Shown here in pieces: positions 1-64,000 of a DNA stretch of 64,000 nt. Within the stretch, counting starts at the first letter, position 1. Each line of letters opens with the position of its first letter. The translations under genes and the position numbers were made by a program. Origin of the DNA: Psychrobacter sp. JCM 18900 (GTDB taxonomy: Bacteria; Pseudomonadota; Gammaproteobacteria; Pseudomonadales; Moraxellaceae); contig NZ_CAJHBL010000004.1 of NCBI RefSeq assembly GCF_904846625.1, forward strand, positions 248,001 to 312,000, in the 5' to 3' direction. Below the pieces are notes generated by a model, which saw only the letters and a list, made by a program, of their open reading frames with translations, did not search any database and was not told the DNA's origin.

Positions 1-595
1 GTACATAGATAAACCCAATTCCTAGTGCGATACTGAGCAATACAAAGCCTACCAACAGCATATCGAATAATAAACTCTCCATACTTTGCAAGGAAGGTAG
101 TTTATTGACCCAAAAGCGGTGAATGGTATGATGCTTGAGCTCACGTATTTGTAGACGTAAAAATAGCGCTTGTACAGCCGCCATCAACAGCACACAATAG
201 GCAGCTAATGATAATATGATATGGATTTCAAGCCCGATACTGACGTCAGTGAGCGGTTGATAAGGGGCGCGGCCGATATAACCGACAGTCATACCTATCA
301 GCGCAGTGGGTGCAGCCAAAATGCCAAGGCTAAGAATAGGGCGGTATAAACAGAACAGCAGATAAAAGAATAAGAAAAATAAACTGGTCAGACTGATGAT
401 ATTAAATAAGTTGAAATTTAAACCATACAGCGTCACAACGTATGGATATAGCAGTGCCGCATGTGCAGCCATGCCAACCAGCAATAAGCCCAAACTGAGG
501 CTTTTGTGGATAGGTTTGTCCTGAACCAGCGCCCAACCAATATGGATGCTGACTAAGACATAAGCCATGCTAGCAAGTAAGAATGCAAAGTGCAC
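1..595 (-). CDS. Cytochrome c assembly (CcsA/YpjD-type) inner membrane protein, partial
   Basis: This gene reads leftward and runs off the left edge, so the C-terminus is missing. About 198 codons remain, beginning at a GTG (593-595) that follows an in-frame TGA and a GAGG about ten bases upstream. The translation is almost entirely hydrophobic, with successive membrane helices (for example LASMAYVLVSIHIGWALV, then LLLVGMAAHAALLYPYVV) and a short charged loop with QIRELKHH. This pattern and its position divergent from ffh match the CcsA/YpjD family of haem-handling or cytochrome c assembly proteins, usually about 260-270 residues. The family's Trp-rich haem motif would lie in the missing part, so function is inferred from fold and neighbourhood only. 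Confidence 0.75.
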   Translation of the reverse strand, partial: MHFAFLLASMAYVLVSIHIGWALVQDKPIHKSLSLGLLLVGMAAHAALLYPYVVTLYGLNFNLFNIISLTSLFFLFFYLLFCLYRPILSLGILAAPTALIGMTVGYIGRAPYQPLTDVSIGLEIHIILSLAAYCVLLMAAVQALFLRLQIRELKHHTIHRFWVNKLPSLQSMESLLFDMLLVGFVLLSIALGIGFIYV

Positions 596-1020
596 AGATA
601 AAAAGCCTCATCTTATACTGAGCATAAACTGCCGCTCAATGTATCGCTAAAGTGGTATTATCAGAATGATTAGAATAATCGTCCAATTTATCATAAAATG
701 GGTGCCAATTGAGCACCATCTTGCTTATAACTTATAAATGATCGGCAGTACTGCATAGCGCAAAACATAAAATATGTCATCTATAAAAAGTTGACTACAA
801 TTATAATCGCTGTGTCTTTTGCGAAACGACTATAAGTTTTGAGCCATGTTAATGCTATAGTATTGATAATATAATTCTTTTATTATGTTCCTTGTCATGC
901 AATATCCTAATATCTTATAGCGTATCCTAATATTATTTACGAACCATTTTAATGGTTTGATTTAGAGTTATTTTAATTGCGTATTATTTAATTGAAAACC
1001 ATTTTAATTGAGAGTTATTT
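596..1020. other. Divergent intergenic region upstream of ffh
   Basis: This 425-bp AT-rich gap separates the leftward cytochrome-assembly gene from ffh and must hold both promoters. I could not pick a convincing -35/-10 pair. The last 80 bases before ffh hold repeated short motifs: ACCATTTTAAT occurs twice, and GAGTTATTTTAATTG is echoed by GAGAGTTATTT. No ORF or RNA gene is recognised here. Confidence 0.5.
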
Positions 1021-2565
1021 ATGTTTGATACCTTAACAGAACGCTTATCGTCGAGCCTACGTAACATCGTCGGTACCGGACAGTTGACCGAAGACAATAT
1101 CAAAGACACGCTACGTGAAGTGCGTATGGCGTTGTTAGAAGCCGATGTGGCGTTGCCTGTCACTCGTGATTTTGTAAAACGCGTAAAAGAACAAGCGCTT
1201 GGTGCCGAGGTGCTAAAAGAGTTAGCGCCAGGTCAAGCTTTTGTCAAAATCGTACACGACGAGCTGACCGAAATGATGGGCAGTGCCAATCAGCAGTTAG
1301 AGATGACAGGCAAACCGCCCGTTGTCTATTTGCTAGCAGGCCTGCAAGGTGCGGGTAAAACGACTACAGCTGGTAAGTTGGCCAAATATCTACAAGAGCG
1401 TCAAAAGAAAAAAGTCATGCTAGTCTCTGCCGACGTTTATCGTCCAGCGGCTATCAAACAGCTTGAGCAAGTAGCCGGTCAGGTGAATGCTAAGTTTGTG
1501 AACTCAAGCACAGATGAGAATCCAATTGATATCGCAAAGCGTGCGATTGAAGAAGCCAAAATCCAATATCAAGATATTCTGATCATTGATACCGCTGGTC
1601 GTCTACATATCGACGATACCATGATGGATGAGATTAAGGCGCTAACTGCTGCGGTTAACCCATCTGAGACGCTATTCGTCGTCGATGCCATGACGGGTCA
1701 AGATGCCGCCAATACCGCAAAAGCCTTTAATGATGCGTTGCCATTGACAGGTGTTATCTTAACCAAGACTGACGGTGATGCTCGTGGCGGTGCGGCGCTT
1801 TCTGTACGTGCTATCACGGGTAAGCCTATTAAGTTCTTGGGCCGCGGTGAAAAACTAGACGAGCTAGAGCTTTTCCACCCTGAGCGTATCGCGCAGCGTA
1901 TCCTTGGTATGGGCGATGTACTGAGTCTGGTCGAAGAAGTTGAGCAAAAGATTGACCGTGATAAAGCCGAAAAAATGGCGAAAAAGATGCAAAAGGGCGG
2001 TGACTTCGACCTTGAGGATCTATTGACCCAGTTCCAGCAGATGAAGAGCATGGGCGGTATGGCAGGTTTCTTGGATAAGATGCCTGGTATGGGCGGCTCA
2101 GACATGCAAAAAGCAGTCGAAGATGCCAAACCAGAAGAAAAAGTTCGCGAAATGGAAGCATTGATCAACTCAATGACGCCATTTGAGCGTAAAAACCCTG
2201 ATAAGATTAACCCAAGTCGCAAGCGCCGTATCGCAGCAGGTTCAGGCCGTGAGATTCAAGATGTTAATCGTCTGCTCAAGCAGCACAAGCAAATGGCAAA
2301 AATGATGAAAATGATTTCAAAGCCTGAAGGCATCAGTAAAATGATGAAGTCTATGCAAGGCCTCATGGGTGGCGGTAGTACTGGCGGTGGCGGCGGTCCA
2401 TTGTTTGGTGGCGGGCAGCAAGGTGGTGCTAAGGACGTGAATCCAGAACAAATGGCCAAGCAAATGGGACTGGATCCAAATAACATGCCAAGCACCGAAG
2501 AGATGCAAAAACAAATGCAAGAAATGCAAAACCAAGCACCAAAGAAGTTCAAAACCCGTTTTTAG
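1021..2565 (+). CDS. ffh: Signal recognition particle protein Ffh (SRP54 GTPase)
   Basis: Ffh binds 4.5S RNA and signal sequences of nascent membrane proteins and delivers ribosomes to FtsY at the inner membrane. The order is an N-terminal four-helix N domain, the G domain with P-loop GLQGAGKTT (residues 107-115), DTAGR (190-194) and TKTDGDARGG (248-257), then a methionine-rich M domain. At 514 residues it is longer than the roughly 450-residue E. coli protein. The surplus is mostly a glycine-rich stretch (about 447-475) and a Met/Gln-rich tail (MQKQMQEMQNQ). It is single-gene, with its own terminator directly downstream. Identification is firm. Confidence 0.98.
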   Translation: MFDTLTERLSSSLRNIVGTGQLTEDNIKDTLREVRMALLEADVALPVTRDFVKRVKEQALGAEVLKELAPGQAFVKIVHDELTEMMGSANQQLEMTGKPPVVYLLAGLQGAGKTTTAGKLAKYLQERQKKKVMLVSADVYRPAAIKQLEQVAGQVNAKFVNSSTDENPIDIAKRAIEEAKIQYQDILIIDTAGRLHIDDTMMDEIKALTAAVNPSETLFVVDAMTGQDAANTAKAFNDALPLTGVILTKTDGDARGGAALSVRAITGKPIKFLGRGEKLDELELFHPERIAQRILGMGDVLSLVEEVEQKIDRDKAEKMAKKMQKGGDFDLEDLLTQFQQMKSMGGMAGFLDKMPGMGGSDMQKAVEDAKPEEKVREMEALINSMTPFERKNPDKINPSRKRRIAAGSGREIQDVNRLLKQHKQMAKMMKMISKPEGISKMMKSMQGLMGGGSTGGGGGPLFGGGQQGGAKDVNPEQMAKQMGLDPNNMPSTEEMQKQMQEMQNQAPKKFKTRF

Positions 2566-2597
2566 ATAACGATTAGTTATTTTTAAGAAGTTTGATC

Positions 2598-2632
2598 AAA
2601 GCCCCAAAGCCAATAAAGCTTTGGGGCTTTTT
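2598..2632 (+). terminator. Rho-independent terminator of ffh
   Basis: A 13-bp perfect stem (AAAGCCCCAAAGC paired with GCTTTGGGGCTTT) with a CAATAA loop ends in a T-run, 30 bases after the ffh stop. Confidence 0.93.
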
Positions 2633-2835
2633 ATCGTTATCAGTTGTAGATAAACACTGATGGATAAAGTGTGAAAAATATAGAAATTAATAAAATTCGT
2701 GTACCCTAAATGCTATGATAGGCGCTGCTTCACTCTGTCTAGATTATTACAGGACATGAATGATAGATCGTTATTAAAAATTATTAAAATCTGACAAATC
2801 AATTTAGAACGCCAAAAGTAAAAGCCGAGGTTGTG

Positions 2836-3537
2836 ATGTTTTTAGCAATGGATACCGTGTTCGACCAGTGTTCGATCGCGATTTTAGATTCGAGCGGACA
2901 GGTACTATCGAGCCATACCGAAACAGGTAAGCGTCAGCAGACTCAGCAGATTTTACCGATGATTGATGCTGCATTGTCTGAGGCACAGTTACGTCTTGCT
3001 GATATACAGGCTTTAATATTTAATCGCGGGCCGGGTGCGTTTAGTGGTATCCGTATTAATACGGCAGTGGTACAGGCTCTGTCTGTAGCGCATGACTTGC
3101 CTTGCGTTGGCGTCTCAAGCCTGCAAGCAATCGCACAATGTGCGTATCAGAAATACGGGCTGACACACCTATACAGCGCCCTTGATGCTCGTATGCAGCA
3201 AGTTTACTTTGGGCAGTATGAATTGGTAACTGACGACCAATTAGGTTATAGCATTATGCAGCCAGTCTTGGCTGATTGTGGCGATAGCACTGAGCAACTA
3301 TTAGATTATGATAGCCAAACAGAGCTCAACCTGCCTATCGTTGGTAATGGCGCGCCGCTATTGGCACGACATGATCAGCAAGACTGTCATGAAGATGTTT
3401 GGCCAGATGCTGTTGTCATTGGGCAGCTTGGTATTGCCCAGTTTGCAAACGATGGTGGTACAGAAGCGTCACAGGCATTACCAAAATATCTACGTAATCA
3501 AGCTTGGAAAACACTTAAAGAGCAAGGCAAAGCATAG
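2836..3537 (+). CDS. tsaB: tRNA threonylcarbamoyladenosine biosynthesis protein TsaB
   Basis: TsaB is the dimerisation partner of TsaD in the complex that puts threonylcarbamoyl on A37 of ANN-decoding tRNAs. The protein opens with the ASKHA-type strand FLAMDTVFDQCSIAILD and carries the signature FNRGPGAFSGIRI near residue 62, close to the GPGSFTGxRIG of other TsaB proteins. At about 233 residues it has the usual length and, as expected for TsaB, lacks the metal-binding motifs of TsaD. GTG (2833) and ATG (2836) are adjacent. I chose ATG because the GAGG at 2827-2830 is then five bases away. The upstream gap of about 200 bp after the ffh terminator suggests its own promoter. Confidence 0.93.
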   Translation: MFLAMDTVFDQCSIAILDSSGQVLSSHTETGKRQQTQQILPMIDAALSEAQLRLADIQALIFNRGPGAFSGIRINTAVVQALSVAHDLPCVGVSSLQAIAQCAYQKYGLTHLYSALDARMQQVYFGQYELVTDDQLGYSIMQPVLADCGDSTEQLLDYDSQTELNLPIVGNGAPLLARHDQQDCHEDVWPDAVVIGQLGIAQFANDGGTEASQALPKYLRNQAWKTLKEQGKA

Positions 3538-3632
3538 CTTTATAAATATACTTTTTGCAGCCAGCTTTTTAGTGTTTAGCAAGCGCATACCAATATAAAA
3601 TCAACGTTAATATAGGACAGCCAATCGGTCTG

Positions 3633-3657
3633 TTTTTAGGCCAGTTTTTTAGGCCAG
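3633..3657 (+). repeat. Short tandem repeat upstream of uppP
   Basis: Two near-identical adjacent units of TTTTTAGGCCAG lie in the 140-bp gap before uppP, flanked on both sides by TCTGTTT-C/T-TAGG-like sequence. The partial third unit overlaps the AGGA that serves as the uppP ribosome-binding site. Confidence 0.6.
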
Positions 3658-3678
3658 TCTGTTTCTAGGAAAGTCACT

Positions 3679-4521
3679 GTGGATATAGTTTTATTCGTTC
3701 AAGCTGTCATCATGGGTATCGTTGAAGGTATCACTGAGTTTTTACCCATCTCTAGTACGGGATATTTGATTTTATCAGCAGATGTGATGGGTTTCTGGAC
3801 TAAAGAAAAAGTCGATTTATTTGTCGTGGTGGTACAGCTTGGCGCTATTTTAGCAGTGATTTATGACTATTGGGGTAGGTTATGGCAAGCGCTGATGGGC
3901 TTGCTGACTGGTAAATCAGAGGGCATGACCAATCCTAGACAGCTAGGACTGAGTCTGATTGTCTCTACTATCCCTGTGATGATTGTTGGTTTTACTTTTG
4001 CCGATGAAATCAAAGCTTATTTGTTTAATCCTATCGTCGTTGCCATTATGCTCATCATTGGCGGTCTGCTGATATTTTACGTGGAAAAGCGTCCTAAAAC
4101 GGTCATTGCAGAAGAAGCGGAAGATGTCAGCATAAAAACTGCGTTGATGATTGGTTTGTTCCAATGTTTAGCTCTTATACCAGGGACGTCACGCTCAGGT
4201 GCTACTATTATTGGTGCGCTGTGGTTAGGTGTCTCACGTAAGGCTTCTGCTGAGTTTTCTTTCTTTTTGGGTATTCCTGTCATTGTAGGCGCGGCACTGT
4301 TGGATTTACTCAAACATGGTGACGTACTGACCAACAGTGAAGATTGGCTAGTGCTAGGTATCGGAACCATCGTATCATTTGTAGTAGCGCTACTTTGTAT
4401 CCGCTTACTTGTGGCATGGGTAAGTCGCCGCGACTTTACTATTTTTGCTTGGTTGCGCATTATCACGGGTGTTATCGTGTTGGTCGCCGCTTGGGGCTTT
4501 GGTTATCAAATGGCTGGCTAG
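3679..4521 (+). CDS. uppP: Undecaprenyl-diphosphatase UppP (BacA)
   Basis: This integral membrane phosphatase converts undecaprenyl diphosphate to the monophosphate, recycling the lipid carrier for peptidoglycan and other envelope glycans. Its loss sensitises cells to bacitracin in characterised species. Both family signatures are present: the N-terminal EGITEFLPISSTGYLIL block and the central PGTSRSGATIIGALW block that supplies catalytic Ser/Arg residues. About eight hydrophobic segments span the 280 residues, the normal length. The start is GTG at 3679, supported by AGGAAAG at 3668 with suitable spacing. It stands between tsaB and rsmJ on the same strand. Confidence 0.97.
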   Translation: MDIVLFVQAVIMGIVEGITEFLPISSTGYLILSADVMGFWTKEKVDLFVVVVQLGAILAVIYDYWGRLWQALMGLLTGKSEGMTNPRQLGLSLIVSTIPVMIVGFTFADEIKAYLFNPIVVAIMLIIGGLLIFYVEKRPKTVIAEEAEDVSIKTALMIGLFQCLALIPGTSRSGATIIGALWLGVSRKASAEFSFFLGIPVIVGAALLDLLKHGDVLTNSEDWLVLGIGTIVSFVVALLCIRLLVAWVSRRDFTIFAWLRIITGVIVLVAAWGFGYQMAG

Positions 4522-4587
4522 ATTTGCGTTATGATTTAACACGCCAGTAATTTATAGTGAAAATAAGCAGCAAACAGGATGATGGTT

Positions 4588-5487
4588 ATGACCGATGTGC
4601 CCCAAACGTATGACGAGACAGGTGCTGTTGTACATTGTCAGTTATTCTACGTCAATGACAGTCAGCAAGCACAGATTGAGAGCCTACAGTCATTGATAGC
4701 TGAGCATACATTATCAATTATCTTAGATATTAAAGTCGCTACAGAGAAACTCACTCAAAAGCGCCGTCAGCAATTGAGCCAAGCATCTACTCAGCCTATT
4801 TTATTATTAGATGATAAAGATAAGCTATCATGGCTAAGTGATGGGCTTAGTGTGGCACCTGAGTGGGATAAGTTGCAGCGCCGTGTAGTGAGTGCTGGCC
4901 GTAAGTCTGAGCTGCTATTACAAGCCGCCAAAATCACATCAGATAGTCACGTTATTGATGCAACTGCTGGCTTTGGGCATGATAGTTTGATATTGGCCAG
5001 TACTGGTGCCCAAGTCACTATGCTTGAGCAGCAGCCGTTGATGGCATTGCTGTTACTTGCAGAGCAGCAGCGTATGAGTGCGCTACCCAATTGGCAAAAG
5101 CTCATGAGCCGTCTACAGATTATTAATGCTAATGCGCTCAGTTATTTTGCGAATTTAGAAGCAAGCACCGCAATAGACGATGCTATGGCAATCGATGTCG
5201 TCTATTTGGATCCGATGTTTCCAGAGGATAGCTATCAAGATAGCAAAACAGGTAAAGGGGCAAAAGTCGGTAAGCATATGCAAGCACTGCATCAATTGGC
5301 TCGTCCACCAACTTCAGATGAAGAGCGACAACTGCTAAGTAGGGCGCAGGCCGTTGTCAAACAAAATACGCAAGGCCAAGGTCGCGTAGTCGTAAAGCGT
5401 CCACATTTTGCACCGCTGCTTGCTGATGAGCCAGCTAGCGAAAGCTGGCATAATGAAGCCGTACGCTTTGATGGGTATTTTGTCTGA
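4588..5487 (+). CDS. rsmJ: 16S rRNA (guanine1516-N2)-methyltransferase RsmJ
   Basis: RsmJ methylates G1516 of 16S rRNA with S-adenosylmethionine. The Rossmann SAM-binding motif DATAGFGHDSLILAS is followed by the acidic strand end MLEQQP, and the family's catalytic-loop motif YLDPMFP is present. Three in-frame ATGs lie close together (4579, 4582, 4588). The AGG at 4576-4578 abuts the first and sits nine bases before the third, so 4588 is the likeliest start. The N-terminal 80 residues are less conserved in the family. The product is about 299 residues, slightly longer than the E. coli protein of about 250. Confidence 0.93.
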   Translation: MTDVPQTYDETGAVVHCQLFYVNDSQQAQIESLQSLIAEHTLSIILDIKVATEKLTQKRRQQLSQASTQPILLLDDKDKLSWLSDGLSVAPEWDKLQRRVVSAGRKSELLLQAAKITSDSHVIDATAGFGHDSLILASTGAQVTMLEQQPLMALLLLAEQQRMSALPNWQKLMSRLQIINANALSYFANLEASTAIDDAMAIDVVYLDPMFPEDSYQDSKTGKGAKVGKHMQALHQLARPPTSDEERQLLSRAQAVVKQNTQGQGRVVVKRPHFAPLLADEPASESWHNEAVRFDGYFV

Positions 5488-5578
5488 TAGCTGCTGTTTG
5501 TGATAACGAATGTACGAGTATAAATGTACGCAATTAATCAGCTTATGTGTTCAAAATTAATGGATTAAGGAGCAAGGA

Positions 5579-5821
5579 ATGTCAGCGCTAATTATTTGGG
5601 TCATGGGTGCAGTTTTACTGTTGATTAATATCATGCTGCGTACTCGAATTCTTCGGCTTGAAGCACGGTTAAAAGAGCTGAGCAATCCACAAGAGCAACT
5701 GACATTTTTACGTCAACAAGCAGCCAAAAAAGACAAAGTCCCAGCGCTGAAAGCATTACGCAAGCAATATCCTGAGCTATCACTGATCGAAGCGAATAAA
5801 TTGTGGCAACAAATTCAGTAG
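5579..5821 (+). CDS. Small single-pass membrane protein, function unknown
   Basis: This 80-residue protein has one N-terminal membrane helix (LIIWVMGAVLLLINIML) followed by a charged, probably helical tail (LRLEARLKELSNPQEQ and KALRKQYPELSLIEANKLW). The tail's ending resembles a short helix-turn motif in which a peptide binds a partner, but I recognise no family. The start is strongly supported by TAAGGAGCAAGGA just upstream. It lies between rsmJ and ubiA on the same strand, with gaps of 91 and 130 bp, so cotranscription is possible but not shown. Confidence 0.75.
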   Translation: MSALIIWVMGAVLLLINIMLRTRILRLEARLKELSNPQEQLTFLRQQAAKKDKVPALKALRKQYPELSLIEANKLWQQIQ

Positions 5822-5951
5822 CCAGACCATTAAACTTAGTAATTAGTCTATTAAAACTAAGCAACCAGCCCCTTCAAAAATCAATTTAGTTGTTCTGAGC
5901 TAAATATATAAGCACACATAAAAAGTATCCAATTAATGATAATAAAAAACC

Positions 5952-6869
5952 ATGACATTTAAAGACAAGCTACAAGCCTACATCCAGCTAACCCGTTTTG
6001 ATAAACCAGTCGGCATTGAGCTGCTCCTATGGCCAACGCTTTGGGGCGTACTACTTGCTGCAATGGGTCAAGCGCAGCAGCAAGGAATGACGGCAGCGTT
6101 GCCAAGTATCAAGGTGTTCGCAATATTTGCCCTTGGTGCAATATTTATGCGAGCGGCTGGTTGTGCGATCAATGACTTTGCGGATCGCAAAGTAGATGGT
6201 TATGTGACTCGCACTAAAGGCCGCCCGTTAGCAGATGGACGCCTATCTGGCAAAGAAGCCGTCGCTGCATTTTTAGTGCTGGTGCTGTTAAGTGCCAGTC
6301 TGCTATTTTTCTTACCTATAGCTGTATTCTACTGGTCGCTTGGTGCCGTTGTATTGGCGTTTATTTATCCATTTATGAAACGCTATACGCATTTGCCGCA
6401 AGTATTTTTAGCAGCTGCTTTTGGGTGGGCGATACCGATGTCCTATGTGGCGGTGCAAGGCGCTCCCGATATTTGGTGTTGGCTGCTATTCTTAGCTTAT
6501 ATGTGTTGGACAGTGGCCTATGATACCCAGTACGCCATGGCTGACCGTGAGGATGACTTAAAGATTGGCGTGAAATCAACAGCGATACTATTCGGTCGTT
6601 ATGACGTGATTATCATCTCAATATTACAGATGCTATTTTTGCTAATGATGGGCGTGGTTATGTGGCATTACTTTGCCCCGACCACATTAGGCGTAACACC
6701 GGTATTTGGGTTGGCGCTTGTTGCGATGATGTTTGCCAAACAAAATAGCGCTTGTGCCAGCCGTAACCCTTTGGCCTGCTTTCAGGCGTTCTTGGCCAAT
6801 ATCTGGGTAGGGCGCTATGTGTTTGCGCTCATCGCAGTCACTTGCATATGGACGACGCTAAATGGATAA
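5952..6869 (+). CDS. ubiA: 4-hydroxybenzoate polyprenyltransferase UbiA
   Basis: UbiA attaches the polyprenyl tail to 4-hydroxybenzoate, the first membrane-bound step of ubiquinone synthesis. Both Asp-rich Mg-diphosphate sites are visible: [15 protein letters not shown] with the following GRPLADG, and the second-half motif [14 protein letters not shown]. The opening [20 protein letters not shown] is typical of bacterial UbiA, and eight to nine hydrophobic helices fill the 305 residues. The 3' end overlaps the next gene by 8 bp, so the two are probably translated from one mRNA. No ubiC is seen next to it in this window. Confidence 0.97.
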
Positions 6870-7539
6870 GTTCGATAAATTGCCGAGATTCAAATTAAAG
6901 AAACTGTCTGATACGAATGCGTCAGTCGTAGACTATCAAGCTAAACTTGCCGAACATGGTCTGACTCGCGAGCAAGTTATCGCAACTGAACGTAAACTGG
7001 CGAAGTTTGCCAATACTATGGATTCGCTAGTACGAGTGCCTTTTACCAAGCAAGGAATGGGTGCGGATGCCGCGCTTTCGACCATTCCACTCGCAGGAGA
7101 TTTAGCAGGATTGGCATTGACCAGTTATGCATTTATATTAGGACGTCAGTTGGGTGTGCCCGCTCATAAAATGACGCCAGCGGTTAGATTGGCACTTATT
7201 GATATGGTCGTTGGTATCGTACCTGGCATTGGTACGCTATTAGATATTTTTATTCGTCCTAGCCGTAAGACATTGGGTATCGTGCACGAGCATCTACACC
7301 ATGAGTATGGTATTACCGAAACCATGCATATGGATCGACCGTTTTTGCACCAGTCACTAGAAGACAAGCAGCAGCAAAGCCGCTTTGGGTTTTTTTGGCG
7401 CAATCCAATCGTTGCTTGGCTGTATTTGCATATCCCTGATTTTCTTGGACTGATAGTCATTGTATTTGTCGGTTGGGGGCTGTGGACAGTGATAAGCTGG
7501 TTGGTCGGGGTGTTTGGTCAATCGACTGGGTTTGGTTAA
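6862..7539 (+). CDS. DUF4112 domain membrane protein
   Basis: Function is unknown. The central block resembles DUF4112: MDSLVRVPF, then a glycine-rich membrane-associated region ([35 protein letters not shown]) followed by [14 protein letters not shown] last hydrophobic segment ([20 protein letters not shown]) lies near the C-terminus, giving a likely inner-membrane protein of 225 residues. The ATG lies inside the end of ubiA (8-bp overlap), pointing to translational coupling. The operon ends at the strong hairpin 70 bases downstream. Confidence 0.85.
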
Positions 7540-7608
7540 ATACAATCACTCATAACCCATTAGACAGCTTAGTAGAGACAAGTCAGTAGAGAATAATACA
7601 CAGAAACG

Positions 7609-7647
7609 AAAAAGGCGGCAATGATAATAACGTTTGCCGCCTTTTTT
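7609..7647. terminator. Bidirectional Rho-independent terminator
   Basis: The stem AAAGGCGGCAA pairs with TTGCCGCCTTT, with A-runs on the left and T-runs on the right. It lies between convergent genes (DUF4112 protein and the minus-strand lipoprotein) and can serve both. Confidence 0.92.
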
Positions 7648-7689
7648 ATGATTTTAAATCGCGTATTGAAACAAAGGCGACCTCAGACT

Positions 7690-8328
7690 TTATTCAGTGA
7701 TGACTTCTGCTTCAGCACTGACGGCATCAAAGCTAGTCACTTTATTGTTTCGGATAAGGTCGATAGTGCCGCCACCAGCATGACTGACCAGTTGGATGCT
7801 ACCGTCAGCTGATTGATAGGTAGGATTATTGCCTTGGCCTTCGGGTGCGCTTAATGTCATTTTTGGCTGGTTGGGGCGAGTAATGATCGCGTTAAGCATA
7901 CCAGCTGCCGACGTCTCAAAGACCACGGACAAATTCTCACCTGCTGCACTCTTATAACGGACATCAGTGATTTGTGCGCCTTTGATAGCTTGTTCTGGAT
8001 TAGGTTTTTCAGCGCTAGCATTTGCCATGGACGTAGTATCACTAAGATCTTTATCTAATTCTGTTAGGTTCATATCACGTTCTGAATCAGTCTGCGCTAC
8101 ATTTTGAGCATCATCTACGTTGCTATCTTCAGCTGCATCAACGTTGATATTGGTCGTTACTGGCGTGGTTTGCGTTGAGGTCTCAGCTGTAGTTGTATCA
8201 GTTGCTTCAGGTTCTGGATCTTTTTGACAAGCAGTCAGTAGCAACAGACTGAAGAAAATAGCAGGAGCCGTACGATAAAGCAGTGTAGATTTTCGTAAGT
8301 TTAGTACTTTTGGAAGAGAAGTATTCAT
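7690..8328 (-). CDS. Putative lipoprotein, function unknown
   Basis: The N-terminus has a positively charged segment, a hydrophobic core and the lipobox LLTAC, so this is a probable lipoprotein with the anchored cysteine near residue 34. A long Thr/Glu/Asp-rich low-complexity linker follows (about 38-105). The C-terminal 100 residues form a compact domain (AQITDVRYKSAAGENLSVVF through TRPNQPKMTLSAPEGQGNNP) that looks beta-rich and ends SFDAVSAEAEV. It may resemble small C-type-lysozyme-inhibitor (MliC-like) domains, but I see too little to name it. It stands alone, 80 bp from yjbQ on the same strand. Confidence 0.8.
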   Translation of the reverse strand: MNTSLPKVLNLRKSTLLYRTAPAIFFSLLLLTACQKDPEPEATDTTTAETSTQTTPVTTNINVDAAEDSNVDDAQNVAQTDSERDMNLTELDKDLSDTTSMANASAEKPNPEQAIKGAQITDVRYKSAAGENLSVVFETSAAGMLNAIITRPNQPKMTLSAPEGQGNNPTYQSADGSIQLVSHAGGGTIDLIRNNKVTSFDAVSAEAEVITE

Positions 8329-8410
8329 AATCAGCTTTATCCGTTAATAGCGCTCTACGTAAATGGGGCAATTGGCAAGGGTCAATCTGCTATTTATTGA
8401 CAGTATATTA

Positions 8411-8845
8411 TTACGTATTTACCGTAATCACCAGCTTACGCTGTCCGCCATATTCTTGTAGGTTTCTATGCTCACATAAATAAATCCCTTGCCACATGCC
8501 TAGACCTAATCCACCATCGACAAGCGGTATAGTCAAGCTTACCCCAAGCATCATGCTTTTGAGATGCGCTGGCAGGTCGTCTGATCCTTCTAAGGTATGG
8601 CGATACTCTGGCTGATCTTCTGGTGCGATTTTATTAAGCCAATCCTCTGTATCTAGTCTGACATCTGGATCGGCATTTTCATTGATCGCAAGACTGGCTG
8701 ACGTGTGCAGCAAAAACAGATGAACCAACCCTACCTTGGCAGAGTGAGGTAACAGCTGAGAAATCGCTTCTTTAACCTTCGGAGTGATGATATGAATGCC
8801 GCGCGCATAAGTAGGTAACGTAAGAGTGGTTTGGTAATAGCTCAT
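8411..8845 (-). CDS. yjbQ: YjbQ/UPF0047 family protein
   Basis: The family is annotated as a secondary thiamine-phosphate synthase because a homologue can complement thiE loss weakly; its main role is not settled. Family blocks are clear: HTSASLAINENADPDVRLD, then a central DDLPAHLKSMMLGVSLTIPL and GLGLGMWQGIYLCEHR, supplying the conserved His, Glu and Asp residues of the proposed active site. The length of 144 residues is slightly above the usual 135-140. It lies 100 bp from mnmC on the same strand and may be read from the same transcript. Confidence 0.93.
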   Translation of the reverse strand: MSYYQTTLTLPTYARGIHIITPKVKEAISQLLPHSAKVGLVHLFLLHTSASLAINENADPDVRLDTEDWLNKIAPEDQPEYRHTLEGSDDLPAHLKSMMLGVSLTIPLVDGGLGLGMWQGIYLCEHRNLQEYGGQRKLVITVNT

Positions 8846-8946
8846 AGAATATATCTCATTATTAGAGTCGACATTAAATTAAGATATCATAAGACAGTAT
8901 GAACTATGAAAATCGTTGCTGTTATTTACACAAGAGCCATTTATTC

Positions 8947-11013
8947 TTAAACAAGCGGCGTCTGTAGCCGTGTACGATTGGGTGATAAGCGTGCGAGCAT
9001 CGTCTCTGACAGTGGTGCGAATGAGCCTAGCATCATATCTGCTAATGCTTCAGCACAAATAGGTGCCAATGCATAACCTTTTGCGCCCATCGCACTCATT
9101 GTCCATATTCGCTGACTGTTTGCCAATTGTCCAACGATAGGATGGTAGTCAGGCGTCTGAGTGCGAATGCCAGCTCGTCCCTGCCACAGACTCGTATCCG
9201 CTGGAATAATAAATGCCATTTCAGGAATAGCATTGATGAGCTTGTCTCGGCTAATTTGATGCTCTTCAGGACGTATATCGGTATTTGTATCATTGCGGAT
9301 AAAACTCGCGCCAAGCAATAAATATGGCTTGTCAGCGACCACGGTATTTAACTCATCATCTCCACTCTGTGCGTTGAACCGCGCACAGTAACCACTATAT
9401 TTAAGCGGTATTTTAGGCAGCTTAGCGTACTGCTCAGGGGTTGGCGTAAACCAAGACAGCTGCCCACGAATTTTACGGCAATCAAAAACACGCTGATCCA
9501 ATTTATGACTTTCATAAGCCGCGCAAATGACGATATTATCAGCAGTTATAATGATAGAGTTATGGTTTTCATCAATACCTTCAATACGAACTTGCTGCTC
9601 AGTCTCGTTGATTTTATTCACTTCTAACTGCTGAAAGTGAATGAGTGGATGAGTCAGTATGATGTTTTTTAATGCTTGCGGATTGACCAGACCAGACTGC
9701 GGTAAGTACAAGTTCTCTGATAAATCTTGCTCTTTTAGGCCGCTAGTAATCTGTGCTTGCTCATGCGATAGGGTGGTTGCCATCTCGTCAGGATAGTCGG
9801 CAATTTGTTCCGTACCGATATTGGCTTTTATGAGTAAATCAAGGGCGCCAGTCAGTTCAAGTACCGGTGCTGTATTAAGCTGTACGGCTGTTTGATTAAG
9901 GCCTCGATATAGCCTGCTGCTATGGAGATAGCCTATGGTATGCAGATGCTCGTCAACATGGTGAATCGGCGTCATTTTGGGCGCAAGTAATGCTCTAGGA
10001 TTGCCCGATGCACCTGCTAAGGGCGCTGATTTATCTAATAAGATGACGGTAATACCGCGATTGGCAAGCGACCAAGCTGTGAGCAACCCTGAGACACCTG
10101 CACCAATGACGACAGTGTGATCGAATGTGCTATAAGTCGTTTGCTGCTTCGCCTCGTGGCTTTTATTATCACAACTTTTATCATCGCTAGTAATGTCACT
10201 ACTGTCCGCATCAATCATGAGGGCCGTTAGCATTTCTCGTTTTCGACCGAAACCTCTGACTTTCTTAATTTGAAAGCCATGCTCTCTTAGTCCGCGCTTG
10301 ACGATACCTGCACAGCTATAAGTGGCGGCAGTCGTATGAGGGCATGATAGGCGCTGCATTTGTGCAAAGATACTGTCAGCCCACAAGGTGCTGTTGCAAG
10401 AAGGCGCAAAACCATCCAAAAACCAAGCATCAATATAAGGCGTATGCTGGCTAGAACGGTCTAATGCCAGTTTGCTTAGACTTTCTGCTGCATCACCAAG
10501 CCAGATATCGACGGTTAAGTTATCATGAGAAAAACTTAAACGATGACAGCCTGCAATTAGGGGCGGATATGCAGCCAACAGGGGCTCAATAAATGCCATT
10601 AGTTCAGGTGCACGCTCACCCCATAGCGCAAGTATCTGGGTCAGATCTGCTAGCGGTATAGGGAACTTTTCAGTAGTAATAAAGTGCAGGCGAGCCGTTG
10701 CTAATTGCGGATTGGTTTCACGTAATTGTCGCCACAATTGCCATGTTGCTAGTAGATTAAGCCCAGTTCCGAAGCCTAGCTCAGCAATCGTAAAGCATTG
10801 CTTTGGTGCAAGATGTACTAAACGCTCTGGTAACTGATTGTGCTCTAGAAACACGTGACGCGTTTCTGCCAAACCATCTGCATGAGAAAAATACACATCT
10901 CCAAACTCACCTGATACTGGCACCATATTGCCAGTATCATCCGTTTGCCAGTCAATCTTGGCAGGCGTGATAACGTTTAAGTGTTCAGGGTTTTGATGGT
11001 TAGCGGTAGACAT
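8947..11013 (-). CDS. mnmC: Bifunctional tRNA mnm5s2U biosynthesis protein MnmC
   Basis: MnmC carries out the last two steps of the 5-methylaminomethyl-2-thiouridine modification at tRNA U34. Its FAD domain removes the carboxymethyl group and its methyltransferase domain methylates the resulting amine. The N-terminal half has the SAM motif [15 protein letters not shown] and [13 protein letters not shown]. The C-terminal half has the dinucleotide-binding [20 protein letters not shown] and the late [17 protein letters not shown] block. The order methyltransferase then oxidoreductase is the standard fusion, and 688 residues is slightly above the usual 670. An Asp/Ser-rich linker (about 270-290) joins the halves. 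It is the main gene of the minus-strand block from 8.4 to 11 kb. Confidence 0.97.
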
Positions 11014-11137
11014 GAGGCACTTCTTAGAAATATCAGAAACGGAAGCTCAACGATCAGCAGTGACGGATCAATGATATCGACATTTGGTCAGACACAGCGA
11101 AGTAGAGTAATGCAAGTCAGTGCGAGCACAGTATATG

Positions 11138-11587
11138 CTACCAGCGCTCACGGCGGACAAATACTAACCACGAGACAAAAATACCGACTAATAGACTGAT
11201 CAAAACGGTAAACGCACCGTATAGAAACAATTGTCCTTTACTTTCGTAAACCAAGACATTTACTTGAGTCTGTAAATCGTTCACTTGACGCTGTAGTTGT
11301 GCATTACGGCTGAGCAGTTCTTGATTGGCAGCTGACAATGCTTTAGTAGATGGTTGCAACTGTGCCGCCAAGGTATCATTGATATCTAGCGCTGAGTTTT
11401 TTGTTGGTAAAGCGCGCGGCGCTACTGGCCCAGTCAACGGCAGCACTGCTGTCGGATCGGTTGCATCGACAGCAGGTGTTATGGGCGCAGCAGGTGCAGC
11501 CTGCGCCGAAACGGCTGTCACTAACATGAGACCAATCAGGGCACTTTTGTAGCAACAGGTAGGTGAAAAAGAGACTCTCTGAATCAC
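11138..11587 (-). CDS. Exported coiled-coil protein with C-terminal membrane anchor
   Basis: This 149-residue protein has a predicted signal peptide ending near AVSAQA, a Pro/Ala-rich spacer, a coiled coil (LLSRNAQLQRQVNDLQTQVN) and one C-terminal helix (AFTVLISLLVGIFVSWLVFV) ending in RRERW. This resembles the C-terminal half of YgiM/TIGR04211 SH3-domain proteins but lacks the SH3 part, so I give no symbol. The start is GTG, overlapping the upstream YciI stop in a GTGA, which indicates translational coupling. The periplasmic location with a C-terminal anchor is an inference from the hydrophobic profile. Confidence 0.78.
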   Translation of the reverse strand: MIQRVSFSPTCCYKSALIGLMLVTAVSAQAAPAAPITPAVDATDPTAVLPLTGPVAPRALPTKNSALDINDTLAAQLQPSTKALSAANQELLSRNAQLQRQVNDLQTQVNVLVYESKGQLFLYGAFTVLISLLVGIFVSWLVFVRRERW

Positions 11588-11910
11588 GATGCAGCTACTT
11601 GATTGTTGCTATCAGTTGGTGCTGGCAATGCTTGAATAAATGGTTTGATATCGACATGACTATACACGCCATCACGTAGATAAGGCTCATCGTTTGCCCA
11701 TGCTTGAGCCGCTTCGATAGAGTCAAAATCTGCAATGATTAAGCTGCCTGACATATCATTCTTGCCATGCTCGATAGGCGTTGGACCTGCGATAACGAGG
11801 CGGCCCTCTTGATGCAGCGCTTTTAAACGTTCAATATGTTCAGTACGAGTAATCAGACGTTGTGCACTGCTATTAGCCACGTCATGACCAATGATTGCAA
11901 ATAAAGACAT
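11584..11910 (-). CDS. YciI-family (dimeric ferredoxin-like fold) protein
   Basis: The 108-residue sequence has the YciI pattern: FAIIGHDV near the start, RTEHIERLKALHQEGRLVIAGP with the family's conserved His, and a C-terminal DEPYLRDGVYSHVDIKPF. YciI proteins are small dimers of alpha/beta fold. Biochemical function is mostly unknown, with some family members acting as dehydrochlorinase-like enzymes. It couples by a 4-bp overlap to the next gene downstream on the minus strand, and lies 107 bp downstream of yciB, echoing the yciA/yciB/yciI neighbourhood known in enterobacteria. Confidence 0.88.
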   Translation of the reverse strand: MSLFAIIGHDVANSSAQRLITRTEHIERLKALHQEGRLVIAGPTPIEHGKNDMSGSLIIADFDSIEAAQAWANDEPYLRDGVYSHVDIKPFIQALPAPTDSNNQVAAS

Positions 11911-12017
11911 GAGACTTCCTTAGTGAATAATAAAAAAGTAATGATGAGCTTATGTGGGCTTAATATAAACGTCATAGCAATAAAATTGTTATTTCTACTA
12001 TGACAAGGCAACAGAAA

Positions 12018-12569
12018 TTATTTAGTGGCTTTGTCTGTTAGGGCAGGGTTGAGATGCTTTTTCAACACGGCAAATTGAGCTACGACAAACACTAGCATAA
12101 TTGGAATCCAGCCATAGGTCTTAAAGTTGATCCATGCTTCATCTGACATTGTGAACGCTGTGATATAATGCAGTACAGCCATTAGGGCAAAAAACAATGC
12201 CCAAGCAACGGTCAGCTTTTTCCAGCCGCTAAGCGTCAGGGTAAATACCTCTTTCATAGCAAGCTGCATCAATGGCTTATTAATAGCGGCACTGACGAAT
12301 AGTGTCAATGCAAAAATACCATTGATAATGGGCGACTTCCAGCGCAAATAAATATCATCACGCAGCAGTAATGTGCCGCCGCAGAATAAAATCGTTAATA
12401 ATAAGACAACCCATTGCTGCTTATCAAACTTACCTTTTTGACGAATAAAATGAATGGCGTAAACGATAATAGTGGCGACGAGCAAAGCCCCTGCCGCTGC
12501 TAAAATACCGTTATAACGCGCCGCGATAAAAAAGGCAATTAAGGGAATAAAGTCTAATAATGCTTTCAT
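12018..12569 (-). CDS. yciB: Inner membrane septation protein YciB (IspZ)
   Basis: YciB (IspZ) is an inner membrane protein with five to six helices that affects cell-envelope synthesis and division; homologues interact with elongasome and divisome components. The start MKALLDFIPLIAFFIAARY matches the family start (MKxxLDFLPLxxFF), so I take ATG at 12569 over an upstream TTG at 12590. The remainder is an alternation of helices with the family's KPLMQL block and a Trp-rich stretch (WALFFALMAVLHYITAF). At about 183 residues it has the normal length. Confidence 0.95.
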   Translation of the reverse strand: MKALLDFIPLIAFFIAARYNGILAAAGALLVATIIVYAIHFIRQKGKFDKQQWVVLLLTILFCGGTLLLRDDIYLRWKSPIINGIFALTLFVSAAINKPLMQLAMKEVFTLTLSGWKKLTVAWALFFALMAVLHYITAFTMSDEAWINFKTYGWIPIMLVFVVAQFAVLKKHLNPALTDKATK

Positions 12570-12860
12570 AGCAAAGGGTGTATCCAACAAAAACGTATGG
12601 GGTAGTTTACACGTCTACCGCACCAAAAAAAAGCAATCAACACGATAATCATGCGATATACGCGACCTACAGAGTAATACTTTCTTATTGCGCCTGATGA
12701 CCATGCCACTGGCCAAATATAAACACGAATACAGTAACGATAACTGCTAAATCTACAGAATGAGCAAGACAAATCACAATACTCATAATCGTAACAATGA
12801 CTGTCTGCTACCTAACTTTTATTCTACTTTTATTTTATTTAACACTTTAAGGCTCAGCTT

Positions 12861-13742
12861 ATGAAAATTGACTTACATTGCCACAGTACTTGTTCAGATG
12901 GTACCTACGCACCGACCGAGGTCATACAGCGTGCCCATGCAGCGGGCATCAACGTATTGGCATTGACTGACCATGACACGCTGGCAGGGATTGATGAGGC
13001 AAGAGACGCTGCCAGTGCCTGCGATATGCAGATTATTAATGGTGTTGAAATCAGTTGTGAACATACGTTAAGCGGTGGTTACGGAAAGAATAAATCCACC
13101 AATAAAATTATTCACGTACTTGGACTGGACTTTACTGATCGCGAAAAAATGCACGCAACGCTGCAGCAACTGCAAGACAGTCGAGCCACTCGTGGTCAGC
13201 GTATCGCTGAAAAATTGAGTGAGCTATTAGATATTAATTATGATGAGCTATGGCAAGCAGTGCTCGATAAAGCAGGCGGTAACCCTCAAGCAGTCGGCCG
13301 CGCCCATATTGGACAGGTATTGTTTGAGCGAGGTGAAGTCAAAACCGTTCAAAAAGCCTTTGATAAGTACCTAGCAGATAACAAACCTGCTTATGTAGCA
13401 ATCGAGGCATTGACGATGCAGCATGGTATCGAGCTGATTCATGCTTGCGGCGGCAAAGCGGTGCTCGCACATCCCACGCGATATCAACTATCAGCGACAC
13501 GCGTGCGTAAACTAATCGAAGAGTTTGCGCAGCTTGGCGGAGATGCTTGTGAACTACCAGCCACTAGTGAGCCAATTAGTACTCGCAGAATGGTCGACCG
13601 TAGCATTGCTGAGCATGGTCTTTCGGCATCTATTGGTAGTGACTTTCATGGTAGTAACATGCCTTGGCGACGTTTGGGCGATGTTCCTACTTTAAATGAT
13701 GATCAGCAAGGGGTTTGGGAGTCTTTTGCAACGCTTGCTTAA
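12861..13742 (+). CDS. rnm: PHP-domain phosphatase/exonuclease RNase AM (YciV/TrpH-like)
   Basis: The sequence begins DLHCHSTCSDG and ALTDHDTLAG, the first two metal-binding motifs of the PHP family, followed later by a GxxHIGxVL-type block, KAVLAHPTRYQ and GSDFHGSNMPW, which supply the remaining His/Asp ligands. This order is that of YciV (RNase AM), a 5'-to-3' exonuclease and 3',5'-nucleotide bisphosphatase acting in rRNA 5' maturation in E. coli. The length of 293 residues matches. It is divergent from yciB across about 290 bp. The specific RNA role is inferred from the family; a different nucleotide phosphatase specificity is possible. Confidence 0.88.
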   Translation: MKIDLHCHSTCSDGTYAPTEVIQRAHAAGINVLALTDHDTLAGIDEARDAASACDMQIINGVEISCEHTLSGGYGKNKSTNKIIHVLGLDFTDREKMHATLQQLQDSRATRGQRIAEKLSELLDINYDELWQAVLDKAGGNPQAVGRAHIGQVLFERGEVKTVQKAFDKYLADNKPAYVAIEALTMQHGIELIHACGGKAVLAHPTRYQLSATRVRKLIEEFAQLGGDACELPATSEPISTRRMVDRSIAEHGLSASIGSDFHGSNMPWRRLGDVPTLNDDQQGVWESFATLA

Positions 13743-13801
13743 TGAGCAGGATTTACCTTTTTACAGTTACTTCTAATAAGGTTGTTTTCAATAGCGATAA
13801 G

Positions 13802-13827
13802 GCCTTATTTATCATGATGAATAAGGC
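13802..13827. promoter_or_regulatory. 26-bp near-perfect palindrome in gap before the diguanylate cyclase
   Basis: The 26-bp sequence beginning GCCTTATTTATCATG and ending GAATAAGGC is its own reverse complement apart from one mismatched base pair. It has no T-run after it, so a simple terminator is unlikely. It lies 60 bp downstream of the PHP gene and 209 bp before the next start. An operator or a weak hairpin terminator are both possible; I cannot choose. Confidence 0.45.
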
Positions 13828-14035
13828 TAGGAATGGGTAAGTAAACAAAATTGCATTCATAGAGAAATTATTGGGAAATAAATGCGTAAAATAGATTGAT
13901 AATAAGGCAAGAACTTGTAACACTTGATATGAAAATTTCAGAGCGGATAGTATGCTTTGGCTTTGATTTTAGCGCTTATATATTCAACGTATTTATACCT
14001 TTTAATGTATTTACACTCTCTGCGGTAGCCCTTCT

Positions 14036-15493
14036 ATGGCTGTATCGATATCCCATCTAGGTTACAACAAAATCTCTCAAATGATTTTTGAGTGGCAGGC
14101 CGCTGACCGAACATCGCTGATGGCCTTATTTATCGTATTAGAAGTGTCATTGCATTGGTTCTGGTGCTTATATGTTTGGTGGCAGCAAGATGCGCTAAAT
14201 ACCTATGTAAATATACACTATCTATATCCATTATGGCTTGGGATTAGCTTTGTCGGGCTGTTCTTTTTGTGCATGGTCAAAGGCTTATTTCACTCAAGCA
14301 ATGACAACGACATTGTCTTAAGCAGATGGCAGATAGCTTTGGTTTTGGTTTACACCGCCTACATTTCTACTGTTATTGTGATGATAGGGTACAGCAGTCT
14401 GTTTGCAGGCGTGTCGCTCGTCGGCGGCGCTATGCTTGGCATGATGCTGATCAAACGCCGCTATGCTTGGCGTATGTTTTGGCTGCATATTATTTTGATG
14501 CTATTAGCGATCATGTCACCTTACTTTGGTATCAGTCTGCCTAATTTACGCCAATTGACCGTCATTCATCCCATGCTTGAAAGTCATAACTATCTAACTT
14601 ACAACGAGATTATGGCTGCTGAAAATGCGGTTGCTGCGTTGGCTTTTGAGAACAATGTCTTAAACTGGGATAGTATCAGCGAGCTACAGCGTTCATCCGC
14701 ATTTTTTTGGCGGTCGACTCATTTATATTTAGCGCTGCCAAAAGCGATTTTTATTGTTTATATGTTTCGTGCTTTGCTATTGGTGTTAGATGATAGTCGG
14801 TTTGAGACCCTTCTACATGCCAATCAGGACGAGCTTACTCAGCTTAAAAATCGTCGCTACGGTTTGAAAAAGATGAAGTATGCTTTGGCTACTGTGCGAG
14901 AATATCAAGACTTAAGCGTCATGCTGTTAGATTTGGACTGGTTCAAACAGATTAACGATAACTATGGTCACGATGTAGGTGATCAGGTTCTGATTGAAAT
15001 CTCGCAGACGCTATCGCAGTCGTTAACAGATAAGACTATTATCAGTCGCTATGGCGGCGAAGAGTTTTTAATTGTCCTACCAGACACAAAGCATGATAGC
15101 GCTATGATGATTGCCGAACAATTACGCCTAAATATTGCTGAGCATGTCATGAAGATTGAAGGTCTGGCTGATTTTAATGTGACAGCAAGCTTTGGATTGT
15201 ATACCTTAACTCATGAAGAGCGAGATTGTATCGCGCAAGGCTACAAAACGATCACACAGCAAAAAACTGTCGCTCAAACGTCACCTCTTATCAAGCCAAT
15301 TGCTACTCAGCGCGCGGAAAGCAAAATCGCTTTAATGCAAAAGCTGCCTAGTGATATTTGCCAGCGGCTTATTAGCACAGCGGATAAGGCACTATATGAA
15401 GCCAAGCACCGTGGTCGCAATCAAGTTGTCAGTGCAAATGAGATGTGGGCCGAAAAAGAAGGCGGTAAGCAATCGCTTTACAAAAGCCGCTAG
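14036..15493 (+). CDS. Membrane-bound diguanylate cyclase (GGDEF domain)
   Basis: The N-terminal 240 residues hold several hydrophobic helices and no recognised sensor domain. The C-terminal GGDEF domain is intact: DELTQLKNRR, LDLDWFKQINDNYGHDVGD, and the catalytic RYGGEEF near residue 340, so c-di-GMP synthesis is expected. The usual allosteric inhibitory site (RxxD before GGDEF) is absent; the aligned positions read TDKT. An extra loop of about 35 residues (CIAQGYKTITQQ to KIALMQK) separates the GGEEF region from the ending ADKALYEAKHRGRNQV. The protein has 485 residues and ends before a hairpin. What it senses is unknown. Confidence 0.92.
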   Translation: MAVSISHLGYNKISQMIFEWQAADRTSLMALFIVLEVSLHWFWCLYVWWQQDALNTYVNIHYLYPLWLGISFVGLFFLCMVKGLFHSSNDNDIVLSRWQIALVLVYTAYISTVIVMIGYSSLFAGVSLVGGAMLGMMLIKRRYAWRMFWLHIILMLLAIMSPYFGISLPNLRQLTVIHPMLESHNYLTYNEIMAAENAVAALAFENNVLNWDSISELQRSSAFFWRSTHLYLALPKAIFIVYMFRALLLVLDDSRFETLLHANQDELTQLKNRRYGLKKMKYALATVREYQDLSVMLLDLDWFKQINDNYGHDVGDQVLIEISQTLSQSLTDKTIISRYGGEEFLIVLPDTKHDSAMMIAEQLRLNIAEHVMKIEGLADFNVTASFGLYTLTHEERDCIAQGYKTITQQKTVAQTSPLIKPIATQRAESKIALMQKLPSDICQRLISTADKALYEAKHRGRNQVVSANEMWAEKEGGKQSLYKSR

Positions 15494-15510
15494 CCATTAA
15501 TTTATTAACG

Positions 15511-15564
15511 ATCAGCCATGCCACTAAGACTTTGTAAGTATTATCGGTATGGCTGATATTTTAT
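15511..15564. terminator. Likely terminator between convergent DGC and truD
   Basis: ATCAGCCAT (15511) pairs with ATGGCTGAT (ending 15557), followed by ATTTTATT, with a loop of nearly 30 bases. The long loop makes it weaker than the other hairpins here. Confidence 0.6.
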
Positions 15565-15598
15565 TGATTGGTTCAATTGAGGCTTCGATTTAATCCAA

Positions 15599-16924
15599 TC
15601 AAGATGCTAATTCCTGCACTAAACTTGCGAGCACACTTGTGGCAAAGCTACCCGTCGTCAAAGTAAAGTTTAATACTAGCGTCTGATCGTCCGACCATTC
15701 CCAGCTTAACGCCTCAATCGGTAGGCGTAGCGCTCGTCTTTGCGCCTTAATATCGCGCTGCTCTAATCCAGTTGCTAGTTGCATGAGTAGTGGACTGTGT
15801 TGTACTACCTCGGTCTCTAAATCTGCAGCGCTACCGATGACTTTATCGTTACCCGTACCCCATAGCACGGCAGTTGGGTGAATATCGCCATTATCAATAC
15901 GAGCATGCAACGTATCATCTAGTGTTTCACTAGTGAATATCGATCCTGAACCATCTAAATTAAACACCTCGCCTGCTAGGCCAGTGTTCCAGCTGCCATT
16001 ACGCACTCGCGCTGCCAATATCTCATTAAATATCAAGCTACGTGCAGCAGACAGTTCCATCGTATTTTGCTCGCGCGGGGCACGCTTACGTTTGCTCTTT
16101 TTTGGTTGTGGACGCGGCTCTCGCGGTGGACGAGCAAACAGTGATAAAGCCTCTCTGACGTTATTACCCTGACGACCAAAACGCTGTGGACCAAAATAAT
16201 TGGGTACGCCGTTTTCGCCAATGCGCGTTAGGTGCTGCTCGACGGCCTCTTTTGCAGATAGTAGTTGCTCGGGTGATGCGTTACTTCCGTCACAAACATT
16301 TTCGTCACTAGCGCTCGCAAACTGAATATCACGTAAAGTAATAACAAACTGATTGGCACGGTGCGTACCGCGATTGAGTTTTTTATTGTGCCAGTGCTGC
16401 GCAAGGATAGTGACAGTCTCATTTTCACCGATGTCTACTGGTGCAAACTCAGTAGGCGGCAATTGCTTCTTTGGTATGCGCAAACTAAACCACTGAGTCG
16501 TCAACGCGTGACGATCCTTCAACCCTGAATAACCAACATCACGCAATGGAATGTCTGCCCACTCTGACAGTAGTTTCGCCAGATAAGCGGTATTTATGCC
16601 TGATTTTTCGATATGTAGCCATAAATGCTCACCTTCACCAGTGAAGTCTAACGGCAATAGCTCATTAACGATAAAATCAGTCGCATTGGATTTATAAGTC
16701 GCTTGCTGTATCGGCTGCAAACTTGGCTGTGGCAAATTTGCAGTATCTGTACTAGTGGCAATATCAACATGAGCTAGGTCAATTTGCTCACTGGCTGCTT
16801 GGTCATTAGTTTTTTGTTCATTGCCATTTTGGGCAACAGCTGTTGAGTCAAGAGTAGCAACTTGGCTATCTAAACTATCTTGAGAAGTAGTAATGATTTC
16901 GTTTTGGTTATCTTGAGAAGTCAT
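15599..16924 (-). CDS. truD: tRNA pseudouridine synthase TruD
   Basis: TruD converts U13 of tRNA-Glu to pseudouridine. The catalytic motif GYSGLKDRHALTTQW is present, with its Asp as nucleophile, as is the NYFGPQRFGRQGNNVREA block that is characteristic of the family. The protein is 441 residues against about 350 in E. coli. The extra length is an N-terminal Gln/Asn/Thr/Asp-rich segment of about 70 residues, apparently disordered, and a basic insertion (PKKSKRKRAPREQN) inside the domain. The start ATG at 16924 lacks a strong ribosome-binding site. An internal start would remove part of the extension, so the true N-terminus is uncertain. Confidence 0.93.
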   Translation of the reverse strand: MTSQDNQNEIITTSQDSLDSQVATLDSTAVAQNGNEQKTNDQAASEQIDLAHVDIATSTDTANLPQPSLQPIQQATYKSNATDFIVNELLPLDFTGEGEHLWLHIEKSGINTAYLAKLLSEWADIPLRDVGYSGLKDRHALTTQWFSLRIPKKQLPPTEFAPVDIGENETVTILAQHWHNKKLNRGTHRANQFVITLRDIQFASASDENVCDGSNASPEQLLSAKEAVEQHLTRIGENGVPNYFGPQRFGRQGNNVREALSLFARPPREPRPQPKKSKRKRAPREQNTMELSAARSLIFNEILAARVRNGSWNTGLAGEVFNLDGSGSIFTSETLDDTLHARIDNGDIHPTAVLWGTGNDKVIGSAADLETEVVQHSPLLMQLATGLEQRDIKAQRRALRLPIEALSWEWSDDQTLVLNFTLTTGSFATSVLASLVQELAS

Positions 16925-17167
16925 AGGGTCGTCTTTTATTTTGTTTATTAATAATGATTAGAAGTAAAAGGAGTGCGGAAAGCAAAGTCGCATAATTACG
17001 TTTTGCAACGCAGCAAACATACAAAAAAACATCGTGTGCACGGAGCTCTTGCTACTATCAATGCATAGCATATTAAAAATAATAGGATAAGTTGAATTTG
17101 TCTGGTTGGTTACGGTCATTTTCAACCTGCTGTCATTAGACATCATTATAACTGTTAAGGAAGCATT

Positions 17168-18817
17168 ATGACCGACGCAACGATCAACACCGTCACCATT
17201 AGTAAAGCGGATATCCCAAGCGGTGGCATGAAATCATATAAGCAAGAAGACGATAGTATCATCTTAATCACTCGCGATGACGATGAGTTCCATGCATTCG
17301 ATGGCAAATGCCCACATGCGGGTGCAGACTTGGGTAATGGATTACGCTGTGGTAATCGGGTAGTCTGTCCTTGGCATCATGCGACTTTTGATAGTCGCGA
17401 CGGCTCATTATTAGAGCCGATAGCGACTAAAGGTTTGACCCAGTATGAGCTGACTTATGATGGTGACAGTTTAACGGTTGATACCTCAGCTCAGGTAACG
17501 GGGCAAGTCGAAAATGATAAATTGACTGACACCCATACTATTATTGTTGGTGGTGGCGGTGCAGGATTTATGACAGCCGACCAGTTGCGTCAGGGTGGTT
17601 ATGGCGGCAAGATTACGTTGATTAGTAAAGATGATAAAGCTCCTTACAACCGACCTTTATTATCCAAAGCATTTTTGGCAGGTAAGATGGACGAGGATAA
17701 GCTGCTCTTGGGCGGTGCTTACTGGGCGGATAACAACAATATTGAGTTACGCCTTAATCAAACGGTTAACGAAGTGCTGCCTAATGAATCGACCGTCGTC
17801 ATAGAGGATAATGATGGCAACGGCGAGCGACAAACTGCAGACTTCTTGGTCGTCGCCACTGGCGCTAAACCAAACTTGCCACCTATCAAAGGCGCTGACA
17901 TAGATGGCGTATATACGCTACGCAGCATGACAGATGCCAAACTAATTAAAGCGGCTAGTCATGATCAGCGCGTGGTGATCATTGGTACAGGTTTTATCGG
18001 TATGGAGACCGCTTCGGCATTAGCACAAGCAGGCACGACAGCTTCTATTACAGTGGTTGGACAAGGTAGCCGTGTGATGGGCAATATTGTCTCTGAAACG
18101 GTGAGTAACGCCTTAATTAAGTTACATGAAGAGAAGGGCATCAATTTTGTGTTTGACGCAACCGTCAATGAAATTACTAAGGTTGATCGTCAAGTGGACA
18201 AGGATGGAGATAACAATAATCAAGCTTTCTCAAATGTAGGCGGTGTCACGCTGGCGAATGGTGAGCATATTGATGCCGATATCGTGATATTGGGTACTGG
18301 CGTGTCTCCACGTACAGAGATATTGAGCGGAGTTAACGATCTAGATGGCGTACAAGTCGATGCGCATCTACAGCTGCGCGATGGCGTTTATGCGCTGGGT
18401 GATATCGCTAAAGCCACCAACCAGATGGGTCGCATGCGTATCGAGCATTGGCGCGTGGCGCTGCAGCATGGCATGGTTACAGCTGCTGCAATCCTAAATG
18501 ACGACAGTATTGATTCATTAGAGGCGCGTATTCCGTTCTTTTGGACCATGCAATATGGCAAGAGCCTACGCTATAGCGGTCATGCCGAGACACCAGATCA
18601 CAATATCCTATTTGGTACGCCAGATACGCATGATTATATCGAATACTACTTCGATGATGAAGGTGAGGATACACGAGCTAGTGCAGCAAGTACGCTTGGA
18701 CGTGATAAAGAGCTGGTTGCCTTCTCCGAGCTATTACGCCGTGGTCATGCACCGACGCGCGCGCAGCTTAATGCAGGTCTTGATATTATTGAGCAAGCCC
18801 ATGCATTATCGCGCTAG
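17168..18817 (+). CDS. Rieske-FAD pyridine nucleotide-disulfide oxidoreductase (AIF-like)
   Basis: Residues 1-105 are a Rieske [2Fe-2S] domain with CPHAGAD and CPWHHATF supplying the two Cys and two His ligands. The rest is a class-I pyridine nucleotide-disulfide oxidoreductase fold: FAD motif TIIVGGGGAGFMTADQL, NAD motif RVVIIGTGFIGMETASALAQ, and the late VYALGDIAK FAD-binding block. It has no redox-active CxxxxC pair. This arrangement matches AIF-like (AIFL) and ferredoxin reductase-type proteins, which pass electrons from NAD(P)H through FAD to an iron-sulfur centre. The partner is unknown. The protein is 549 residues and lies alone, divergent from truD. Confidence 0.9.
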   Translation: MTDATINTVTISKADIPSGGMKSYKQEDDSIILITRDDDEFHAFDGKCPHAGADLGNGLRCGNRVVCPWHHATFDSRDGSLLEPIATKGLTQYELTYDGDSLTVDTSAQVTGQVENDKLTDTHTIIVGGGGAGFMTADQLRQGGYGGKITLISKDDKAPYNRPLLSKAFLAGKMDEDKLLLGGAYWADNNNIELRLNQTVNEVLPNESTVVIEDNDGNGERQTADFLVVATGAKPNLPPIKGADIDGVYTLRSMTDAKLIKAASHDQRVVIIGTGFIGMETASALAQAGTTASITVVGQGSRVMGNIVSETVSNALIKLHEEKGINFVFDATVNEITKVDRQVDKDGDNNNQAFSNVGGVTLANGEHIDADIVILGTGVSPRTEILSGVNDLDGVQVDAHLQLRDGVYALGDIAKATNQMGRMRIEHWRVALQHGMVTAAAILNDDSIDSLEARIPFFWTMQYGKSLRYSGHAETPDHNILFGTPDTHDYIEYYFDDEGEDTRASAASTLGRDKELVAFSELLRRGHAPTRAQLNAGLDIIEQAHALSR

Positions 18818-19016
18818 TACTATCAAGCAATAATTATTAGTATCTGGGGCATGTCACAATTAGCATATGAATACATTTAGTGGTCTTAAAATGGCTAAAT
18901 TTTGCTAAACATCGTCAGAAATCTTGCAAATATGTTCATATTAACAGCAATTTTTTCCTCGTTTATCTACAATTTTTCTCATTTTAAGCTGCATAATCTA
19001 ATTAATGACATACCCT

Positions 19017-19048
19017 AAACTGGCTTAGTGATCTAAGTCAGTTTTTTA
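19017..19048 (+). terminator. Rho-independent terminator downstream of AIF-like gene
   Basis: AAACTGGCTTAG pairs with CTAAGTCAGTTT around a TGAT loop with one mismatch, followed by a T-run. It is about 200 bases after the stop of the gene at 17168-18817; nothing else is seen in between. Confidence 0.8.
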
Positions 19049-19182
19049 TGTAGTCAAATCCATATAAATCCGCTACATCGTTAACCTTGTTAAGTATACT
19101 AATGTATAACTTGAATTCAGTTTTCTTGTATCGAAATTATTTGAATGCAACTATACATAGACAGAAAAGGAAAAATTATAAT

Positions 19183-19806
19183 ATGAGCAAAAAAAATATA
19201 AATAGTAGCAACATAAACACAGACCACTTTAATAAAGAGTCGGTATTTTTGCGTGAAGCGACACTAGAGGATATTGGCGCACTTGAGCAGTTATTGAATT
19301 GCTGCTATCGCGAGACGGCAGGTTGGACCAATGAGGCCGATTTGATCGGTGGTATCAGGACTACATCAGCGGAGCTCGCCGCCGTAATCAATGATTCTAA
19401 TCACTATTATTTTGTCTATCCGAAAACCACAACAGGCAATCGTGAGGGAGATGAGATGGGTGAGATACTTGGCTGTATCGCTGTCGATATTAAAACTGAT
19501 GCTGACTCAAATAAAAAAGCCTATATCGGCATGTTTGCGGTACATCCTGTGCTACAAGGGAAGGGTGTCGGCAACGTGATTTTACAAGCGGCTGAGACCT
19601 TTGCAGATCGTCATTTACAGTCACTTAATCAGCCTAGCCGTCTGACTATGTCTATACTAAGTCATCGTCCTGAGCTTTTGGCTTACTATCAGCGCCGTGG
19701 TTATCAGTTCAATGGCAATAAAATGCCGTTTCCAAATGATGGCAATAATGGCGAGCCAAAGCGTGATGATTTAGAGCTATTAGAACTAGAAAAAGTCGTT
19801 AGCTAA
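19183..19806 (+). CDS. GNAT family N-acetyltransferase
   Basis: The segment FLREATLEDIGALEQLLNCCYRE starts a GNAT fold, and the acetyl-CoA binding region is seen as MFAVHPVLQGKGVGNVILQAAE (Q/RxxGxG/A motif), followed by a late RPELLAYYQRRGYQF motif. The substrate is unknown. A TTG at 19087 and an ATG at 19102 would extend it by 32 and 27 residues respectively, but the ATG at 19183 has an AGGA upstream and starts the Asn/Lys-rich leader, so I use it (208 residues). The segment before the GNAT core is low-complexity. Confidence 0.83.
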   Translation: MSKKNINSSNINTDHFNKESVFLREATLEDIGALEQLLNCCYRETAGWTNEADLIGGIRTTSAELAAVINDSNHYYFVYPKTTTGNREGDEMGEILGCIAVDIKTDADSNKKAYIGMFAVHPVLQGKGVGNVILQAAETFADRHLQSLNQPSRLTMSILSHRPELLAYYQRRGYQFNGNKMPFPNDGNNGEPKRDDLELLELEKVVS

Positions 19807-19850
19807 TCAAGTTGGCCTAGTAAAAAACACTAAAAAATATTCTATCTCGC

Positions 19851-20063
19851 TCAACCCCAGAAATATCCAAAAGTCATAAATAGTCCAATACTCAGCAGCA
19901 CAAATGCCACGATGATTAAGCGCTTGAACCAGTTAAATGCTGGCAAGCGCGTGGCATTATCATCCGACATCAGATAAGCGAACAAAAACAATAGGCTTGC
20001 TGCCAAGGTCATGATACCAAGCCCAATCGGTAGTATAAATAAGTACACCTGCCACACAGTCAT
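19851..20063 (-). CDS. Small two-helix membrane protein, function unknown
   Basis: This 70-residue ORF has two clear hydrophobic segments, VYLFILPIGLGIMTLAASLL and LIIVAFVLLSIGLFMTFGYF, separated by a short charged loop (MSDDNATRLPAFNWFKR). It reads as a real small membrane protein. The ribosome-binding site ahead of ATG (GAGAGATGAC-like context) is acceptable. I recognise no family. It sits convergent to the GNAT gene and upstream of gor on the same strand. Confidence 0.6.
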   Translation of the reverse strand: MTVWQVYLFILPIGLGIMTLAASLLFLFAYLMSDDNATRLPAFNWFKRLIIVAFVLLSIGLFMTFGYFWG

Positions 20064-20244
20064 CTCTCAACGGTCAGTATTAAGCGCATCATAGCAGCAT
20101 CAGGATTGCGCTGTCAGTATGCCTTACTTTAAATTTTCCAATACAAATAATGATTAGAAAAATACAGTAGTCATCAGGACGATATAAAAGTAATGAGCCA
20201 GCTTTAGACCTAGGAAGCTATATGCTTACGCCATGACTGACAAT

Positions 20245-20273
20245 AAAAAAGGACGCCCAAATGGCATCCTTTT
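20245..20273 (-). terminator. Terminator of gor (minus strand)
   Basis: Read on the minus strand, AAAAAGGATGCC pairs with GGCGTCCTTTTT with a single mismatch and ends in a T-run, about 45 bases after the gor stop. Confidence 0.85.
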
Positions 20274-20314
20274 TTATCATAGCTAAGACTTAAGAGTAAT
20301 ATTGTCCAGTGAGT

Positions 20315-21679
20315 CTAACGCATCGTCACAAACTCTTCTGAGCCAGTTGGATGAATGGCAACGGTATTATCAAAGTCAGCCTTGGTCGCACCCATTTTAA
20401 TCGCAACAGCAAAGCCCTGAATCATCTCATCGACGCCAAAACCAATACCATGCAAGCCAATGACTTTTTCATCATCGCCCAAGCATACTAGCTTCATGGT
20501 GCATTGTTGGCGATGCTGAGTCACCGCGCTATACATATCGGTAAAGCTTGAGGTATAACACTTGATGTTTTCTTTGCCATAGCGTTCTACCGCGTCGATC
20601 TCAGACAGGCCAATTGTACCGATAGCTGGATGGGTAAAAATCACCGTCGGTATCAACGTATAGTCTAAGTGCTCATTGGGCTTATTGTTAAACAAACGCT
20701 CAGATAAACGACGTCCTGCGGCAATCGCTACAGGCGTTAGATCTACGCTGTTTTCGATAATATCGCCAACCGCATAAATACCATCGACATTGGTGTTTTG
20801 GAATTTATCGACTTTGATTTTACCAGTCTCAGTCGTCTCGACCCCTGTCACTTGCAGGTTGATACCATCAGTCGATGGCGCGCGACCAATCGCCCAGATC
20901 AAGCAATCGACAGTATCGATACAGTCTTCACCACCATCGTTGGTAGTCAAATCGAGGCTGTCATCGTCATTCTTATTGACTTCACTGATCACCGTATTGG
21001 TATGTAACTTAATGCCAGCTTGTTCCATTTCTATCAGCAAAGTCTCTACGATAGTATGGTCAAATGTACGTAGTGGCGAGTGTTTACGCACATACAAATG
21101 CACTTCGGTACCCAGACTGTTTAACACGCCTGCGATCTCGACAGCGATATAACCTGCACCTACAATCGCCACGCGTTTTGGCAAATGATTCAACGCAAAA
21201 AAGCCGTCAGAGTCAATGCCGTATTCTGCGCCTTTGATGTCTGGCTGAATAGGATGACCGCCCGTAGCAATCAAAATATGGTCAGCGGTAATCAGCTCGC
21301 CATTTACTTCTACGGTATTGGTATCGACAAATTTGGCAAAGCCTTTGATCACTTCGACGCCGTTTTTTGCCAAGTTATTGTCATAAGCGCGGTGAATGTT
21401 TTCGATATATTGTTGGCGGCTCTGTACCAGCTTTTGAAAGTCAAAACCTTTAACATCGACATCAAAACCATAATCTGGCGCATATTTATGGATAGCTTCA
21501 GCCACTTGCGCGCCATACCACATTACTTTTTTGGGAACGCAGCCCAAATTCACACACGTGCCGCCCAGTTGGTTGGCTTCGATAATGGCGCATTTTTTGC
21601 CATAGCTGGCTGCGCGGTTGAGTGATGCGATGCCGCCGCTACCGCCGCCAATAGAGATATAGTCATAATGTTTGGTCAT
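20315..21679 (-). CDS. gor: Glutathione-disulfide reductase Gor
   Basis: Gor reduces oxidised glutathione using NADPH and keeps the cytosolic thiol pool reduced. It opens with the FAD motif [18 protein letters not shown] and the redox-active disulfide [18 protein letters not shown]. The NADPH motif [21 protein letters not shown] and later [13 protein letters not shown] follow. The C-terminal [12 protein letters not shown] holds the His-Pro/Glu pair typical of glutathione reductase. At 454 residues it has the normal length. It is single-gene. It supplies glutathione for the formaldehyde-glutathione dehydrogenase found farther along this window. Confidence 0.96.
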
Positions 21680-21853
21680 AATACGGTCTCTTTATTAAGT
21701 TGTTATTGGTGCTGTTTCTGACTCTACTGTAATGGGTCTTATCATCCATCTTACAAGTTTTTTATGGTTAAGATGTGTTGAATCGCTTGACTATAAACGG
21801 TGGTTGGTTAAGAAATGCCTAGCATTTAGATATTTAAATCCCCTCAAACCCAC

Positions 21854-22306
21854 TTATACAATAGGACGACGTCTATAAAATAACAACCCCGGAATGGACA
21901 AGCCGAGCACCAATCCTGAGGTGACAAATAAAGCTTCGAACAAATACACCATCATTTGGCTAAATAACTCATCTGAAAAGCCAAAGTAACCAATCTGCAC
22001 CATACTGACCATCGCCTTATAGGCGGCGATACCAGGCATCATACAAATGACGCTAGGCGAGATGAGCGCCTTGGGCGGTAGGGTATATTTCTTAGAAAAA
22101 TACACACCCAAAAAGCTAGCAAGCATCGCGCCAAAAAAGCTAGCAACCACGATATGAATGTGTTGATAAACGAGTGCTGTCTTTAATCCAAAGCCAAATG
22201 CCGTCATCAGTAAACAAGGCAAGATATAGCGTTTAGGTACGCTAAACATCAGCGTCCAACCAAGGGTAATGATACAAGACAGTATGACGGTTTTAATAAA
22301 CCACAT
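21854..22306 (-). CDS. yjjB: Threonine/serine exporter small subunit, YjjB-like
   Basis: This 150-residue protein has four to five membrane helices and matches the ThrE/DUF3815 (YjjB-type) half of the split threonine/serine exporter, with a conserved motif SPSVICMMPGIAAYKAMVSM. In enterobacteria YjjB and YjjP act together, and YjjPB is a succinate exporter, so the substrate here is not fixed. It lies directly downstream of the YjjP-like gene with a 1-bp gap, so the two are cotranscribed. Confidence 0.88.
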   Translation of the reverse strand: MWFIKTVILSCIITLGWTLMFSVPKRYILPCLLMTAFGFGLKTALVYQHIHIVVASFFGAMLASFLGVYFSKKYTLPPKALISPSVICMMPGIAAYKAMVSMVQIGYFGFSDELFSQMMVYLFEALFVTSGLVLGLSIPGLLFYRRRPIV

Positions 22307-22307
22307 C

Positions 22308-23096
22308 TTAAAACCCCCAATGCTGTATGCGAAGTAAAACCAGTGCCATCACGATACCGACGCACGCGGACAAGGTCAGCATATAGGTAAAGACCGCACG
22401 CCCAACACCAATATTGACATAGCCTTTTAGGATATCGGACAAAGAGTTAATCAAAGGAAAGCTGGGCACCAGTAGCAGAACGCTAGAGGCGACGGCGATA
22501 TCGGCATTATTCCCAATATCAAAATAATAGGTCGTCGCGCCAATGAGTGAGGCAATAAAAGCCGTCACAATGACCGTGATAAAAGGGTTGAAATGATGTT
22601 TGGCCAGATAGATACGGGTAAACATCGCCACCATGCCAGCGATAAATGTTACCGCTGTAATCGACCAACTACCGCCATTCAGATAAGCAAATGCGGCACA
22701 AGATGCGCCAACAAACACGCTTACTAACCATGTTGGATATACGGTCTTATCCAACTCATCAAAGGCAAGGGTAGTGCGGTCAATCAAGTCATTGTGATCG
22801 ACAGTGGCTTCAGTCTTGTTAACGATTTGCTGGATTTGCACCAATAAATTGACATTGATGCTCTGATTGATCGTATCTCTGGTAGTGGTAATACAGCGCT
22901 CGTCACAGATAGTCGTCAAGGTGATGGCGTTAAAGTTCAGCGAACATTCGACGCTGTTCATTCCCAAGGCAAGCCCCAAGCGTTTGGACAAGTCCACCAC
23001 CACGGCAGACTCAGCGCCATACTGCATAAGGAGTAATCCGCAGCGCACGCATAGTCGAGTAATACGCTGCTGCTTTACGTAGCTGATAGAGGTCAT
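22308..23096 (-). CDS. yjjP: Threonine/serine exporter large subunit, YjjP-like (DUF1212)
   Basis: The N-terminal 110 residues form the ThrE-type cytoplasmic domain, with LLMQYGAESAVVVDLSKRLG and VECSLNFNAITLT. The remaining residues hold five hydrophobic helices, including VFVGASCAAFAYLNGGSWSI and IADIAVA-type segments near VLLLVPSFPLINSLSDI, which match the DUF1212/YjjP pattern. It forms an exporter with the small subunit encoded 1 bp downstream. Candidate substrates, by homology, are threonine, serine or succinate. The length of 262 residues is typical. Confidence 0.9.
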   Translation of the reverse strand: MTSISYVKQQRITRLCVRCGLLLMQYGAESAVVVDLSKRLGLALGMNSVECSLNFNAITLTTICDERCITTTRDTINQSINVNLLVQIQQIVNKTEATVDHNDLIDRTTLAFDELDKTVYPTWLVSVFVGASCAAFAYLNGGSWSITAVTFIAGMVAMFTRIYLAKHHFNPFITVIVTAFIASLIGATTYYFDIGNNADIAVASSVLLLVPSFPLINSLSDILKGYVNIGVGRAVFTYMLTLSACVGIVMALVLLRIQHWGF

Positions 23097-23188
23097 GAGT
23101 TAGATACGCAGGTTGGTTTGTATTGATACACTATTATAAAGGGTCTGGGAGTGGATAGGGTAGCGATACGAATATAGCAAGGTAACGA

Positions 23189-23295
23189 TATAGTCAATCC
23201 TCTATAAAAGAGTGATAGCGTTAACCTCGTCTGAAGTATCACAGTTACCTCTACACTCGGTTGCCTTGACTCTCTTTTAAACTGAATTAACGATA
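23189..23295 (-). repeat. MITE-like 107-bp dispersed element, copy 1
   Basis: This element is read here on the minus strand so that it aligns with the copy at 32962-33068. The two have the same length, and I count 93 matches in 107 positions. Both start TATxGTT and end in ACTATA-type sequence. The ends form imperfect inverted repeats of 24 bp, 18 of 24 matched in this copy. No gene is inside. It lies between the YjjP start and the DUF503 gene. Non-autonomous transposition, a regulatory repeat, or a processed RNA structure are all possible. Confidence 0.85.
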
Positions 23296-23360
23296 GAATC
23301 ACTCACAGTACTGATTTGCTACTATTATAAAGCGTAAACCCTTATCGCAAGGAGCATAAA

Positions 23361-23642
23361 ATGCATATCGCTATTTTGACGCTGGCGTTTTCATTGCCTG
23401 GCTGTGGCTCGTTAAAAGAAAAACGCCACCGTATGGGCGACTTGCATGCGCGCTTTGGCAATACGCCAAGTGTCGCGGTATGTGAAAGCGGTGAGCGCGA
23501 TCGGCATGATGCCAGCGAGTGGACGTTTGTGATTATCGGGCTGTCTAAACGTGAGGTCGAGTCGCAATGTAGTCAGATTGAAGAGAAGCTAGAGCGTACG
23601 GTGGATGCAAGAGTAATGAATGTTGAGAGGGAGTTTGTTTAG
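23361..23642 (+). CDS. DUF503 family protein (YlxP-like)
   Basis: This 93-residue protein matches DUF503, which is found beside translation genes (ylxP) in Firmicutes. Visible family blocks are LKEKRHRM near residue 19 and FVIIGLSKREVESQCSQIEE. It has a beta-alpha-beta pattern with no catalytic motif. The start is supported by AAGGAGCATAAA immediately upstream. It is a one-gene unit; molecular function is unknown. Confidence 0.85.
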   Translation: MHIAILTLAFSLPGCGSLKEKRHRMGDLHARFGNTPSVAVCESGERDRHDASEWTFVIIGLSKREVESQCSQIEEKLERTVDARVMNVEREFV

Positions 23643-23711
23643 GTTGGGGCATCTTTGTAGATAGCCAATTGGGGCTAAATCGCGTCTCATGACAGCTATT
23701 CAGTATTACGA

Positions 23712-25481
23712 TTATATATTCTCTAAGTTATTCGTAAGCTCTAAAAGATGCTCGATAGCTGCTTTGCTATTCGGTTTTTCTTCGATTCTCTCTTGGAGTA
23801 ACTCTAAAGTCCATTTCTTAACTTCTTTAAATTTAGAACTACCAGTTCTAAAAGCAGGGTGTTTTAACAATTCTCGAATATATAGCATTCTACTTAACCC
23901 ATCACTGAGCGGCTGCCAAATAACAACACTGAAGCTTTCTTTGCTAATATTTTGTATAGCTGCGAAAAAATCCTCACTATCATTTCCATGTTTGCAAAAT
24001 CGCATAAAAATTTTAGACATAATATCAGCGTTGTCATTTGAGATAAGATCTTTTTTATGTCTTTTTACAGCTTGCTGAAGAAAGTTATAAAAAAGATCAT
24101 TTGTATTTGAATGATTCAAATAATAGCTTTCCATAAGACCTTGCTCTAAACCTTTCGAAACTTTTTCTTCAATATAGTTCTCTACCAACTCTTTAAGTTG
24201 GTCAGATAGATCAGAAGCTCCATTTTTCCTTAATATATTATAGTAGAAGCTTAAATTAGGGAGCGCTTCTCTATCTATTCTACTTTTAATATTATCAAAA
24301 ATTCTTTGGTTAAATCCATGTTCTGGGTTTAAACTATGATACTCAATCATCGATTCTTGTTTTTCTCTATCGTTTTCTAATTGAGCTTCTGTGAGTCTGT
24401 CAGATAGGCTTAATTCTTCGATAACATCACTTTCTGTGTCTAAATCAATAAGTAAGCCTGTTATTATTTCACTCCAGCCTGAAAGCTCAAAGTAGCTATA
24501 AAATTGAGAAATAGTATCATCCATCAATTTGAATTTTCTTGCTACTTCAATTTTTTCTTTATCATCTAATTTGTCTTCATCTGATATGAGTGCCAGATCA
24601 AGGTCGTAACCACGAAGCTCATCGACTCTAGGTGAGCTATATGACTCCACAAAGAAATCGAAATCAATAGTATTGTCAAAAATAGAAGGCATATCATGTG
24701 CCATACGTATAATTAAAAGAGCTTCCAAAATTTGTTTCTTACTAGTAAAAGACAAGTCATCGTCTGCATTGTTTAGCATAGCTTCAAATGTGTTTTTAAC
24801 ACGCTGGTAAAACCTTATATTTTTGATGTTCATAGTTTGATAAAAATTTTCGTATATAGGAAAAAGTTCATTATTTATGATTATCTCTTTGATGATAGAT
24901 AGTGAGTTATCTAAAGTTAACACCTCATCAAACACTTTTTCCTTATATTCTCTAAAGTCTTTGTCTGCTTTACCTTCATGTAATATTACTACGACTTTAC
25001 AGTTTTTTTCTAAGCTTAAATGGTTAACTAATCCCATAACATCTTTGATATCTATATTCTTAGATAACCTTTCAATATCGTCAATACAAATCAAAGTGTC
25101 TCCGATAAGACTAGTAATTGTACTGCTAATCAAGCCTTTACCAAGAGATAATGTGATGCCTGTACCTTCAAGCTTTGGTAAATCTATGACATCTAAGCTC
25201 TTTTTGAAGATACCTTTGAGACCAGAGAGATAGTCTTTTTTCTGAGTAGTCTCATGGGTGCTAAGAGCAATTTCAAATTTTAATGCTTCTATTGAATCTA
25301 TACCGAAAAGAGAGACATAAGAGTATTTACTAACACCTAAATCTATATGGTTTTCCTCGTAGAAATTATTCCAAAAGCGCGTCTTTCCAATACCCCATTC
25401 ACCAGTCAGAGCAATAGCAAAAGAGTCTTTATTATTGATAAGCTTCAAAAGCTTTTTTTCAAGATTTGCTACATTTGCCAT
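23712..25481 (-). CDS. KAP-family P-loop NTPase, possible defence or signalling protein
   Basis: The N-terminal domain has Walker A GEWGIGKT (residues 27-34) and Walker B LICIDDIER (130-138). The GEWGxGKT motif and the IDDIERL acid pattern are those of the KAP P-loop NTPases (PF07693). The family includes the phage-exclusion protein PifA of F and eukaryotic membrane proteins. The remaining 400 residues are helical and acidic, with no other domain I recognise. Unlike many KAP proteins, no clear membrane helix is inserted in the NTPase domain. The gene is markedly AT-rich relative to its neighbours. It stands alone, which suggests horizontal gain. A role in antiphage defence is inference. Confidence 0.78.
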   Translation of the reverse strand: MANVANLEKKLLKLINNKDSFAIALTGEWGIGKTRFWNNFYEENHIDLGVSKYSYVSLFGIDSIEALKFEIALSTHETTQKKDYLSGLKGIFKKSLDVIDLPKLEGTGITLSLGKGLISSTITSLIGDTLICIDDIERLSKNIDIKDVMGLVNHLSLEKNCKVVVILHEGKADKDFREYKEKVFDEVLTLDNSLSIIKEIIINNELFPIYENFYQTMNIKNIRFYQRVKNTFEAMLNNADDDLSFTSKKQILEALLIIRMAHDMPSIFDNTIDFDFFVESYSSPRVDELRGYDLDLALISDEDKLDDKEKIEVARKFKLMDDTISQFYSYFELSGWSEIITGLLIDLDTESDVIEELSLSDRLTEAQLENDREKQESMIEYHSLNPEHGFNQRIFDNIKSRIDREALPNLSFYYNILRKNGASDLSDQLKELVENYIEEKVSKGLEQGLMESYYLNHSNTNDLFYNFLQQAVKRHKKDLISNDNADIMSKIFMRFCKHGNDSEDFFAAIQNISKESFSVVIWQPLSDGLSRMLYIRELLKHPAFRTGSSKFKEVKKWTLELLQERIEEKPNSKAAIEHLLELTNNLENI

Positions 25482-25548
25482 TGCTAACTACCTTACAGGT
25501 GTTCGTATATTAATAATGATATTAGCACTGAATCTGAATTAAACCCAA

Positions 25549-25582
25549 CAAAAAAGGCCACTCCCTAAAGAGTAGCCTTTTA
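25549..25582 (-). terminator. Terminator downstream of small lipoprotein gene
   Basis: On the minus strand AAAAGGCTACTC pairs with GAGTGGCCTTTT around a TTTAGG loop, followed by a T-run. It ends the lipoprotein transcript before the KAP start. It is nearly identical to the hairpin at 26145-26178. Confidence 0.85.
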
Positions 25583-25635
25583 TCAATGAGCATCTAAAAA
25601 GTATTAATTATTGCGGACGGCCTTGGCCATGTCCT

Positions 25636-25884
25636 TCAGGTTTTTTTATACCCTTTTGCAGTCATACAGGCTTCTAGCTTCTTCATATCACTTTTACTTG
25701 GACGACTTTCTTTAGACATTTTTACGCCAGCTCGTTGAGCACAATCATCCATGGCTTGTTTCATATCAGCAGACATTGCAGGTCTTTGATGGTTGCGATC
25801 GCTTACGCCATTTGATGTGCCGCTTGACGCACAGGCACTAACGCCAACAGTAGATGCTAAGACAATAAATAGTAATTTTTTCAT
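25636..25884 (-). CDS. Small lipoprotein with disputed C-terminus
   Basis: An 82-residue protein with a good signal peptide and lipobox (VSACASS), then a mature part with a two-Cys pattern (MDDCAQRAG and KKLEACMTAKGYKK). The start has AAGGA at proper spacing. The ORF ends GYKKT just after a run of seven A bases (25651-25657 on the plus strand as T). If that run were one base shorter, the protein would instead end KKPEGHGQGRPQ and stop at 25608. The Gly/Pro-rich tail looks genuine, so a sequencing error, a recent frameshift or slippage is likely. Function is unknown. Confidence 0.72.
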   Translation of the reverse strand: MKKLLFIVLASTVGVSACASSGTSNGVSDRNHQRPAMSADMKQAMDDCAQRAGVKMSKESRPSKSDMKKLEACMTAKGYKKT

Positions 25885-26144
25885 AAGAATTCCTTAAGAG
25901 TTTCAGAGGTCGTACAAGAATGAGTAACGTCAATTTGTGTTGGCTATATCGTTATTAACCAGTTGTTTCTATATCGTGTGCGTTTACGTGTCATATCTCA
26001 CCAGTTAAATATTAATACATTTAACTTTTAAATATCTTTAATAAATATTAAGAAAGGTAACGTAGCGAAGTAACTTAAGCCTTAGTTTATATAGCAATTT
26101 TCATTCATAGCTTATAGTTTGCGCTTTGCTTTATACCAACCAAT
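25885..26144. other. Gap between small lipoprotein and uvrA terminator
   Basis: This stretch carries the lipoprotein promoter region and is AT-rich. I see no ORF or RNA gene here. Short degenerate ATTAAATATT-like repeats are present near 26005-26050. Confidence 0.5.
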
Positions 26145-26178
26145 AAAAAAGGCCACCCTATGAAGAGTAGCCTTTTAT
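26145..26178 (-). terminator. Terminator of uvrA
   Basis: On the minus strand AAAAGGCTACTC pairs imperfectly with GGGTGGCCTTTT around a TTCATA loop, then a T-run. It lies 20 bases after the uvrA stop and shares roughly 38 of 43 positions with the terminator at 25549. Confidence 0.85.
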
Positions 26179-26196
26179 CAATCAAGACTAAGGGTA

Positions 26197-29103
26197 TTAG
26201 CCGACTTCTTTCATACCTTGCTCAAGCATTGGCTTTAAGAATATACCCGTGTAGGATTCTTTGACTTCAGCCACTTCCTCGGGTGTACCTTCCGCGATGA
26301 TCATACCGCCACCTTTACCGCCTTCAGGGCCTAGATCAATCACCCAGTCTGCCGTTTTAATAACATCCAAGTTATGCTCGATGACCACGATAGTATTACC
26401 TTTATCGCGTAGGGCATGCAGGATATTGAGCAGCTTATCGATATCATGGAAATGCAAACCAGTGGTTGGCTCATCCAAGATATACAGCGTCTGTCCCGTA
26501 TCACGTTTGGCAAGCTCACGCGCCAGTTTGACACGTTGCGCCTCACCACCTGATAGTGTTGGCGCAGACTGGCCCAAGCGAATATAGCTCAGACCGACAT
26601 CCATCAGTGCTTGCAGACGACGATAGATGGCTGGTATCGCTGAGAAGAACTCAACGGCATCTTCAACAGTCATATCAAGCACATCAGCGATGGTTTTGCC
26701 TTTATAGTGAATCTCTAGTGTCTCGCGGTTGTAGCGTTTGCCTTCACAGGTATCACACGGCACATACATATCAGGCAAGAAATGCATCTCAACTTTGATG
26801 AGACCATCACCTTGACACATCTCACAGCGTCCGCCTTTTACATTGAAGCTAAAGCGACCAGGCTTATAGCCACGGGCACGCGCTTCTTGCGTCTGGGCAA
26901 ACATCTCGCGCACAGGGGTAAACACACCTGTATAAGTTGCTGGGTTTGAGCGCGGCGTACGGCCGATTGGGCTTTGATCAATATCGACCATTTTGTCCAA
27001 ATGCTCAAGACCGCTAATGCTTTCAAACTTGTCGGCAATCAGCGTTGAGGCATTGTTTAACTGAGTCGCTGCCAATGGCATAAGCGTACGGTTAATCAAG
27101 GTTGATTTACCTGAACCTGAGACACCCGTCACACAAGTCATGATGCCAACAGGAATGGTCAAATCCACATCGTGTAGGTTATTACCTGACGCGCCTTTTA
27201 GCTCGATGGTCATCGGTACTTTTTTGGATTTGGCCTTACCCTTGACTTCCACATCGATGGTTTTGGCTTTATGACGGACAGTTGGAATCTCGATTTTTTT
27301 CTTACCAGACATATATTGCCCAGTTAGCGACTCTTTATTTGCCATGATGTCATCGACCGTACCTTGAGCGATGACATGACCGCCATGTACGCCTGCACCG
27401 ATACCGATATCGATGACATGATCCGCTTGGCGGATAGCGTCTTCATCATGCTCAACGACCAGTACCGTGTTACCCAAGTCACGCAAGCGCGTTAGGGTTT
27501 TTAGCAGACGATCGTTATCACGCTGATGCAGACCGATTGATGGCTCATCAAGTACGTACATCACACCCATCAGACCAGCACCGATTTGGCTAGCCAAACG
27601 AATACGCTGCGCTTCACCGCCCGATAGTGTTTCGGCAGAGCGAGCAAGGGTCAAATAATCAAGCCCGACGCTCACAAGAAAGTTTAAACGCTCATTAATC
27701 TCTTTAAAGATTTTTTCGGCTACTTCGCCTTTATGACCGCCAATCTTTAGCGTTTTATAATAGTCCGCCGCATCACCGATAGATAGCTTAACGATTTCTG
27801 CAATGGTCTGATCATCGACACGGACATTACGTGAGATTTCATTTAGACGCGCACCATCACAGACGTTACAAGTGGTATCAGCCAGATATTTTGCCAGCTC
27901 GTCACGCACAAGGTTACTTTGCGTCTTGGCATAACGACGCTCTAGGTAAGGAAGCACACCTTCAAATGGTACAGTCTTATTCGTCTTGCGACCGCGCTCG
28001 TCGGTAAAGTTAAAGGTGAGTTTTTCTTTACCAGAGCCGTGCATGATTAGGTCTTGCTGCTCTTTGGACAGATCTTGCCATGGCGCATCCATATCGATTT
28101 TAAAATGCTTACAGACCGTGCTAAGCAAACCAAAATAGTACGCATGACGCTTGTCCCAACCGTTGATTGCGCCTTGGTTAAGTGACTTCTCATGATGAGT
28201 AATCAGCTTTTCAGCGGCGAAATATTGACGTTTACCAAGACCATCACAGCTTGGGCATGCACCATATGGGTTGTTAAAACTGAACATGCGTGGCTCAAGC
28301 TCAGGCACTGCACGATCACAGACAGGGCATGAATGCTTGGCTGACATGACTTGGTTTTCATCACCGCCTTCTTTTGGATTGCCATCCATAAAGTGCAGCG
28401 TGACCAGTCCTTGACCCAAACGTAACGCCGTCTCTAAGCTCTCAGCGACACGGTTGCCCAAGTCATCACGAACTTTAAAGCGATCGACCACCACTTCGAT
28501 GGTATGTTTTTTCTTTTTATCTAACGTTGGTAGCTCATCGGTATCGTAAACATCACCATCGACGCGAACGCGAACAAAACCTTGCCCAATCAGTTGCTCA
28601 AGCAAAACGGTATGCTCACCTTTACGCTCACGAATCACCGGTGCCAAAATCATAATCTTGGTGTCATCTGGCAATGCCATGACCTGATCGACCATTTCAG
28701 TGACTGACTGCGCGACCATTGGCTCACCGTGCTCAGGGCAATATGGCGTACCGATGCGTGCATATAGCAGGCGCAGATAGTCATAAATCTCGGTAATCGT
28801 ACCGACGGTCGAGCGTGGGTTATGGTTGGTGGATTTTTGCTCGATAGCAATCGCAGGGGATAGACCCTCGATACTATCGACGTCAGGCTTCTCCATTTGA
28901 GAAAGGAACTGACGAGCATATGCCGATAAGCTTTCGACATAACGACGTTGCCCTTCGGCATACAAGGTGTCAAATGCCAACGAAGATTTACCAGAGCCAG
29001 ATAGGCCAGTGATTACCACGAATTTATCTCGTGGAATGTCTAAATCGATGTTTTTTAAATTATGAGTACGTGCGCCGCGTATTGCGATATGGTCATGTGC
29101 CAT
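26197..29103 (-). CDS. uvrA: Excinuclease ABC subunit A (UvrA)
   Basis: UvrA is the damage-recognition ATPase of nucleotide excision repair and loads UvrB onto DNA. Two ABC modules are present: Walker [15 protein letters not shown] and ABC signature [14 protein letters not shown] in the first half, then [16 protein letters not shown] and [15 protein letters not shown] in the second. Zinc-binding CxxC pairs appear in [15 protein letters not shown] and [14 protein letters not shown] plus [17 protein letters not shown]. At 968 residues it is slightly longer than E. coli (940), with a Lys-rich insert of about 30 residues between the halves (near [16 protein letters not shown]). No LexA-type operator was seen; Moraxellaceae mostly lack LexA. 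Confidence 0.98.
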
Positions 29104-29213
29104 CGGTTACAGGTTTCCTATTTGCTAAAAGGGGATTGGGAAATATCTCAAGTCAAAAAATAAATACAGATCAGTAAAGTGGTTGGTTAAAAGGTGAATA
29201 ATTCTAAATTTAT

Positions 29214-29290
29214 GATGTTGTTATGAGTAGTGTTGTTATAAAAGATATCGTTATAAATAATGTCGTTATGAACAGTGTCATTATAAAAGG
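29214..29290. repeat. Degenerate tandem repeat, five copies of about 16 bp
   Basis: Unit forms include GATGTTGTTATGAGTA, GTGTTGTTATAAAAGA, TATCGTTATAAATAA, TGTCGTTATGAACA and GTGTCATTATAAAAGG. All share GTTATxAA with varied ends. It lies in the uvrA upstream region. Confidence 0.65.
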
Positions 29291-29468
29291 TACATATATT
29301 GATAAGGTAAAAGTTATGCCAGCCTAGTTATTCATTTTCTATTATTGTTTGGCTTTGTATTGCTTATCGTTCCTATGACGATTTTTTATAGGACTAAGCA
29401 AATCTAAATCAAATCAATGTTAAGTAACAGGCATCGTTTGTTATGGTTTTGACCAAAAATGTGATTTT

Positions 29469-29518
29469 ATAGAAGCGTTCGTCGTTACGTATAATAGAAG
29501 TGTTCGTCGTTACATAGA
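29469..29518. repeat. Two-copy 25-bp tandem repeat
   Basis: ATAGAAGCGTTCGTCGTTAC and ATAGAAGTGTTCGTCGTTAC are adjacent at a 25-bp period, differing at few positions. It lies between uvrA and the MFS gene. Confidence 0.7.
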
Positions 29519-29841
29519 TATGGTGAGTTAGCCATTAATTATGCTGACAACGTTTTACTTTATTGTCATGGTGACAGCATTATTCAAGGTGTGACTGTGC
29601 ATCTGATGCACTTGGTAACAAAATAATCTCGTAATATGAATGGCTTGGGTTGAGGGCGCATACGTTACTGCACCAGTAAGACAAAAGTCTCGGCAACCAA
29701 ACGGCGAATGTCTTATACTAGGGGGCTTGATTTATAGGCCAATGCCTTGATAAACCAGTAGTGATAAATCATGGTATGGCGCAGTGTTAGTCATGAAAGA
29801 TAGCAATGTGCAACCAGCAATGATCAACCAGTGAGGCAAGT

Positions 29842-31206
29842 ATGAATAGCGTAGAGAAACGGGCAATCCTCGGAGTCGGTGGCATCTTTGCCTTACGTAT
29901 GATTGGCTTGTTTATGATTGTGCCGGTATTTTCTGTATACGGTGACAATTATGCACACGCGACGCCGTTTTTGATTGGGTTGGCCGTTGGTATTTATGGC
30001 TTAGGGCAGGCCATCTTTCAGATACCGATGAGTTTGGCTGCTGATAAATTTCCGCGTAAGCCTATTATCTTTCTGGGATTGATACTGTTCGCTGTCGGCG
30101 GCATGATTGCAGCAAATGCGACAGATATTTATGAAGTGATCATTGGTCGGGCGCTGGCAGGTAGTGGCGCGGTCTCTGCTGTGCTTATGGCACTATTGGC
30201 AGATGTGACTCGTGAGGAAATGCGTACCAAAGCGATGGCCACGATGGGTCTGACGATTGCGACCTCTATTATGCTCGCCTTTGCTTTTGGTCCATTGTTA
30301 GTCGGATCGCTCGGAATCTCTGGACTGTTTTGGCTAACTTCAGGATTTGCTATATTGGCGATGCTGCTATTGGTGGTGGTACCGACGCCTATGCGCGTGC
30401 TCAAGCACAATCTGGATAATAAGACCATCGGTCAACAGTTGGCTACTGTCCTTAAGATTGGCGATCTTAACCGCTTACATATCGGCATCTTTGCGCTACA
30501 CCTAACGATGACGGCGATATTTGTGATATTGCCGCACCAGCTCAGTGACGTACTTGGCTTGTCAGTACGTCAGCAAGGCATGGTTTATCTGCCACTACTG
30601 TTTATCGGGTTCGCCATCGCAATACCTTTTATTATCATCGCTGAAAAGAAACGCAAAATGCGTCAGGTATTTTTGGGTGCGATTGCATTGATGACCGCCG
30701 CTTTAGCAATACTTGCGCTTGGCAGTCAGGTCGGTGTTGGTATCATATTGGGTTTGCTGCTTTATTTTATGGGCTTTAACCTGCTTGAGGCGACGATTCC
30801 TTCATGGATATCTAAGCGCGCACCAGTCGCCAATAAAGCGACCGCGATGGGGCTTAACTCTTCTAGTCAGTTCTTTGGAGCATTTGTAGGCGGGGCAATG
30901 GGTGGTCTGTTATTAAGCCAGCCTAATTTGTTGGCGTGGGGCATACTGGCTATTATTATGGGTGCCGCATTGCTTATCATCATTCCCATCTCTCAGCCAC
31001 CTTATCTGTCGAGCACAACGGTTACTATTCCCAAAGATATTAATATCCAAGACTGGTCACGACAAATGCTGGCAGTAGATGGCGTTGACGAGCTGGTCGT
31101 CATGGCAAAAGAGCAAGTCGCCTATTTAAAGTTAGATAAGACACAGTTGACGGATGATTCACGTCAGCAGCTATCGAGTTTGGCGCAGAGTCCGTTAGAT
31201 ATTTAA
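29842..31206 (+). CDS. MFS drug/proton antiporter with C-terminal YAM-like domain (YajR-like)
   Basis: The 454 residues have about 12 membrane helices. The MFS motif A appears as SLAADKFPRKPI and the opening GVGGIFALRMIGLFMIVPVF is typical of the family. The last 60 residues after the final helix (TVTIPKDINIQDWSRQMLAV through VVMAKEQVAYLKL) form a small soluble domain resembling the YAM domain of E. coli YajR (454 residues). The same neighbourhood, MFS beside ssb, is common in Acinetobacter. Substrate is unknown. Confidence 0.88.
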   Translation: MNSVEKRAILGVGGIFALRMIGLFMIVPVFSVYGDNYAHATPFLIGLAVGIYGLGQAIFQIPMSLAADKFPRKPIIFLGLILFAVGGMIAANATDIYEVIIGRALAGSGAVSAVLMALLADVTREEMRTKAMATMGLTIATSIMLAFAFGPLLVGSLGISGLFWLTSGFAILAMLLLVVVPTPMRVLKHNLDNKTIGQQLATVLKIGDLNRLHIGIFALHLTMTAIFVILPHQLSDVLGLSVRQQGMVYLPLLFIGFAIAIPFIIIAEKKRKMRQVFLGAIALMTAALAILALGSQVGVGIILGLLLYFMGFNLLEATIPSWISKRAPVANKATAMGLNSSSQFFGAFVGGAMGGLLLSQPNLLAWGILAIIMGAALLIIIPISQPPYLSSTTVTIPKDINIQDWSRQMLAVDGVDELVVMAKEQVAYLKLDKTQLTDDSRQQLSSLAQSPLDI

Positions 31207-31347
31207 TATGATATATAACAGCTTTAGACTTATGTTTTTATATAGAAATAAAGCCAAATAGCAAAAATTGCACAGACAGCAGTCTCATAAACAACCAATA
31301 TCAATAAGTAGAAACTAACTATTTATCTCTATTTAAAAGGAATTAAT

Positions 31348-31959
31348 ATGAGTAAATTTAAGATGTTGTCTGCTAGTGTCATTGAGGGTAAAAAGAAGGC
31401 GCATCGCTCAATAGCCAAGTTAACTGTAGGTCTTGGTCTATCAGCCATGCTGCTAACCTCTGGTTGCGCTACGCAAAATATTCAGGCGTATCAGAACACC
31501 ACACCAACGCTCAACATGCATGAGTTTTTTTCGGGTCAAATTGATGGTTGGGGTATGTTCCAAGGTCGAAATGGTGAGGTCAAAAAACGCTTTTATGTCG
31601 ACATTGATGCAACCCATGAGGGAGATGATGTCATTGTCCTAAACGAGAAGTTCTCGTGGGCAGATGGCACGAAATCGCAGCGTATATGGCGTCTGACTGA
31701 GCAGACAGATGGCAGCTGGAAAGGTGTGGCAGGTGATGTTATTGGCGAGGCAACAGGGCAAGTGGTTGGCAACACGTTGCACTGGAATTACTTATTAGAG
31801 TTACCTGTCGAGGACAAAACCTATAAAGTAACGTTCGATGATTGGATGTATCTTATCAATAAGGATGTCATGCTCAATCGCTCAGTGATGAAAAAATTTG
31901 GCGTTGAGCTGGGTAGCGTGACGTTGAGCATGCATCGCAAGCCTTCTGATGTTAATTGA
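31348..31959 (+). CDS. DUF3833 family lipoprotein
   Basis: A signal peptide ends at the lipobox LLTSGCATQ near residue 40, although the leader is long (about 35 residues, with charged start MSKFKMLSASVIEGKKKAHR). The mature part matches DUF3833: MHEFFSGQIDGWGMFQGRNG, a mid WRLTEQTDGSWKGVAGDVIG, and late TFDDWMYLINKDVMLNRS with KKFGVELGSVTLSM. Function is unknown. Start ATG has AAAGGAATTAAT ahead. It is between the MFS gene and ssb. Confidence 0.9.
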   Translation: MSKFKMLSASVIEGKKKAHRSIAKLTVGLGLSAMLLTSGCATQNIQAYQNTTPTLNMHEFFSGQIDGWGMFQGRNGEVKKRFYVDIDATHEGDDVIVLNEKFSWADGTKSQRIWRLTEQTDGSWKGVAGDVIGEATGQVVGNTLHWNYLLELPVEDKTYKVTFDDWMYLINKDVMLNRSVMKKFGVELGSVTLSMHRKPSDVN

Positions 31960-32276
31960 AAACGTCTAAATTATTTGATAATAAGCCAGGTGCTATGCAA
32001 TATCGATAAAGGTGAAAGGTGTTCTTCAGCGTCTTAAAATGGCAAAATAGCAGCATATTTAACTATTACCTATTATTTATTGGACTCTACCATATCTACT
32101 AGTATATCAAGATAGAGTATCTAAGCGACATAGACTGACGTGCACCATAGGTGGCCTATAGATATTTCGATAAAAATTGGTTAAAGTAAAATTATACAAT
32201 CGATAGTGCCAACTGACGCTATCAGATAACGATTAAAACAGTTTATTAAATTATTCATAAGTAAAAGGACGGTATC
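31960..32276 (+). other. ssb upstream region
   Basis: This 317-bp gap has no ORF. A short inverted repeat near 32200 (CGATAG...CTATCAG) precedes ssb by about 55 bases, and the sequence AATTATACAAT near 32192 may be a promoter element, but I cannot pair it with a -35 box. The ssb ribosome-binding site is AAAGGAC just before ATG. Confidence 0.45.
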
Positions 32277-32891
32277 ATGCGCGGAGTCAATAAAGTTATC
32301 ATCATCGGTAACCTCGGAGCAGATCCTGAGGCACGCCAATTCAGCAATGGCGGTAGTGTAACCAATATCTCGGTTGCGACATCAGAGCAGTGGACAGACA
32401 AACAAAGTGGCGAAAAAAGAGAAGCGACAGAGTGGCATCGTATCGCACTTTTTAACCGTCTAGGTGAAATCGCAGCGCAATACCTGCGCAAAGGCAGCAA
32501 AGTCTATATCGAAGGTAGTTTGCGTACACGTAAATACCAAGACCAAAGTGGTCAAGACCGTTATATTACTGAGATTCGTGCTGAACAAATGCAGATGCTC
32601 GATGGTCAAACTGGCGGCGGTCAGGGTGGAGATAGCTTTGGTAGTCAAAACCAAGGTCAAAGTGGCGGCTATAATAATCAAGGTGGTCAGAATAACTTTG
32701 GTCAGCAAGCAAATAATCAAATGGCACATCAAGGTGGCTACAATCAACCAGCGGCTCAAGGTGGGCAGAACAGTTTTAACAATCAAGCGCCTGCTCAGCA
32801 AAATCAGTTCAATCAGCCAGCACAGAAACCTGCACAATCTAAGCCTACAGCAATGCCAGATGGCCCTGTAGATGATGACATTCCGTTTTAA
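32277..32891 (+). CDS. ssb: Single-stranded DNA-binding protein
   Basis: SSB coats single-stranded DNA in replication, recombination and repair. The OB-fold begins [20 protein letters not shown], then [19 protein letters not shown] and [20 protein letters not shown]. After about residue 115 comes a Gly/Gln/Asn-rich flexible linker and the conserved acidic tip DDDIPF, which recruits partner proteins. The 204 residues are above the 178 of E. coli because of the longer linker. A strong terminator follows. The Gln/Asn repeats here are coding low-complexity, not DNA repeats of independent interest. Confidence 0.98.
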
Positions 32892-32922
32892 CTTATACCT
32901 TAGACTTTAATGTAAAAATGCT

Positions 32923-32952
32923 AAAAAAGCCCTGCAACTGCAGGGCTTTTTT
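32923..32952 (+). terminator. ssb Rho-independent terminator
   Basis: AAAAAGCCCTGCA pairs with TGCAGGGCTTTTT around a very short AC loop, ending in a T-run, about 35 bases after the ssb stop. Confidence 0.95.
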
Positions 32953-32961
32953 AATGCTTGC

Positions 32962-33068
32962 TATAGTTGATTCAGTTTAAAAGAGATATAAGGCAACTGA
33001 GTGCAGATGTAACTGTGATACTTCAAACGAGGTTAAGGCTGTAGCTCTTTTATAGAGGATTAACTATA
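32962..33068 (+). repeat. MITE-like 107-bp dispersed element, copy 2
   Basis: This element begins TATAGTT just after the ssb terminator and ends AACTATA. The two 24-bp ends are inverted repeats of one another (19 of 24 positions matched), both containing AAAAGAG. Its centre holds GTAACTGTGATACTTC, also present in copy 1 (23189-23295) in the reverse orientation. No gene is inside. Confidence 0.85.
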
Positions 33069-33935
33069 TCCAGAAATGTAATTCAGTTGATGCTTTTTAG
33101 CATAGTTAAACTAAATTTTTATTAAAGAATTTTTTAATTTATTTAATATGCTCTTAATTTTTAATCGAATAAACTTAAGTTTATTTATTATTGGTTTAAC
33201 ACTATTGGTTTTCACATTAGCTAGTATGCTTACTACCTTCCATACTCTATATTGACCGTTTATACCAAAAAATAATTATGATTAGTGACGTTTGGTTTTA
33301 AAAATTGCTATACTAACTTTATATGGCATATAGTTAATATATACTGATCGTCTATAAATAAAATAAATTTCGGTGATAATAACCAAAGTTTTACTTGTTT
33401 CTTATTAATAAATCGAAAGCTATTTGGATAATAGATCTTTATATGAAATGGTTAACTTCTTCGGAACGTACCATAGGAACGACATAGTAAGTTACAGAGC
33501 TGATGCAGAACTATCTCCAAAATTAGCAGTATTTGAGAGTATAGTGCATAGAGATACTACTCTATTATTTTAACAGTAGATTTTGGTCGAAATATTATTG
33601 TGAAATTCTAGCAGTAGTCAAAGTACTAGAATTTTGTTCTATTATTAGGAAATACTTTCGAAGCTATAATAGCAATATATAAAGAATAGTGACTTGTATG
33701 TTTAGATTTATCTAAAACTAATTTTATTTAAAATGGATACAATGAGCATCTGTTGCTATATATCTTCTATTTATAATAGATTGTTCGAGATGCCATTAGA
33801 AATTGAATACTCTTTAGAATTAATTATATTTTATAAATAGAATTAATGGCCAATGAACGATTTGTTCTCCGCATGTTTTCACGAAAAATAATACCTCAAT
33901 AGAGGCCACACTCTTATTTTATAGTTGGATTTATT
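33069..33935 (+). other. Long AT-rich gap upstream of H-NS gene
   Basis: About 870 bp with no ORF that I would call and strongly AT-rich sequence. It includes a 9-bp inverted repeat AAATTCTAG...CTAGAATTT (33603-33634) and repeated AGAATTAAT near 33815-33845. It could be a long leader or promoter region for the H-NS-like gene, possibly bound by H-NS itself, or the decayed site of an earlier gene. I see no RNA gene with confidence. Confidence 0.4.
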
Positions 33936-34259
33936 ATGAGCAAAAATAACGCAATTGATTTAGAAAATTTGAACGTAGATGAGTTACGTGCTATCACTGA
34001 AAACGCTCAACAACTTATCGCCAAAAAACAGCATCAACGTTTGTATGATGCCTATATGCAGTTCGAGCAGATTGCAGAAGATAGCAATGCAACGATTGAA
34101 GAAATACTGAAAGCTGGTGAAAAGTTAGAGAAAAAACGCAGCATTAAATATCGTAATACTGATGACCATAGTGAAACTTGGACTGGCCGTGGCCGTAAGC
34201 CAACGTGGTTAGTCGAAGCGCTAGCAGCAGGTCGTGATATCGAAGATTTCGCTATTTAA
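33936..34259 (+). CDS. H-NS family nucleoid-associated protein
   Basis: The 107-residue protein has an N-terminal coiled-coil-like segment (residues 6-50; ITENAQQLIAKKQHQ) for oligomerisation and the C-terminal DNA-binding motif TWTGRGRKPTWL (81-92), which is the H-NS AT-hook-like signature. It should bind AT-rich DNA and silence acquired genes. At least one AT-rich acquired-looking gene (KAP, 23712-25481) is in the same window. It starts at ATG after a TTATTATG context with a weak ribosome-binding site. It has its own terminator downstream and a very long upstream gap. Confidence 0.93.
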   Translation: MSKNNAIDLENLNVDELRAITENAQQLIAKKQHQRLYDAYMQFEQIAEDSNATIEEILKAGEKLEKKRSIKYRNTDDHSETWTGRGRKPTWLVEALAAGRDIEDFAI

Positions 34260-34367
34260 TTAGCTGTTTTCTTATAGAGTTACTTTCTGTGAACCAGTTT
34301 GAAGTTGCTATTTATAATAGTGTATTTACAACCATTTAGCGACAGACATAGCTGCTTTCGAGAAAAT

Positions 34368-34423
34368 AAAAGCCAGTATCTTTACTGCCAGTATTTTGGC
34401 AAAAAGATACTGGCTTTTTTTCT
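34368..34423 (+). terminator. H-NS gene terminator
   Basis: AAAGCCAGTATCTTT pairs with AAAGATACTGGCTTT around a 20-base inner loop, then a T-run. It lies about 110 bases past the H-NS stop and before gspN. Confidence 0.92.
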
Positions 34424-34488
34424 GTCATCTATATGCCATTGTTTGTTATGATAATGACGTTTTTGTCTTATATAAGAGTTGTACGACT

Positions 34489-35316
34489 GTGGCCCAAGTA
34501 TCTGAGTTTTCTCATAAACGTCCCCGTAAGCTCTGGTGGCTAGTGGGGTTTGTGTTGTTTGCGCTATTTGCTGTTTTGCAAATGCCAGCAGCATGGTTAC
34601 TTGAGAAATACGCGCCAGATACGCCTTATGTCCAGCATGTATCTGGCAATGTATGGCAAGGTGCTGCTATTTGGCAGTTGCCTATGTCATCAACATCGCT
34701 TACAGGTATGGCAGAATGGTCATGGCAGCCTTGGCAGTTACTCATAGGTAAGCTAGGTGCGGACGTCAATATTAACTCATCACAGACACGTCTGAATGGG
34801 CAAGTTAAACTTGGTCTGAGCTCATGGCAAGTTGACAACATGAGTGGGAAAATTGCACCTGAGACGCTAGCGAGTATGGTCAACTGGCAGCTGCCAAATG
34901 CCCCTATTCAAGTAAATAATGTATCGCTAACGCGTCAGGCTGATAAAAATGACGCATCTAGTAGTGAGCCTGCTAAAGACGTTGGCGGATTTAGCGCAGC
35001 GGATGGTCAATTGACTTGGGTTGGTGGTGAGGTAGGCTATCCTAGTGGTGGCAAAGTTTTTTATATTACGATGCCCGCTCTAAGAGCCGAGCTTAGTACA
35101 GAGCAGAAAAACAATAGAGATTTGCTGCATATTAATTTATTAAACAATCAAGATAAGCGTTTGGGAGATCTGTATCTCGATAGCGATAATATGCTCGATG
35201 TCAGTTTGACGCAGCGCTTGCTAGAGAATATGCCTGAATATAAAGGACAAGCTCCTCAAGATACGCCAGTTGTCAGTGTGCGCCAGCCATTGTTAGCTGG
35301 TTTGGGGGCGAACTAA
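34489..35316 (+). CDS. gspN: Type II secretion system protein GspN
   Basis: GspN is an accessory inner-membrane component of the type II secretion system. The GTG at 34489 (VAQVSEFSHKRPRK) is preferred because longer alternatives begin inside the terminator of the preceding gene; this gives 275 residues. A hydrophobic anchor (LVGFVLFALFAVLQMPAAWLL) near residue 15 is followed by a periplasmic part with the family pattern VSGNVWQGAAIWQLP and LNGQVKLGLSSWQVDNMSGK. It is the first gene of gspN-gspC-gspD, with gspC starting directly after its stop (TAAATG). Confidence 0.87.
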   Translation: MAQVSEFSHKRPRKLWWLVGFVLFALFAVLQMPAAWLLEKYAPDTPYVQHVSGNVWQGAAIWQLPMSSTSLTGMAEWSWQPWQLLIGKLGADVNINSSQTRLNGQVKLGLSSWQVDNMSGKIAPETLASMVNWQLPNAPIQVNNVSLTRQADKNDASSSEPAKDVGGFSAADGQLTWVGGEVGYPSGGKVFYITMPALRAELSTEQKNNRDLLHINLLNNQDKRLGDLYLDSDNMLDVSLTQRLLENMPEYKGQAPQDTPVVSVRQPLLAGLGAN

Positions 35317-36222
35317 ATGCTTAATATCGCCGCAAGTCTAAAACCTGTTATTAATACTCTCAATCGCTTTTCAGGTTGGCTATTATTGCTAGCCATTGCT
35401 TGGTTATGCTGGACAGCCGCCCGTCTTTTATGGCTACTGTTAGCAGCGCCTTTAGCACCTGCCTTGCCTTTAGCGCCTCTACAGAATAGTGCTAAGTCCA
35501 CTAACGACTATAGTGGCTTATTTGCAATCTTTGCTGATCCCGATCCTATTACCGCAGCCGTGCAACCACCTCCCAACATTGAGCTCAAGGGCGTACTACT
35601 AGCCATACCTGAGAGCATGTCTTCGGCTTTACTGAATGTCAATGGCGAAGTCAAAAATTACCGCATCGGTGATGGGCTAAAAGATAGCGATTATACGCTC
35701 GTGGCTGTTGATTGGAATTCAGTCATCATCGCTGATGCTAACGATAAAGAAACCGTTATTAAAATGCCAGAGGCGATGCCATTAGACCAAAGTGATATGC
35801 TAGCAAGCGGAATAAGTAATCAGCGTTTGCCAAACAATAGTATGTTGCCTACAGCGCCCCAGCCAGTACAAAACGCTGTTCCTGAGACAGAAGGGACGAC
35901 TGGCGCAGACACTTCAAGTAATCCACAGTCGGCTATCGAAGAAGCGGTTACGGCCTTGCAAGAAAACCCCGCCAGTTATCTAAGTAGGATGGGGGTGATG
36001 GCATCAGGTGAAAGCTACCAAGTCACAGCGGCGATGCCTGCTGGCCTACGTAATCGTTTAGGGTTAGAGCCAGGCGATAAGGTACTGACCGTCAACGGAC
36101 AGAGCGTAGGCAATAACCCAGCGCAAGATGCTGGTGTACTTCAGCAAGTACAGCAAGCAGGTGAAGCGCAGATAGAGGTTCAACGTGGTGAGCAAGTTAT
36201 TACGATTCGCCAGCAGTTCTAG
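35317..36222 (+). CDS. gspC: Type II secretion system protein GspC
   Basis: GspC links the outer-membrane secretin to the inner-membrane platform. An N-terminal membrane helix (LLLLAIAWLCWTAARLLWLL) is followed by the HR domain (IELKGVLLAIPESMSSALL through YRIGDGLKDSDYTLVAVD), a Pro/Gln-rich linker and a C-terminal PDZ-like domain (AGLRNRLGLEPGDKVLTVNG, with GQSVGNNPAQDAG), the usual order. It is 301 residues and starts 0 bp after gspN. The remaining pathway genes are not in this window, as in Acinetobacter, where the system is dispersed. Confidence 0.93.
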   Translation: MLNIAASLKPVINTLNRFSGWLLLLAIAWLCWTAARLLWLLLAAPLAPALPLAPLQNSAKSTNDYSGLFAIFADPDPITAAVQPPPNIELKGVLLAIPESMSSALLNVNGEVKNYRIGDGLKDSDYTLVAVDWNSVIIADANDKETVIKMPEAMPLDQSDMLASGISNQRLPNNSMLPTAPQPVQNAVPETEGTTGADTSSNPQSAIEEAVTALQENPASYLSRMGVMASGESYQVTAAMPAGLRNRLGLEPGDKVLTVNGQSVGNNPAQDAGVLQQVQQAGEAQIEVQRGEQVITIRQQF

Positions 36223-36299
36223 CAAGGTAGGTTTTTAGCAAAATTGCTCCTTAAACACTCAGCACATAGTAAGCAATATCACTGTAGGTAATCATCAAT

Positions 36300-38543
36300 A
36301 TGGTAAGTTTTCAGAATTTTTCAGCCACGCCTTTGTACTGTAGCCTGCAGCGTTTGATGCGCCTGTGTCGTCCACTTTGTCTGGCAGTGCCATTATGGAC
36401 TGCTGGTGTTGGTCTTGCCAATGCTGAGAGCTGGAAAGTTAATCTACAAGATGCTGATATCAAAGCCTTTATCAATGAAGTTGCGACCATTACAGATCAA
36501 AACTTTGTGCTTGATCCACGTATCAATGGTAATGTCACAGTTATTTCCAACAAAGCCCTGTCCCGTGATGAGATTTATCAGTTATTTCTAAGCGTGATGC
36601 AAGTGAATGGTATCGCTGCGATTGAATCGGGAACGACGACAAAACTGGTGCCAGATAATATTGCTAAGCAATCTGGTGTGGCGGTTGATTTACGCGGTGA
36701 TAGTGTTGGTGAGTCGCTTGCCACTCGAGTTATTTATTTGACCAACACCCAAGCTGCAGAAGTATTAGGTGTTATTCGCCCATTGATGCCGCAGTCGGCT
36801 CACGCGGCCGCTGTACCTGGTGTCAATGCGCTGGTTTTGTCCGATCGAGCAGACAGTCTTAATCAGCTGACAGCCCTTATTCGTGACTTAGACAGCAATG
36901 TGAATGACAGTTTGCAAGTGATACCACTACGCCACGTCGATGCCGAACGTATGATGGAGTTGATTAGCGCTTTAGTCTCAAGTGCGGGTAGTGGACAAGC
37001 ACAAGGTGGCAACAATCAGCTAAAGGTAATTGCTGACACGTCGAGTGATAGACTGCTAGTCAAAGGCAGTCCTGAAATGATTGCTAAAGTCCAAGAAATG
37101 GTCAATCAATTGGATACTACGCCTACCAGACGTTTAAGTGGTTTACGTGTCTTTCGTCTAAAGTATGCTAGTGCTGGTCATATCGCCGATATGTTACGCG
37201 GCTTACTCGCTAATCAATCTATCAATAGTGCTGGCGCGACCTCGACACTAGAATCCGCTTCGCTAAATGATGCAAGTAGCACAGGCGCCGCAATTAATAA
37301 TGCAGCTAGCGATAGCCTAGGTAGCAGTGCAGCTGCTGTGTCGACTAGCAGCACAAGCGGAACAAGCACAGGAGTGGGCGGTCGTCCGTTTAGTATTATC
37401 GCTGATGAAACTCAAAATGCCGTTATCGTCAACGCCGCACCTGAGCTAATGTTTGAGATTGAAGATGCGGTCAACCAGTTAGACAGTCGCCGCGCACAAG
37501 TATTAATTCAAGCAGCTATTGTTGAAGTGTCAGGCGACGATGCCACCCAGCTAGGCGTTCAATGGGCGTTAGGTAATGCCAATAGTGGCTATGGAGTGGT
37601 CAACTTTAATAATGTGGGAGCCAGCGCGACGACGCTTGCGGCGGCCGCTTTAGCAGGGACGAGTACGGCAGGTATTAGCGCTGCTGCCAGCTCTATTGCT
37701 GGTGCATTGATAGGTATTGGTGACAGTCGTAAAGACAGTCAGGGCAATACAGAGTTTTATGGCGCTATTCTACAGGCGCTTGACTCATCTACCAGCGCTA
37801 ATCTATTGTCCATGCCATCGATTTTGACATTGGATAATGAAAAAGCCAGTATCTTGGTTGGTCAAAACGTACCCTTTGTCACGGGCTCTTTTACCACCAG
37901 TGGCAATAATTCAAACAACCCATTTCAGACAATTGATCGCCAAGACATTGGTATTAATTTGAATGTTATTCCTCATATCGGTGACAATGGCACAGTACGT
38001 CTAGAGGTATCGCAAGAAGTCTCGTCAGTGGTACCAGGTAGTACGGGTAATGCCAGTGGGCTAATTACCAATAAAAGCCTTATTAATACGACCATCCTAG
38101 CGGATGATCAGCAGACGATTGCCTTGGGCGGCCTGATGCGTGACAACACCACTACACGTCAACAGAAAGTTCCTGGGTTGGGCAATGTTCCTATTATCGG
38201 TAGACTTTTTCGTTCTGACAACGACAGCACCCAAAAGAGCAATTTGATAATCTTTTTACAGCCGACTATTTTACGTGATGGTGGCGCGGTAGCGAGTGTG
38301 ACTGAACGCAAATTCAATCAAATGAGAGTGTTGCAGCTGGTCATTGATAAAAACGGTACGATTAAGCAATTACCATTGAGCGGCACTGAAGGTTGGAGTG
38401 GTAATGTCAGTGCGGATTACGAGCTCATGCCGCTAAATCCCCTTATCCCTAAACGTGATCAAGCGCCAAAATCTACTTCGCAAGGTTTTACGAGAGTAGA
38501 TAGTCCTAATAGTGGTATCACGACCTATCCTCTTAATCGTTAA
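36300..38543 (+). CDS. gspD: Type II secretion system secretin GspD
   Basis: GspD makes the outer-membrane pore for folded exoproteins. After a signal peptide (residues 1-42) come N0 (WKVNLQDADIKAFINEVATI), N1-N3 repeats (one with RLSGLRVFRLKYASAGHIAD, and a Ser/Ala-rich low-complexity loop near 320-350) and the secretin domain (VLIQAAIVEVSGDDATQLGV, late VPGLGNVPIIGRLFRS and LIIFLQPTILRD). The length of 747 residues is usual. It ends the operon about 50 bp before a perfect hairpin. No dedicated pilotin is visible here. Confidence 0.97.
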   Translation: MVSFQNFSATPLYCSLQRLMRLCRPLCLAVPLWTAGVGLANAESWKVNLQDADIKAFINEVATITDQNFVLDPRINGNVTVISNKALSRDEIYQLFLSVMQVNGIAAIESGTTTKLVPDNIAKQSGVAVDLRGDSVGESLATRVIYLTNTQAAEVLGVIRPLMPQSAHAAAVPGVNALVLSDRADSLNQLTALIRDLDSNVNDSLQVIPLRHVDAERMMELISALVSSAGSGQAQGGNNQLKVIADTSSDRLLVKGSPEMIAKVQEMVNQLDTTPTRRLSGLRVFRLKYASAGHIADMLRGLLANQSINSAGATSTLESASLNDASSTGAAINNAASDSLGSSAAAVSTSSTSGTSTGVGGRPFSIIADETQNAVIVNAAPELMFEIEDAVNQLDSRRAQVLIQAAIVEVSGDDATQLGVQWALGNANSGYGVVNFNNVGASATTLAAAALAGTSTAGISAAASSIAGALIGIGDSRKDSQGNTEFYGAILQALDSSTSANLLSMPSILTLDNEKASILVGQNVPFVTGSFTTSGNNSNNPFQTIDRQDIGINLNVIPHIGDNGTVRLEVSQEVSSVVPGSTGNASGLITNKSLINTTILADDQQTIALGGLMRDNTTTRQQKVPGLGNVPIIGRLFRSDNDSTQKSNLIIFLQPTILRDGGAVASVTERKFNQMRVLQLVIDKNGTIKQLPLSGTEGWSGNVSADYELMPLNPLIPKRDQAPKSTSQGFTRVDSPNSGITTYPLNR

Positions 38544-38591
38544 AATATTAGCTCTATATATAACGGTTAATGTGATTCGACTGGCATAAAT

Positions 38592-38631
38592 TAATGTACG
38601 ATGTAATAGATACTAGTTACATCGTACATTA
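38592..38631. terminator. Perfect 15-bp hairpin after gspD
   Basis: TAATGTACGATGTAA pairs perfectly with TTACATCGTACATTA around a ten-base TAGATACTAG loop. There is no clear T-run after it, so it may be a weak or Rho-assisted terminator, or an mRNA-stabilising stem. Confidence 0.6.
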
Positions 38632-38747
38632 GCTTGCGTATTCATAACACAGATAAACATAGCCGCTTTTATATTTGAGTATATTGGTTACTAATAGAAT
38701 AGTGAGTTACGTATTATGTTTTCCGCTACAGTAAATCAGAAGCTAAA

Positions 38748-38924
38748 ATGACAGATGATAAAAATACAAAAAAATGGCTTTTACTAAGTGTGGCTGCAAC
38801 TGCGCTATTACTCATCCCTAGGCGCAGTAGTCGAAAGGACAATACGGAGACAGTAAATAGTCATAATACCGTATCTGAGGGTAGTGATATTGACGATGCT
38901 CACGAGAATGTAATTAGTAAATAG
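38748..38924 (+). CDS. Putative small membrane protein of 58 residues
   Basis: The ORF begins MTDDKNTKKWLLLSVAATAL and continues with a short hydrophobic stretch to LLLIPRRSSRK, then a hydrophilic Asp/Asn-rich tail. One membrane helix with positive charge after it suggests N-out/C-in topology. The ribosome-binding site is weak (AGAAGCT), so expression is uncertain. It is too short to name by family. It sits between the gspD hairpin and tatD. Confidence 0.4.
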   Translation: MTDDKNTKKWLLLSVAATALLLIPRRSSRKDNTETVNSHNTVSEGSDIDDAHENVISK

Positions 38925-39061
38925 AAGCTAGTAATTAAAAAATAGAAGCTCAATAATGCGTCTATAGCAATATTCTTATATAAAAATACTTGTATAGTAA
39001 AAATTGCTTAGTGTTTATTACTCAATTCTATGTTCTGAAAAGTCAGTTTTGGAGTTTATTA

Positions 39062-40018
39062 ATGTGTGGCAACAAATCAGTGACCATGGCTGAGAGAACA
39101 GATGCTAGAGAAGTTTTAAAAAATGTCTATCCTCTTATAGATACGCATACACATTTTGATGCTCCAGTGTTCGACAATGATCGCAGACAACAGGTAGAGC
39201 AGGCTTATAGTCAAGGTATTCGTCACTTAGTGCTAGTAGGTTATTTATATCAGTATTTTGATCGAATGTACGATACTCAAGATTTCATTAATAAAATGTC
39301 GCCATCGTCTGTGATAAAGGTGAATAGTAAAGATAAGTGCGATGTTGCAGCCCATATCGCGCTAGGTTTACATCCTTTTTATATTAAGCAGCATACCGAC
39401 GACCATTTAACACAACTTGAGCAAATGGTGATAGAGCGTCGTCCATTAGCCATTGGTGAGATTGGATTAGACACCTTTACCGATGCAATGAAGCAGCCTG
39501 ATGTATTTGCTAAACAAAAAAGGTTCTTTGCGGCGCAGTTGGATATAGCAGTGGCCCATCGACTGCCAGTGATGCTGCATATTCGTAAGGCGCATGCCGA
39601 AGCACTTGCAATATTAAAAGCGCATAAATACGATGCGCATAAATTAGGTGGTATTGCCCACAGTTTTAGCGGTGGTGAACAAGAGGCCAAGGCTTTTGTG
39701 AAATTAGGGTTTAAGCTTGGTGTCACGGGTCAGATAACCAATCCGAATGCCAAAAAACTGCGCCGTGCTATTCAAGTAGCAGTTGAGAGTCATGGCATCG
39801 AATGCTTGGTCATTGAGACGGATTGTCCAGATATGACACCTATTATGTGTCAGACAACGGATGATACTGATTCACATAATAGGAATGTACCAGCCAATCT
39901 GCCATGGGTATTGGCAAGCTTGAGTGAGCTATTAGAAATACCACATGATAAACTTGCTAAGCAGTTATGGCAAAATAGCTGTAATGCTCTGAAAGTAGAC
40001 TGGGCTTATTCAGTGTAA
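39062..40018 (+). CDS. TatD family metal-dependent hydrolase
   Basis: The TatD metal-binding motifs are visible: DTHTHFDAPVF, a central GEIGLD near residue 135, HIRKAH, IAHSFSGGEQEAKAF and IETDCPDM. TatD proteins are metal-dependent 3'-to-5' exonucleases. ATG at 39062 is preferred over an upstream non-ATG start because GGAG lies seven bases before it; this gives 318 residues. The N-terminal 20 residues are less conserved. It is single-gene and upstream of tcdA by about 100 bp on the same strand. Confidence 0.9.
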   Translation: MCGNKSVTMAERTDAREVLKNVYPLIDTHTHFDAPVFDNDRRQQVEQAYSQGIRHLVLVGYLYQYFDRMYDTQDFINKMSPSSVIKVNSKDKCDVAAHIALGLHPFYIKQHTDDHLTQLEQMVIERRPLAIGEIGLDTFTDAMKQPDVFAKQKRFFAAQLDIAVAHRLPVMLHIRKAHAEALAILKAHKYDAHKLGGIAHSFSGGEQEAKAFVKLGFKLGVTGQITNPNAKKLRRAIQVAVESHGIECLVIETDCPDMTPIMCQTTDDTDSHNRNVPANLPWVLASLSELLEIPHDKLAKQLWQNSCNALKVDWAYSV

Positions 40019-40118
40019 CTATGCTATTTATAAGAAAAGCATCGTTGTAATTAGAAGCTAAAAAGTATGAGCCGTATAAATGACAACCAAAATATTTTAA
40101 AAGAGAATTTGATCTGTT

Positions 40119-40979
40119 ATGAGTGACACGCGACAATTTGAACAACCAAAATCCGTCGAAGACAGTCTTGCACAAAACGAATCGCTCCAACAAGATGGGC
40201 AGTACGATCGTCGTTTTCAAGGTACACGGACACTATATGGTACCTCTGCGGTTGATACTTTTTCGGCAGCTCATGTCTACATTATTGGTGTAGGAGGGGT
40301 GGGCTCTTGGGCAGCAGAGGCGCTGGCTCGGACAGCAGTGGGAACGATTACGTTGATTGATTTGGATGTATTGGTTGCTTCTAATGTCAATCGCCAACTG
40401 CCTGCATTGGACAGCACATTTGGTCAAAGTAAAATTGAAGCAATGGCAACTCGTATTAGAGAGATTAACCCTACAGTAACCTTAAATTTAGTCGATGACT
40501 TTTTGACGGTAGATAATGTCACCACACTCTTACCAAGTCGTGAATCGGTCAAGTCCGCTACTGCTCAGGGGAGACCGATTGTTATTTTAGACTGTGTAGA
40601 CGATATGAATGCTAAACTGGCAATTGCTTTACACTGTCGTTTTAATAAACTAAAGTTGGTCTGTGCGGGCGGTGCAGGTGGTAAGATAGATCCAAGTCAG
40701 ATTAGAGTTAGTGATTTGCGTGACTGTTATCAAGATCCACTACTTGCCAAGTTACGCAACAAGTTACGCCACGAGAAAGGCATTAATAGTGCTTTAAAAG
40801 AAAAATTTGGTATCAAATGTGTCTATTCGACAGAGCCGCCAATTGTAGATAAAAGCTGTCAGACAGGCGGTCTGCAGTGCGGTGGTTATGGCTCAGCAGT
40901 GGTCGTTACGTCAGTAGTGGCGATGATTATGGTGAGTGAAGCATTACAATTATTAATAAGACAGACGAGTCGTAACTAA
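40119..40979 (+). CDS. tcdA: tRNA threonylcarbamoyladenosine dehydratase TcdA
   Basis: TcdA (CsdL/YgdL) cyclises t6A37 of tRNA to ct6A using ATP. The E1-like adenylation fold is seen: VYIIGVGGVGSWAAEALART, followed by IDLDVLVASNVNRQLPAL, and later ILDCVDDMNAKLAI, with the Cys-containing KLVCAGGAGGK and DPSQIRVSDL. The length is normal at 286 residues. It belongs to the same tRNA t6A pathway as tsaB at 2836-3537, and it ends 30 bp before the hybrid kinase on the same strand. Confidence 0.95.
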   Translation: MSDTRQFEQPKSVEDSLAQNESLQQDGQYDRRFQGTRTLYGTSAVDTFSAAHVYIIGVGGVGSWAAEALARTAVGTITLIDLDVLVASNVNRQLPALDSTFGQSKIEAMATRIREINPTVTLNLVDDFLTVDNVTTLLPSRESVKSATAQGRPIVILDCVDDMNAKLAIALHCRFNKLKLVCAGGAGGKIDPSQIRVSDLRDCYQDPLLAKLRNKLRHEKGINSALKEKFGIKCVYSTEPPIVDKSCQTGGLQCGGYGSAVVVTSVVAMIMVSEALQLLIRQTSRN

Positions 40980-41009
40980 TACGTCTGATATTATTTAACG
41001 GAGTTTACC

Positions 41010-42812
41010 TTGTCTATATCTAACTCATCTCAGCAGAGCTACCCTGTCGCGGTAGATGAAATAGAGCGTATCAATAAGCTAAAGAAATATCAGGTACTCA
41101 ATGAAGATGAGGAGCCTGCGTTTGATCGGCTTGTTGAACTCGTAAAGCTGTTTTTTGATGTGCCTGTAGTTACGATCACTTTTATGGATGAGGAAACTCA
41201 ATATTTAAAGCCAGCCTGTCAATTTGGTAGTGAAGATGAGGCTGTAAGCAAAGGACCACGTAACACGGCTTTTTGTAATTATACGATACTGTCTGATGAT
41301 GTGTTAATCGTGTTAGACACATTTAAAGATAGCCGTTTTAGCCAAAGTCCGATGGTCACAGGTGCTCCGTATTTACGATTTTATGTTGGTGCACCTATTA
41401 TCTTAAATGAAGATAACAAAAGGTATCGTCTGGGCACCTTATGCCTTATGGATACTGAGCCACATCAGAGTTTTAGCAGTCAACAAGAAAAGATATTGGC
41501 GCAGTTTGCAATGATGGCGGCAGATGCGTTGAAACTACAAGATAAACAACGCGATGCTAAGCGTGCTAATGAGATGAAATCGAGCTTTTTGGCCAATATG
41601 AGTCATGAGATTCGTACACCGATGAATGGTATTATCGGTATGGTAGAGATGTTAGGCGATACGGAACTCAGTAGCGAACAACGTGACTATGTTGATAACA
41701 TCAAAGTCTCTAATGAACATTTGATGGTCATCATTAATGGTATTTTGGACTTATCGAAGGTTGAGTCTGGAAAGATGACGATTGATTCTATTCCATTGAA
41801 CTTATCTAGTTTATGCAATGAGGTTGTCAGTTTGTTTGCGATTAAGGCACGCCAAAGAGGTGTAACCTTAGATTATCATTATACTGAAACGCTATCACCT
41901 TATGTAAACGGCGATCCTGTACGTCTAAAACAGATTATTGCAAACTTGGTCAATAACGCGATTAAGTTCACGCGTGAAGGTGGGCAGGTAAGTATCGATG
42001 TCAAACATATGGACAATTGCTACTGTCCAGATAACATCGATGAAAAATTTGTGAGTACGAGTAAAGAAAAAGAAGCGAGCAAAATAGAGTGCGATAAAAA
42101 CGGTCAGAACATGACTTTGTGTATAGAAGTGAAAGATACGGGTGTTGGTATCAAAGAAGAGTCGTTAGAGGCGATATTTGACGCTTACGATCAAGCAAAT
42201 AAGTTTACCCATCGTATTTACGGTGGTACTGGACTTGGACTGTCTGTTTGTAAGTCCCTAGTCGATTTGATGGGTGGTCACATTTACGTAAATAGTGAAG
42301 TAGGGGTTGGTACGACATTTAGTGTTTTATTACCGCTGACTACTATTGATGAAGACAAGTATGAGACATGGCAAGACTCTAACGATACGACTATGATTGA
42401 ACCTACGCATGAGCGGTCTGGTCATATATTGCTGGTCGAAGATGATGCTGTCAATGCGATCATAGCCAAAAAATCACTAACCAGCAGTGGTCATACCGTT
42501 ACCCATGTTACGGATGGTCAGCAAGCAATTGAGGCTTTCGCTTTATTCCCTGACCGTTATGATGTGATATTAATGGATCATCATATGCCGATTATGGACG
42601 GTGTACAGGCAACTATTAAATTGCATGAATTGTATGATCCCCAAGTACTACCGCCCATTATTGCCTTAACTGCCAATGCAATGGACGGCGAGCGTGAAAA
42701 ATATCTGAAAGTTGGTATGCAGGACTATTGCACCAAACCTTTTAAGCAAGAACAGTTGAATGCCTTGGTACAGTATTGGCTGATACAAAAGCAATCATTG
42801 GAAGAAGAGTAA
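41010..42812 (+). CDS. Hybrid sensor histidine kinase (GAF-HisKA-HATPase-REC)
   Basis: A TTG start at 41010 has a good ACGGAG at 40998. The order is an N-terminal GAF-type domain (residues 25-175), the H-box [18 protein letters not shown], the HATPase domain with N-box ([13 protein letters not shown]), G boxes (DTGVGIKEE and [11 protein letters not shown]), then a receiver with the acidic pair EDDA, phospho-acceptor [14 protein letters not shown] and YCTKPF. No transmembrane helices or Hpt domain are seen, so it is a cytoplasmic hybrid kinase needing a separate phosphotransfer partner. The stimulus is unknown. Confidence 0.93.
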
Positions 42813-42876
42813 CTTACTAGATATTAGCATTAGCGCCATTGATTAGCATTTTAATGTAACTATGATCGGTAAATAT

Positions 42877-42917
42877 AAAAAAAGCTTAACCGCCTATATG
42901 GTGGTTAAGCTTTTTTA
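42877..42917. terminator. Bidirectional terminator between hybrid kinase and efp
   Basis: AAAAGCTTAACC pairs with GGTTAAGCTTTT around an inner CCTATATGG stem-loop, with A-run and T-run ends. The two flanking genes converge on it. Confidence 0.9.
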
Positions 42918-42970
42918 TTGATGATAAAGATATCAGTAAATATCAACTACCAGTCATGTCTAGAGCGATA

Positions 42971-43543
42971 TTAGTTCACGCGAGTTTGGTAGTCGCCAGT
43001 ACGCGTATCAACACGTACCACTTCACCTTGTTGCACAAATAATGGCACACGTACAACAGCACCTGTCTCTAATTTAGCAGGTTTGCCACCACCGCCTGAA
43101 GTATCACCGCGTACGCCAGGATCTGTTTCTGTGATTTCTAACTCAACGAAGTTAGGTGGCGTGACTGACAGAGGAGCACCATTAAATAACGTAATGGTAC
43201 ATAGAGCATTGCTGTTTTCTTTTAACCACTTGATTGAGTCACTCATTGCGTTTTTGTCCGCTTGAATCTGCTCAAAGCTTTCAGGATGCATAAAATGCCA
43301 AAACTCGCCATCGTTGTATAGATAGTTCATTTCAGTATCCATCACATCAGCAGCTTCTAAGCTGTCACCTGATTTGAAAGTTTGTTCCAGTACTTTGCCA
43401 CTACGAAGATTGCGCAACTTAACACGGTTAAAGGCTTGACCTTTACCAGGCTTGACAAACTCGTTTTCAAGAATGGCACAAGGGTTGCCATCAAGCATCA
43501 CTTTTAGACCAGCTTTAAATTCATTAGTAGAAAAACTTGCCAC
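42971..43543 (-). CDS. efp: Elongation factor P
   Basis: EF-P rescues ribosomes stalled at polyproline stretches. The conserved [10 protein letters not shown] block is present with Lys34 at the loop tip, the residue that is beta-lysylated by EpmA/EpmB in gammaproteobacteria. The length of 190 residues is normal, with domain II/III following ([20 protein letters not shown] and later [17 protein letters not shown]). It is divergent from epmB, which makes the (R)-beta-lysine used on it. The modifying epmA is not in this window. Confidence 0.98.
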
Positions 43544-43703
43544 AAGAAACTCCTAGGGGTTGTAAATATAATAGTAAGACATAGGGCTGACTGTACCAAA
43601 ATTTTCTGTTATGCCAAGTATTTACGGATTAACGAGGATACTTTGATAGGCTAGACACTAAGGGCGTATAATATCGGATTTTGGGCACAGGTAATAGGCT
43701 GTC

Positions 43704-44711
43704 ATGATAAACCATTTAATCACACAAAAAAACTGGCAAACGCAATTATCGGAAGCTATTACATCTGTTGATGAGCTATTGAGTCTCCTACAGCTTGAAT
43801 CAATGCGTGCAGAAGTTTACGTACCTAAGCATTTTGAACTGCGTGTGCCGCGTGGCTTTGTGGCAAAAATGGCTATTGGCGACCGTAATGATCCCCTGCT
43901 TAAACAAGTGTTACCAGACCAGCAAGAGCAAATCAACGTCACAGGCTACGTAGCAGATCCGTTAAGCGAAAACACGCAAAACCCTGTAAAAGGTTTGCTG
44001 CATAAATATGAGTCGAGAGTGTTATTAACGATTACGGGTGCGTGCGCTATTCACTGCCGTTACTGCTTTCGTCAGCATTTTGACTATAGTGCCAATATGC
44101 CTACTGCTGATGCAAAAGAAAATATCATCAATTATATTAATGCAAATCCTGAGGTCAATGAGGTAATTTTGAGTGGTGGTGACCCACTAAATGTGACTAA
44201 TAGACGATTGTTTTCATGGTTAGATACTTTGGAGTCTCTTCCGCAGATTACTACGATTCGGTTGCATACGCGTTTGCCATTGGTGATACCTGCACGCTTG
44301 GATTCTGCATTGTTAGAGAGGTTATCTCAAAGCCGCTGCCATATTGTCATGGTCATTCACTGTAATCATGCCAATGAGCTAGATGCACCAACCGCTGAAT
44401 ACTTGCAACGTGCGAGAGCAGCTGGAATTACACTATTAAACCAAGCCGTGTTGCTAAAAGGTGTCAACGATACTCTTAACGCGCAAGTACAGCTTAGTCA
44501 GCGTTTGTTTGCTTCTGGCGTGCTACCATATTATTTACATGTGTTGGACAAGGTGGCTGGTGCGGCGCATTTCGATAGTAGTGAGCAAGCAGCGATTGAG
44601 CTTTATTGGTCATTGCTAGCATCATTGCCAGGTTATCTTGTCCCTAAGTTGGTCAGAGAGTTACCTAATAAACCTTTTAAAGTGCCGATTGATATTTACA
44701 GCAATGGCTAA
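43704..44711 (+). CDS. epmB: EF-P beta-lysylation protein EpmB (lysine 2,3-aminomutase)
   Basis: EpmB converts (S)-alpha-lysine to (R)-beta-lysine for EF-P modification. The radical-SAM motif CAIHCRYCFRQHFDY is seen, with CxxxCxxC for the [4Fe-4S] cluster. The family segments SGGDPLNVTNRRLFSWLDTL and LHVLDKVAGAAHF follow. 335 residues is normal. It is divergent from efp across about 160 bp, a functionally matched pair. The start is ATG at 43704 with weak ribosome-binding site context. Confidence 0.95.
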   Translation: MINHLITQKNWQTQLSEAITSVDELLSLLQLESMRAEVYVPKHFELRVPRGFVAKMAIGDRNDPLLKQVLPDQQEQINVTGYVADPLSENTQNPVKGLLHKYESRVLLTITGACAIHCRYCFRQHFDYSANMPTADAKENIINYINANPEVNEVILSGGDPLNVTNRRLFSWLDTLESLPQITTIRLHTRLPLVIPARLDSALLERLSQSRCHIVMVIHCNHANELDAPTAEYLQRARAAGITLLNQAVLLKGVNDTLNAQVQLSQRLFASGVLPYYLHVLDKVAGAAHFDSSEQAAIELYWSLLASLPGYLVPKLVRELPNKPFKVPIDIYSNG

Positions 44712-45080
44712 TGTAGGGCACTATATCAATTTAGGAGAATTAGTAAACAAAGAGTGGCTCTTAAAAAAAGAAGCGGATAGTATCTTTAGAAACTAAAATC
44801 TAGGATTTATGCTTTTTTATAAGTATAAATAGATATATGATTGGAACAGAATATAAACTGTCAGTATGTAATCTACCTAAAAAGTATATAACGTTAAATA
44901 CAAAACTTTGCCAGTATATAGGTATTGTCAGAGCGTACTGCTAGATTTAGGCTCACAATAAATAGATATCATCACTTTTCTATAGTCGAGCTTAACAAAC
45001 ATTTTTTATGCCATACATGTATTTGTACTGCTGCATATTACTGATTGCCTCAGAGTGACTAATAGAGAGTAAACATACTG
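44712..45080 (+). other. Gap between epmB and the 585-aa gene
   Basis: Nothing I can name lies in these 369 bp. It is AT-rich and probably contains the promoter of the following gene. No clear terminator hairpin was found after epmB. Confidence 0.5.
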
Positions 45081-46838
45081 ATGATAACTTTATCAATGTT
45101 TCAAGAGCATTTAGATTCTACAGAGCCACTACCTCCGCTATCTAATCGCTCAGTAAATGGTCAAGAGCGTTACTTGTTAAAGATGTTGGCAACGCTACCT
45201 ACGCTTACCCAGGAGCAGCAAACAGAGCATTTAGAGAGTCTACTGACAGTATTACGTGAATCCAATATGGATGAACAACAGCGTCTCAAATTAATGGCAA
45301 CAGTCATTGATGCTTCAGACCGGCTGATTGCAGCTTTTAGGCAGCACTATATCTATGAGACAGGTGCGCTTAGTCAGGATCAGATGTCTTATATCGCTCA
45401 AATGCAATCGCTGCATTATTTAATTATTATGGTTTACGACAAAGTCATACGTCGTGAGACGCAGTTGTCAGAAGCCTCCTTAAACCAATCTTCTGGTAAA
45501 GGTTGGCAGCGTTTTTTTGGTGCTGAGACTAAACCTGATAGCACGCTTGCTATTGCGATTTATCAATCACTATTAAAATACCAAAAACTATTAGCAGAAG
45601 AAACACTGTGCTATCGAAAGCCATCAGATTACCTGTGGTCTAAAGTCAATCAGTTATATTATCTGGCTCATCAGAAAAAAGTAGCTGATATGGATTTAAG
45701 TCTACATACTGTCACGAACCAAACAAACAGTATCCATCAGCTATATTGCCAAATCTGTTTGCATCACTTGTTAAATTTGCGTGCTATGAGGCGCCCGAAT
45801 ATCTTACTCGTACAGCGTCTATTGCCTGACTGGGCTAAACAAATGGGCGCGACAATGGAGCCTACCACCGAGACAAAGGTTTTTGTTGATCTTCATAGTA
45901 GTAATCCACCAAGCTATCTAACAGTCAACTCTCATATCAACCCCTATGAAGATCGTCATGACTGTCTATTTATAGAACTGACACCGATAGTTGAGTATTT
46001 TGAGTCACGTAAAAAAGACTTTATCGAGGAAGGTAGCACAGCAGAATATAGTTTGCTTAATGCTATTTCGATGACCATCAGCTACCGCTATTTGCAGCCG
46101 CCACTTACTTTGCCAACCAAATATACTAGCAAGCAGCAGGCAAAGTTAATCACCAATTTTAATGATATACACTACCATGTAGGTCATTTAAAAACTTTCG
46201 CTAATCTAATTGATATTAAATATCTACGAGAAGAATACAGGCCTTCATATGACACATTTGATAATGAAAGTAGTTACAGAAGTATCATAAATATTGAAAC
46301 ATTTGACGACTATGACAGTTCTTCAGCATATCGCACACTGCATTTTTTACCAAAAAATGATGAGTTCAATAAGAATGGTGTCAATAAAGATATTTTCAAT
46401 CAAGAAATACTTAGTATAGAAAAAACTGACCCTGACTTTTCTATGACAGCACTTCAGCCTTTACATATCATGAGTCTGATTCTGGTCTATGGATCTGAAA
46501 ATACAGAACAGCCTAATTGGTTAATAGGGGTCGTGCGTTGGCTCAATCTAGATACCAAAAATCCAGAAGTAGAATGGCAAGTACTTGGGCATAAAATTGT
46601 GGCATGTGGACTACGTTTGGAAGGTAATCAAAAACGAAGTCGACATTTTGTACCAGCATTTATTCTTGGTAAGGATGAACAGCTGCAGACGACTGGCACA
46701 CTAATCGTACCACCTTCGTACTTTCAAGCTGATGATAGAGTCGTCATGCGTATTGGCAATAAACAAACCTCCCTACGATTAGGACGCAGGCTGATGATGA
46801 CTGATAAGTTTAGTCAATATGAGGTTGCTCAGTTATAA
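45081..46838 (+). CDS. Conserved-looking protein of unknown function, upstream of fimX-like gene
   Basis: The 585-residue protein has no signal peptide or membrane helix. The N-terminal 200 residues are helical (including LLTVLRESNMDEQQRLKLM); the C-terminal 110 are beta-rich, with LIGVVRWLN and EVEWQVLGHKIVACGLRL. That segment resembles a divergent PilZ-type barrel but lacks the RxxxR motif, so I do not assign c-di-GMP binding. In P. aeruginosa I recall a hypothetical gene adjacent to fimX, which suggests a related pair here. No enzymatic motif is seen. It is 324 bp upstream of the FimX-like gene on the same strand. Confidence 0.75.
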   Translation: MITLSMFQEHLDSTEPLPPLSNRSVNGQERYLLKMLATLPTLTQEQQTEHLESLLTVLRESNMDEQQRLKLMATVIDASDRLIAAFRQHYIYETGALSQDQMSYIAQMQSLHYLIIMVYDKVIRRETQLSEASLNQSSGKGWQRFFGAETKPDSTLAIAIYQSLLKYQKLLAEETLCYRKPSDYLWSKVNQLYYLAHQKKVADMDLSLHTVTNQTNSIHQLYCQICLHHLLNLRAMRRPNILLVQRLLPDWAKQMGATMEPTTETKVFVDLHSSNPPSYLTVNSHINPYEDRHDCLFIELTPIVEYFESRKKDFIEEGSTAEYSLLNAISMTISYRYLQPPLTLPTKYTSKQQAKLITNFNDIHYHVGHLKTFANLIDIKYLREEYRPSYDTFDNESSYRSIINIETFDDYDSSSAYRTLHFLPKNDEFNKNGVNKDIFNQEILSIEKTDPDFSMTALQPLHIMSLILVYGSENTEQPNWLIGVVRWLNLDTKNPEVEWQVLGHKIVACGLRLEGNQKRSRHFVPAFILGKDEQLQTTGTLIVPPSYFQADDRVVMRIGNKQTSLRLGRRLMMTDKFSQYEVAQL

Positions 46839-47162
46839 CGCTTAGGGATACATCCGTACATAACAGGGGTTTTAGGCCATAACGGAGAGTTTATACAGAT
46901 TTTCGTCAGTAATATAGTAGGCGACAAAGGGTATAAGTTAATCTGCAGTTGGTCTAATTATTGTCTATAATGATAAATATTGTTACTCTGACTTTTATGA
47001 TATCTCTAACTATAAAATAATTATCATAGTGAAAACTCAGTCTATACTGATAGGATTCATAGAATATTAACGCTAGCATATTTTATGTGCTAGGTTAGTT
47101 TTAGAGAAAGATGTAAAGCAACAAAATAATAGATAACAATACGTACGACTAAAAGGCTCCTT
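46839..47162 (+). other. Gap before the FimX-like gene
   Basis: These 324 bp have no ORF. Multiple ATAAT/TATAAT-like tracts occur near 46960-47020, which could form the promoter of the FimX-like gene. I found no hairpin terminator for the upstream gene. Confidence 0.45.
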
Positions 47163-49250
47163 ATGCGCTCTCAATCTCTTTTAAATTTATTGGTGATCAA
47201 TGACGATCAGCTCTATGCTGAACGTCTTGTTCAGTTATTGAGTCCTTATTATGATAGTGTAAATTTGGGGTTTATGGACGATAAAGAAGAGCTATTAAAA
47301 CTTCTGCGCCAACCGTGGGATGTGCTGGTATTTGGCAAAGCTTATAATATGAGCTTTACAGATGTGGTGAGCATCGTACAAGAGCAAAATATCGATCTGC
47401 CAATGATCTGTTTAACGAATGAAGAGGTAGCGTCGACTGCCTACAATGAGTATGAGCTACCGACTGTGATTAGTGGCACGATGGTCAAAGCGCTTGAAAT
47501 GAATCAAGAGATGCCAGTAGTAATGGCCATTTGTTTGCAGCATAGTAGTTTGCGCAGTCGCCGTGAGCTAAAAACCTTGCGTCAAGTGCTTTCTGAAGCA
47601 GAACAACGTGCCAATGTATTGATTAAGAACTCTAAGAGCGCGGTCGCTTATATAGACGAGGGTATCCATATATTTGCTAATGAGCCCTATCTTCAGCTAT
47701 TCGGCTTTAAATCGATGAATGAAGTGGTAGGCGTGCCTATTATTGACCTGATTTCAGGTAGAGATAATGTTCAAGGGTTTAAACAGTTTTTACGTCAGTT
47801 TGACAAAGGTAGTCGCCAAGACGTTGAGTTTAATTTTGAAAGCGTGCGGACAGATGGCAGTACTTTTGAAGCAAAGCTACAACTAGCATCAGCCACGTTA
47901 GAGGGCGAGCCAGTCATTCAGATTATTATTCAGCAGAATAGTAACAATAGTGCAGAGGTTGCCAAGCGTTTAGCTGAAGCTGAACGTAAAGATAATTTAA
48001 CTGGCCTAGATAATCGTCGCGGTTTTGAAGATCAGATGATAGCAATACATCAGCAGGCGTCTCAAGGACTAATAACCGCAGCCCTGCTATATGTGCAGGT
48101 TGATAATGTAGGCAAAATAAGAAGTAGTTTGGGTCTACAAGGAATAGATGCAACGGTCAAACAAGTTGCCCACACGTTGACTGAGCTAGTACCTGATGGG
48201 CATGTGAGCCGTTTCAGCGATACCGCTTTTACGATATTGGTGAAAAACAAGACGACGAGTGATCTTGAAGGACTTGCTGCGCATATCGGTTCGTCTATGA
48301 AGGATATGTTTATTGAAGTTGATAAACGTACAACGAGTACAACAGTCAGTATTGCTGTTGTCAAAATTGAAAAAAATCCTGTAGAGCCTGTCATTATATT
48401 AGAACGTGCCATGGATGCTATCAGCCAAATCATGGTAGAGACTTCTAATAGTGGCGGGTCTTACCGTATATATGACCCAAGCGAACATGCCAATAGTGAC
48501 GATCATGCACTTGCTGAGTCATTAGTGGATGCTATTACTAATAACCGCTTTGAGCTATCATTTCAGCCAATATACGACATCAACAACGATCGTAGCGACT
48601 TCTTTGAAGTGTATCTACGGTTACCTTTATCAGATGCTGACAATACGGTATTAACCCCTGATCAATTTATGGCAGTGGCTAAAAAGCATCAACTGTTAGA
48701 GAAGATTGACCGATGGGTGCTTATCAATGCTTGTAAGAAAATTAATGATGTCCGCAAAGTTAATCCTGAAGCTAAATTATTAGTACAATTAACCAATGCT
48801 TCACTGGTTGATAAAAAATTGCCGATTGTCGCCAGTCAGTTGATAAAGGCAGTGGGCGGTACAGCTGGTGTATTAACACTACAGTTCAATGAAATAGATA
48901 TCTCTGATCATTTAACCGTCGCCAAATCCCAATTTTCCGCGCTCAACGATGTCAATTGTCAAATCGGTGTTAATAACTTTGGCTCGTCTGCCAAATCTAT
49001 TGAAATTGCCAATTTTGTCCAACCTGATATGGTACGCTTGGCACGCAGTTATATTCAAGACATTGGTTCAGCAGAGAATTTAGAGACGGTCAAGTCTCTT
49101 ATCACGCGTACTAATGATATTAAAGTCGACGTGCTCATGCCTTATATCGAAGATGCAGCAACGATGTCAGTTGCTTGGAGTGTGGGTGCGCGCTATTTGC
49201 AAGGGTATTATTTAGAAGAGCCTAGTAGCACAATAAAGGTAGCGAGTTAA
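47163..49250 (+). CDS. FimX-like c-di-GMP effector (degenerate REC-PAS-GGDEF-EAL)
   Basis: The 695-residue protein has an N-terminal receiver-like domain lacking the phospho-Asp (the strand reads DVLVFGKAY), a PAS domain (about residues 155-265), a GGDEF domain and an EAL domain. The GGDEF motif is replaced by SDTAF (in RFSDTAFTIL, near 349) and EAL by EVY (FEVYLRLP, near 481). This order and the loss of both catalytic signatures match P. aeruginosa FimX, which binds c-di-GMP through its EAL domain and promotes type IV pilus function. A role in twitching or surface behaviour is inferred. Catalysis is unlikely. Confidence 0.85.
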   Translation: MRSQSLLNLLVINDDQLYAERLVQLLSPYYDSVNLGFMDDKEELLKLLRQPWDVLVFGKAYNMSFTDVVSIVQEQNIDLPMICLTNEEVASTAYNEYELPTVISGTMVKALEMNQEMPVVMAICLQHSSLRSRRELKTLRQVLSEAEQRANVLIKNSKSAVAYIDEGIHIFANEPYLQLFGFKSMNEVVGVPIIDLISGRDNVQGFKQFLRQFDKGSRQDVEFNFESVRTDGSTFEAKLQLASATLEGEPVIQIIIQQNSNNSAEVAKRLAEAERKDNLTGLDNRRGFEDQMIAIHQQASQGLITAALLYVQVDNVGKIRSSLGLQGIDATVKQVAHTLTELVPDGHVSRFSDTAFTILVKNKTTSDLEGLAAHIGSSMKDMFIEVDKRTTSTTVSIAVVKIEKNPVEPVIILERAMDAISQIMVETSNSGGSYRIYDPSEHANSDDHALAESLVDAITNNRFELSFQPIYDINNDRSDFFEVYLRLPLSDADNTVLTPDQFMAVAKKHQLLEKIDRWVLINACKKINDVRKVNPEAKLLVQLTNASLVDKKLPIVASQLIKAVGGTAGVLTLQFNEIDISDHLTVAKSQFSALNDVNCQIGVNNFGSSAKSIEIANFVQPDMVRLARSYIQDIGSAENLETVKSLITRTNDIKVDVLMPYIEDAATMSVAWSVGARYLQGYYLEEPSSTIKVAS

Positions 49251-49314
49251 AAGGCCAGTACATCATATCGTTTATGTCATGGCGATAATATTCCTCAACC
49301 AAAGATTGCTAAAA

Positions 49315-49773
49315 ATGTCCCTTATCAGTAGATATCAACTGAGCAGCCTTTTGGCTGCTGTTCTGTTGCTCACAGCTTGTGAGAAAACACCACCTGACCA
49401 CCGTGCTCCTGTGACTCTGCCCTTATATACTGACGGCGATGCGGACAACGGCTCGATAATTTATAAAGATGCTTGCGGTCAATGCCATCAACGTAATGCA
49501 GGTCTGAATAAAAAAGGCCCACAATTAATGAATATATATGGTGCGCCGGCTGCCGAGTTAAAAGACTATACCTACAGTAAAGGGCTAGAAGATTCAGGTT
49601 GGGTATGGGATGCAGAGACACTCGATCCATATATTGCAGATGCCCAAAAAGCCATGCCAGACTCCAAAATGCTGTCTGACCCGATGCCAGATGCGAAAGA
49701 GCGTGCTGATATTATTGCTTATTTATCTACGCTCCGTGCCCCTGCACCAACCGTTACAGATGATGTGAACTGA
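49315..49773 (+). CDS. Lipoprotein cytochrome c
   Basis: The haem-binding motif CGQCH is present near residue 50, with an axial Met candidate in KAMPDSKM. It resembles class I cytochrome c (ending AKERADIIAYLSTL). ATG at 49315 (MSLISRYQLSSLL) gives a proper signal peptide with lipobox LTACEK; ATG at 49279 would add 12 residues and shift the charge pattern, so I prefer 49315. It is anchored in the inner or outer membrane facing the periplasm. It starts 65 bp after the FimX-like gene, but there is no functional tie I can support. Confidence 0.87.
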   Translation: MSLISRYQLSSLLAAVLLLTACEKTPPDHRAPVTLPLYTDGDADNGSIIYKDACGQCHQRNAGLNKKGPQLMNIYGAPAAELKDYTYSKGLEDSGWVWDAETLDPYIADAQKAMPDSKMLSDPMPDAKERADIIAYLSTLRAPAPTVTDDVN

Positions 49774-49815
49774 CTTATCATCGTTATGACCTAAAAAATG
49801 AGCCAATAACCTACT

Positions 49816-50841
49816 ATGACCCATGCAGCTAACGATATATCATTATTCACCTCTCATAAAACAGCGGATCCGCTCAGCCAGCCCATACCTAGTACGGCTG
49901 ATTTTCAACGCAACCAGCAGCAAATTGCACAGCTGTTAGCGCAATTAAATCAGATTGTATTGGACAAGCCGCAAGCAGTTAGGCTAGCATTCAGTTGTAT
50001 CTTGGCAGGCGGTCATTTGTTATTGCAGGACTTGCCTGGTATGGGTAAGACGACTTTGGCTCAGGGCTTGGCACAGTTGTTAGGTTTGAGCTTTAGCCGA
50101 GTGCAATTTACCAATGATATGTTGCCTGCTGATATTTTAGGTATGAGCATCTACGACCAAAGTAAACAGCAGTTTGAGTTTCGTCCGGGCCCCATATTTA
50201 CTCAGTTATTACTTGCCGATGAAATCAACCGTTCCAGTCCCAAAACGCAGAGTGCGCTACTTGAAGCAATGGAGGAGCGACAAGTCACGCAAGATGGTCA
50301 GACTTATCCTTTGCCGCAACCGTTCTTTGTCATTGCCACTCAAAATCCATTGCAACAAGCAGGTGTCTATCCGCTCCCAGAGTCGCAGTTAGACAGATTT
50401 TTATTATGCTTATCATTGGGTTATCCATCGCCTGCCGCAGAGCGTGAGCTGCTAAAAGGTAAAGACCGTCGCGAGCTACTCAAGGATTTGGATACGGTAC
50501 TTGATACTGAAGCTGTACTATTGGCTCAGCAGGGTGTCAGGCAAGTTTATGTAGCAGATACAGTACTGGATTACTTGCAAAGACTGGTTGCAAAAACTCG
50601 TGCAAGCCAAGAGTATCATGGTTTATCACCTCGCGGCATGTTATCACTACAACGTGCTGCCCAAGCGCATGCTTATGTATCGGGATATATGGAAGTGACC
50701 CCTGAAGATATACAAGCAGTGTTTGCTGCGGTTACTGATCATCGCCTCGGTCAGCGTTTCGTACCCGCGCATGTGACTGGTGGGCAGGCAACAAAAACCA
50801 TCGCCCAACGTATCCTAGCAGAAGTGTCAGTCGTTGCTTAG
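49816..50841 (+). CDS. MoxR-type AAA+ ATPase
   Basis: Walker A LPGMGKTTLAQGLAQ, Walker B LLADEINRSSPKTQSALLEA and the sensor-1 VIATQNPLQQAGVYPLPESQ place this in the MoxR family of AAA+ ATPases, 341 residues. MoxR proteins act as chaperones with their linked DUF58 and transglutaminase-like partners, both of which follow here on the same strand. It has a long Gln-rich N-terminal extension (about residues 1-45). The substrate is unknown. It starts 42 bp after the cytochrome gene. Confidence 0.93.
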   Translation: MTHAANDISLFTSHKTADPLSQPIPSTADFQRNQQQIAQLLAQLNQIVLDKPQAVRLAFSCILAGGHLLLQDLPGMGKTTLAQGLAQLLGLSFSRVQFTNDMLPADILGMSIYDQSKQQFEFRPGPIFTQLLLADEINRSSPKTQSALLEAMEERQVTQDGQTYPLPQPFFVIATQNPLQQAGVYPLPESQLDRFLLCLSLGYPSPAAERELLKGKDRRELLKDLDTVLDTEAVLLAQQGVRQVYVADTVLDYLQRLVAKTRASQEYHGLSPRGMLSLQRAAQAHAYVSGYMEVTPEDIQAVFAAVTDHRLGQRFVPAHVTGGQATKTIAQRILAEVSVVA

Positions 50842-51094
50842 CAGCTGGCAGACTGTTTGACCCTATTGATTAACTGCATCGCTGAACCATAATTCTACAC
50901 ATAGTCAAATCTATATAACTTAGAAAAAATATCAAAGTCACTCAGTTCACTATTTACGGTATTTTCACCCGCTTTTCTTGTATTCAAATTGTCCTGAATC
51001 AACTATATCGTTCTATTCGTGAGTTTGTTTGTCAGTTAGATATAAATACAAATACTGACAGCATTGTTATTTAGATGGTAATAATAGGGTAGTC

Positions 51095-52111
51095 ATGAGC
51101 TTATTGCCAAAGGCCTTAACCGCACCAATAAAATCAGCTCTGAGCCGCTGGTTTGCCGCGCGCGCACCTAAGAGTGATAGTGCTACGCTTAATTTGCGTA
51201 ATGTCTATATTTTCTTTAGTCGTGAAGGAATGCTATTCGCCGTATTGTTAGGGATTACCTTTATCGCGGGTATCAATTATGGCAACAATTTGGTGCTTGG
51301 TTTGTGCTTTTATCTGGTTAGTATTTGGCTAATTAGTTTTCATGTTACTTTTGCTCATATATCTGGTCTGCAAGTGCGTCTGCTAGAAGTCACTATGACA
51401 GAAGCTGGCTTGCCTGTCTGGATTACGCTGCAGTTGAATAGTGATAGTCGCCAACCACGGCGTCAGTTGCTATTTGAATTTGAGCAGTTAGCCAATAAGA
51501 AAACCAAAAATGTCACAAACGCGCCAAGTTCAGTGCTCATCACGCGATTACAAGGCGAGCAAGTCATTCGACTGCCTGTCCAGACTTACAACCGTGGTCA
51601 GCTTGAACTGCCACGGTTAAAAATAAAAACAGTTTATCCTCTAGGTATCATGCGTGCATGGTCTTACGTATACTTTGCGCGTACGGCTTGGGTATATCCA
51701 AAACCTGAAGTTTTTGACTGGCAAGCAAAATATGCAATCGCAAGCTTAGAGGATTTACCAACAGGTGGGCAGTATAGACAGGGTCAGGACGACTTTGAGC
51801 GATTAGATAATTATGTCGAGGGTGAGTCATTGGCCCGAGTCTCTTGGGGGCATGTGGCGCGGGGACAAGGCATGCTGACCAAGCACTTCGCTGATCCGGT
51901 CGGTCATGAGCAAACGCTTGATTATGCAGATATGCCAGCTGCACATCACGAGCAAAAACTTGCACAATTGGCTTATGGTGCATTGACGCTGGGTCAGCTA
52001 GGCGTACCGTTTCAAATGCGTTTACCTAGTGATACTCCTGCTACTGCGGAAATGGGTAACGGGGAAACCTTTGCGCAAGCATGCTTGCTAAGGCTTGCGA
52101 AAGCACCATGA
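51095..52111 (+). CDS. DUF58 domain protein
   Basis: DUF58 proteins accompany MoxR ATPases. Two membrane helices lie near residues 42-85 (MLFAVLLGITFIAGINYGN and LVLGLCFYLVSIWLI). The C-terminal DUF58 segment is seen in DLPTGGQYRQGQDDFERLDNYVEGESLARVSWGH, where the acidic/Arg pattern and the final Trp are conserved. The stop TGA overlaps the next start in ATGA at 52108, so translation is coupled with the transglutaminase. It lies 253 bp downstream of moxR, so a separate promoter is possible. Confidence 0.9.
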   Translation: MSLLPKALTAPIKSALSRWFAARAPKSDSATLNLRNVYIFFSREGMLFAVLLGITFIAGINYGNNLVLGLCFYLVSIWLISFHVTFAHISGLQVRLLEVTMTEAGLPVWITLQLNSDSRQPRRQLLFEFEQLANKKTKNVTNAPSSVLITRLQGEQVIRLPVQTYNRGQLELPRLKIKTVYPLGIMRAWSYVYFARTAWVYPKPEVFDWQAKYAIASLEDLPTGGQYRQGQDDFERLDNYVEGESLARVSWGHVARGQGMLTKHFADPVGHEQTLDYADMPAAHHEQKLAQLAYGALTLGQLGVPFQMRLPSDTPATAEMGNGETFAQACLLRLAKAP

Positions 52112-54369
52112 CTAATTCTAAACGCTTATCTTCTGCTGATGTTGATACACTGTCCACAGAGTATTCTGCGGTCGATGCTACAAAAACGGCAAGCTTTGAG
52201 CAGTTGGCTTTAGGTCAAAAAGTCTCAATTCGACCTGAGCGAAATGACGCTAAATGGTATCGTAAGTTATTTGCACTGCCAGCTTATTATTGGATATTAA
52301 TTGCTCAAGTCGTCGTTGTGTTACCGCATGCCGCACATTTACCATTATGGCTGATAGGATTTGCCGCCGTCAGTATCGCCGCTCAATTGCCTCATATCAA
52401 AGCTAAATTCAAAAAACTATCGCACCTAAAGCGTATTTATCAAAGTGTACAAATGCTAGGCTTTCTGCTGGGGCTATTAGGTCTGTGGCTGACCTACAGT
52501 ACGGCATTTGGGCTCGATATGGGTGTGGCATTTTTAGTGTTATGCCTAGTTAGCAAACTGTGGGAGCTATATAAGCGCCGCGATGCCTATGTGGTTTTGA
52601 ATTTATCATTGTTCGTGCTTGCGGCATTATTTTTGATGGATCAAGGTTTACTGACTACTTTAGAAGTGATCGTTGGCGCAGTCATTGTATTGCTAGCATT
52701 TATTGCGCTTAATGATGATAGCAATGCTAGCGGTGATGGACGCTTGCGGACATTGGGTGTGTTAGGGGTTGGCGCGTTACCATTATTGCTGGTGCTATTT
52801 TTGTTTTTTCCGAGACTGCCACCACTGTGGTCCGTACAGCTCTCAGGTCAGCAAGCCGTTACAGGTGTGTCTAATAGCATGTCTCCTGGTGATTTTGCCA
52901 ATTTAGGGCAGTCAACTGAGCTAGCCTTTCGGGTAGAGTTTGCTGATGAGCGCCCACCGCAACAGCAGCTGTATTGGCGCGGTTTGGTATTTAGTGATTT
53001 CGATGGTGTCACATGGCGACCAGCTTCCCAAAAGGGTCAATGGTCGTCGAGATTGCAAGCACCTGCATGGATTCAGAATGCCTTTGCTACTGTACCTGAC
53101 GAATCAAGGGCGGCACCTGTCAATTACAAGGTTATCTTAGAACCTACTCAGCAAAACTGGCTATTCGGTCTTGATTATCCATTTTCTCAGCAGCCAGACA
53201 TCAATACCACATCAGACTTTACTTTAACCAAAGATCAGCCTGTTACGCAGCAGCTCCGTTATGATGTATCGCAGTTTGCATCGATGCGTATTGACCCAGT
53301 TTTGACAAAGGCATCAAGACGCGAGAATCTTGCCTTGCCTAATGAAGGTAATCCACAAGCACGCGCGCTTGCTAAGCAGTTATTTGAGCAGTCAGGTTCA
53401 GACCCTGTGCGCTATATCGCTGCTATTGAGCAATGGATCAATCGGACAGAGTTTCGCTATACGTTGTCGCCACCACGGCTCAATACCAATCGGATTGACG
53501 AGTTTTTATTTGAAACCAAAGCAGGGTTCTGTGAGCATTATTCGTCAAGCTTTACCTTTATGCTACGCGCCGCTGGCATTCCTGCACGAGTAGTAGCGGG
53601 TTATCAAGGCGGTGAGCCAAGTCGCAATGGTAACGTATGGGAAGTGCGGCAAATGGATGCGCATGCATGGACTGAGGTTTGGCTTGAGGGCCAAGGCTGG
53701 GTACGTGTGGATCCGACAGCCTTTGTGGCGCCTGAGCGAGTAGAGCAAGGCATGAATACGATGACCGAGCAGCAAGGGGCAGCTATGTTTGGCAATGGTG
53801 CCAGTGCACAAATCAGCTATCAGCAGTATCAGATGCTACAAACGCTACGCCGCCTATCAGACCAAGCGAGCTACTACTGGCAAAAAGACGTAGTTGGCTA
53901 TGACCAAGACAAACAGGCCGACTCGCTACTCAAATGGTTCAATATCAGCTCAATCATGCAGCAAATCATTTGGTTAGCCACCAGTGCGGTTTCCGTTATG
54001 GCTATCTTAGTATTTGTCATTTGGTATCGTCGCCGTAAGCGCTGGCACCCAGCAGACTTGCCTCTTGCTCAGCTTTCAAAACGTGTTGCTAAGCATGATA
54101 AATTATTAGCCCGCAATGATAACGAAGGGCAGCTAGCTTGGCTGGAACGTCTGGCATCGGCTATTGATAGCCGTCAGGATGACACTGCTCATTCTACGAG
54201 TCAGCTAACAGATAGCAATGATCCAATCGTTATTCAGGCAAAGCTTATTGAAATTAGACAAAACTACCGTCAGTTACGCTATGGACGACTGAGTACATTT
54301 GATAGTAGTCATAGCAAGTATCAAGAACGACTCAAACAACTTAAAAAAGATGTACGCGCATTGTTATAA
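52108..54369 (+). CDS. TgpA-like transmembrane transglutaminase
   Basis: The protein of about 753 residues has five to six N-terminal membrane helices (DUF3488), a long periplasmic domain with the transglutaminase triad, and one C-terminal helix (ATSAVSVMAILVFVIWY). The triad appears as TKAGFCEHYSSSFTFMLRAA (Cys), MDAHAWTEVWLEG (His) and VRVDPTAF (Asp). ATG at 52108 forms a 4-bp overlap with DUF58; a longer ATG start at 52081 is also possible. TgpA is periplasmic and essential in P. aeruginosa. With MoxR and DUF58 it makes a conserved trio; a natural substrate is not known. Confidence 0.93.
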   Translation: MTNSKRLSSADVDTLSTEYSAVDATKTASFEQLALGQKVSIRPERNDAKWYRKLFALPAYYWILIAQVVVVLPHAAHLPLWLIGFAAVSIAAQLPHIKAKFKKLSHLKRIYQSVQMLGFLLGLLGLWLTYSTAFGLDMGVAFLVLCLVSKLWELYKRRDAYVVLNLSLFVLAALFLMDQGLLTTLEVIVGAVIVLLAFIALNDDSNASGDGRLRTLGVLGVGALPLLLVLFLFFPRLPPLWSVQLSGQQAVTGVSNSMSPGDFANLGQSTELAFRVEFADERPPQQQLYWRGLVFSDFDGVTWRPASQKGQWSSRLQAPAWIQNAFATVPDESRAAPVNYKVILEPTQQNWLFGLDYPFSQQPDINTTSDFTLTKDQPVTQQLRYDVSQFASMRIDPVLTKASRRENLALPNEGNPQARALAKQLFEQSGSDPVRYIAAIEQWINRTEFRYTLSPPRLNTNRIDEFLFETKAGFCEHYSSSFTFMLRAAGIPARVVAGYQGGEPSRNGNVWEVRQMDAHAWTEVWLEGQGWVRVDPTAFVAPERVEQGMNTMTEQQGAAMFGNGASAQISYQQYQMLQTLRRLSDQASYYWQKDVVGYDQDKQADSLLKWFNISSIMQQIIWLATSAVSVMAILVFVIWYRRRKRWHPADLPLAQLSKRVAKHDKLLARNDNEGQLAWLERLASAIDSRQDDTAHSTSQLTDSNDPIVIQAKLIEIRQNYRQLRYGRLSTFDSSHSKYQERLKQLKKDVRALL

Positions 54370-54464
54370 AGGTTTTTGATGATAGTGTTATTAAGTTGCT
54401 AAGGTATCTTGAACTGACGACAAGTTAGATAAGCGAATTAGTGGATAAGTAGAGAGGCGGTTAT

Positions 54465-54752
54465 ATGGCGATATATGTAGATTTTGTGCAGATAAAATTC
54501 AGAGGCCATAAGTGGTGTCATATGCTTGCCGATAGCTTGCAAGAGCTGCATGAGTTTGCGGCGTTCATTGAATTAGATGAGCGTCTATTCCATCGTGATG
54601 CCAGTTATCCGCATTATGATGTCACCGTACAAATGCGAGAAACCGCGATTGAGTACGGCGCGATTCCTGCTGATCGCAGAAAAATTATCGAGTGTGCAAA
54701 GAAATTAAAAGTAGAGTTGAATGACCAGATAGAGCAATCTAGTCATTCTTAA
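54465..54752 (+). CDS. DUF4031 domain protein
   Basis: The 95-residue protein starts AIYVDFVQIKFRGHKWCHML and continues HRDASYPHYDVTVQMRETAI, the DUF4031 pattern with conserved Trp/His/Tyr residues. Function is unknown; it is a compact cytosolic protein. Its start follows GAGAGGCGG at acceptable spacing. It sits 96 bp after the transglutaminase on the same strand and ends before a hairpin. Confidence 0.87.
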   Translation: MAIYVDFVQIKFRGHKWCHMLADSLQELHEFAAFIELDERLFHRDASYPHYDVTVQMRETAIEYGAIPADRRKIIECAKKLKVELNDQIEQSSHS

Positions 54753-54763
54753 TATGAGGGATT

Positions 54764-54813
54764 TTCAAGTAAATAAGTAATGTTTCAATTGCCTGTTCAC
54801 TTATTTACTCGAA
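54764..54813. terminator. Hairpin between DUF4031 and DUF302 genes
   Basis: TTCAAGTAAATAAGT pairs with ACTTATTTACTCGAA, 14 of 15 positions matched, around a 20-base loop. No strong T-run follows, but it lies between convergent genes and probably terminates both. Confidence 0.6.
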
Positions 54814-54842
54814 TATATATTTATTCAACTATACCAAACACA

Positions 54843-55361
54843 TTATTTTGCTGTTGCTGCAGTACTGATCGCGTTGAGTGCTTTTGAGATATTGGCAATC
54901 TCGGTATCGCAACCTTTGATATTGTGACGTGTCTTGAGGTAGTCAGGGTTGTTGTATGACAGCCATACTTTTTTATCAGCATCTTCGCTAATTAAGATTT
55001 TTTGTGGTAAATCAATGGCAACAGTTTGCTCACAGTTCATTAATGGCGTACCTGCTTTAGGATTACCAAACATAACGACTTGCGTTGGTCTCAATGATAA
55101 GTCGGCACTCTGTGCATTTTTCTGATGATCGACTCGTGCAAATACTTTCATACCCTTGCTTTCGATAACTGAGACCAGTTTGTCTGCGGTATCTTGGACA
55201 GAGTGATTGCTCTGTAAAGTTACCAAGCCTTTTTCGGCATTGATAGAGGTTGTGGTGTCTGTCATAGTACCGGTGCTATTGGTTTTATCCAACAGCGTAT
55301 CAATACTGGCACAAGCGGAAACGGCCACTGCCAGCGCAGCGATAGAGACGATTTTAATCAT
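54843..55361 (-). CDS. DUF302 domain lipoprotein
   Basis: The signal peptide (MIKIVSIAALAVAVSACAS) ends in a lipobox. The mature part has a Thr-rich spacer, then the DUF302 core: GLVTLQSNHSVQDTADKLVS, VFARVDHQKNAQSADL, PTQVVMFGNPKAGTPLMNC and WLSYNNPDYL. DUF302 is found in many periplasmic or membrane proteins and has no known catalytic function. It is 172 residues. The upstream start ATG has a good AAAGGTGTAATT ribosome-binding site. It is divergent from nothing nearby; LysR follows upstream on the same strand. Confidence 0.9.
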   Translation of the reverse strand: MIKIVSIAALAVAVSACASIDTLLDKTNSTGTMTDTTTSINAEKGLVTLQSNHSVQDTADKLVSVIESKGMKVFARVDHQKNAQSADLSLRPTQVVMFGNPKAGTPLMNCEQTVAIDLPQKILISEDADKKVWLSYNNPDYLKTRHNIKGCDTEIANISKALNAISTAATAK

Positions 55362-55472
55362 AATTACACCTTTAAGTTGTCTGTAGTATGGTCAGTCCTA
55401 ACTATAATGAGCAACATCGAATATTCATTGTGCGTAATCAGGTCTGTGATTGCAATACGTCTTAACAGAACG

Positions 55473-56393
55473 TTAAACCAAATGTTCTGCCAAATAATCT
55501 ACGAGCAGTCTAATCTTTGGTGATAAATGACGGTTATGCGGATAGATGGCCCAAATGCTTTCTTCGGGTTCTCTATAGTCATCGAGTAAACTGACTAACT
55601 CGCCAGACGCTAAGTACTTTTGCACATAGTAATCAGGCAGCTGTACGATACCTAGCCCTTTTAGCGCAGCATCGACCAGACTATGGCCGCTATTGTATTG
55701 CACCGTACCAGAGACACGCAGGTTCCTTTCTACGCTCGTTTGTTGGTTGTCCGTCTTACCATAAGTATCGCTGTTCTCTTTTGTTTTAGTGGTATCTATA
55801 AAATGCCAGTAGTCACGTGTACCCAATAGGCAGTTATGTTGACTTAAATCACTTAAATGGTGCGGTATGCCGTGTTTTTTTAGATAAGAGGGCGCAGCGC
55901 AGACAAAATTAGTACGCAGGCTAAGTTTCTTTGCCATCATCGTCGAGTCATGCAATTTGCCAATACGAATGGCCAAATCATAACCCCCTTCAATCAAATC
56001 AATTTTCTGATTACTCAAAAAGGCAGTCACTTCGATATCGTGATATTGCATCATAAAATCATTGATGAGTGGTAATAACTGCTGCTCACCATAAGTAACG
56101 GGCGCTGTTAGTTTTATCCTGCCTTGAGGCTTTGATTGTAAGTTGCTTACGGCTTGCTCAGCCGCATCCAAGCCATCGAGCACACTGCGGCAGTGCTGAT
56201 AGAATACACGTCCTTCTTCGGTTAATGAGACCTTGCGTGTGGTTCGATATAGCAGCTTTATATTTAAACGTTTCTCTAACGCGCTGATCTGACGGCTGAC
56301 TTGTGCCGTCGAGATACCCAGCTCTTTTGCACCACGCGTAAAACTCTCATATTCTGCGACATAGACAAACTCACTAATCCCTTCCCAGCGCAT
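55473..56393 (-). CDS. LysR-family transcriptional regulator
   Basis: The helix-turn-helix is seen in FVYVAEYESFTRGAKELGIS and AQVSRQISALEKRLNIKLLY, followed by the effector-binding region with the usual alternating strands (IKLTAPVTYGEQQLLPLIND and later GYDLAIRIGKLHDSTM). The start ATG at 56393 (MRWEGISEF) is used over TTG at 56405. The C-terminus is a short IRLLVDYLAEHLV. It is divergent from the formaldehyde dehydrogenase across about 290 bp, so it may regulate it, but this is only positional. Confidence 0.92.
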   Translation of the reverse strand: MRWEGISEFVYVAEYESFTRGAKELGISTAQVSRQISALEKRLNIKLLYRTTRKVSLTEEGRVFYQHCRSVLDGLDAAEQAVSNLQSKPQGRIKLTAPVTYGEQQLLPLINDFMMQYHDIEVTAFLSNQKIDLIEGGYDLAIRIGKLHDSTMMAKKLSLRTNFVCAAPSYLKKHGIPHHLSDLSQHNCLLGTRDYWHFIDTTKTKENSDTYGKTDNQQTSVERNLRVSGTVQYNSGHSLVDAALKGLGIVQLPDYYVQKYLASGELVSLLDDYREPEESIWAIYPHNRHLSPKIRLLVDYLAEHLV

Positions 56394-57816
<1,423 letters not shown>

Positions 57817-57867
57817 TTAATGACAGCAGTAACGACGTCATTGTCTTAGAAATGCTTTGTTAAAAAT

Positions 57868-57904
57868 AAAAAGGCTGCTTCAATATTGAAGCAGCCTTTT
57901 TTTA
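57868..57904. terminator. Bidirectional terminator between frmA and HAD gene
   Basis: AAAAGGCTGCTTCAA pairs with TTGAAGCAGCCTTTT around a TA loop, with A and T runs at the ends, between convergent genes. Confidence 0.93.
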
Positions 57905-57940
57905 ATATTATTTCCACACATAGCTTAGTGATTGAAAGTC

Positions 57941-58636
57941 TCAAGCACTCTTTTTGCTAATGATTAGATCCGCTAGTGTCGATAAATCTGATGCGGTCAA
58001 ATCTGGAACTGGTACATTTGGCGCGTTGAGCATCGCATTATAGGGACGGGTCAAAAATGCACCGCGACAACCAGCCGCTTGTGCGCCTATAGTATCCCAG
58101 AGGTGACAGGCAACAAGACATAAGTCTGACGTATCAACGGCTAGCGTATCAGCCACCAATTGGTAAGTATCAGGTGCTGGCTTGAACTTGCCAACAGTCT
58201 CAATACTGAAATGCTGCTCAAAGAATTGACTGAGACCTGCTTTTTCTAGTGGCGTTGGGGACGCACTGCTTGCTGAATTGGTCAGCGTGACCAGTCGAAA
58301 CCCTGCATCACGCAAACGAGTCAGTGCTGGCGCTGCATCAGGATGCGCCGGCAACGCGTTCATTCTTTCTTTGAACTCATTGATATCGTCGTCTGTCAAA
58401 GCCACTTGTCTGATATCAGCAACCATTTGCAATGCACCAACGCCGAGCTCGCCAAAAGGCGTATAGAGACCGGATAACGTCATGGTCTGCGAGTACAGTA
58501 CCAGCTGAGCGAACCATTCTCGCAGTACTCTTTGCTTGCCAAAGACACGGGTGAATAAAGGCGTTAGCGTGTCGATATCGAGCAATGTTTCGTTGACGTC
58601 GAACACAATAATCGAGGGAAAGCGTTCAGAAGACAT
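57941..58636 (-). CDS. Haloacid dehalogenase type II-like HAD hydrolase
   Basis: The HAD nucleophile motif FDVNETLLDIDTLT is present, with Asp near residue 13, followed by the cap domain (YSQTMTLSGLYTPFGELG), VTLTNSASSASP for motif II, and KFKPAPDTYQLVADTLAVD plus a C-terminal HLWDTIGAQAAGC for motifs III and IV. This pattern is that of L-2-haloacid dehalogenases and FMP-type relatives, 231 residues. The substrate is not certain. It lies convergent to frmA and upstream of the FrnE-like gene on the same strand. Confidence 0.87.
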   Translation of the reverse strand: MSSERFPSIIVFDVNETLLDIDTLTPLFTRVFGKQRVLREWFAQLVLYSQTMTLSGLYTPFGELGVGALQMVADIRQVALTDDDINEFKERMNALPAHPDAAPALTRLRDAGFRLVTLTNSASSASPTPLEKAGLSQFFEQHFSIETVGKFKPAPDTYQLVADTLAVDTSDLCLVACHLWDTIGAQAAGCRGAFLTRPYNAMLNAPNVPVPDLTASDLSTLADLIISKKSA

Positions 58637-58680
58637 AAAGTATCCTTTTATAGAATGACATTTTTATAACGTCAGGTGGT

Positions 58681-59334
58681 TTACTCAGTCATGTTGGCCA
58701 ATTGCTCTAAAATACTGATGTAGTTCTCGACCCCTTGGGCACCGCTGACCAGATGACGCTCATTAAAGATAATCGCTGGTACACTTTGGATGCCTTGCTG
58801 TTGCCAATGCTGCTCTTCGGCTCGTACTTCTTTTGCAAAGAACTGACCTTCTAACACTGCCAATGATTCACTACGATCAAGCCCAGTCTCTGCTGCAATA
58901 TCAGCAAGCACATTGATATCTGAGATGTCTCTGTTATTGGTGAAATGCGCGGCAAACAAGGCTTGCTTTAGCTCATGCATGCGGCCTTGTTGATCAGCGA
59001 AATGTAGCAGCTGATGCAAGTTAAAGGTGTTGTGCATGCGTGTGTCATCATTGAAATTAAATTTAAAGCCAACTTCCTGTCCAGCTTCAGTCATTCTGAC
59101 TCGGCTAGCATCTGACTCTTGCTTGGTAGAACCGTACTTCTCGATGATGTGCTCACGTAGGTTTTGACCTTCGTTCGGCATATTTGGGTTTAGCTCAAAC
59201 GGATGCCAGTGGATAGTGTGAGCGGTATTGGTTTGCTCAAGTGCTGCTGCCAATTGGCGATAACCGATGACGCACCAAGGGCAGACGACGTCTGAGACGA
59301 TATCTATTCGGAGTGGTTTTTCTGATGTGCTCAT
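58681..59334 (-). CDS. FrnE-like DsbA family oxidoreductase
   Basis: The thioredoxin-like fold of DsbA/2-hydroxychromene carboxylate isomerase type starts IDIVSDVVCPWCVIGYRQLA, with the CPWC active site. FrnE family markers follow: HWHPFELNPNMPNEG, and NLHQLLHFADQQGRM. The C-terminal SVPAIIFNERHLVSGAQ with cis-Pro (VPA) is typical. No signal peptide is seen, so it is cytoplasmic. It lies 44 bp upstream of the HAD gene in the transcript and is probably in the same operon. Confidence 0.9.
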   Translation of the reverse strand: MSTSEKPLRIDIVSDVVCPWCVIGYRQLAAALEQTNTAHTIHWHPFELNPNMPNEGQNLREHIIEKYGSTKQESDASRVRMTEAGQEVGFKFNFNDDTRMHNTFNLHQLLHFADQQGRMHELKQALFAAHFTNNRDISDINVLADIAAETGLDRSESLAVLEGQFFAKEVRAEEQHWQQQGIQSVPAIIFNERHLVSGAQGVENYISILEQLANMTE

Positions 59335-59725
59335 ATTTCCTCACAGGTATTATTATGTATGTTTTGTTTGGGATGTATAGATAGTGGCATATCAGTTGGA
59401 ATCAAGCAGATATACCTAGTTATCAGACAACTATAATTAGTTACCATATATCAAGTCAGTTCATACTAAGAGAATGACTAAGTGATTACAATGTAGTCTG
59501 CGCAGTCGGCGTCGCCAATTCGGTAGCGTAATTGTAACCATTACCAATAAGAAAGTAGGCGTTTTTGCAATACGCTGACTCAGTCATAACAAAACCTACG
59601 AATACTTAACCAAGCAGGCATGGTCATAAAATAGCTTTTTATTTAAAGTGGCTTCGTTAAATGATAATCGAAGAAGAAAAATTCTAAGCAAGAATAAAAA
59701 ACTAATATCAATAATGGAGTCATAG
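59335..59725. promoter_or_regulatory. Gap between FrnE-like gene and nitroreductase
   Basis: These 391 bp hold divergent promoters of the two genes. A GC-richer block (AGTCGGCGTCGCCAATTCGG, near 59501) is followed by GTAATTGTAACCATTACC (59528), a partial inverted repeat that could be an operator. No ORF or RNA gene is seen. Confidence 0.45.
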
Positions 59726-60382
59726 ATGAAAAATATCACTGAAGCGATGAACTGGCGCTATAGCACAAAAGAATTTGATACCAATAAGAAAATCTCAGCA
59801 GAAGATTTCCAAAGTCTAAAAGATATTTTGCGCCTAAGTCCTTCGAGTACCAACATTCAGCCTTGGCATTTTGTCATTGCTGATGATGAAGCTGGTAAAG
59901 CCCGAATCGCAAAAGGCACTGAGGGCATGTATGAGTTCAACGATGCCAAAGTAAAAGGTGCCTCGCACGTCATTGTATTCTGTAGCCGTGTCTATGCAGA
60001 TGATGAGTTTTTGAATGACATACTAGAAAAAGAAAATGCAGATGGTCGTTTTGCGGAACCACAATTTAAAGAGCAAATGCATCAGACGCGTAAAATGTTT
60101 TTGGACATTCGTCGTTATGAGCAAAAGGACGAGCCACATTGGTTGATAGAGCAATTGTATCTTAATATGGGCGCTCTGCTACTAGGGGCTGCAACTTTGG
60201 GTATCGATGCGGTGCCGATGGAAGGGGCGGATTTAAAAGCACTTGATGAAGAGTTTGATTTGCGTAGTAAAGGTTACACCGCTGTGGCAGTCGTATCACT
60301 TGGTTATCGTAGTAAAGATGACTTTAACGCTGAGCTGCCAAAATCACGTTTTGATGAAGAAACGATTATCACGAAAGCCTAG
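59726..60382 (+). CDS. nfsB: NAD(P)H nitroreductase, NfsB-like
   Basis: The FMN-dependent nitroreductase fold is seen in MNWRYSTKEFDTNKKIS, LRLSPSSTNIQPWHFVIADD, and the C-terminal block AATLGIDAVPMEGADLKALDEEFDLRSKG. At 218 residues it is the size of NfsB, which reduces nitroaromatics and quinones. The start ATG at 59726 has ATGGAGTC ahead. It has its own promoter region and a terminator downstream. Substrate in this organism is unknown. Confidence 0.93.
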   Translation: MKNITEAMNWRYSTKEFDTNKKISAEDFQSLKDILRLSPSSTNIQPWHFVIADDEAGKARIAKGTEGMYEFNDAKVKGASHVIVFCSRVYADDEFLNDILEKENADGRFAEPQFKEQMHQTRKMFLDIRRYEQKDEPHWLIEQLYLNMGALLLGAATLGIDAVPMEGADLKALDEEFDLRSKGYTAVAVVSLGYRSKDDFNAELPKSRFDEETIITKA

Positions 60383-60454
60383 CCAGTTATTAGCTAATCC
60401 AAGAACGGATTTAATAGACATATCTACTAAATACTATACGTAAAAAGTCTATTT

Positions 60455-60492
60455 AAGAGCCTCATAAACTGACCGTTTATGGGGCTTTTTTT
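60455..60492 (+). terminator. Nitroreductase terminator
   Basis: AGCCTCATAAAC pairs with GTTTATGGGGCT (one mismatch) around a TGACC loop, then a strong T-run, about 75 bases after the nitroreductase stop. Confidence 0.88.
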
Positions 60493-60717
60493 ATCGATAT
60501 TTCCTTTGAAATAACGTTAAAAACTGATGATAAATCATATATCACCTATTAGCAGCGCTAACATTTCGATACTCTTGCAGATTAGAAACTACACTGGAAC
60601 CCCTACAAAGTAAAAACAAAACAACTTTTTTCATACGTCATAATAAATTTATTGACGCTGTCATTTTGAAGCGTATTTCACCATTTTATTATGTTCATCT
60701 GCCAGCGAGAAGCCAGC
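60493..60717 (+). other. Gap before molybdenum oxidoreductase operon
   Basis: This AT-rich gap carries the promoter of the three-gene operon. No ORF or hairpin of note is seen. A weak GAGAAGC precedes the chosen ATG. Confidence 0.45.
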
Positions 60718-61389
60718 ATGTCTACTTTGACTTTAACAATCAATAAGCAAGATTATCAGCTTGAAAATCTTGACGCCCGTACGACACTGCTCGACGTCTG
60801 TCGTCAGCATTTACAAATTACTGGACCCAAAAAAGGCTGCGACCATGGTCAATGCGGGGCATGTACAATGCTCATCAATGGACGACGGGTTAATTCTTGT
60901 CTGACGCTCGCCGTTATGCATGATGGTGATGACATCACAACAATTGAAGGCATCGGAATGCCAGAGTCATTATCGGCATTGCAGCAAGCGTTTAAAGACA
61001 ATGACGCTTTTCAGTGCGGATATTGCACGCCTGGTCAGATTTGCTCAGCGACCGCATTGATAGAAGAAGTGAAGCAAAACTGGCCAAGCCATGTTAGCAC
61101 CGACTTAAAAAATCCTGATGGTCTCCTTGTACAAGAAATTGCTGAGCGCATGAGTGGTAACATCTGCCGCTGCTCAGCTTATCCAAATATTATCAAAGCC
61201 ATTTCACAAGTGCTTGAGAGTCAGGTATCAGAGAGTCAAATACAAGAAGCTAGTACTCAAACAACAGACAATACAGTGCAAAACTCAAGCGTGACAGGTA
61301 TCTGGTCGCCGCCACCGAGCGAGGCGCAACTTGGTAAGACCTCAGCGAATAACAAGACAGCAACTGCTACAACAGGAGGCCGCTCATGA
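60718..61389 (+). CDS. Aldehyde oxidoreductase [2Fe-2S] subunit (PaoA/YagT-like)
   Basis: This small subunit of a xanthine dehydrogenase-family enzyme carries two [2Fe-2S] clusters: the first by CDHGQCGACTMLINGRRVNSC, the second by QCGYCTPGQIC and GNICRCSAY. ATG at 60718 (MSTLTLTINKQ) gives 223 residues; an ATG at 60691 would add nine residues. The N-terminus has no twin-Arg leader, unlike E. coli PaoA, so a cytoplasmic location is more likely. The C-terminal 45 residues are Gln/Ser/Thr-rich. It couples to the FAD subunit by a 4-bp ATGA overlap. Confidence 0.9.
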   Translation: MSTLTLTINKQDYQLENLDARTTLLDVCRQHLQITGPKKGCDHGQCGACTMLINGRRVNSCLTLAVMHDGDDITTIEGIGMPESLSALQQAFKDNDAFQCGYCTPGQICSATALIEEVKQNWPSHVSTDLKNPDGLLVQEIAERMSGNICRCSAYPNIIKAISQVLESQVSESQIQEASTQTTDNTVQNSSVTGIWSPPPSEAQLGKTSANNKTATATTGGRS

Positions 61390-62378
61390 AACGCTTTGAA
61401 TATAGCCGTGCTGATGCACCAGAGCAAGCGGCAATATCTGCCAGTACCAAAGATGCGTCATTTATCGCAGGTGGTACCAACTTATTAGACTTGATGAAAT
61501 TGGAGATTGAAACGCCAATTAAATTGGTCGATATTACCCGTTTAGAATTAGAGCAAGTTGAAACCACTGCCGACGGTGGTCTGCGTATTGGCACGCTTGT
61601 GACCAATAGTGATTTAGCAGCGCATCCTGAAGTTATTGCAAATTATCCAGTATTGTCCCGAGCGATTTTGGCAGGAGCGACTGGCCAGCTGCGTAATAAA
61701 GCAACGACTGGCGGTAATTTCTTACAGCGCACCCGTTGTTATTACTTCTATCAAACGGATAGTGCTTGCAATAAGCGTGAACCGGGCACAGGTTGTCCTG
61801 CTATCAATGGCGAGAACCGTACGCTGGCTATTTTAGGTACGAGCGATGCCTGTATCGCTCAGCATCCATCTGACATGGCAGTAGCGATGCGCTTGCTGGA
61901 TGCCACTATCGAGACAGTTAAAGCGGATGGATCGACTCGTTCTATCAATGTGAAGGACTTTTATCGCTTGCCGAAAGATACGCCGCATATTGAAAACGTA
62001 TTAGAGACAGGCGAGTTAATTACTCATGTTGTATTACCTGCGCCTATTAAAGGTATGCATACTTATGACAAAGTGCGAGATCGCGCCTCATATGCGTTTG
62101 CGCTCGTGTCCTGTGCCGCAGTGATAGACGCTGATGATAACGGTAATCTAAAAACGGTACGATTGGCATTTGGTGGTATCGGTACGGAGCCATGGCGTAA
62201 TGAAGAAGTTGAGGCACTGTTGACGGATACCGATGGCAATAATGACGTTATCGTGCAAGCTGCCGATCTGTTATTGAATGATGCCAAAGGTAATGGTCAA
62301 AACGACTTTAAGATACCGTTGACGCGTCGCCTACTAAAACAAGTCATTCAGCGCGCACTAGCGGGCGAGGGAGCATAA
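61386..62378 (+). CDS. Aldehyde oxidoreductase FAD subunit (PaoB/YagS-like)
   Basis: The FAD-binding motif FIAGGTNLLDLMKLEIETP is followed by ATGQLRNKATTGGNFLQRTR, a family block. The sequence has an extra Cys set: RTRCYYFYQTDSAC, GTGCPAINGEN and SDACIAQHPSDM. This resembles the [4Fe-4S] site of E. coli PaoB, so an extra cluster is inferred. 330 residues is typical. It starts in a 4-bp overlap with the small subunit and is followed 2 bp later by the large subunit. Confidence 0.9.
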   Translation: MKRFEYSRADAPEQAAISASTKDASFIAGGTNLLDLMKLEIETPIKLVDITRLELEQVETTADGGLRIGTLVTNSDLAAHPEVIANYPVLSRAILAGATGQLRNKATTGGNFLQRTRCYYFYQTDSACNKREPGTGCPAINGENRTLAILGTSDACIAQHPSDMAVAMRLLDATIETVKADGSTRSINVKDFYRLPKDTPHIENVLETGELITHVVLPAPIKGMHTYDKVRDRASYAFALVSCAAVIDADDNGNLKTVRLAFGGIGTEPWRNEEVEALLTDTDGNNDVIVQAADLLLNDAKGNGQNDFKIPLTRRLLKQVIQRALAGEGA

Positions 62379-62380
62379 TC

Positions 62381-64000
62381 ATGTCATTATTTGAATCAAT
62401 CACTCAGTCAGAACCGACCAAAAAAATGACCATGGATGAACCTGTTGAATCTTTATTTAGCACAACAGCGAGCAAACTGGTTGGTAAGCCAATCAACCGT
62501 GTTGATGGCTCGCTGAAGGTTAGTGGTCAAGCACCTTACAGTGCTGAAATCCATTTAGACAATAAAGCGTACGGTGTCTTGGTCGGTGCGACTATTGCTA
62601 AAGGGCAAGTCCAGAATATCGATAGTAGTTCTTTAGATGGCATTCCCAATATTATCAAGGTCGTGACAGATCCTAAGCACTTCTTGCGTAATTCTCAGCA
62701 AGGCGGATTGAAAAAAGCGCCAAAGCAGGGAGCGACTGAGATTTTTTATCATGGTCAACCCATCGCTGTTGTAATCGCTGAAACCTTTGAAGCAGCAACA
62801 GAAGGGGCAAATGCGCTTAAAGTCACTTATAAAGATGAGACTGACCAAGCGGCATTAAATTTTACTAAAGAGTTGTCTAACGCCCATGCAGTTGATGAAA
62901 AAAAAGGCTCTGACAAAAATTATGTCCAAGGCGATCCTGAGCAAGGATTGGCTAATGCTGAAGTAACACTAGATCGCTTTTATCATACGCCAAGTCAAAA
63001 CAGCTCTGCGATGGAGCCACATGCGACATTGGCACATTGGGAAGGGGATAAGCTCGTTCTTTATACGGCAAATCAAATGCTTGCGTCTTGTAAGCAGCAA
63101 GTCATGGATGCGCTAAACTTAAACAAAGATCAAGTTCAGCTAATTGCACACTATGTTGGTGGTGGGTTTGGTAGTAAGCTCGGTATTGCGCCTGAATCTA
63201 TTGCCGCTGCTATTGCGTCAAAAGATCTTGGTCGACCAGTATTGATTACTATGACCCGTCCACAGGTGATGGAGGCAACGGTCAGACGCTCAAACACTCG
63301 TCAGCGCATTGCAATTGGCTGCGATAAAAATGGCGTTATCGATACGTTGATTCACGATACCATTTCTAGCAATTTGCCAGACGAAGCGTTCTTTGAACCA
63401 ACTGCCTTGTCTACGCACTATCTATACAGTGGTAAAAACCGCCGTGTAAATTACGAAATGGTTGATATGAACCAAGTGCTATCAGGCTCTATGCGTGCAC
63501 CTGGTGAAGCGGTCGGTATGATTGCCGTTGAGTGTGCGATGGATGAATTGGCTGCGCAATTGGACCTTGATCCTATAGAGCTGCGCCGCCGTAACGAACC
63601 CGAAAAAGACCCTAGTAAAGACATTCCATTTTCGACGCGCCAGCTGATTGCCTGTATGGAGCAAGGTGCTGAGCAGTTTGGTTGGAGTCAGCGCAACACA
63701 AAGCCTGCCAGTCAATTAGAAGGTGACTGGTGGATAGGCACGGGCATGGCTGCGGCCGCACGTGGTAACCAGTTACAGTCTTCTGAAGCGCGCGCAACGC
63801 TGCAAATCGATAAGTCAAAAGCGCTTGGTGTCAAAGCAGTTATCGAGACAGATATGACGGATATCGGTACAGGGTCTTATACAGTGTTTTCTCAGGTAGC
63901 AGCAGATTTATTAGGATTACCTATCGACCATATCGAGATGAAATTAGGCGATAGTGCCTTACCACCTGCATCAGGTTCAGGTGGTAGCTGGGGTGCAGCA
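62381..64000 (+). CDS. Aldehyde oxidoreductase molybdopterin subunit, partial (PaoC/YagR-like)
   Basis: This large subunit runs off the right edge; 540 codons are present of about 730. It starts ATG with a GAGGGAG ribosome-binding site. Visible signatures are LVGKPINRVDGSLKVSGQAP, then MEPHATLAHW and VGGGFGSKLG, RAPGEAVGMIAVECAMDELA, and the late DIGTGSYTVFSQVAADLLGL, all of the xanthine dehydrogenase large subunit type. The active-site Glu would lie in the missing C-terminus. With the other two subunits it should oxidise aldehydes to acids. Confidence 0.92.
   Translation, partial: MSLFESITQSEPTKKMTMDEPVESLFSTTASKLVGKPINRVDGSLKVSGQAPYSAEIHLDNKAYGVLVGATIAKGQVQNIDSSSLDGIPNIIKVVTDPKHFLRNSQQGGLKKAPKQGATEIFYHGQPIAVVIAETFEAATEGANALKVTYKDETDQAALNFTKELSNAHAVDEKKGSDKNYVQGDPEQGLANAEVTLDRFYHTPSQNSSAMEPHATLAHWEGDKLVLYTANQMLASCKQQVMDALNLNKDQVQLIAHYVGGGFGSKLGIAPESIAAAIASKDLGRPVLITMTRPQVMEATVRRSNTRQRIAIGCDKNGVIDTLIHDTISSNLPDEAFFEPTALSTHYLYSGKNRRVNYEMVDMNQVLSGSMRAPGEAVGMIAVECAMDELAAQLDLDPIELRRRNEPEKDPSKDIPFSTRQLIACMEQGAEQFGWSQRNTKPASQLEGDWWIGTGMAAAARGNQLQSSEARATLQIDKSKALGVKAVIETDMTDIGTGSYTVFSQVAADLLGLPIDHIEMKLGDSALPPASGSGGSWGAA

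Follow-up and report, generated by a model that had tools for sequence, protein, structure and literature searches.

The gene described here lies in a 64,000-nucleotide stretch of the genome of Psychrobacter sp. JCM 18900 (contig NZ_CAJHBL010000004.1, positions 248,001 to 312,000, forward strand). This whole stretch is referred to as the window, and all coordinates are given in it. An intact open reading frame with an ATG start is located on the minus strand at 23712-25481 and codes for a KAP-type P-loop NTPase of 589 amino acids, which profile matches place in the PADLOC family PDC-S49. The gene occupies a variable cargo slot (23643-26196), recognised by genome comparison, which reaches from the stop codon of a DUF503 gene to the stop codon of uvrA. 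The DUF503 gene (23361-23642, plus strand, Pfam PF04456), which forms the left flank, was matched in 85 of 105 Psychrobacter genomes, and the C-terminal part of uvrA (26197-29103, minus strand), the right flank, in 103 of them. The genes adjoining the KAP gene are DUF503 and a small gene (LIP, 25636-25884, minus strand), lipoprotein-like by eye and without a Pfam match, which is an accessory slot member found in 23 of the 105 genomes. The terminator hairpin of uvrA lies at 26140-26182 on the minus strand, and a second copy of it (43 nt, 88% identical) at 25545-25587, beyond LIP. No tRNA or tmRNA gene flanking the slot was found in a search of the window.

Left of DUF503, and thus outside the slot, lies a MITE-like element of about 110 bp (23187-23296), which has another window copy at 32961-33070. 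A genome search with the first copy yielded 18 further places, which are 70-97% identical to it and of which one spans just 29 bp. The first-pass annotation had put the element about 420 bp from the 3′ end of the KAP gene, which agrees with the measured 416 bp, but no role of the element is visible, and it was rejected as the vehicle of the KAP gene, because DUF503 stands between the two.

The KAP gene had been described as AT-rich compared to its surroundings, which the composition of the window confirms. Its GC content is 0.319 vs. 0.448 (sd 0.031) and its GC3 0.273 vs. 0.417 (sd 0.051) for the 46 window genes of at least 120 amino acids, the KAP gene included, and its GC content is the lowest of all 46. 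The synonymous-codon score is only the sixth lowest in this set, so codon use alone is not extreme. A promoter scan performed no better than on shuffled sequences (8 found vs. 9.1 expected).

The Walker A motif GEWGIGKT (residues 27-34; 25380-25403, minus strand) and the Walker B motif LICIDDIER (residues 130-138; 25068-25094, minus strand) are read from the translation and lie in conserved alignment columns. In an alignment of 55 homologues, which includes the window protein, the residues G27, E28, W29, G30, G32, K33, T34, D134, E137, R138, K182, N221, and R223 are invariant, and the Walker B columns C132, D134, D135, E137, and R138 are invariant or nearly so. The Pfam model KAP_NTPase (PF07693) reaches 25.2 bits against a cut-off of 20 over a short aligned stretch (residues 9-45), and AAA_22 scores 27.7 against a cut-off of 27. 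Together with the intact reading frame and the alignment, this bears out the original assignment as a KAP-type ATPase from its two Walker motifs. The KAP_NTPase profile matches 47 of the 55 homologues at an E-value of 0.001, and the gene is the single copy in its own genome, where no further KAP_NTPase match was found.

Among the PADLOC models, PDC-S49 is the only one that matches the protein (E-value 1.5e-24, 84.8 bits, residues 17-261), and it also matches all 55 aligned homologues. A phage-derived counterpart, PHROG 4740, covers residues 6-517 with an E-value of 5.5e-40. The search against NCBIfam gave no match, and a sequence search of the PDB returned no solved structure. The PDC-S49 family is already catalogued as a phage defence candidate, the label PDC standing for “phage defence candidate” and hence for candidate status only (PMC11514479). 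In the literature searched, neither a report of a tested PDC-S49 member nor a mechanism for the family was found.

Inserted transmembrane segments in the NTPase region are common in the KAP family. A transmembrane segment is absent from the window protein, whose highest hydropathy over 19 residues is 1.27. PifA has the same value of 1.27, and just 4 of the 55 homologues reach 1.6; for this reason, transmembrane segments were not taken as a strict criterion for KAP proteins.

The AlphaFold model of the whole protein (pLDDT 82.1, pTM 0.62) consists of an AAA+/STAND-like core followed by helices. Foldseek searches with the NTPase and lid gave E-values down to 7.8e-5 with ORC subunits, and NLRP9 and CED-4 were also among the matches. 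With VIA-align, model residues 1-268 were matched to TnsC (Z 14.2, 238 residues, rmsd 4.3), Cdc6/ORC, MuB, and RdrA (Z 12.9, 188 residues, rmsd 3.8), the range being Z 12.8-14.2 over 188-274 aligned residues with an rmsd of 3.5-8.2; rows within one Z unit count as ties and NSF scores alike, so that these matches identify the fold class only. A viral fold library returned general AAA+ matches only. The modelled core accordingly has the fold of the STAND/AAA+ class of switch NTPases.

The remainder of the protein, residues 196-589 (23715-24896, minus strand), forms a variable C-terminal module, which is helical throughout in the AlphaFold models and is considered a putative sensor. The long helical tail had been estimated at roughly 450 residues; its helical nature is supported by the model, but its length past the NTPase core is about 390 residues. 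As stated in the first-pass annotation, it contains no recognisable domain, no Pfam model scoring above its cut-off in this region. Modelled alone (pLDDT 79.9, pTM 0.59), the tail found nothing significant with Foldseek (best E-value 0.10), and its best VIA-align score (Z 6.3) is within the range given for common helical arrangements; these tail-only searches hardly probed the first 95 residues of the tail model. A housekeeping family was therefore matched neither by profile nor by fold, and the label “sensor” is to be read as a deduction, since the fold search gave no significant match. All residues that are invariant among the 55 homologues are found at or before R223 and none farther along, so that the tail contains no conserved active site and is more likely to be a recognition surface than an enzyme. 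With a pI of 5.0, the protein is acidic and has 39 lysines and arginines against 62 aspartates and glutamates in residues 268-589. About 36-42 additional C-terminal residues are present in the alleles of the stretches L087, L140, L141, L151, and L152, which are absent from the window allele near residues 549-553 (23820-23840).

To describe the slot, the distance between the 3′ end of uvrA and DUF503 was determined in 66 genomes of the genus, genomes with the flanks on separate contigs or without a DUF503 match being omitted, as were two (G028 and G076) with a DUF503 match far from uvrA on the same contig. The distance ranges from 525 to 8650 bp with a median of 2600 bp and is within 400-1310 bp in just three of the 66 genomes. 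The control interval at the other end of uvrA, between its 5′ end and an MFS gene, has a median of 679 bp and is within 400-1310 bp in 96 of 98 genomes, the two exceptions, G077 and G078, having 7.6-8.1 kb.

The copy of the uvrA terminator near the uvrA stop codon is found in 74 of 79 stretches that were read in detail (L085-L163). Eighteen of the 20 stretches that contain LIP have a second terminator copy 570-660 bp from the uvrA stop codon, and three or four copies each were observed in L096, L099, L103, L153, and L155. These repeats look as if gene-plus-terminator cassettes had been added at the slot. Furthermore, L163 (genome G018) has two copies of the uvrA 3′ end (862-1284 and 3482-3799), on either side of an open reading frame of 474 amino acids, and the partial copy inside the slot covers 141 residues with 97% identity. 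This duplication hints that cargo can arrive bearing a piece of the flank.

The KAP gene was matched in 17 of the 105 Psychrobacter genomes and is thus not universal in the genus. Sixteen of the 17 matches are in the uvrA slot, bounded on one side by the 3′ end of uvrA and on the other by DUF503 or the place where it used to be; the seventeenth (G022) is a fragment, which lies where a contig ends, next to a gene that is purL by eye. Four of the 16 slot copies are interrupted or broken, which indicates that the gene is dispensable. By eye, insertion sequences interrupt the copies in L116 (IS630-like) and in L133 and L135 (IS5-like). The copy in G048 is broken, and since ThrE is broken in the same assembly as well, this break may be an assembly fault.

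The cargo of the slot was read in the 79 stretches, 64 of which have both flanks. Counted for the slot alone, 31 of the 79 carry KAP (16) or a different gene to which Pfam or PADLOC gives a defence-type label (15), whereby clusters with several members were labelled from the scanned members, not from every one, and RelA_SpoT and DUF2971 are the softest of the labels. These other genes belong to AbiH (L136, L104), AIPR/AbiU (L128), NACHT (L095, scanned; L113, by clustering), GmrSD (L120), GmrSD_N/NsnA (L149), NADAR with PRTase-CE (L134), RelA_SpoT (L123), and DUF2971/PDC-S31 (L108). They also include a gene for a nuclease-like PDDEXK_4/PDC-S26 protein, found with a partner of about 310 residues in L091 (scanned), L092, L094, L112, and L114; the partner had no Pfam or PADLOC match in the scanned member, and the pair is possibly a two-gene system. 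The first-pass annotation had regarded the KAP gene as an orphan without a second defence gene alongside. This is true for its own genome but not for the site, which is a recurrent cargo slot in the relatives.

Much of the cargo is not defence-like, as judged by eye from an M48-type peptidase, a LysE-type transporter protein of 209 amino acids, and an FAD monooxygenase, so that guilt by association is imperfect here. The slot often holds defence genes without being exclusive to them. It combines the properties of a core defence hotspot, conserved core flanks and variable cargo that includes several defence types. A slot protein of about 720 amino acids with a SEC-C tail occurs in L101, L130, and L143, with a NERD match below the cut-off in L101, and proteins of 369, 457, and 356 amino acids without a match are encoded in L118, L138, and L139, respectively. 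Such little-annotated long slot proteins are candidates for new defence genes.

The alleles of the KAP gene do not follow the relationships of their flanks. The identity of uvrA correlates with that of DUF503 (rho 0.70, p 0.003, n = 10), but not with that of KAP (rho -0.07, p 0.60, n = 12). Judged by uvrA, G084 is closely related (94% nucleotide identity within the last 270 nt of the gene), yet the KAP protein is only 37% identical to that of the window; in G102, uvrA has 82.5% identity, yet the KAP protein is 78% identical. Within the gene, the identity between alleles shifts abruptly at a junction near residues 190-200 (24882-24914, minus strand). The alleles of L142 and L087 resemble the window allele up to about residue 190 and poorly beyond, L087 recovering near the end, and L140 displays the reverse pattern, its NTPase part resembling that of L107, its middle that of L087, and its end that of the window allele. 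Between L141 and L152, dS is 0.76 for residues 1-195, 0.04 for residues 196-400, 0.15 for residues 401-589, and 1.62 for the uvrA tail. Recombination between modules is the plain reading, because protein constraint cannot readily yield such differences at synonymous sites. These comparisons show that the NTPase and the C-terminal module differ in their history and that both whole alleles and the C-terminal module have been exchanged horizontally. The dN/dS of the NTPase part is 0.04-0.18 in eight pairs, in line with purifying selection; the gene has therefore been under selection.

Outside the genus, a profile built from the alleles was searched against 346 Moraxellaceae genomes, of which 41 were matched, 25 of them not from Psychrobacter. 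The flanks were inspected for 14 of these 25, and uvrA is located at most 1.5 kb from the KAP gene in 11 of the 14 loci and at about 1.6 kb in a twelfth. KAP and uvrA are on the same strand in all 16 Psychrobacter slots and convergent in all 11 loci of a second genus (g15), which speaks for more than one arrival at a common site or for an inversion. This second genus is taken to be Acinetobacter, as the annotated A. baumannii sequence CP040042.1 has the order GGDEF gene, NTPase, uvrA of the second-genus loci. Forty genomes of this genus, ranked by uvrA similarity with G179 passed over, were sampled; 35 had both flanks, and five without a GGDEF gene in the stretch were excluded. The slot is empty in 16 of the 35 (14 with a gap below 120 bp and two, of 138 and 157 bp, without a gene) and holds cargo in 19, including an AbiJ_NTD4-like cluster in seven, of which one member was scanned, and KAP in two. 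Beside the GGDEF gene bordering the slot, an OXA-type beta-lactamase-like gene was seen by eye in L344, L353, and L354.

Beyond the Moraxellaceae, no uvrA match was present in flanks of up to 6 kb in the loci examined. The 103 homologue loci fall into 53 groups at 70% identity, across which no conserved partner gene was found; the commonest neighbour families, P2-type terminase and portal, occur in five of the 53. Among the viral homologues, 25 of 46 loci, near-identical prophages included, have the KAP gene between P2 gpA and gpQ, the genes of this region having been identified through PHROGs in L244. This interval is the old/tin locus (PMC9122126), a hotspot in which tested defence systems have been found (PMC9122126; PMC9519451). 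Relatives were also seen in Campylobacter phages, in a phage of the SPbeta type, and on replicons with a size of about 105-115 kb, one of which resembles a phage-plasmid and has a tail-fibre gene near the KAP relative. A homologue in Aggregatibacter actinomycetemcomitans DSM 8324 (L171), whose frame is broken, is 39% identical over residues 1-477.

Based on this context, the KAP gene is interpreted as a candidate anti-phage system that consists of a single gene and belongs to the KAP NTPases, and as one of the interchangeable cargoes of a defence slot next to the uvrA 3′ end; we assign this reading a probability of about 0.6. Of the earlier proposal of a single-gene defence or stress system, the first half thus gains support from the context and the second half none. 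In the mechanism envisaged, the helical C-terminal module would recognise a phage component, and recognition would lead to nucleotide-dependent oligomerisation of the NTPase. The resulting assembly might stop the infection, either by arresting the infected cell or by blocking a phage process. Since the searches detected neither a nuclease or NADase domain nor a membrane domain, either a host factor or the NTPase assembly would serve as the effector, and a separate effector gene would not be needed. That the tail sets the phage specificity is put forward tentatively. It is likewise a conceivable, if somewhat doubtful, extension that the modules of an immune receptor made of one protein are naturally shuffled in the Moraxellaceae uvrA slot, the NTPase motor being kept while the helical sensor half is exchanged across species by recombination near YKEKVFDEV (residues 179-187), resetting the phage specificity.

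Alternatively, the protein could exclude plasmids, prophages, or other entering DNA, the NTPase acting on incoming DNA like the DNA-assembling AAA+ initiators. TnsC, Cdc6/ORC, and MuB are indeed among the best structural matches of residues 1-268, and homologues are located on phage-plasmid-like replicons and in prophages. However, the same fold is common to other AAA+/STAND proteins such as NSF, RdrA, NLRP9, and CED-4, and the acidic character of the protein does not favour a DNA-binding tail. This explanation is considered unlikely.

The AT-richness, the patchy occurrence, the varied neighbours, and the interrupted or broken slot copies would also suit a selfish or neutral passenger, which recombination spreads at an intergenic site that tolerates insertions and which gives the host no present benefit. 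The purifying selection on the NTPase part argues against this, as does the fact that distant species have recently exchanged the C-terminal module, and a mere passenger is considered improbable. A different kind of regulator or a toxin-like NTPase, sensing for instance nutrient or envelope stress, appears a shade more improbable still, as the gene is found in defence hotspots of both phages and bacteria. Finally, a role together with UvrA or in the response to DNA-damage stress, which the position beside uvrA in 16 of the 17 genus matches and in 12 of the 14 loci of other genera might suggest, was rejected as very improbable, because the orientation to uvrA is opposite in two genera and many unrelated genes take the same place, to which the non-Moraxellaceae loci without nearby uvrA and the 88 of 105 genus genomes without a KAP match may be added.

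As a candidate anti-phage system, the gene touches on a general question, since KAP NTPases recur in defence settings and no account was found of how the soluble single-gene ones work. The alleles form a natural series at one fixed site, alike in the motor and unlike in the C-terminal module, so that the question of whether the tail determines specificity is open to module swaps. Moreover, looking into this slot would be a simple way to find further defence genes across Moraxellaceae, several of its cargo proteins being unannotated. In the literature searched on uvrA and Psychrobacter defence hotspots, neither the slot nor the exchange of KAP modules was found; a paper on Acinetobacter defence hotspots (PMC11723918, cited in PMC12421847) could already describe the slot in that genus.

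Compared to known systems, the window protein resembles PDC-S49 in being a single gene product of about 600 residues with a profile match, and differs in a C-terminal module that has diverged beyond the profile. The homologue in L244, from the gpA-gpQ hotspot of a P2-like prophage, belongs to PHROG 4740 and thus to the same family with the same layout; these relatives are carried by phages, share about 30% identity in the NTPase part, and show no local match to the tail. The proposed exchange of the sensor half can be compared to the HsdS subunits of type I restriction systems, which swap their target-recognition domains.

The first-pass annotation had also drawn a link to PifA, which we take to be the gene after pifC on plasmid F, annotated as “P-loop NTPase fold protein”. 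Both are P-loop NTPases with a DD(I/L)(E/D)R Walker B motif followed by a YKEKV/YLQKI stretch. The link persists in the NTPase core, where it is weak (BLASTP E-value 0.004 as a single comparison, with the best piece in the core; hhalign probability 41% over 66 columns), but not elsewhere. PifA has 741 amino acids and adjoins pifC, and there is no convincing similarity beyond the core. Membership in the PifA exclusion system was therefore rejected for want of full-length similarity and of a pifC neighbour, DUF503 and LIP being found instead. No paper joining PifA, KAP, NTPase, and phage, and none joining RdrA and KAP, was retrieved from the literature. Tmn is likewise described as a KAP-family NTPase, which has two transmembrane domains and inhibits T2, P1, and other phages (PMC11846954). 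Since Tmn requires these two domains and the window protein has no transmembrane segment, an assignment to Tmn was rejected as well.

As a site, the uvrA slot can be compared to the core defence hotspots (cDHS) of Pseudomonas aeruginosa (PMC10250203). With 0.5-8.7 kb, it is much smaller than these, usually holds one or a few genes, and has no tRNA or tmRNA flank in the window, whereas conserved flanks, varied defence cargo, a lower GC content, and independence of one mobile element are common to both.
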